A stretch of 26,316 nt of DNA from a virus. Under the pieces are notes generated by a model. That model ran no database searches. It was not told where the DNA came from and saw only the letters and a list, made by a program, of their open reading frames with translations. This document shows, piece after piece, positions 1 through 26,316 of this stretch. Location: the IMG/VR virus record IMGVR_UViG_3300021478_000102, positions 1 to 26,316 of that record; one strand, written 5' to 3'. A program made the translations under genes and the position numbers. Position 1 is the first letter of the stretch. Every line of letters begins with the position of its first letter.

Positions 1-105
1 TGCTTCCTGGCGCGCAGGTTCCGGGCTCCAACCACCGCGCTTCGCTTCCGATTGATCGATGACCAACCCGGGCGGAGGGCCTTCATCCTCGTCGTCATAG
101 GCCAT
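1..105 (-). CDS. Partial gene downstream of the ejection-type protein, cut by the window edge
   Basis: An ATG at 105-103 lies two bases after the TGA of the 1123-residue protein and opens a frame without a stop to the window edge (35 codons). The visible N-terminus is acidic (MAYDDEDEGPPPGL) and then turns polar. I do not recognise a family. The tight spacing and shared strand put it in the same late transcript, so another virion or ejection protein is likely, but that rests on position only. Confidence 0.6.
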   Translation of the reverse strand, partial: MAYDDEDEGPPPGLVIDQSEAKRGGWSPEPARQEA

Positions 106-106
106 G

Positions 107-3100
107 TCACTGCTTCACATACGCGTAGGATCCATCAGGCTTATAGACGATGGAATATCCCGGATATTGTTTGGGAGCAGCAGCCCCAGCTGGAGCTGTT
201 GGAGCAACTTGCTGCCTAGCTGGCTGCGTTTCTATTGTAGCTGGAGCTGCTGGAGCCGCTGGCGCTCCGACATTTGGCAGCGAAGGAGCATTTCTGGACA
301 ACCGGTAATCCGACGCCGTCGTGTTGGGCTGTCGGCCGCGATCCACCACCTGCTGATAGGCTTCCAGTTCTCCGGGCTCCGGCTTGATATCGTGGGCGAG
401 TTTGGTTCGAAGGGCGTCAATACGTCCTCGCGTTTCAACGTTTTCAGTCTTCGCAATCCGATCCTGGGTGGCCTTGTTGTCGAGATAGGCTAGATACTGG
501 TTCTTCTGCGCCAGCACGTTGGCGGCACGGGCGTTGTGCTGGTCTTCGGTATAGCGCTTGGTCTCATCGGCTCTGGCAGCAATATTTTCAGCAGTCTTGG
601 CCCTGGTGCCAGCCACGTTCTCGGCGCTTGTCGCCCTGGTGCCAGCGACGTTCTCGGCGCTCTTGGCTTTAGTGCCAGCCACGTTCTCGGCCGTCCGACC
701 CTTGGTCGTTTGCAACTGCATGGCCTCGGCATGGGCCCGATCAGCGGCTTCCTGCTGCGGAGTGTACGGCCGGTTCTCACGGAACGCCAACCGACGCTGG
801 GCATCCACCATCGAGTCGGGCGTAGCCGCCTGCCGTGGCGGCAGCGTTGCATTCTGGTCTCTCAATAACTGATCGGCGCTCAGCCCGACCGGTTCACCGG
901 CCTGAATTCGCCGTTCGACTTCAGCTGATCGGGTCCGGAAATCCTCTGCCCTTTCAGCTGCCGTCGGGCTATTGGCCCGGCGCAGCGGCTCGTTTCTCAC
1001 AGCTTCAGCGGTAGCAAAGTTTGGTGCAATCCTGGCAACCGCGGCTTCCCGGCGCGCCAGGTAATTCGGATCCTGCGTCCCTCGGATATCCTGCTGCTGT
1101 CCTGCCAATCGGGCATTATAGGCCCTGGCGGTGTCGGCATCCCAGGCTGCCGGTGGTGCATTGGCATTGGCGTAACCGACGCCGCCTCGGATCGCCTGAA
1201 CCTGATCTGCCGCGGATGGCTGGGAAGGCGTCACGCCACCGGGTGGTGGCTGTGGTCCGATCGGAGTTTGCGACATCGAGCGGGCATCTTCGGCCGAGAC
1301 CGGCGCCCGGTAGCCAGCACGGCGCTCGCCGTAGGCATAGCCGGTAAAAGCCGGTGGTTTGTTAGCTGCAGGATTTTCGAAATAGGATGGCGGACGGATG
1401 CCATAGCTCGTCCGTTCGCTGGCGCTATTTTTACCTACGCTTTCCTCATGACCAGATACATATCGACCGCCGCGATCGGTGACGCTCTTCAGACCCGTAA
1501 AGCCAGTCTCGTCATGTAAACCCTCGACAGTGGGCGAACCAGCACCGGGAATGTTGGTTCGCGGTCCGTAAACCGGCCGCCCGTTGGCATCGACAGTAAC
1601 GTCCGGCCTTGCAGATGCTGATCCCTGCTGGGCGTAGGGATCGCCGCCTTGTCGGAGGAATTGATGCACTTGCTCCGGCGGCACCCCGCGATTGACCGCA
1701 GCTTTAGCTCGATCGGCATAGTCGGTAGCTTCCTTGTCGACCGCACCACGTTGCCGGGCTACTTCCGCCCGCTCCATCAACCCGGCCGGTGAATCGATTG
1801 GCAATCCGCTATCAGTTACCGTGCCAGTATAGCGGGGCTGCAGATCATATCCGACGCCATATTTGCTGGTCCCCCGGCCTTCCGGCGGCACGTAAAGCGG
1901 CTGTTTTTTGCCGGTGGTGATATCAAGCGTTTCGTCGAGGCCGTTATGGGCCAGATGATCGAACTGGAAACCATGACCGTGTTCCAGATCGTAAACTTGA
2001 TGTGGCGTCAGCACATGCTCGCGGGATTCCCCGGGATATCCAGCATCGGGAGCCGTACGAATGACAAATCTGCCATCTGCCGTCTGACCCACCGTAGCAT
2101 TGCGCCCATTCGGAATGATCTGCAATTGTCGCTGCAGACCGTTGATGACAGTCTTGGTATCACCGAGATCGAGTGCATGCTGGACTACGCCGCGAACAGC
2201 ATCAAAACCAACCCGTGTATGTTGCACCAGGGCCAGCGCGCCGTCATTGTCGCCGGCCTGCACCCGCCGCTGGAATTCATCGTGAATTACCTTGCTGTGA
2301 TCGCCCAGTGGATCGCTGTGCTGCAACTTGATGAAATCTTCATCCGACATCTTGTTCGGATGGCCACCGCTCATAAAATCTTTGAACTGCTCGTTCCATC
2401 GATTAATAAATCCAGGCTCCGTAATCCGCTCATTGAGCGGCACCCGGTTCGGACCGGTGTCGGTGAGATATTCTCCGGCTTTTTTAAGCAATTGTCCCGG
2501 TGCCCGGGCCAGCGTGTCCATCGGACCTTCGGTCGGCGACGGCGTGGCAGGAAGGCCGGCCGCCCCCCACTGCAGATCGGTTGGATCACCACGACTGTAT
2601 CCGGTAGCCGGAGCAGCTGAAACAGGCGGGGCGGCTGTTGGCTCGGGCACTTGTCCGCCAGCTACCGGAGGTTGATCGGCACGTGCCTGATTGATACCCA
2701 GCGCCGACATGCCGTAGTCCAGGATCTTGCTGAGCGCGGACTTTTCGGGCTGTTGCGGCTGGACCTGGTCAAGCTGCTGCTGGCGCTGCTGGCGCTGCCG
2801 GTCGGCATCGACCTGAGCCTGCGCTTCTAGCAACCGGCGCTTGCGCTCTTCTTCCACGGGATCTGCTTGCGAAGCACCCGGCTGCGGAGGAGTAGTGTTG
2901 GGATCGTCGGTGACCGTGCCGCCATCGGCATAGCCCCGACGCACGGCACCGCCCTGAACATAACCCCTGACCGTAGCCCCCAGGGCTGGCGTTCCACTCC
3001 CCGATCCACTGATATCGGGGGCCGGCGGTAGCGGATTTTGGGCATAAGCGCGGGCGTCGTCCGCGGCGTGCCGCTGCGTCTCCAGCGCCTTGGCAGCATC

Positions 3101-3478
3101 GCCACCGATGATGCAGGAGGTCCCCTGGTCAGTATAGCCTTGCGAACTGTAGCCGCCTGCAATGTTGCAGCCCTGAACCTTTTGCGTTCGTTCCGACGGC
3201 CATGCATTGGGGTCGGTGACATCGCCTTCGGTGCTTCTGACCGAACCGCCTCGGGCAAAGCCAACGACACCGCCCCGGGCATAGCCCATCGCCGCCAGGC
3301 CAAAAGTCTGCGGATCCCACTTCGCCCCCGTACCGGGATTGACGGTGTCGTCGTCGCGTGGATCGACCGTTCTCACTGGGGCTAATTTTTGGGCCAGCGG
3401 ATCATCAGCAACATTACCGCCATTGGCAAAACCTGTTCGCATCTTGCTGCCAAACCCGGCCGGGCGTTTGTAGCGCAT
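107..3478 (-). CDS. Large putative internal virion (DNA-ejection-type) protein, 1123 aa
   Basis: No enzymatic motif is visible. The first 190 residues carry five copies of a G-aromatic-A/V-x-GG-x-V motif (GFANGGNV 16-23, GYARGGVV 65-72, GFARGGSV 73-80, GYVQGGAV 172-179, GYADGGTV 182-189). Low-complexity Pro/Gln/Ala segments follow, then a more ordered stretch around residues 330-530. Near residues 929-970 there are four 11-residue repeats of the type TAENVAGTKAK, probably a helix or coiled coil. The tail is Pro/Ala-rich and ends YVKQ. The ATG at 3478 overlaps the upstream stop as TGATG. Size, composition and place at the end of a podovirus late operon suggest an internal virion protein ejected with DNA; this is inferred from context, not homology. 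A structural tail protein is the main alternative. Confidence 0.8.
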   Translation of the reverse strand: MRYKRPAGFGSKMRTGFANGGNVADDPLAQKLAPVRTVDPRDDDTVNPGTGAKWDPQTFGLAAMGYARGGVVGFARGGSVRSTEGDVTDPNAWPSERTQKVQGCNIAGGYSSQGYTDQGTSCIIGGDAAKALETQRHAADDARAYAQNPLPPAPDISGSGSGTPALGATVRGYVQGGAVRRGYADGGTVTDDPNTTPPQPGASQADPVEEERKRRLLEAQAQVDADRQRQQRQQQLDQVQPQQPEKSALSKILDYGMSALGINQARADQPPVAGGQVPEPTAAPPVSAAPATGYSRGDPTDLQWGAAGLPATPSPTEGPMDTLARAPGQLLKKAGEYLTDTGPNRVPLNERITEPGFINRWNEQFKDFMSGGHPNKMSDEDFIKLQHSDPLGDHSKVIHDEFQRRVQAGDNDGALALVQHTRVGFDAVRGVVQHALDLGDTKTVINGLQRQLQIIPNGRNATVGQTADGRFVIRTAPDAGYPGESREHVLTPHQVYDLEHGHGFQFDHLAHNGLDETLDITTGKKQPLYVPPEGRGTSKYGVGYDLQPRYTGTVTDSGLPIDSPAGLMERAEVARQRGAVDKEATDYADRAKAAVNRGVPPEQVHQFLRQGGDPYAQQGSASARPDVTVDANGRPVYGPRTNIPGAGSPTVEGLHDETGFTGLKSVTDRGGRYVSGHEESVGKNSASERTSYGIRPPSYFENPAANKPPAFTGYAYGERRAGYRAPVSAEDARSMSQTPIGPQPPPGGVTPSQPSAADQVQAIRGGVGYANANAPPAAWDADTARAYNARLAGQQQDIRGTQDPNYLARREAAVARIAPNFATAEAVRNEPLRRANSPTAAERAEDFRTRSAEVERRIQAGEPVGLSADQLLRDQNATLPPRQAATPDSMVDAQRRLAFRENRPYTPQQEAADRAHAEAMQLQTTKGRTAENVAGTKAKSAENVAGTRATSAENVAGTRAKTAENIAARADETKRYTEDQHNARAANVLAQKNQYLAYLDNKATQDRIAKTENVETRGRIDALRTKLAHDIKPEPGELEAYQQVVDRGRQPNTTASDYRLSRNAPSLPNVGAPAAPAAPATIETQPARQQVAPTAPAGAAAPKQYPGYSIVYKPDGSYAYVKQ
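573..694 (-). repeat. Four tandem 33-bp repeats coding for 11-residue units
   Basis: The DNA codes for four consecutive units of the form (T/S)AEN(V/I)AGT(K/R)A(K/T), the last one degenerate. They lie inside the 1123-residue protein. The units are Ala-rich with hydrophobic positions compatible with an 11-residue coiled-coil repeat. They are protein-coding repeats and not a mobile or CRISPR element. Confidence 0.85.
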
Positions 3479-4437
3479 CAGCTTGCTCCATAACCGAGCT
3501 GAGCCGGTCTATCTCCGCCGCTCGTCGCCCGCATCCGCCGCGTCTGAGCCATCAGCTTGTAGAAAAATTCCTTGCCTTTGAACTCGACGACGTCCTTGGG
3601 GATGACGAACTCGCCGGCGGTCAAATTGGCGGGAACGTCGTCGACCTTGCCGCCATTGGACTTGCTAAGTTCGTCGGGGATAAACCCACCCTTGGCCAGA
3701 AGAGCACCGCCCCCTCCGCCACTAGGCGCCGCGATGCCATAGCCGTAACCCGCCGGGCCACTCTGAGATGACTTCGAGCTGAAGCCGCCGCCACTGCCAC
3801 CAAACCCGCCACCCATCGATGCCGTCCCCAGCGGATCGTATTTCAGCGACATCCCGGTGCCGAGCAATTGGTTCATGGCGTTCGACGCGCCGTAGCCGTA
3901 CTGCATGTTCTGCAGGCTCGACGCCAGCGCCTGCTGCTGCAGCGTGTTGCCAGTGGCCTGAGTCGCCATCCGCTGCTGATTGCCGGCACCGGCCGCCGCC
4001 GCGCCGGACATCACCTGGTTGGCAGTATCGAGCCCAGCGTAGCGTCCGGCCGATGGGTCGATGCCGTAGCTCTGCAGATCACGGATCGCGTTCTGCCGCC
4101 CGGCTTCGGCGCCCTGCATCACCCCGGATTGCGCCATACCCATTTCCTGTGCGACCCGTTGCGGGCTCGCATAGGTCATGGCGTTCTTCATCATCTGGTC
4201 GATGTTGCCCTGGTTCTTGTTGAACTGGTCCATCCCCCATTGGTAGACCTGCGGCGCCATCTGCTGGGCGTACTGGGCAATCGAGTTCAGGATCGGCGTC
4301 TGTGAGTAATTCGGGATGTAGGAGCTGGAGACGTTGAAATTCTGATTGTAAGCAGGGTTGGTGTAGCTCACCTCGTTCGACGACGATTGCTGGGTGCCGA
4401 TGCCGGGATACCAGCCCGGGGTGAGGTTCATCGCCAT
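3478..4437 (-). CDS. Putative internal virion protein with C-terminal GGKVDDVPA/LTAGEFVIP motif, 319 aa
   Basis: The N-terminal two thirds are rich in Gln, Asn, Ala and Met with helical character (residues 45-200). A Gly/Ser linker follows (208-245), then a compact end containing AKGGFIPD (249-254), GGKVDDVPANLTAGEFVIP (262-280) and KGKEFFYKLMAQTR. I know this kind of VDDVPA-LTAGEFVIP block from the C-termini of podovirus virion proteins, but its function is not established to my knowledge. A GGGAG ribosome site lies 8 bases before the ATG. The stop overlaps the next start as TGATG. Its place just before the giant late protein supports an ejection-apparatus role, by inference. Confidence 0.8.
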   Translation of the reverse strand: MAMNLTPGWYPGIGTQQSSSNEVSYTNPAYNQNFNVSSSYIPNYSQTPILNSIAQYAQQMAPQVYQWGMDQFNKNQGNIDQMMKNAMTYASPQRVAQEMGMAQSGVMQGAEAGRQNAIRDLQSYGIDPSAGRYAGLDTANQVMSGAAAAGAGNQQRMATQATGNTLQQQALASSLQNMQYGYGASNAMNQLLGTGMSLKYDPLGTASMGGGFGGSGGGFSSKSSQSGPAGYGYGIAAPSGGGGGALLAKGGFIPDELSKSNGGKVDDVPANLTAGEFVIPKDVVEFKGKEFFYKLMAQTRRMRATSGGDRPAQLGYGAS

Positions 4438-4514
4438 AGTTCAAGCTCCCGAAAACGCCCAGTTTCCGCCTAAGCACAAAACCATTAAGAAAAGCTTAAA
4501 AGACCGTTCCCTAC
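4438..4514 (-). other. Intergenic, locally AT-rich spacer
   Basis: This 77-nt gap is AT-rich compared with its surroundings. It contains a weak 5-bp stem (4485-4489 with 4495-4499) followed on the minus strand by TGGTTTT. A promoter or weak terminator is possible. I see no convincing -35/-10 pair, and the stem is too weak to call a terminator. The ribosome site of the 319-residue protein occupies its downstream end. Confidence 0.4.
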
Positions 4515-5588
4515 TTAGCCGTAAGCCCCGGCCACGATGGTATGAATGCCGCCTGCCGGTGCGGCATAGACTGTCCAGGTTCGGCCCCGATCGGTCGAAG
4601 CCGCCAACGCGCCGCTATCGCCAGCTTGATCGTTGGAGCCAGCCGCCATCCAGATATTATGTAGCCCAGCCACCCCGAACACTTTTGGAAATGGCACCGA
4701 TGTCGTGAAATTTTTCAGTAAAAACTCGTCGTTAACCACGATGCCCGGACCGCCGTAAGTTACACCATCGCTACTGCTGTCGAATGAATGACCGCCTTGA
4801 CCGTAACTGATGATCGGCGGCTGTTCCGGCTTGATAGTCAATTTGGCGTCAAGGTCGTGCTTCATGACGCCATCCGGCACGTTGTTGCCGTTGTCGTCGA
4901 AACAATCGTTCTGGCTGCAATAGGTAGGCGGAAAAGCCGATCTGTAATCTGCAGAACCACCCGTATCAACACTGCTGATCTCACCCCAGTCGGTGCCATC
5001 CTTAGACATCAAGGTAACATCTCTATTGCCCCGATTAACATCAAAGTAAAACGCCTCGCTGGCCGGATCCCATACCAGAGCTACAGGGTTACCATAAACA
5101 TAGCTGGTTAGACCGGGAGGACTGATAACTGGACTTCCCTCAAATACCTGGCTCCAGTTCAACCCGTCACTGGAACGATAGATCAGCGTGGTTATCGTGG
5201 TAACACGGATGGGATTTCCGGTGTTATCCTCACCTTCGGAAAATTCGGCCTTGTTGCCAGCCACCAGGAATGTCGGCCGCAAGGTTTTATTGGTCGGATC
5301 TTTTTCATCCGTTCGCATAATCAAGGCGTAGGAACTGGCGACAGATTCAAAAGTATCCACAAGGGAAATCAGTTTCATGCCGGACTCGAACCTGTATTTG
5401 GCGTCCGGACTAGTGTCTTTCAGATCTTCCTTGGTGGCGGTAACGGTGTAGACCCCGCCCAGACCGCCCCCTTCAGAACTAAGGCCGCCAAACACGAAGG
5501 TCGCATAAGGCAGGCCAGCAGGCTGCTTCTCGCGCCAGTGCACCCCGGTGATGCGCTGCAGAAAATCCTCGCCGTAGTCGACTGCCAT
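4515..5588 (-). CDS. Tail protein with Asp-box repeats, probable beta-propeller, 357 aa
   Basis: Several Asp-box-like turns are visible: SSDGLNWSQVF, SKDGTDWGEI, SSDGVTYGG and, near the C-terminus, the best match STDRGRTWTVY (S-x-D-x-G-x-T-W). Asp-boxes sit in hairpins of sialidase-type propellers and in some phage tail proteins. The rest is beta-rich with few charged helices. No sialidase arginine triad can be identified, so catalysis should not be assumed. The ATG at 5588 overlaps the preceding TGA as TGATG, which favours it over the TTG one codon earlier. It lies next to the nozzle-like protein, so a tail-tip or receptor-contact role is a reasonable inference. Confidence 0.82.
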   Translation of the reverse strand: MAVDYGEDFLQRITGVHWREKQPAGLPYATFVFGGLSSEGGGLGGVYTVTATKEDLKDTSPDAKYRFESGMKLISLVDTFESVASSYALIMRTDEKDPTNKTLRPTFLVAGNKAEFSEGEDNTGNPIRVTTITTLIYRSSDGLNWSQVFEGSPVISPPGLTSYVYGNPVALVWDPASEAFYFDVNRGNRDVTLMSKDGTDWGEISSVDTGGSADYRSAFPPTYCSQNDCFDDNGNNVPDGVMKHDLDAKLTIKPEQPPIISYGQGGHSFDSSSDGVTYGGPGIVVNDEFLLKNFTTSVPFPKVFGVAGLHNIWMAAGSNDQAGDSGALAASTDRGRTWTVYAAPAGGIHTIVAGAYG

Positions 5589-5947
5589 CAATATTTCCAG
5601 ATGATCTGACCGCCGGTAACGCTATCCTCCAAATTCAGGAAAGTAATGCGGTCAACATCCACCCATTGTTCGGAATCATTGGGGTTGTAAATCCGCACCG
5701 GCGTCGTCACCCGCTCGATCTCGGTATAGTTTGACACCGGGTTATTCAGCATCATGACGATCTGGTTCAGCACATTGATCACTGACGGCAGGTCGGTGAC
5801 CTTGGGTAGCCCGGGAAGCTTGCGCGGCGGCTGCGGCGGCACCGCCTGCGATTGCGAGATCGGACAAACCGGGGCTGCGCTGCCGTTGGTCCTCGGCGAG
5901 GCTCTTAGTGCGGTTCGCGGGATCGGTCGTGGCATGGCTTTGTGCAT
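5588..5947 (-). CDS. Small tail-associated protein, 119 aa
   Basis: A basic proline-rich N-terminus (MHKAMPRPIPRTAL) leads into a helical middle (VINVLNQIVMMLNN) and a beta-rich end (TPVRIYNPNDSEQW to GGQIIWKY). The function is unrecognised. The start is chosen because AGGAG stands 7 bases before the ATG at 5947, whereas the longer frame would overlap the nozzle gene without its own ribosome site. It is translationally coupled to the Asp-box gene through TGATG. Confidence 0.75.
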   Translation of the reverse strand: MHKAMPRPIPRTALRASPRTNGSAAPVCPISQSQAVPPQPPRKLPGLPKVTDLPSVINVLNQIVMMLNNPVSNYTEIERVTTPVRIYNPNDSEQWVDVDRITFLNLEDSVTGGQIIWKY

Positions 5948-5960
5948 TGAAGTTCTCCTC

Positions 5961-8222
5961 TCAGACAAGTCCGAGTTCTTTCACGGAAGTCGCGCACTGC
6001 AGGTTCGAGAGATTCACCCTGCCTTCCACCTCGAACTGCCACATCTCGCCTTTGATGCCGGAATAGATCCTGAGCAGCTCGCCACTCGATCGCAGCTCGC
6101 GCGTGCACCACAACTCATCGTCGACATAGACCCGAATAATACCGTATTGATTTGGTCCCAATGCCGCCTGCGGGTCGTTGGTATTACGATCGACCTGTGG
6201 CGGTGTGCCGGGCGGCACCGTGAACCAGGCCCGCATCGCCTGAAAATTCTTCCGCGCATTCTGCTGGTAGACCTTGCTCCGCCATTTGTACGGCACGATG
6301 GTCGGTACGGGATCGGTGAAATCGTAATACCAGACGCCTCCATTCTGTACGAGCAAACAAACCCCGGTCCATGGATCCAGCTCCAGATTGTCGATATCAA
6401 AATTATTAGGGCTCGACAGTTGCGAAAATCCAAGCCGATGTCCGCCCGGCTGCGGCCAGACCGTAAACGAGGTCTGGTCCTGGCTCGACAGCTCTACGGT
6501 AAAACCCTGCTGTGCCACGCTGGCGTCGTCACCGACCTTGGTGCCAAAGGCAAAATAAGACGTGGCGTGCTTTACGGCCCTGATGAACTTGTGTGGAATC
6601 AGAGCCTGCCACTTCTCACGACTGATCCAGCCTTCGGTGACATTGGAGCCAGCCCCGGACTGGCTGATCTGCATTAGCCCGTTTTGCGAAACGTACAATA
6701 CCGTGGTGTCGGTGGTAACGATCGAACCGCTGTGAAGACACGGCTCCGGCAGGTTGATCTTGGTCATCGACATCGTCGACGGGTTGATACCGGTGATCAG
6801 ATATGGCGAGCCCTGGGTGCAGACCACGATCGAGTTGCCACAGACACCAACACCGACAATCGGAAACTCCGCCGTCAGCACATAGGTCGGCGGCCAGGCA
6901 TGATAACGGAACGGTTCGGAGAACCAGATCTCGTTGGCCTTCCAGCCCACCGCAATGCCGTTCGGAAACGCCTTGAAACCCTTGAGATCTGCAGGGGGCT
7001 CCGACCAGTACAATGATTCCAGCTGCGAGTTCAACGACACCGTATTATCATCGATGGTGTCGACATAAGTCGCCTGCGTCACCGGAAATTCGGCGACCAG
7101 AAAATAGGCGCCCTGCCCGGTCTGGTTGGAAATCGAGCGATACAACCGGGTGGTGGTGATGTTGCGATCGACCCCCATGTTCTCCGGTGTCGGCTGAAAC
7201 AGGCTGACGGTCCAGGTCGCGTTCGACCAGCCGTTGACGACCGAAGGCGGGCTCGGCGGGCCTTCTTCGCCATAGGCGCTGACCCAGGTGTAGACGTAAG
7301 CCCGGGCGGTAAACACGCTGGCGCCGAGCAAATCGCCCCACATCTGCCAGACCGCGCCGCCGCCAGTGGCGGACGCCACCGCAGGCGGACCGTTGGAATA
7401 GGTATTGGATATGGTGGCGCCGTTATGGACGCGGGTGTCGGCAACGGTCATGTAAAACGCGTTGTCGTGGGCGATTCCGATCCAATAGGTGGCGTCGCTG
7501 ATAACGGGGACGCCGTTGCTGATGGTGCTGACCGCGGTTACGCCAGCTGTGATGCCGGTCACCTTGTTGCCAACACCCATCAGTTCGTTGGGACTACCGT
7601 TCAGGTCGGTGTAGACCACCGCCTGAAATGACAACAGGCCATCGGTCGACGCTGGCACGAAGCTGACAGACTGCACCAACATCGAACCGTCCGACATGAT
7701 CGGAGTGAGGAAGATCGAGTTGCCGGGTTGGTAATCGCTGGGTCCGGCAGGGGGCAGCACGTTGACATTGCCGACCTGGCTGGTATCGCCACCGCCGGTA
7801 ACAACAACGCCGGGAGTGCAGCCGGAGCCGGGGATGCCGAGCAGCCAGGCCGGATCACCATTGAGAATGCGAGCGCGGGTGTTGTATTTCGGCGGGCTGT
7901 CCGGACTAGCAAAGTAATAACGTTCAAACTGATCATCGGCCACTGGTGTATGCAGCACGGTGGTGTCCGGCGAAGCAAACTCCATCCAGAACGAGTCGGG
8001 GGCAGTAATGGTGGTGTCGTTCGGATTTTCGTTCAGCAACCGATAAACATATTTCGAGGTGCTATCTTTTAAGGTGTAAAGCAGCTTAGGTTGCCGCCAG
8101 CCAATCAGCGCGCCGCTGAAAAGATAGGTGTTAAGGCTGAAAGAGGCCTGCCCATCGGGCAACAGCCGATCATCCCAAGCCGGAAGTTGTCCGCCAAATT
8201 TTTCCAACTTAAGTGCGGTCAT
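5961..8222 (-). CDS. Tail nozzle/hub-like protein, 753 aa
   Basis: This is a large beta-rich protein of the kind that follows the connectors in podoviruses, comparable in position and size to T7 gp12-like or P22 gp10-like nozzles. Visible marks include an N-terminal block (MTALKLEKFGGQLPAWDDRL), a long beta repeat region, and a C-terminal block with YKWRSKVYQQN, NFQAMRAWF, IIRVYVDDELWCTREL and a closing VKELGLV. That ending (W-R-S-K, aligned aromatic strands, then an E-L tail) is what I associate with nozzle proteins in phage genomes. It probably forms the end of the tail tube through which DNA leaves. The start overlaps the upstream stop as ATGA. Family assignment is by pattern memory, so hub versus nozzle is uncertain. 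Confidence 0.82.
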   Translation of the reverse strand: MTALKLEKFGGQLPAWDDRLLPDGQASFSLNTYLFSGALIGWRQPKLLYTLKDSTSKYVYRLLNENPNDTTITAPDSFWMEFASPDTTVLHTPVADDQFERYYFASPDSPPKYNTRARILNGDPAWLLGIPGSGCTPGVVVTGGGDTSQVGNVNVLPPAGPSDYQPGNSIFLTPIMSDGSMLVQSVSFVPASTDGLLSFQAVVYTDLNGSPNELMGVGNKVTGITAGVTAVSTISNGVPVISDATYWIGIAHDNAFYMTVADTRVHNGATISNTYSNGPPAVASATGGGAVWQMWGDLLGASVFTARAYVYTWVSAYGEEGPPSPPSVVNGWSNATWTVSLFQPTPENMGVDRNITTTRLYRSISNQTGQGAYFLVAEFPVTQATYVDTIDDNTVSLNSQLESLYWSEPPADLKGFKAFPNGIAVGWKANEIWFSEPFRYHAWPPTYVLTAEFPIVGVGVCGNSIVVCTQGSPYLITGINPSTMSMTKINLPEPCLHSGSIVTTDTTVLYVSQNGLMQISQSGAGSNVTEGWISREKWQALIPHKFIRAVKHATSYFAFGTKVGDDASVAQQGFTVELSSQDQTSFTVWPQPGGHRLGFSQLSSPNNFDIDNLELDPWTGVCLLVQNGGVWYYDFTDPVPTIVPYKWRSKVYQQNARKNFQAMRAWFTVPPGTPPQVDRNTNDPQAALGPNQYGIIRVYVDDELWCTRELRSSGELLRIYSGIKGEMWQFEVEGRVNLSNLQCATSVKELGLV

Positions 8223-8722
8223 TTCGGTTTCCCTAGCGTCGCCCTGTTGCCCGGATACTGCTCGTCCTGACCCGGGTTCGGATGGTGAACCTCCGCCATA
8301 TGGCCTTCGCGCGCCTTGGTCTCGGCCGCCATTTTTTCTCGCTGCACACGGGTTTCTTCCCGCAGTTTTTCGGCCTTGGCGACCGCCTCGCGGCCGGCCT
8401 GTTGCTCAATCTCAAGTTGCTGCTTCTGAAACTCGGTCATTGGCGATGGCGGAGGCTGCGCATTCCCCGTCGTCTCCAGCCGCATCTCCCGGACCCGCTC
8501 CAGCAATTGATCACGGGTGCCGAGATCCGAGAGCCGATTAGCATGCCGCTCCAGCATGTCCGCGTCGTCATCTTCGATCTTCATGTCGCGAACCGCCTGT
8601 TTTTCCTGGCGCCGCTCTTCAGCAGCCGCCTGTTCTCTTTCGATCCGCTCAGCCTCTTCCCGGATCTTGGCCTTGCGCTCCGCCATATCGTTGATCGAGT
8701 CGGCATTTCTTTCCTTGCTCAT
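8219..8722 (-). CDS. Highly charged coiled-coil protein, 167 aa
   Basis: The protein is almost wholly charged helix: runs of E, K, R, A and Q from residue 5 to 65 (for example EEAERIEREQAAAEERRQEK) and again from 95 to 140. A proline break lies around residue 90 (QPPPSPMTEF). The end is polar. No known domain is seen. A GAGAGGAA ribosome site precedes the ATG, and the stop overlaps the nozzle start. A helical linker or internal virion component is possible, but no function should be assigned. Confidence 0.75.
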   Translation of the reverse strand: MSKERNADSINDMAERKAKIREEAERIEREQAAAEERRQEKQAVRDMKIEDDDADMLERHANRLSDLGTRDQLLERVREMRLETTGNAQPPPSPMTEFQKQQLEIEQQAGREAVAKAEKLREETRVQREKMAAETKAREGHMAEVHHPNPGQDEQYPGNRATLGKPK

Positions 8723-8734
8723 GATCCGTTCCTC

Positions 8735-9016
8735 TCAAGGTGCCACAACATAAAACGAAATCGTGTCGGTTTTGACGTTCTCGAACGAGTCGGTCATCGC
8801 TAAGGTAACGATCAGAGCTTCGCCCAGCACGCCATCCTGCAAAAAGAAAATCACCTCATGGCCGAGGACGGAAGGATCGACAATCGTGCAGGTGGTCGAT
8901 GACGATGTCACGTCAATCTTGTCGATAGTAGCGGTGTTGTCCAACCATCTGGCGTAACTAACCCGCCAACGCCGCTTGTCACCTTCAGTGTGCTTCTTAC
9001 TGGCCAGGAGCGTCAT
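8735..9016 (-). CDS. Small beta-rich virion-associated protein, 93 aa
   Basis: The sequence alternates hydrophobic strands (CTIVDPSVLGHEVIFFL, GEALIVTLAMTD) after a basic N-terminus (KKHTEGDKRRWRV). It looks like a small immunoglobulin-like or fibre-associated fold, but I cannot name a family. The ATG at 9016 lies inside the end of the 42-residue gene upstream, overlapping it by 20 bases. Overlapping pairs of this kind are common in phage late regions and suggest coupled expression. Confidence 0.72.
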   Translation of the reverse strand: MTLLASKKHTEGDKRRWRVSYARWLDNTATIDKIDVTSSSTTCTIVDPSVLGHEVIFFLQDGVLGEALIVTLAMTDSFENVKTDTISFYVVAP

Positions 9017-9125
9017 TGGGCACCTCGATCCATCGCCATTCCCCAGGAACTTCGATCACGAAATCTTCTTCCGGCACCACGATCACCCGGTCTTCTTCCG
9101 GTACGATAATGATATCATCGTCCAT
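8997..9125 (-). CDS. 42-residue acidic microgene with VPEED repeats
   Basis: The ATG at 9125 overlaps the preceding TGA as TGATG. The frame is MDDDIIIVPEED, a second IVVPEED copy, then FVIEVPGEW, ending NDAPGQ and TAA at 8999-8997. The core is a tandem of short beta-like units (hydrophobic triplet, VPEED). It is too short for usual ORF cut-offs but has the same start architecture as its neighbours. Function unknown. Coding is supported by the overlap, the regular repeat and the lack of any other explanation for the gap. Confidence 0.72.
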   Translation of the reverse strand: MDDDIIIVPEEDRVIVVPEEDFVIEVPGEWRWIEVPNDAPGQ

Positions 9126-9436
9126 CAGGTGCCACCATTATCGAGCGCAGTAATCTGTGCCTTGTTGGCAACCAGAAACGCCTGCAACGCCTGATCGAGC
9201 ACATCGAGCGCGTAGGCATAAGCGGCACCTTGTTCGCCGGGCGTTTCCCCCGGCAGCACGCCGAAATTGCTTCCGGTTTCAAGCGCTATCCCGGTCGGCT
9301 CTGGCGCGCCGCTCTGCGCCGCCGACGCCGCGAGGTTGACGCGATGGAGTTCTTCAATCGCGCTAATGAGATTGGCGATGCTCACATTGGACAAAGACCC
9401 GAAGGGAGTAGCGCCGTTGACGATGATGGCTGGCAT
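9125..9436 (-). CDS. Small conserved-looking phage protein, 103 aa
   Basis: The N-terminus (MPAIIVNGATPF) is followed by an amphipathic helix, a Gly/Pro-rich middle and a helical end (YALDVLDQALQAFLVANKAQI). No family recognised. AAGGA stands about 9 bases before the ATG at 9436, so I prefer it to the TTG two codons earlier. The stop overlaps the 42-residue gene as TGATG. It belongs to the small-gene run between the fibres and the nozzle, so a fibre-attachment or tail accessory role is possible but not shown. Confidence 0.75.
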   Translation of the reverse strand: MPAIIVNGATPFGSLSNVSIANLISAIEELHRVNLAASAAQSGAPEPTGIALETGSNFGVLPGETPGEQGAAYAYALDVLDQALQAFLVANKAQITALDNGGT

Positions 9437-9450
9437 TTCCAAATTTCCTT

Positions 9451-9762
9451 TTAGCTGTTTGCTTTGAAGAGCAGTTTGATTGCGTCGTAATTCCTGCCCT
9501 GCGCCTGCAGTTGATCGGCCTCTCGAACCAGCCCGGCGCGATAGGATTGATCAACGATGGCAGGAGCGTCCGGTGGCGGCGGCTTTGGCGATACATAGGG
9601 ATCGGGCACGCCGCCATCGGCCAGCCATTGCAGATACCCAGGACTTTGCGGATCGCCGTTATAGTCGCGGTTAGCCATATCTGGCGGAATGTATGCGCCA
9701 TCGGAAGTACGAATAACGGCGCAGGGTTCAGTAGGGGCTGTGAGTTGGTATTCAGCGGCCAT
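9451..9762 (-). CDS. Small phage protein with AEYQLT...VIRT N-terminus, 103 aa
   Basis: The N-terminal half (AEYQLTAPTE, AVIRTSDGAYIP, then ANRDYNGDP and YLQWLADGG) resembles short accessory proteins found beside tail fibre genes. The middle is proline-rich (SPKPPPPDAPA) and the end is a helix (READQLQAQGRNYDAIKLLF). GGAGG lies before the ATG at 9762. The short gene immediately upstream (9848-9931) begins with a related sequence, so the two look like a duplication. Biochemical role unknown. Confidence 0.75.
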   Translation of the reverse strand: MAAEYQLTAPTEPCAVIRTSDGAYIPPDMANRDYNGDPQSPGYLQWLADGGVPDPYVSPKPPPPDAPAIVDQSYRAGLVREADQLQAQGRNYDAIKLLFKANS

Positions 9763-9791
9763 CTCTAACCTCCAAAGGCTTCAACGCTTCG

Positions 9792-9931
9792 TCAATCGTC
9801 AAGCCATTGCGCAATCTCGACCGGATTGTTGTGCGGTACGAAGTGGCTTACCCATTAGCGCTATCCTTGTCGCGGTTGGCGGAATCGGTGCGTATCACAA
9901 CATCGGTGTTGGTGAGTTGATAGTCTGCCAT
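9792..9931 (-). pseudogene. Short, apparently frameshifted paralogue of the following gene
   Basis: An ATG at 9931 overlaps the stop of the large collagen fibre as TGATG. The frame reads [21 protein letters not shown] and stops after 27 codons (TAA 9850-9848). It is related to the start of the next protein (AEYQLT, VIRT, ANRD). Shifting by -1 near 9852 gives a continuation with PVEIAQWLDD ending at 9792, which resembles the YLQWLADGG part of the paralogue. Either a 27-residue peptide is made or a 1-base loss broke a gene of about 47 codons. No canonical slippery heptamer is visible. A sequencing error cannot be excluded. Confidence 0.5.
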
Positions 9932-11784
9932 CACAGCCTCGCATTGGCGTTGACAGTAAATCCGTTATGAATGCTCTCCGTGTTTACAGCCCCAGTAAAT
10001 TGAATTCCCACGGAGTTAAGATCGTTCATACTGAACGAGTTGAAGGTCGAGTTGGTCGGTGCATTAGCCGTAAAAGCACAAGTTGGTTGCGCGCGCTTTG
10101 TCACCTTGAACGGAAACACAACCCCCACACACCCGTTTGAGGTCATGGTCTGTCGATATCCGCCAGTTACACGCTCCCAGTGACGCATGCACGCCGCCAA
10201 CTCACTGGCATAGTCCGGTACCATGAATGGCGGCGCGACGTTGCCCTCATACAGTCCGACGTCGAACAATTCGAACACATTGCCTGCCGTACCCATGAAG
10301 TTGAACTGATTGGCCGTAGCCAAAAACCCAACGTTTGATGTCCACGATCCAGCCGCTTGTTGGACATTAGAACCGGCCATTAGTGCCCACGACACATAGA
10401 GACCAACGGTACTATCCACTACCCATGCCCCGGGAATGTCGAGCGGCACGGTAACCGACTTGACAACATCTCCGGTAACAACATCTGCGGGTGTAATGAC
10501 ATATTCCGCGACATAGCTTCGATTGAGCGCGCCATTCCAAAACGCGACACAATAAGTGCCTGCGGGAGCCTTCACCCCAAACTGAAGGATTACAGTTTTA
10601 GCGTTAGCCGTCCCCAATTTGAGATCGGCAACGCGCAAACCCTCCCATGCGGTTTGTATGCGTATCTGATCGGCTGCGTCCATTGACGCATCAGCAGCGG
10701 TTACCGTAAACCGCAGGCGATTTGGTGATCCTCCTGGCGTCGGGCTGGCGACTTGAGCGAACGAAGCTGTGCCTGAAGTATTGAGCGTCCCCACCTTGAA
10801 TTGATCTACCGGAAAATATCCAGCTACAGTACCTGCCGCATTCCCATTCTCTTGCGAAACCATCATCGCGCCGTTGAGGACATAGTTTTTCTTCAGATCG
10901 CCGATGTTGCTACGCGCCTGCGCTTGCTGGTTCGCCGTCAATCCCTGCGCGATGTCGTAGCGCACCGCCCCGACACCTGCGGTCCCTGTCGCTCCGGTTG
11001 CTCCCGTTGCGCCTACACCACCCGGCGTGCCTGCTGATCCAACAGCGCCAGTCGGTCCGGTTGCGCCAACAGTCCCTGGCGTGCCCGGTGTACCTGCTGT
11101 CCCCTGTGCGCCGGTCGGACCGGTGGCGCCAGCGCTGCCTGGCGTGCCCACCGATCCCTGTGCGCCGGTCGGTCCGGTGGCGCCAGCGCTGCCTGGCGTG
11201 CCGGGTGTACCAACAGAACCAGCAGCGCCGGTCGGTCCAGTCGCGCCTACGCCACCTGGCGTACCAGGGGTACCCGCCGATCCCTGCGCACCTGTCGGTC
11301 CGGTCGCACCAGCAGTGCCCGGGGCACCAGGAGTACCAGGGGCGCCTACCGACCCCTGAGCGCCGGTCGGACCCGTTGGCCCCGGCAAACCGGCTCCTGT
11401 TGCCCCTCCCCCTGCAGGTCCTGTCGGTCCGGTCGCACCAGCAACTCCAGGTATACCCGGCGTACCGGCTGATCCTGCAGCACCGGTCGGCCCGGTACTA
11501 CCCACGCCCGATCCACCAGTCGGACCCGTAAACGCGCCCGCGCCAGTCGGCCCGGTCAAACCCACTCCAGCAATTCCAGTTGCTCCAGTTGGACCTGTGC
11601 TGCCTACTCCCGACTGACCGGTCGCGCCAGTCGGTCCGGTAAACGCCCCCGCTCCGGTCGCCCCGGTTGCCCCGGTAGGTCCACCAGCCGGCCCCCCAGG
11701 ACCAGTCGAACCCGTCGAACCAGTCGGTCCGGCGATCACTACCGGAAACGCCTGCACTGGTGCCGCTGGTATGACGTTCACCAT
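9931..11784 (-). CDS. Large collagen-stalk tail fibre, 617 aa
   Basis: After a short anchor (PVVIAGPTG) there are about 250 residues of almost unbroken Gly-x-y triplets, mostly GPT, GAT, GTP and GAQ, as in phage collagen-like stalks that form triple helices. The stalk ends at [20 protein letters not shown], a junction typical of tail fibres. A beta-rich tip of roughly 300 residues follows and includes [18 protein letters not shown], a block common near the end of phage fibre tips. The expected role is host-surface binding as a trimer. The ATG at 11784 is preferred to the TTG four codons earlier, because the upstream gene stops at 11786. The stop overlaps the next small gene. Confidence 0.87.
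10975..11735 (-). repeat. Collagen-triplet coding repeats
   Basis: This stretch is built of short imperfect direct repeats coding for Gly-Pro-Thr-Gly-Ala and Gly-Thr-Pro-Gly units of about 10-20 residues. At DNA level the copies are close but not identical, so repeat number could change by recombination or slippage. On the opposite strand they give long spurious proline/valine open frames. Confidence 0.85.
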
Positions 11785-11785
11785 C

Positions 11786-12508
11786 TTACAGCTCAATCAA
11801 CATGAACTGAGTGTCTCGCACATAGGCTGTACTGCCAGCCGTCGCCGTGATGGCAAGATCGAACCAGTAAGTTGTGCCAAGCGTCAGCGACGACACGATT
11901 TCCATCACGGTGAAACCGGAATAGTCGTTGGCCGAAGCAGAAAAACTCTGCTGGAATTGACCAAACTGCGTACCACTACCGCCCGCCGCGCCAGCCACTG
12001 GAGACGCGCCGGTGCCATACTTGGCCATGATGGAAGTGCCGGCTCCGGTGCCGCCGGTCGAATTGCGCGCCAGGCCAGCAAATATCAGCATCAGCCGACC
12101 GCTGCTGACGGGCGTATAGCGAAACCCAAGCCCGATAAAAGACAGCGTCGTGCCATAAGGCCCGAATGGCCCTCCCGATGCAGCAGTATAAATTCCCCCA
12201 ATACCAGTGGATGCACCAGTTGCCCCCAGCGGACCGGTCGGCCCGGTCACCGTCGAAGCCGCGCCAGCCGAGCCGGGCGGCCCAGTACGGCCAGTCGGAC
12301 CAGTAAATGCGCCAGCCCCAGTTGCGCCCACCGCTCCTGTCGGTCCGGTAACTCCGGTCGGTCCTACCGATCCCGTGGCGCCCGTAATCGTTGCAAGTCC
12401 GGCAGGCCCTGTCGCCCCTGTGGGGCCGCCACTTGGTCCTGTGGGGCCGCCGACTACAACCACCGGCTGAGCCATGATCGGCGCGGGAATATTCGATTGC
12501 TGCGACAT
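11786..12508 (-). CDS. Collagen-stalk tail fibre with short globular tip, 240 aa
   Basis: The N-terminus ([20 protein letters not shown]) matches the anchor of the two flanking fibre genes. About 75 residues of Gly-x-y follow, including AGAFTGPTG, which also occurs in both neighbours. The C-terminal 130 residues (from [12 protein letters not shown] to DTQFMLIEL) form a beta-rich domain with [11 protein letters not shown] and [14 protein letters not shown], resembling small trimeric fibre heads. GAGGG precedes the ATG at 12508. It is probably a receptor-binding or decorating fibre. It appears to be one of three tandem copies with different tips. Confidence 0.83.
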
Positions 12509-12514
12509 GATCCC

Positions 12515-12922
12515 TCAACCTATTCGCCAACTGGTCCCATCAGAAAACACCGGCACTTTATTGCTGCCGCCCCCGGCAACGACGCTATTGAATGTTGTGG
12601 TGGTTGCATCGATAACGAAATTCCGGCCACCTACAGCGCTTGCTGTCGGCAAACCAGACACCGTCGTCGATCCGCCTAGCGTCCCCGGCGGCCCCGTTAA
12701 ACCGATCGGTCCGGTCGGCCCGGTAAATGCCCCCGCTCCCGTTGCCCCAGTCGGCCCAACGCCACGATCCCCCGTCGCCCCAGTCGGTCCCACGATCGCT
12801 GCGCCGGTTGCTCCAGTCGGACCGGTCGGACCGCCAAACGCACCCGTGGCGCCGGTCGGCCCGTGCACAACCACGACGGGGCGGGTCTCTACCAGGGCAG
12901 GATCGTTGTTGATGACCGGCAT
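12515..12922 (-). CDS. Short collagen-like fibre protein, 135 aa
   Basis: An anchor ([15 protein letters not shown]) leads into about 60 residues of Gly-x-y and a small C-terminal domain ([20 protein letters not shown], then [14 protein letters not shown]). The last block is a familiar ending of phage fibres, a short strand with W-R. The ATG overlaps the upstream stop as TGATG. It is the shortest of three adjacent collagen-stalk paralogues. The likely role is a minor fibre or virion decoration. Confidence 0.8.
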
Positions 12923-13338
12923 CAGGGCCCCGCTGGAAACGTTACACCCTGATTGACGATCAACATGCCGTGCATCAACGGCACCCGAACGGAAGGCGTT
13001 GACGCATCGACCATCACCAGATCGTAAACGTAAGTGCCGGGAGTCAAACTGGCCTGCAGAACCGCAGGCGAAACATTGAAGTGGATCACCCGCTGAACCA
13101 CGTCGTCGATAACGATCTGCCCACCAGCGCTATCCATATGCAGCAGCGGCACCAGATCGTAGGAGCTGCGTTGCACATCGAGTTCGAAATTTTGTCCGGT
13201 TAACGTCCAAGTGGTGTCACCCGGGGTGCCAAACTGGAACGCATCCATCCAAGTACCATTGTTGTCAATTCGCAAATCGACATGCGCTGATGTCACGCTG
13301 TGAACGCATCCGTCTTCAGGACAACACATAAAATTCAT
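12922..13338 (-). CDS. Beta-rich virion protein of unknown family, 138 aa
   Basis: The N-terminus is [13 protein letters not shown], with four cysteines in the first 11 residues. The remainder alternates short strands ([55 protein letters not shown]), as in immunoglobulin-like or fibre-base domains. No motif identifies an activity. Both ends overlap neighbours (ATGA upstream, TGATG downstream). It lies between connectors and fibres, so a fibre-base or tail-knob role is a fair inference. The cysteine cluster could bind metal but has no recognised pattern. Confidence 0.75.
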
Positions 13339-13985
13339 CGCAGCACCGCCGGATTTACATTAAAGGTGCTAACGCCACCGCGCTGACCGCTGACTCGAAA
13401 CTGTTGCGGATAGGCCCAAGCCTGCGAACCGACGGTATTGGCGCGCATCATCGCCACCCGAGCATGGGCAATGGTGTTGCGAAAGCGAGCCAGGTGAAAC
13501 GACGCCAGGGTCTGATTCGAATAGCTCTGGCCAGGTTGCAACATCATATAACCCAGCAGACCGCTCAGCAGTCCGACGCCATAGGCCGGCAGCACCCAGT
13601 CCGGAATGTTCGGCGGATAACACCCAAAGGGATCGTCGACATTCTTGACCACCGTCGCCTGCATCGGCTGCACATTGCTGTACGGATATAAAAATCGTAC
13701 CGTGCCGATCGATGGCATCACCGCCGCTTGCGGCACGTTGTTCTGATCCACTACTCCCAACAACCTCAAGGTGCGCCCGGTCAACGGCATCAGCGGATAT
13801 TCCAACGTGTCCGGAATCACCGTGAAATTAATGGTTTCCAACCAGCAATTTGAATCGCCGAAAAATTCCTGCAGCACGTCGAACAACTGCACCCGAAGCT
13901 CAGCATCAGAAGCCCCGGTCAGGATAACGTTGGCCTGGCCAACCAGCTTTTGCCAGTACTTGTCGCATGCGGATGATTTGCTCAT
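13335..13985 (-). CDS. Putative head-tail connector/tail tube protein, 216 aa
   Basis: The start MSKSSACDKYWQKL at 13985 overlaps the upstream stop as ATGA; the longer frame has no ribosome site. The protein has a helical beginning (YWQKLVGQANVILTGASDAELRVQL split over two helices), a middle with strands (LEYPLMPLTGRTLRLLGVV) and a helical end (LARFRNTIAHARVAMMRAN), finishing QRGGVSTFNVNP. Together with the gene before it, it occupies the place where podoviruses encode adaptor proteins that join the portal to the tail. Assignment is by position and general look; I cannot name a domain with certainty. Confidence 0.77.
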   Translation of the reverse strand: MSKSSACDKYWQKLVGQANVILTGASDAELRVQLFDVLQEFFGDSNCWLETINFTVIPDTLEYPLMPLTGRTLRLLGVVDQNNVPQAAVMPSIGTVRFLYPYSNVQPMQATVVKNVDDPFGCYPPNIPDWVLPAYGVGLLSGLLGYMMLQPGQSYSNQTLASFHLARFRNTIAHARVAMMRANTVGSQAWAYPQQFRVSGQRGGVSTFNVNPAVLR

Positions 13986-14434
13986 CGTCCCTGTCCCTGT
14001 CCGCCCGGCGCCGATCCACCGGCCACGCCAGGCATCCCGCGGCCGACCAGCCCGATGTAAAAAATGTTCATGAAAGTCGAGGAGCGGAGATCCTGTACGT
14101 CTTCCTGATCGCGCTCCAGCGCGTGCCCGCACAATCCGTGCAACAGGTACGGCCGAAACTGCGACTCCATGATTACCTTGGTGTCGTCGACGACCTGGAA
14201 CGACTGCACCTGGCCCATCACCGCCAGATTGTAGACGAACAGATCCGCCCGTAACCGTCGCGCGTGCAGCATGGTGATGTTGAACGCCGTCAACAACGAC
14301 TGGTCGTCATAACGGTAAGGAGGAACCTTGTCCTGCAGCAGAGTGCGGGCGTCGGCGATGTAGTCCGCCACCGTGTTCAGGGTCGGCAGCTCGCTATCGC
14401 TGTAGTTGCCATAGTATGAAGGGCTTGTCGCCAT
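13982..14434 (-). CDS. Putative head-tail adaptor protein, 150 aa
   Basis: The beginning (LNTVADYIADARTLLQD, then YRYDDQSLLTAFNITMLHARR) is typical of phage adaptors that start with a helix, a D-x-x-L-L-x-A turn and a second helix. A middle of LFVYNLAVMG and HALERDQED follows, with a Gly-rich end (GGSAPGGQGQ). Such proteins bind the portal after packaging and begin the tail. The gene follows the capsid gene directly, the usual place. Its start and its GGAG ribosome site lie inside a strong hairpin (14434-14459), so translation may be held back until the hairpin opens. Confidence 0.8.
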   Translation of the reverse strand: MATSPSYYGNYSDSELPTLNTVADYIADARTLLQDKVPPYRYDDQSLLTAFNITMLHARRLRADLFVYNLAVMGQVQSFQVVDDTKVIMESQFRPYLLHGLCGHALERDQEDVQDLRSSTFMNIFYIGLVGRGMPGVAGGSAPGGQGQGR

Positions 14435-14459
14435 TAGGCTGCTCCGAAGGGCAGCCTAA
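14434..14459 (-). promoter_or_regulatory. Hairpin burying the adaptor ribosome site and start
   Basis: A 9-bp perfect stem (14434-14442 with 14451-14459) encloses a loop with a CUUCGG core on the transcript strand. The GGAG that serves the adaptor ATG (14434-14432) lies at the loop edge and 3' arm, and the A of the start codon pairs at the stem base. No U-tract follows, so a translational gate fits better than a terminator. Confidence 0.65.
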
Positions 14460-14467
14460 TGCGAGAA

Positions 14468-14488
14468 GTTTGCAAAATACTTGCAAAC
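14468..14488 (-). terminator. Stem-loop after the capsid gene, possible weak terminator or processing site
   Basis: A perfect 8-bp inverted repeat (14468-14475 with 14481-14488, 5-nt loop) lies 28 bases past the capsid stop. A GC-rich imperfect stem (about 14493-14511) comes before it and the adaptor hairpin after it. The bases that follow on the transcript are UUCUCGC, not a U-run, so full termination is doubtful. Protection of the capsid message 3' end is an alternative. Confidence 0.45.
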
Positions 14489-14515
14489 GGATGAGGGGGC
14501 CGGGTGCCCTCTCCT

Positions 14516-16664
14516 TTACGCCAAAAGAACTTGCGCCTGCGCAATCGCAGTCGGATCCAAAACCTGATAGCCGTAGACCTGTAGTCCACGAAGGATTTGG
14601 CCAAACGTCAATTCGCTTCGCAGGGTTTCGACTTTGCTGATTTGCGAGGCGAACGTCAGCCCGTGAGCATGACCGGCAAAGATCGGTTGCTCACCGGCAG
14701 CAAAGTTAGTGGCGTCCGTCGCCACGCTCGGCAGCAGGTTAGAGATATAGATCGTGAACCGGTCAACCATGCCAAGCCGGCCATTGCGCAGCATCGATAC
14801 CGGATCACCCGACAAATAGGCCTGCCGCAATTCAGACTGCTTGATCTGACGACCGGCCGCCGCCGACATCACCACCCAGCGTCCCTGTTCCGGAATATTC
14901 TGCTCGTCGAGGCACTGACCGAGCCGCAGCAGCACGTCGATGATTTCAATCTGCCCCGCCACCGGCGGATTGGCCTGGCGACCGACCATTGTGATCGGCG
15001 TGCCCTTGATGCCAAGGTTGATATTGCCGGAAATCGCCCCGGCCGTCGCACCCTTGTTAGCCGCCGCGGCACCACCGACGATACCGCCAAGCACATCGCG
15101 ATCGACCACGATCTTGAGCTGCTGCGCCGCATCGTCCGACCACATCGACAGCAGATTGAGATCGGACTGGACCTCCATCACGTCATCGAGGATCAGACTG
15201 AAATATTTGCCGATGCCGATATACAACTCGACCGAACCTCCGGTCGGTCGATCGAGGCCGAGTAGACCATCCGCCTTGTAGTCGCGAATAGTGATCGTCG
15301 GCTTGGTCCTGATTTTGACTCTGTCTCCTTGATTTTGGCAAATCGCATACGCGATTCCGACTGTCGCTTCAGGGCTAACCCTGCCAGGTCACTCAGTCTG
15401 TGCGAGCGCATTATCATGCTTCTCTCTGGTTCCTATTGGTCCCAGTTGTTCAGACCTGGTTACGAGACCGTTACAATCTCACCTTCATAATCCGTCGGAT
15501 TGGCCTTTGCCAATTCTGACTGTCGCATACGCCAGTTCTGGTTACCAGGATGTGCAGTTGAATATGGTGAAAGATCACGCACAGTACCTAGTAAACGCTG
15601 AACATCAGCGCCTGGACCGCTCAGTCGATGCGGTTGAGTACGCAGATTATCCATGGCCAGTTTGATCGCATCTCCATCTCTGAAATGCCCCATTTTGGCG
15701 CATCCAAGAAGAAAGTACACTTGATCAACTTTTAGAACCATGGATCGAGCTAATCGACCCTTGTCACTTTCAAACATGGCGCGGAATTTGGCCGCATCAA
15801 ATGAAAGTATCCATGAGGTCAACTCCACGCCAGTATTGATGTGGTCATAAAGAGAACCACCATACTGTTTATGAAGTAGCTCAACACCTGCACGACGCCG
15901 CTTCTCGCTCGTTATCTGCAAAACAATCTGAGCAGACTTTCTGTCTTTTGGACGACGAACGCTAAACGACCCATCACCGTCTATATATCCTGCTGTCCAC
16001 TTAGTTGTAGGATGCTTCGGTACAATCGGCATATCTGCAGCACGCCAAGCGGCTTCAATGATCTCTCGATCCATATCTTGACCATCAACCTTGCCGGCAA
16101 GCTCAGCAAGACCGCGTTTAAGGACAAGATATTTTTTCAAAAGATTACATACCGAAACCGCACGTTTACCACCTACGCTCCAGCACCAAGCGTCTCGTTT
16201 ATGCCGTGCGTCAAACTTGATGTGCCCCCAGTACTGAGTGCACGACGGCGGAGTTAAACTCCACGCAACAAGCTCGACAAAATCACGAGAACCGCTCTGT
16301 GAAAGCGCAAGGTAAACTTGCACACGCTTAGATGGACCACACTTCGGACCGTCCCACTCCCTGATTTGATAGGTGATAGACCCATCAGCATCAAGCAGAC
16401 CAGCAAGATACTTCAACGGCAATTTACTCTTACCTCTGGTTCCTTTCGGTTCCAGTTTTTCAGGTCCAGTTTTACTCGAACCGCTGTTCAATTCGAGATC
16501 GCCGACAAAACAGTCGACGCATAAAACTTCTCGACGAGCTTGGCACTCCAGATCTCAGGAATGAAACCAGTCGTTTGGAGGTTGTTAGGTGAAGACCCTA
16601 CAGGTGTAAGGGCGGGTACGGATCCTGACGTTGCGCCAGGAAATCCGGCACTGGGAATAGGCAT
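14516..16664 (-). CDS. Major capsid protein, interrupted by two group I introns (338 aa after splicing)
   Basis: The coding sequence is a join of 16664-16491 (58 codons), 15495-15476 (20 nt) and 15338-14516 (823 nt), 1017 nt including stop. Exon 1 ends VLSAISN, the micro-exon adds TDYEGEI, and exon 3 continues QNQGDRVKIRTKPTI, restoring the SN-TDYEGEI-x-x-x-GD motif familiar in this phage coat family. Neither frame can be read through unspliced: exon 1 runs into TGA at 16490-16488, and the frame before exon 3 is closed by stops. The C-terminal part (YIGIGKYFSLILDDV to YQVLDPTAIAQAQVL) is typical coat protein. AAGGGA precedes the ATG at 16664. The gene follows the scaffold, as usual. The fold is presumably HK97-like, by family knowledge. 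Confidence 0.93.
15339..15475 (-). ncRNA. Group I intron 2, 137 nt, minimal core without endonuclease
   Basis: Positions count from the 5' splice site. P1: exon GAGAU pairs with GUCUC (8-12), with U.G at the splice site. P3: CCAGGUC (17-23) with GACCUGG (86-92). P4: CUGG (31-34) with CCAG (47-50). P5: CC/GG with loop AAUA and flanking purine joints GA/AA. P6: GAG/CUC plus GCAU/AUGC. P7: GACUG (78-82) with CAGUC (113-117). P8: CAGGG/CCCUG (93-106). P9: AUCGC/GCGAU (121-134), then UUG with the terminal G. Removal joins GAGAU to CCAAAAUC and gives an in-frame coat sequence. All core helices are present in a very small space. Confidence 0.9.
15460..16422 (-). CDS. LAGLIDADG homing endonuclease in intron 1, about 320 aa
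   Basis: Two LAGLIDADG helices are visible, LAGLLDADG near residue 6 and TAGYIDGDG near residue 143. A single chain of two half-domains of this size should act as a monomer, each acidic motif residue contributing to one metal-dependent active site. The start is uncertain. A TTG at 16422 follows AGAGG by 10 bases and lies just before the first motif. The frame is open further up to a TTG at 16491, which would begin inside exon 1. The frame runs through the 3' ribozyme core (P7-P9) and the micro-exon in the coat-protein phase, and stops at TAA 15462-15460 inside intron 2. Its expected role is cleavage of intronless capsid alleles to spread the intron. Confidence 0.9.
   Translation of the reverse strand: MPLKYLAGLLDADGSITYQIREWDGPKCGPSKRVQVYLALSQSGSRDFVELVAWSLTPPSCTQYWGHIKFDARHKRDAWCWSVGGKRAVSVCNLLKKYLVLKRGLAELAGKVDGQDMDREIIEAAWRAADMPIVPKHPTTKWTAGYIDGDGSFSVRRPKDRKSAQIVLQITSEKRRRAGVELLHKQYGGSLYDHINTGVELTSWILSFDAAKFRAMFESDKGRLARSMVLKVDQVYFLLGCAKMGHFRDGDAIKLAMDNLRTQPHRLSGPGADVQRLLGTVRDLSPYSTAHPGNQNWRMRQSELAKANPTDYEGEIVTVS
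15476..15495 (-). other. 20-nt micro-exon of the major capsid gene
   Basis: The bases code for TDYEGE and the first two bases of the next Ile codon, between the terminal G of intron 1 and the U.G splice site of intron 2. Family knowledge of coat proteins (SN followed by TDYEGEI) supports exonic status. The 3' part of this exon is also the 5' strand of P1 of intron 2. Confidence 0.88.
15496..16490 (-). ncRNA. Group I intron 1, 995 nt, with endonuclease in the P6 loop
   Basis: P1: exon CUCGAAU pairs with GUUCGAG (16481-16475), with U.G at the splice site. P3: CUGGACC (16469-16463) with GGUCCAG (15618-15612). P4/P5: CUGG, AA, CC, GAAA, GG, AA, CCAG (16455-16436). P6: GGU with ACC (15634-15632), and GAGUA with UACUC (15640-15636). 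P7: GACUG (15626-15622) with CAGUC (15522-15518). P8: CGCUGA with UCAGCG (15610-15596), followed by about 70 extra bases. P9: AUUGGC with GCCAAU (15514-15499), then CCG and exon. The same layout as intron 2 with different paired bases is strong comparative evidence. The endonuclease lies between the two P6 strands. Confidence 0.92.
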
Positions 16665-16720
16665 GAGAGTGATCCCTTGGATTAGGGGACTACTACCGTT
16701 CTGTTCGAGCAGCCCCCGGG

Positions 16721-17830
16721 TTACATCTGGACACGCCCTTCCGCACCAGCCGCAATGATATCGGCATCCTGCCGAGCCCATTCGGCTTCACGCCCGACGT
16801 ATGCGCCCCTACGATGCGCAGAGTAGAGCTGTGCGATTTGAGCGCGAGTGTAAGTGGGTCTGTCGCTGGGCATCGAGGCGTCACCGCCCGTTGCCGGCCT
16901 GGCCCTGCCAGGGGCCGCAAGTGAACTCAGATCGATCGCCGGCTCCCGGAGGGACCTGGAGCTGGGCGCTGGTTCACTGTGCCCTGTAGCTGCTTCCTCT
17001 TGCCGGAAGCCGTTGAAGAACGAGATTACACGTGGCGCATTGGCTGACGCGATAGCTTCGTTCAACAATTGCTGTCTAACACGTCCTGATAGAAGATCAA
17101 TCCCCAGTAACCATTGAAGCCACCGCGGATCACGATCGATCTCCCGGAAATTCGGCACCGCCGCCTCGACCCGCATATCGAGTCGGGCCCGCGCCTCGTC
17201 CGCCAATCGGCGCTGCAGTTCGGTATTTTGCTGCTCCAACGCCTGCAGATGTGGTGCTACCGCCTGCACCGCCGCGCGCTGAGTAAAATCAACCAGATCA
17301 GATCCGTAGTCCTGAACATCCTTCTCGGTTACGTAGGACCGCGGCGGCGGCGGCGCGTGGCGCGGCTGTTGAGAAGCCCATTGCTGGGTCTGCAACAGCT
17401 CTCTACCCATCTGGGCGATTTGCTCCTCCAGCTCGCCAATCGTCTTCTGCGACGTTGTAAAGCGGCCCTGCAATCCGAAATACCGAGACTTCCAGGTCTC
17501 TGAATTTTCGTTTTCAGCAGGACGTTGATCCGCAGACGCCGGGTGGGGTGGAGGCTGTTGAGAGCCCGGCGCCTGCGTGGTCGGCTCAGCCAACGGGAGG
17601 TCAAGCTGCTCCGACGCTGATTCAACAGCCGCAGGTTGCTGTGGCTGCGAACCATTTGAATTCTCTGCAAGCGGTGGTGTCGCCGGCGGCGTTTCTACCG
17701 ATGCGGCAGCCGATGGTGTGGCGTAGAACGCCTCTACCGCCGCCACCCGTCGCTTGACGGCGTCGGGTATCATATCGGGGTCATAGGGAAGCTTCGCCAT
17801 CGGTTTTTCATCGACCACGACATCAACCAT
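16721..17830 (-). CDS. Capsid assembly scaffolding protein, 369 aa
   Basis: The gene directly precedes the capsid gene. It has the composition expected of a podovirus scaffold: a disordered Pro/Gln/Ser-rich first third, charged coiled-coil segments (TTSQKTIGELEEQIAQMGREL, then LQALEQQNTELQRRLADEARA at about residues 195-215), and a basic/acidic C-terminal helix (YTRAQIAQLYSAHRRGAYVG, then AEWARQDADIIAAGAEGR). That end resembles the coat-binding end of known scaffolds. It should nucleate procapsid assembly inside the shell and leave before or during packaging. The ATG at 17830 overlaps the preceding gene by 8 bases. Confidence 0.87.
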   Translation of the reverse strand: MVDVVVDEKPMAKLPYDPDMIPDAVKRRVAAVEAFYATPSAAASVETPPATPPLAENSNGSQPQQPAAVESASEQLDLPLAEPTTQAPGSQQPPPHPASADQRPAENENSETWKSRYFGLQGRFTTSQKTIGELEEQIAQMGRELLQTQQWASQQPRHAPPPPRSYVTEKDVQDYGSDLVDFTQRAAVQAVAPHLQALEQQNTELQRRLADEARARLDMRVEAAVPNFREIDRDPRWLQWLLGIDLLSGRVRQQLLNEAIASANAPRVISFFNGFRQEEAATGHSEPAPSSRSLREPAIDLSSLAAPGRARPATGGDASMPSDRPTYTRAQIAQLYSAHRRGAYVGREAEWARQDADIIAAGAEGRVQM

Positions 17831-18038
17831 TTTTTATTCCCTCCAGCACGCGCAGAATGTTCACGCATTGCTGCGCTCGACCCTGCGCCAACGGCAAATC
17901 CCCGGCCGTTTCGACCAGGGTGTTGATATAAGAAGCGGTGTATTTCTCGAACGCCGCACAGAAATTAGAAAATTCCTGCGGCGCCGCATTGCGCAAAAAA
18001 CGCGCGTAGTCCGTTAATTCCTTGTCCGTCGCACTCAT
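17823..18038 (-). CDS. Small helical protein, 71 aa
   Basis: The protein is predicted helical throughout (KELTDYARFLRNAAPQEFSN, YTASYINTLVETAG, QQCVNILRVLEGI). Its size and place just before the scaffold match a small conserved protein seen in related podovirus late operons, of no known function. The start overlaps the previous stop as ATGA and the stop lies within the scaffold start region. Confidence 0.75.
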   Translation of the reverse strand: MSATDKELTDYARFLRNAAPQEFSNFCAAFEKYTASYINTLVETAGDLPLAQGRAQQCVNILRVLEGIKNG

Positions 18039-18304
18039 CCCTGATCAGGCGGCCCGATCGGTGGCATCGCCGCTGTCGGTTGTGGCCCAGCGGTTGCTGC
18101 CGGCGCAGTTGACGGCGCCATCGCATTTGGCGCCGGTTGCGGTTGTGCCGGATATCGATTGAGCATCCGTGCCAATGGATTGCCGCCGGTCAGCGTCTCC
18201 TGCTGGCCAGGCGTATTTCGCTGCAGCGTCGAGCCCTTGCCGCGCTGCATGTTGATTCGGCCCTTGCCGCCGCCGAGCGGCGTGATCTGTTTTTTAAAAA
18301 CCAT
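18035..18304 (-). CDS. Small basic, Pro/Ala-rich protein, 89 aa
   Basis: The N-terminal part is basic and Gly-rich (MVFKKQITPLGGGKGRINMQ, then KGSTLQRN). The C-terminal half is a Pro/Ala/Gln low-complexity tail. Function unknown; a nucleic-acid or capsid contact would suit the charge, but this is a guess. GGAGG lies 8 bases before the ATG at 18304, which decides the start against a longer frame. The gene begins inside the last codons of its neighbour. Confidence 0.7.
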   Translation of the reverse strand: MVFKKQITPLGGGKGRINMQRGKGSTLQRNTPGQQETLTGGNPLARMLNRYPAQPQPAPNAMAPSTAPAATAGPQPTAAMPPIGPPDQG

Positions 18305-18497
18305 TCTTGATTCCTCCATAGCCGATACCGGCGCCACGGAGCCCCATGTCCGGCGCGCCAGACAACGGCGTACCGCCCTTGCCGTACTCGCGGGTGGAGA
18401 TTGGCTTGAGCCGAGGCGGCTTCAAAACCGCCTTGTCAGGATCGACTGGCTTGGGTGCCGGTGGCAGGGACATTGGTTTTGGAGTTCTGGCCATCAA
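18294..18497 (-). CDS. Small basic proline-rich protein, 67 aa
   Basis: The first half is proline/lysine-rich (PKPMSLPPAPKPVDPDKA). The second half is glycine-rich, with EYGKGGTPLSG and GLRGAGIGYGG. The YGKGG element recalls the aromatic-A-x-GG motif of other late proteins here. No fold or function can be named. The ATG overlaps the preceding stop (ATGA). It probably belongs to the group of small virion-associated proteins next to the scaffold. Confidence 0.7.
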   Translation of the reverse strand: MMARTPKPMSLPPAPKPVDPDKAVLKPPRLKPISTREYGKGGTPLSGAPDMGLRGAGIGYGGIKNGF

Positions 18498-18718
18498 CGC
18501 GCTCCAGTCTGGCCCGCTTTTGCTTCCTGCGCCGGTGAATAACCGAACATCTTGGTTGAGCCACCCTTGGCAAATTTAGCTCCCGGTGCCGACGTCGGAT
18601 CTTTGCCGGTGTTGCCGGGCTTATCCGGACCCGCAGCCTGCTGGCCAAACATGTGGGTATCGCCACCCTCGGCGAAGGTGACGTCGTGCTCAGTTTCCTG
18701 CTTGGTCTTGGCAGCCAT
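18494..18718 (-). CDS. Small protein with two FAxGG...MFG motifs, 74 aa
   Basis: Two related blocks are visible, FAEGGDTHMFG (residues 15-25) and FAKGGSTKMFGYS (49-61), separated by a flexible Gly/Pro linker. Short proteins with such MFG blocks are known to me from podovirus late operons, without assigned function. The ribosome site lies in the 3' arm of a hairpin (18724-18747), so translation may be limited. Both motifs are close to the GG elements of the proteins at 107-3478 and 3478-4437. Confidence 0.75.
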   Translation of the reverse strand: MAAKTKQETEHDVTFAEGGDTHMFGQQAAGPDKPGNTGKDPTSAPGAKFAKGGSTKMFGYSPAQEAKAGQTGAR

Positions 18719-18723
18719 GGAGA

Positions 18724-18747
18724 AGCCTCCTGTGATTTCAGGAGGCT
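18724..18747 (-). promoter_or_regulatory. Hairpin burying the ribosome site of the FAxGG protein
   Basis: A 9-bp perfect inverted repeat (18724-18732 with 18739-18747, 6-nt loop) places GGAGG, 7 bases before the ATG at 18718, in its 3' arm. The gap before it is AT-rich, so a promoter is possible there, but I find no clear -35/-10 pair. A terminator is less likely: only CUUCUCC follows. Confidence 0.6.
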
Positions 18748-18781
18748 ATAGAGCTAAATTCTTAAGCAAATATTAACTAAA

Positions 18782-19549
18782 TTATGAGTTGTCGCCATAG
18801 ATCACCTCACCATTGATCGCGATCGTGACCTCGACCTGGCCGACGGTTTGCACGTTGAAATGCACCGAAGCCATTTCCGGCTCAGGTCCGGGCGCCGGCT
18901 GCGCCGAGCCGCTCGCCCATTCAGCTATCAGTTCGTCGGCGCCGCCCTGATAAGAATTGATATCGCAGGGACCAATGCCATCAATGGTGTGCGGGCTGGG
19001 GCCGACTTCGCCATCAGTGAATTGCCAGAGCCAGTAGGTTTTCCAACACGGCGGCACGACCGGCGTTGATCCGTACTGACACAGCCATAACCGGCGACTG
19101 GCGAAGAACTCGTCGATCTCGTCGCCCAACGCCTCCTTAATAGTATTGCCGCCGTAAATTACGCATTCGTTGGGTCGTTCAAGTGCGTCCTCGACCTTGG
19201 TGATCCACTCCTTGACCTGCGAGGGGCTCATCTTGCCGCTACCGCTGGGATTGTCCTCCCAGTCGAGGCAGAACAGCTCGTCCCGGTCGGGACAAGCAAA
19301 AGTTAAAAAATTGTCGACCTGCCCGTCAACATCGCTGGCATCCGCGAAGTGATACGCGCCCCAGCACAGTCCCGCGGCCTTTGCCGCTGTTTGCTGATCG
19401 ACATAGCTAGGGTCGTTATAGCTCTGGCCTTCGGTCGCTTTATAGATCACGCCAACGATGCCATCCTGCTTCACCGCTTTATAATCATTGGCCGGATCCC
19501 AGTGCGATAAATCGCAGACAAGTGGATTAATCTTCTCGCTGCTACTCAT
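18782..19549 (-). CDS. GH25-family muramidase (endolysin), 255 aa
   Basis: The start contains VCDLSHWDPA (residues 11-20), followed by GVIYKATEG, WGAYHFAD and CLDWEDN, where D96 and E98 form the family's catalytic D-x-E pair, then WLWQFTDG near residue 170. These are the ordered landmarks of the GH25 barrel, which cuts the MurNAc-GlcNAc bond of peptidoglycan. A Pro-rich linker (about 215-225) leads to a short strand-rich tail (VHFNVQTVGQVEVTI) that may form a small extra domain. No signal peptide is seen. It overlaps the GH24 gene by ATGA, so the two lysins are made together. A virion-associated role is an alternative. Confidence 0.9.
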   Translation of the reverse strand: MSSSEKINPLVCDLSHWDPANDYKAVKQDGIVGVIYKATEGQSYNDPSYVDQQTAAKAAGLCWGAYHFADASDVDGQVDNFLTFACPDRDELFCLDWEDNPSGSGKMSPSQVKEWITKVEDALERPNECVIYGGNTIKEALGDEIDEFFASRRLWLCQYGSTPVVPPCWKTYWLWQFTDGEVGPSPHTIDGIGPCDINSYQGGADELIAEWASGSAQPAPGPEPEMASVHFNVQTVGQVEVTIAINGEVIYGDNS

Positions 19550-20115
19550 GACATCTCCTCCTCTGCCGGCGGATCGACGCTCTGCGGCATGGGCTCGAAC
19601 GGTGACGCAACGACCTTGTCCGGCTTGCCGTCGTAATTGTCGTCGGAGATATTCTGGAACAACAGCGCCTCACTGGCACGCCGCCGGGTTAGACCCGGCA
19701 GCACCTTACCATTGGCTTTATTCCACTTGTGAAATTCTGCCGCTGCGGATTCCCATTGTTGTAAATTCACATGCTTCAAAAGACTCGACTTGGCTAAATT
19801 GCCCTCGCCGCAGTTGTAACAAAAGCTCGTCAGGGCGTCGAAGCGGTAATCCGTCAACGGGACCTTGACCAACCGGCGCACCGATTTTTCGAAGGCTTCC
19901 ATGTCTCTAAGAAACGCTTCGTCGCATTGCTGCTTAGTCCACACGGTATCCAGTTTAATCTGATGGCCATGCTCGGTTGTCGTTCCCCAACCTATGGTTG
20001 TAACTCCCGCTGGACACGTGTAAGCCCTGTACTTGCCCTCGTGCGGCTTAAGACAGCCTTCAAAATGTTTAATGAGGTTTGCTCCTGCTGGACTGAGTTT
20101 CCTGTCCTCATTCAT
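19546..20115 (-). CDS. GH24-family lysozyme (endolysin), 189 aa
   Basis: Landmarks are HFEGCLKPH with catalytic Glu19, YTCPAGVTTIGWG with Cys34 where T4 lysozyme has Asp and Thr40 in the third position, then LTSFCYNCGEGNL and LPGLTRRRASEALLF. The Glu-Cys-Thr form is common in phage lysozymes. It hydrolyses the peptidoglycan glycan backbone. The chosen ATG (20115) has AGGAG 8 bases upstream; the longer frame has no ribosome site. No N-terminal membrane anchor is present, so release should depend on a holin. A C-terminal extension of about 35 residues (SDDNYDGKPDKVVASPF) is acidic and of unknown use. Confidence 0.92.
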   Translation of the reverse strand: MNEDRKLSPAGANLIKHFEGCLKPHEGKYRAYTCPAGVTTIGWGTTTEHGHQIKLDTVWTKQQCDEAFLRDMEAFEKSVRRLVKVPLTDYRFDALTSFCYNCGEGNLAKSSLLKHVNLQQWESAAAEFHKWNKANGKVLPGLTRRRASEALLFQNISDDNYDGKPDKVVASPFEPMPQSVDPPAEEEMS

Positions 20116-20155
20116 GGCATGCACTCCTGCTCTGACAACGTCCCCCGTGTTGATG

Positions 20156-20386
20156 TCATGGTCTCGGTCCCTGCCGGCAGTCACGAATGTCGGACACCAA
20201 CTTGCTGATCAGTTCGGTCTGAGTCTTGTTACGCTCCTGCGCGTTGGCCGCAACTTCACCCAGCACATAGGCCGCAAAACCAAGAAATCCGATATTGACG
20301 ACAAGTAGAGCAATCGCCAGCGGCGTCGATTTCATGGCATCGATGGTGTTGCTCGCAACCTTGGCGGCCTGCTCCGGCATACTCAT
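20156..20386 (-). CDS. Small one-helix membrane protein, holin-like candidate, 76 aa
   Basis: An N-terminal amphipathic part (AAKVASNTIDAMKSTP) precedes one hydrophobic segment (LAIALLVVNIGFLGFAAYVL), followed by a charged, probably cytoplasmic helix (QERNKTQTELISKLVSDIRD). It is a paralogue of the gene just upstream (VAS-x-T, then S/Q-x-PLA-x-AL-x-VVN). The position immediately before two lysins fits a holin or other lysis membrane protein. A one-helix layout resembles class III holins, but the sequence alone does not prove pore formation. The ATG overlaps the preceding stop. Confidence 0.75.
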   Translation of the reverse strand: MSMPEQAAKVASNTIDAMKSTPLAIALLVVNIGFLGFAAYVLGEVAANAQERNKTQTELISKLVSDIRDCRQGPRP

Positions 20387-20622
20387 TGTCGCTCACTCTT
20401 CACCGGCGGTGCCATCTCGATGCAGCGTTCCATCATGGCTGAGACCAGATTGTCTTTTCGCAGTGATGCAGTTTCAAGGCGCTGGAAAAAATCATGTGCC
20501 GTCCACATTCCCCCCAGCAAGAATAAAACGTTCACAACGACCAGTGCGAGCGCCAACGGTTGGCCCTTCAGCGCTTCAACAGTGCCACTTGCAACCTTGC
20601 CACCTTCTTCAGTGATACCCAC
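20383..20622 (-). CDS. Small one-helix membrane protein, paralogue of the next gene, 79 aa
   Basis: The layout is the same as in the following gene: GGKVASGTVEALKGQP, a hydrophobic helix (LALALVVVNVLFLLGGMW) and a charged tail (FQRLETASLRKDNLVSAMMER). The start appears to be GTG at 20622 with a weak ribosome site, suggesting low translation. Two diverged copies side by side could be a holin and an inhibitor or two subunits of one pore. This is inference from the pair and the lysin neighbours. Confidence 0.72.
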   Translation of the reverse strand: MGITEEGGKVASGTVEALKGQPLALALVVVNVLFLLGGMWTAHDFFQRLETASLRKDNLVSAMMERCIEMAPPVKSERQ

Positions 20623-20674
20623 GTTAACGCTCGCTATGCTTGGTCATCGATTAAGATAGCACCGATGAATGACC

Positions 20675-20908
20675 TCAAAGATCCCCTGCGCGTTTAAGCG
20701 CGTCGCCGAAGGTCCACGGCTTAGGCTCCGTGATGTCGTGATAATTAGGCATATCGGTATAGTCGATGCCTTCGCGCGCTTGACCCTTGGCTGCGAGAAA
20801 CCGGCCGACGATACAACGATCGGGATGTTGCCAGTCATAGCTGCTATCGGCTGGTTGTTGACGCAGCCAATCAAGAACGCCCTTACTCCAGTTTGGATTG
20901 TTCAACAT
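20675..20908 (-). CDS. Small soluble protein, 77 aa
   Basis: MLNNPNWSKGVLDWLRQQPAD is followed by YDWQHPDRCIVGRFL and a Trp/Phe-containing end (KPWTFGDALKRAG). It has the look of a compact conserved phage protein, but I cannot name a family. AAAGGAG lies 8 bases before the ATG at 20908, which I choose over the GTG and ATG slightly upstream that overlap this ribosome site. It stands between the proline-rich protein and the lysis cassette. Confidence 0.72.
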   Translation of the reverse strand: MLNNPNWSKGVLDWLRQQPADSSYDWQHPDRCIVGRFLAAKGQAREGIDYTDMPNYHDITEPKPWTFGDALKRAGDL

Positions 20909-21037
20909 AGGCATCACTCCTTTGCTCACGGGTTAAGGATTGATATTGAAACGCTTGGTCATCACATCCACGATCCTGCCGGCCTGCAGCGATAGGCTGG
21001 CGCGTACCCGGTTGGATACGCGCCTTTAGGCATGTAA
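20909..21037 (-). other. Spacer with a possible broken microgene and a hairpin
   Basis: Right after the proline-rich gene a frame starts MPKGAYPTGYAPAYR and stops after 23 codons. In the -1 frame a peptide-like continuation reads LQAGRIVDVMTKRFN and ends before the next gene's ribosome site. This might be a small gene broken by one base, or no gene. A 7-bp stem (GCGCGTA with TACGCGC) lies in the first part. Nothing else is seen. Confidence 0.35.
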
Positions 21038-21649
21038 CTACTTCGGTTGCGCCGTATCCTGCGGCGGGAAATAACCCCAACCGTAAGTCGGCGTATAAGC
21101 CCAGCCTCCATCTTCCGGCGGCAACTTGATCGCCTCCTGATCCGGCGGCGGCGGAGGTGGCAACACAATCGGATGCGTCGGACGCCCCGGCTTCGGCCAA
21201 ATCTCGACCGGCGGTCCACCAGGCTCAACCGGCGGCAGCACGATGGGGTGTGACGGATGAGGTTGGCCACCCGGCAAACCCTGATCAGGGTAAGGTGGAG
21301 CTACACCACCCCAATATCCCGGAGGCGGACCACCTGGCGCGATGGGATGTGACGGGTAAGGCGGAGCTACACCGCCCCAGTAACCAGGAGGCTGTCCCGG
21401 CAAGCCCTGATCCGGATGCGGTGGTGCGATGCCGCCCCAATAACCGGGAGGCGGACCACCCGGCGCAATTGGATGGGTCGGAAGTGGAGGTGCTACACCA
21501 CCCCAATAACCGGGAGGCGGACCACCCGGAGCAATCGGATGTGTAGGCAGCGGTGGCGCCACACCGCCCCAGTAACCGGGAGGTTGTCCGCCTCCACCAC
21601 CACCGGTCCCGCCGAGTGGAGTGATGAGCGCTAAGAAAGGAGTATGCAT
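21038..21649 (-). CDS. Proline-rich PPGYWGG-repeat protein, 203 aa
   Basis: After a hydrophobic/Gly-rich start (MHTPFLALITPLGGTGGG) come five copies of a unit of about 21 residues with the core PPGYWGG(V/I)APP, linked by HPIAPGG or PDQGLPG. Proline-only variants follow (THPIVLPP, VEPGGPPVEI), then an aromatic end (GGWAYTPTYGWGYFPP). I have seen HPIAPGG and PDQGLPG strings in phage proteins of unknown function. Such chains are extended and often bind partners or surfaces. No signal peptide is clear. GGAGG lies 9 bases before the ATG. It could be a virion accessory or a lysis/envelope protein. Confidence 0.8.
   Translation of the reverse strand: MHTPFLALITPLGGTGGGGGGQPPGYWGGVAPPLPTHPIAPGGPPPGYWGGVAPPLPTHPIAPGGPPPGYWGGIAPPHPDQGLPGQPPGYWGGVAPPYPSHPIAPGGPPPGYWGGVAPPYPDQGLPGGQPHPSHPIVLPPVEPGGPPVEIWPKPGRPTHPIVLPPPPPPDQEAIKLPPEDGGWAYTPTYGWGYFPPQDTAQPK
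21275..21589 (-). repeat. Five tandem repeats coding for PPGYWGG units
   Basis: Units of about 60-66 bp repeat five times, each with a nearly identical core coding PPGYWGG and a variable linker coding LPTHPIA, HPDQGL or YPSHPIA. High identity between cores suggests recent expansion or homogenisation within the gene. Confidence 0.88.
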
Positions 21650-21697
21650 TGTATTAGGCCTCCATTGTTTACGCAGGATTGCGCCGTCTATGATTCC

Positions 21698-23716
21698 TCA
21701 CGCACCTTCCGCGATGAAAGCGATGACTTCATCCAGGTTCATCGTCGCCAGCCAAGCCTCGCAATCGCGCACGCCATAGCTTGCCAACAGCTGTCTTTTA
21801 TCGGGAAAATATGACAGTCCGGCCGCGAATTCGATTTGCCGATCGTGGAAGCAAAACGGCAAGGAAATCCGCAAGCATCGACCGTCATCGTCGAACACCA
21901 CGAATCGATGCTGGTAGTATCTGACAGAACGACCCGGGATCGATCTGGCTTCATGCACCAGCGCCAGCCAGATGCCATCAACATTGATGACCTGCGACCC
22001 GCCGCTGATATGGCCGACGTCGACATCGCAGTCATGTTGACTGATGATCTGGCCGTTCGTATCGATCAACGTTCCCAACCGGTAGACGAACTGCAGCGCC
22101 CCATCCTTTTGCACCCATGGCATCCAGTTCTTTTCATGACGGCGTTCTGCGACATGAACGGTACCCGCCCCGCAATAGGCCACACCACCATTCGCCGTAT
22201 CCAGAACAGACGCCAGCACCTGGTCACACCAGCCCTCCGGCGTCAGCTCGCGTACTGTGGAAAGCGTGTAAAGCGTGCCCAGCGCACCGGAAGCACCCCA
22301 CTCGAACAACCGTGAATCTTCAAACCCGCGCACCAGATCGAACTTCGGCTCTGGCCAATTCGGCGGCAGCGCCAACTCGTGACTCGACTCGATCGCTAGC
22401 TCATGATCCAGACCGACAAGATAATTGCGAGTACTAATAGGATTGTTCCGATTACAACTACCGTCCGATCCCCGAATTGCATAAACCCCCTCCGGCGTGA
22501 TGGTGTAATTAACGCTACGCACAAGCGCCATCGGCTTGCCGTTGTGGTTGATCACCGACGGATTGGTGGCGACATAACCTGGTTGTGGCTGAAGCACGAT
22601 TTGTGACGGCTTGAACGACGGGACGTGCTGCGCCAACGGCCTGAGATACCAGTATTGATTGATGCGCGCCTGCTCGCGCGCCTGCCAGGACGCCGGCTTC
22701 GACAGCGCCACCTGGTTACAAACCTTGGCACCCTCTGTCCGCTTGCGCGGATCGTAATAGGCGCAAACCGCGAATTCTTCCTTCAACCCAACTCTGTATA
22801 CATACTCATTGACGAAGAGTAGATCATCTCGGGGAAAAGGAACGGACATTCCTGGTTCTGAAAATAATAGGCTGATATGGTTGTCGCCACGTTCCCGGAA
22901 ATATTTGGCAAGATCGTACAACGACTCCACTCTGGAGGGCCGAAGCCGATACGCTCGAAACATTTCCCAGAGGAATTGCGCGTCAAAGCCCAGGTTCGAT
23001 AGACAGTGCGCGTAATGCAGTTGTGCATTCCACACCTCCTCGTCGAAGCCGCCGAGTTCGGTTCGGATCTTGTAATGCTCCGCCGCCTTGGCCCAGTCGC
23101 CCTTGTCGAAGAAAGATTGCGCCAGATAAAAATGATAGCGCTGAATCAGGCCAGGGTCAGTTTCGGTTTTGAGTGCCTGTTCGAGCAGATCGATGTCACG
23201 TTGAAACTTGGCGGCTCGGTTTGATCCGTCGGCATGATCATTGAATTCTGCTCCTTCCAATTTTCCAGCAGACTCAATAGCAAGGTATTCGTGCGTAACC
23301 CCCATATAATTGCCTGTAGCATGACGACTGACCACTCTTCGATTAACGTATCGGACGGATCCTGCAGTCTGATACATGTCATAAGACAATCCTCCGTTCA
23401 GCTGCCTGGTCCAGTCCGGATCACTAATCTTCAACTCCATATCGGCATCGGCCAGCAGCAGATAATCCCACTTCAACGGACTGCCGCGCGCAAACTCCAA
23501 TGCCTTGTTACGGGCCTGGTCAAAGGCGAAAAACGGAGCGTAATGAATCTCAATCGACTTGCCAGCCTTATTGAACAATTCCGTAATCCGCTCCGGCGTG
23601 TCATCGCTCGATCCGGTATCAATCACGATAGCGCCGTCGACATGAGGTAACAGACTCCTCACGCAGCGATCGATGATCGCTGCCTCGTTCTTGACGATGG
23701 CGTTCCAAACCAGCAT
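21698..23716 (-). CDS. GT2 glycosyltransferase fused to TPR and GH130-like domains, 672 aa
   Basis: Residues 1-150 form a GT-A fold of family 2: WNAIVKNEAAIIDRCVRSLL, AIVIDTGSSDDT, then LLADADME with the metal-binding D-x-D at 90-92. Residues 160-280 look like TPR helices (YFYLAQ-type: YHFYLAQSFFDKGDWAKAAEHY). From about 380 to the end the protein resembles the five-bladed GH130 fold: GFEDSRLFEW (466-469 EDSR, comparable to the family's E-D-P-R), GSQVINVDGIWLALVHEA and LLASYGVRDCEAW near the end. It may transfer a sugar to a virion protein, DNA or host glycan; substrate unknown. GH130 enzymes are mannoside phosphorylases or hydrolases, but activity here is unproven. One base separates its ATG from the preceding TGA. 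Confidence 0.85.
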   Translation of the reverse strand: MLVWNAIVKNEAAIIDRCVRSLLPHVDGAIVIDTGSSDDTPERITELFNKAGKSIEIHYAPFFAFDQARNKALEFARGSPLKWDYLLLADADMELKISDPDWTRQLNGGLSYDMYQTAGSVRYVNRRVVSRHATGNYMGVTHEYLAIESAGKLEGAEFNDHADGSNRAAKFQRDIDLLEQALKTETDPGLIQRYHFYLAQSFFDKGDWAKAAEHYKIRTELGGFDEEVWNAQLHYAHCLSNLGFDAQFLWEMFRAYRLRPSRVESLYDLAKYFRERGDNHISLLFSEPGMSVPFPRDDLLFVNEYVYRVGLKEEFAVCAYYDPRKRTEGAKVCNQVALSKPASWQAREQARINQYWYLRPLAQHVPSFKPSQIVLQPQPGYVATNPSVINHNGKPMALVRSVNYTITPEGVYAIRGSDGSCNRNNPISTRNYLVGLDHELAIESSHELALPPNWPEPKFDLVRGFEDSRLFEWGASGALGTLYTLSTVRELTPEGWCDQVLASVLDTANGGVAYCGAGTVHVAERRHEKNWMPWVQKDGALQFVYRLGTLIDTNGQIISQHDCDVDVGHISGGSQVINVDGIWLALVHEARSIPGRSVRYYQHRFVVFDDDGRCLRISLPFCFHDRQIEFAAGLSYFPDKRQLLASYGVRDCEAWLATMNLDEVIAFIAEGA

Positions 23717-23717
23717 T

Positions 23718-24023
23718 TCAGGGGGTGCCAGTAGGGCCGGATGTACTGGACGCGCCCGATGCGCCGGATGCGCCCGATGTACCCGACGTACCTGATGTAC
23801 CTGATGTACCCGTTACGCCCGTCGTACCGGTTGCGCCCGTCGTACCGGTTGCGCCCGTCGTACCCGTTACAGCCATGACTTCCTGAACCTGCATGACTTC
23901 GACTTCCTCACCCGGGGCCGCCGTTTGCACCGCCAGTGCAATGGCTTCCTCGCGAGTGGCGGCCTCAACGGTAGTGACCACGGTCGCGCCGGTCTTGCGC
24001 GCTTTGACAGTAAAAGACGGCAT
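23718..24023 (-). CDS. Small protein with collagen-like tail, 101 aa
   Basis: The first 45 residues form a compact domain (FTVKARKTGATVVTTVEAAT, then REEAIALAVQ). The last half is pure triplets: GTTGAT, GTTGVT, GTSGTS, GASGAS. The tail has few prolines, so it may not form a stable triple helix. It could be a flexible linker or a decoration. GGGAGTG precedes the ATG. It sits between portal and glycosyltransferase, and its Ser/Thr-rich tail would be a conceivable glycosylation substrate for the next gene's product; this is inference only. Confidence 0.75.
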   Translation of the reverse strand: MPSFTVKARKTGATVVTTVEAATREEAIALAVQTAAPGEEVEVMQVQEVMAVTGTTGATGTTGATGTTGVTGTSGTSGTSGTSGASGASGASSTSGPTGTP

Positions 24024-24046
24024 GTTTCACACTCCCTGGTTGAAAA

Positions 24047-26316
24047 CTATCCCGGTCCGCCTCCAATGGGAGCCGAACGTCCGCCCGGACCTGGCGGTTT
24101 CGGCTGGTTACCGACCACATTGGCAGCCTGCGCTGATGCATTCGACATCGGGGTCGGCTGGTTGCCCTGAGCCTGGGCAGCAGCTTGCGGGCCACCGGGC
24201 GGCATGCCGGGCGGCAAAATGCCAGGCGGTCCCATGCCCGGCGGGCCGCCAGGCGGTCCGCCCATCCCCCCAGCCTGCGACGCCAGCAATCCGGCGGTCA
24301 GTTCGGAGGCGATTTTCTGCGTCCCCAACTGCACACCCGTCTGGATGCCCTGCTCGACTTTCTGGTTGAGCGCCTGCTGCTCGGCGCCCTGCTGCGCCGC
24401 CTGCTGCTGTTTCTGCAATTCGTCGTCGGTCGGCACCACCGTCTCGCCGTCGAGCCCGATGGTCTGCGACACCGAGCGCAACACCGAACCACGACCCTTG
24501 GCACCCATAATCGCAAAGTCGGTCGGGTTGTTGGTATGCTGTAGAAACTCGAGCTGACGCTGCCGCAAGGTCTCGCGTTGCACCGCGACCGAAACCCCCT
24601 GCACCGAGATGTCCTCTTCCCCGGTGAGCAGTCCGGTGGTGTCGGTCAGCAGTACCAGATCGGCCAGTTGCTGCAGCGCCAGTTCGAGAATGTCGCGATC
24701 GATATTCGAAGCCACGGTCTGCAGGATCTTGCTGGCGTTGTTCATCAACATCGCCAGCCCGGAAGCGGTGCGGCCGGCGCCACCACCAGGCTGGCCGCCA
24801 ATATATTTCGGGATCGCGCTGACGTCGTCAGACAGGTCGACGAACGCCTTGAACACCGTCAACAGATCCTGGGCATTGCTCTGCGGCTGGAAGAATTCAA
24901 CCGGAGGCTTGGCGTTATTACCGACCGGATCGTTGGTGACGTGCCAGCGCTTCCATGGGTACAGATCGTCGGTGTTTTCCTCCGGCCGGGCCCGGTCGTC
25001 ATTGACAATCACCTGCGGTCCGGAGGAAATCGAGACGTTGTTGACCAGCGAGCGCAGACAGGCATTGGCGACGTCCTGCAGATCGGCGATGATGTCGATC
25101 AATCCGTTACCCAACGGCGTCCCCGGCACCTTCTCGAAACTGCTGATGAAATACGGATGCCGAGCCCGCGGCGACGGCGACAACTGCACCTTGATGATAT
25201 GCGAGCCGATGCACCAGGCGTCGATGCGATAATCGCGCAGCTCGTCAGAAGCCCCCGGCATGCCGTATTCCTGCAGGATCCGACCCTGTACGTTGCCGTG
25301 GAATTCCATCTGGGTAATCAGCCCGGATCTATTCCACGCCGGATTTTCCCTCGATTCCAGTACCGCGCGCTCGGCGTCGGTGGTGTCCCAATTGTCGTAC
25401 AACCCGCCGCGGCCGTATTCCTCCAGCACCGCGCGCACCTCGTTCTGGTCGAACCCCGGCAGGTCAAGGCAGTCGTTGAGTTCGGCGCGAGTCAGGCGGG
25501 ATTTTTCGATCACCGAGGCGTTGGCGATATCCGACACGCCCGGGGTCCACCACAGGTCGAACGGCGATACCCGCCCCCACATCATCTTCGGTGTCTGCAC
25601 CACCTGCGGACGACCGCCGCCGGGCGGCCACTTCACTTCCGGCATGATCTTGACCGTCGGGCCCTTGATGCACCCAAACGGGAAGATGGACAGATCGACC
25701 AGAAATTCGGCCATCGCGTGGTAGAAGCCGCCCTCCTGCAGCATCTCCTCGATACGGTCTTCCGAGGTCTGGGCCTGCTCGCGAGCTTTCTTGCGCGCCG
25801 CATCGGAAGCCGACTCCAGCAGCGCCCGACGACGCTTTTCGGTGTCTTGCGATGCCGGCGGCTGGCCGGTGGTCTGCGTCACCACCTGCTGCTCCTGCTG
25901 CATCAGCTGGTCGATCTTCTGAATGATCTCCGGCGGGATGTCCGGGTCGGCCGGCGGCTTGATGCTCCAGGGCCGGTCCGGGCCGAGATAGATGTCACGC
26001 AGCAGCGAAGAAGCCGCCCGGCATTTCTGCGCGCTGAGCCGGGCATAGACCTGGCTGCCGCCGAACTTGATGACTTCCCGTTCCTTGGTCGGATCGTACT
26101 GCCCGTTGAAGGTGCGCAACGCCTGCAACAACCGGTTGGACCAGCCGCTGTCAGCGTTGTTGCGGTGGTCGCGCATCATGTTGAACTGGGCGCGGATATA
26201 GCCGACCAATTCCGGCGGCGCCGGCTCCGGCGGTGCCCGTGCCGCCGCCTTGTCCAGTTCGCGCTGGCGAATCATCGCCTCCAGCGCCGCCGGCGGCACC
26301 ACATTGAGAACGCCGA
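24047..26316 (-). CDS. Portal protein, podovirus type (5' end outside the window)
   Basis: The frame has no stop up to the window edge, so the true start may lie outside; a GTG at 26302 is the first candidate seen and gives 751 residues, similar to long podovirus portals. Visible parts are an N-terminal helix with RTFNGQYDPTKE, a core with SPFDLWWTPG, the stretch NGLIDIIADLQDVANACLRS and SISSGPQVIVND, GGAGRTASGLAMLMNNASKI near residue 510, and a Gln-rich helix (LQKQQQAAQQGAEQQALNQ) before a long Gly/Pro/Met tail. These are typical of the twelve-fold ring at the capsid vertex through which DNA is packaged and released. It binds terminase, scaffold and adaptors. Confidence 0.88.
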   Translation of the reverse strand, partial: GVLNVVPPAALEAMIRQRELDKAAARAPPEPAPPELVGYIRAQFNMMRDHRNNADSGWSNRLLQALRTFNGQYDPTKEREVIKFGGSQVYARLSAQKCRAASSLLRDIYLGPDRPWSIKPPADPDIPPEIIQKIDQLMQQEQQVVTQTTGQPPASQDTEKRRRALLESASDAARKKAREQAQTSEDRIEEMLQEGGFYHAMAEFLVDLSIFPFGCIKGPTVKIMPEVKWPPGGGRPQVVQTPKMMWGRVSPFDLWWTPGVSDIANASVIEKSRLTRAELNDCLDLPGFDQNEVRAVLEEYGRGGLYDNWDTTDAERAVLESRENPAWNRSGLITQMEFHGNVQGRILQEYGMPGASDELRDYRIDAWCIGSHIIKVQLSPSPRARHPYFISSFEKVPGTPLGNGLIDIIADLQDVANACLRSLVNNVSISSGPQVIVNDDRARPEENTDDLYPWKRWHVTNDPVGNNAKPPVEFFQPQSNAQDLLTVFKAFVDLSDDVSAIPKYIGGQPGGGAGRTASGLAMLMNNASKILQTVASNIDRDILELALQQLADLVLLTDTTGLLTGEEDISVQGVSVAVQRETLRQRQLEFLQHTNNPTDFAIMGAKGRGSVLRSVSQTIGLDGETVVPTDDELQKQQQAAQQGAEQQALNQKVEQGIQTGVQLGTQKIASELTAGLLASQAGGMGGPPGGPPGMGPPGILPPGMPPGGPQAAAQAQGNQPTPMSNASAQAANVVGNQPKPPGPGGRSAPIGGGPG

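Follow-up and report, generated by a model that had tools for sequence, protein, structure and literature searches.

Results

A GT2-TPR-propeller fusion protein is conserved in a phage clade

The 26,316-nucleotide window analysed here, which is the whole of a stretch of viral DNA (IMG/VR record IMGVR_UViG_3300021478_000102), encodes a protein in which a GT2 glycosyltransferase domain, a TPR-like helical array and a GH130/GT108-like propeller are joined in a single chain, and which is probably a glycosylating enzyme acting on collagen-like threads of virions and of some bacteria. This three-part chain had been proposed in an initial annotation of the sequence and was borne out by the ORF, by Pfam searches and by the predicted structure (Table 1). 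The same annotation regarded the architecture as unusual, which did not hold within the phage clade, where it represents a conserved family: 65 homologous loci were recovered in a scan of IMG/VR, 49 of them with full-length ORFs of 649–678 amino acids. At one locus (L131:4900-7012) the fusion ORF was split into pieces of 545 and 87 amino acids, with a gap of 211 nt. The parts are of known kinds; the fusion, its distribution among phages and soil bacteria and its association with Thr-rich collagens seem to be undescribed in open-licence papers, and a search of these for work combining collagen-like proteins with GH130 found none.

Two alignments were used, one of 39 relatives (A1) and one of the N-terminal part with 26 rows (A3). 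In the N-terminal half, PF00535 (GT2) was detected by Pfam on residues 8–96 with 35.8 bits for a cut-off of 23.3, and this above-threshold domain contains a D-x-D motif, which qualifies the window protein as a GT2 member. PHROG 13126 ('beta-1,4-glycosyltransferase') spanned residues 6–325, and TPR models, weak near residues 176–231 of the window protein, were found in most relatives. Profile searches with this half retrieved GmaR (E 5e-15), SunS (7e-13) and ThuS (1e-10), all of which are peptide or protein glycosyltransferases. An AlphaFold2 model built on the 39 aligned relatives predicted the fold of both halves with confidence (pLDDT 93.1, pTM 0.86), and a single-sequence model (pLDDT 37) was set aside. 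VIA-align of Foldseek candidates gave Z 23.2 for SunS and 21.3 for ThuS over residues 1–280 of the model, the GT2 plus helical repeat fold being common to these proteins and the fusion. Unlike the fusion, SunS and ThuS lack a propeller and act on bacteriocin peptides at Cys, and the window protein reached 22.7 bits with the SunS equivalog model TIGR04195, far under its cut-off of 350.

Table 1. Features of the fusion gene and of associated genes in the window.
Feature	Position	Strand	Basis
GT2-TPR-GH130-like fusion protein, 672 aa	21698..23716	-	ORF; homologues; AlphaFold2 model
GT2 (GT-A) domain, residues 1-169	23210..23716	-	PF00535; PHROG 13126; SunS/ThuS fold
D-x-D motif, D90-A91-D92	23441..23449	-	D90 and D92 invariant (A3, 26-row N-terminal alignment)
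TPR-like helical array, residues 170-365	22619..23209	-	Pfam TPR in most relatives; model helices
GH130/GT108-like five-bladed propeller, residues 367-672	21701..22618	-	Fold Z; weak PF04041 in 9/39 relatives
E466-D467-S468-R469, counterpart of GH130 E-D-x-R with candidate catalytic Asp	22310..22321	-	Conservation; alignment to E-D-A-R of GH130 proteins
Collagen-like protein, 101 aa, candidate substrate	23718..24023	-	PF01391 29.9 bits (cut-off 27.2)
Collagen-like tail-fibre-type protein, 621 aa, 47-triplet run, candidate substrate	9931..11796	-	PF01391 E 2e-21; PHROG tail fibre
G-X-Y repeat protein, 240 aa, candidate substrate	11786..12508	-	8-triplet run; no Pfam match
G-X-Y repeat protein, 135 aa, candidate substrate	12515..12922	-	6-triplet run
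Portal protein (SU10/head-tail connector type), gene-order anchor	24047..26302	-	PHROG 332 E 7e-64

The C-terminal half is predicted to be a GH130/GT108-like propeller

A GH130-like propeller had also been claimed initially, and both structure searches and conserved residues supported it; an absence of such a fold, or a loss of its key residues among the relatives, was looked for and not found. Residues ~360–672 of the model matched GH130 structures with Z values of 20.4–23.6 (VIA-align of Foldseek candidates), including RaMP1 (23.6), Teth514_1788 (22.9), BfMGP (22.9), Uhgb_MS (20.9) and 5a7v, the entry of the BT3780 paper (20.5), and GT108 MPT structures with 17.8–19.0. Since GH43 and other propeller families reach Z values up to 17.8, the activity is not fixed by the fold alone. 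The propeller of the window protein had no Pfam match, PF04041 (GH130) included, and the weak PF04041 matches among the relatives had a best E of 7e-4. Using hhalign against three GH130 sequences, a probability of 91% (E 1e-6) was obtained, with agreement over the E-D and W-L-x-L-x-H stretches. A search of the propeller-domain profile against PDB sequences returned nothing credible, so the GH130 assignment is based on the structure and the motifs, together with the weak Pfam hits and the hhalign match.

Residues N385, R400, N403, E466, D467, R469, R489, K529, H588, R599 and D651 were invariant among the 39 relatives. N385, R400, E466, D467, R469, K529, H588 and D651 were kept in phage, rhizobial and actinobacterial members, and most of them align with GH130 proteins. 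Two GH130 sequences (L195 and L197, the latter matching solved GH130 enzymes) align with N385-P386, R400, E466-D467, H588, G633 and D651. The counterparts in BT3780 by motif order, mapped by alignment and spacing, are Asn74, Arg89, Glu141/Asp142 and Asp363, and the Asn-to-Arg spacing is 15 in both the fusion propeller and BT3780 (N74-R89; PMC4599007). As judged from sequence, the positions of the catalytic-type Asp and of the sugar-binding Asn, Arg and Asp of GH130 appear to be present (N385, R400, E466/D467, D651). GH130 phosphorylases bind phosphate through three basic residues, in place of which the hydrolases have two glutamates. At this site, mapped by alignment, His588 is kept, Lys529 lies no more than one position from the NK motif and a further basic position is variable. 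Such sequence comparison does not distinguish a phosphorylase from a hydrolase or a transferase, the residues that discriminate between the first two being partly kept and mapped by alignment.

The fusion thus resembles GH130 proteins in its five-bladed propeller, E-D-x-R motif and Asn/Arg/Asp sugar-binding positions, but it falls below the Pfam GH130 model, has invariant residues of its own (N403, N431, R489, W531, E629) and has a glycosyltransferase attached. The GT108 MPT proteins of Leishmania, dual mannosyltransferase/phosphorylases, share the propeller fold and show that it can build beta-mannan, but they are stand-alone, eukaryotic and about 10% identical. In GT108 the same fold works as a dual glycosyltransferase-phosphorylase (PMC8950772).

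Propeller relatives occur in many viruses

Searching viral contigs with a propeller-motif pattern recovered at least 581 relatives, and most of the distant ones examined were propeller-only ORFs of roughly 325–450 amino acids. Propeller genes of the same family (22–26% identity) were found in the isolated phages S-SCSM2R, DSL-LC02 and DSL-LC01, under the deposited names MGP protein or beta-mannosyltransferase; they differ from the fusion in being propeller only. These names rest on annotation, and we know of no test of them. A collagen-like gene is adjacent to or near the propeller gene of cyanophage DSL-LC02, and many propeller-only phage genes have no adjacent collagen-like gene. In some phages (L055, L057) the propeller gene has a GT2 gene one or two positions away, and such separate neighbouring genes are consistent with fusion.

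Some viral proteins depart from this layout. Two phage fusions (L088:262-3894, 1210 aa; L085:4924-7662, 912 aa) run on into FkbM and other methyltransferase domains, suggesting methylated glycans. Predicted proteins of the Pithovirus-like giant viruses LCPAC304 and LCPAC202 match long stretches of the model (BFVD).

Collagen-like genes accompany the fusion gene in phages

The fusion gene had been placed next to the portal gene; it is indeed near it, but the two are not directly adjacent, the 101-amino-acid collagen-like ORF standing between them. This ORF contains 13 consecutive G-X-Y triplets (GTT, GAT, GTS, GAS) and ends 1 nt upstream of the fusion gene; at two other loci (L007, L016) the collagen-like ORF shares 4 nt with the fusion ORF. 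In each of 47 portal loci long enough to accommodate it, the fusion gene comes after the portal gene; two further portal loci of sufficient length hold the GT2 part only, near the contig end. Collagen-like genes were enriched at positions -1 to -3 of family genes and nearly absent just downstream.

PF01391 repeats were present in 13 of 13 long fusion-bearing phage contigs, whereas 4 of 11 sister contigs (long, with a portal 51–61% identical and without the fusion) scored above the PF01391 cut-off (Fisher p 0.001, shared ancestry ignored). Some sister phages without the fusion gene thus still encode collagen-like proteins; in the cultured sister RHph_TM27A, neither a fusion gene nor a collagen run was detected in the genome. 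Around the portal, collagen runs of ≥5 triplets lay within 4.5 kb at 22 of the 47 loci of the fusion clade; at sister loci lacking the fusion, runs of ≥7 triplets lay within 5 kb at 8 of 38. These two counts use different cut-offs, and portal-proximal collagen is not by itself a strong argument. Background loci taken around T4-like NrdA, a poorly matched control, lacked both propeller and collagen (80 of 80).

Other features of the window were recorded. A proline/glycine-rich protein with PPGYWGG(V/I)APP repeats (21038-21649) adjoins the fusion gene, and L042 has a 66% match to it (8823-9452) directly downstream of its fusion gene. The major capsid gene seems to be interrupted (14516-16781): relatives have a single ORF of about 335–340 amino acids, and the region here consists of a 236-amino-acid C-terminal part (PF25209), a LAGLIDADG ORF (15460-16491) and a 97-amino-acid ORF, Rfam detecting no group I intron in it. 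Two lytic enzymes, a GH25 protein and a phage lysozyme, are encoded in tandem within 18782-20622; after them come two short ORFs (20156-20386 and 20383-20622) that resemble each other, contain a hydrophobic stretch and may be components of a holin or spanin.

Bacterial members and their collagen-like neighbours

The bacterial survey, one genome scan with the full alignment that yielded 47 loci, revealed the fusion in Mesorhizobium, Bradyrhizobium and Actinomycetota as well. In 20 of 23 alphaproteobacterial loci the fusion has beside it a divergent collagen-like gene, in which G-X-Y runs reach up to 591 triplets; the rhizobial loci are mostly from one genus and therefore not independent counts. 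The Y position was Thr in 95% of 4371 triplets of these neighbours; the corresponding values were 38% for the window and 34% for sister phages, Thr at Y being common in prokaryotic collagens generally. In two genomes of 6–7 Mb, all PF01391 matches fell inside the neighbour of the fusion (coordinates coinciding with L165 and L183). Collagen-like genes were also adjacent to or near family members in Acidimicrobiia (L170, L172, L187) and Ignavibacteria (L189). No collagen-like neighbour was seen for the actinobacterial fusions L168, L171, L173, L176, L178 and L180 or for Devosia L163; L173 is flanked by a phosphodiester glycosidase-like ORF and by housekeeping genes. In a tree of 150 propellers the phage clade joined the alphaproteobacteria (support 96), and the actinobacterial fusions were placed elsewhere. 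GH130 genes were looked for in three more genomes and none was found.

The rhizobial fusions are longer (about 1240–1900 amino acids), and the domains added in three examined were a glycosyltransferase DXD domain (PF04488), GT25, Anp1, and GDSL lipase or methyltransferase. One Bradyrhizobium protein of 1895 amino acids (L156:4690-10377) comprises GT2, TPR, propeller, a second GT2, Anp1, GDSL lipase and GT25, and is encoded beside a collagen-like gene containing a run of 312 triplets. The animal collagen galactosyltransferases also belong to GT25.

Discussion

We propose that the fusion is a two-domain glycosyltransferase decorating the phage's own collagen-like virion proteins, a reading that we give about an even chance. 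By analogy with SgtA, the N-terminal half probably starts a glycan on G-X-T/S repeats, and we infer that the propeller most likely extends it. The SunS/GmaR/SgtA-like GT2 domain would put the first sugar on Ser or Thr of the repeats, with the TPR array holding the acceptor. The propeller might then, with less certainty, extend or cap this sugar with a beta-linked mannose-type residue, for which GDP-mannose or mannose-1-phosphate could serve as donor. The likely benefit would be a triple helix stabilised without hydroxyproline and a fibre surface that is masked or tuned.

The closest functional precedent is SgtA of C. difficile, a GT-A domain followed by TPRs that is encoded beside bclA3 and puts beta-GlcNAc onto Thr of the BclA3 collagen repeats (PMC7157674). 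The fusion likewise has GT-A then TPR in one chain, and its gene adjoins a collagen-like gene in the window and in most alphaproteobacterial loci. By its published description, however, SgtA is a protein of 358 amino acids without a propeller and with a known donor, UDP-GlcNAc (PMC7157674). The neighbouring Gly-Thr/Ser repeat protein had been suggested initially as a possible substrate, and the recurrence of the collagen-gene linkage in several unrelated lineages argues in favour of this candidate. The substrate is probably not always collagen, because most actinobacterial fusions, the Devosia member and many propeller-only genes have no collagen neighbour.

Mannoside cleavage and host-glycan remodelling had been put forward as well, and nothing found supports either. 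A protein glycosyltransferase fits better, because the nearest matches of the N-terminal half are peptide glycosyltransferases and the gene accompanies collagen-like genes even in bacterial chromosomes; the hydrolase and host-remodelling readings are ranked below the collagen glycosyltransferase. That the enzyme modifies a host surface or another non-virion glycan, for superinfection exclusion or remodelling, with the collagen linkage a by-product of its position in the virion block, would agree with the actinobacterial members lacking collagen neighbours and with the frequent targeting of host glycans or DNA by phage glycosyltransferases. We consider it improbable, given the affinity of the N-terminal half and the recurrence of the linkage in chromosomes with no phage gene block at the locus. 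To an equally small degree we credit a mannoside phosphorylase or hydrolase that trims a glycan or supplies sugar-1-phosphate, in a catabolic or editing role rather than a synthetic one. The top fold matches are phosphorylases and the phosphate-site His and a nearby Lys are present, but the basic residues of that site are not all conserved, a glycosyltransferase is fused on, no glycan-degradation genes lie nearby, and GT108 enzymes show this fold to be capable of synthesis (PMC8950772).

It is also unlikely, if somewhat less so, that the GT2 half alone is enzymatic and the propeller a catalytically dead, lectin-like module binding the acceptor or its glycan. The lack of conservation at one basic position of the GH130 phosphate site and the weak GH130 sequence scores would suit such a module; the invariance of D467, N385, D651, R400 and H588 across lineages would not, and stand-alone propeller ORFs in hundreds of phage contigs fit an enzyme better than a passive partner.

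Collagen-like proteins occur widely on bacterial surfaces and on the fibres of phages. To our knowledge, prolyl hydroxylation is generally absent from bacteria, and SgtA is among the few enzymes known to modify collagen-like repeats. As a tentative extension of the collagen glycosyltransferase reading, which we regard as possible but rather doubtful, phages and soil bacteria may have in common an assembly line for collagen glycosylation, which would start a glycan on the threonines of G-X-T repeats and extend it by the GH130-fold domain, rhizobia adding glycosyltransferase and methyltransferase domains, and which would replace hydroxyproline in stabilising viral and bacterial collagens. The GT2-TPR-propeller family, tied to Thr-rich collagens in phages, rhizobia and other bacteria, provides testable candidates for collagen modification and, if the proposal is true, would add protein glycosylation to the activities of the GH130/GT108 fold.
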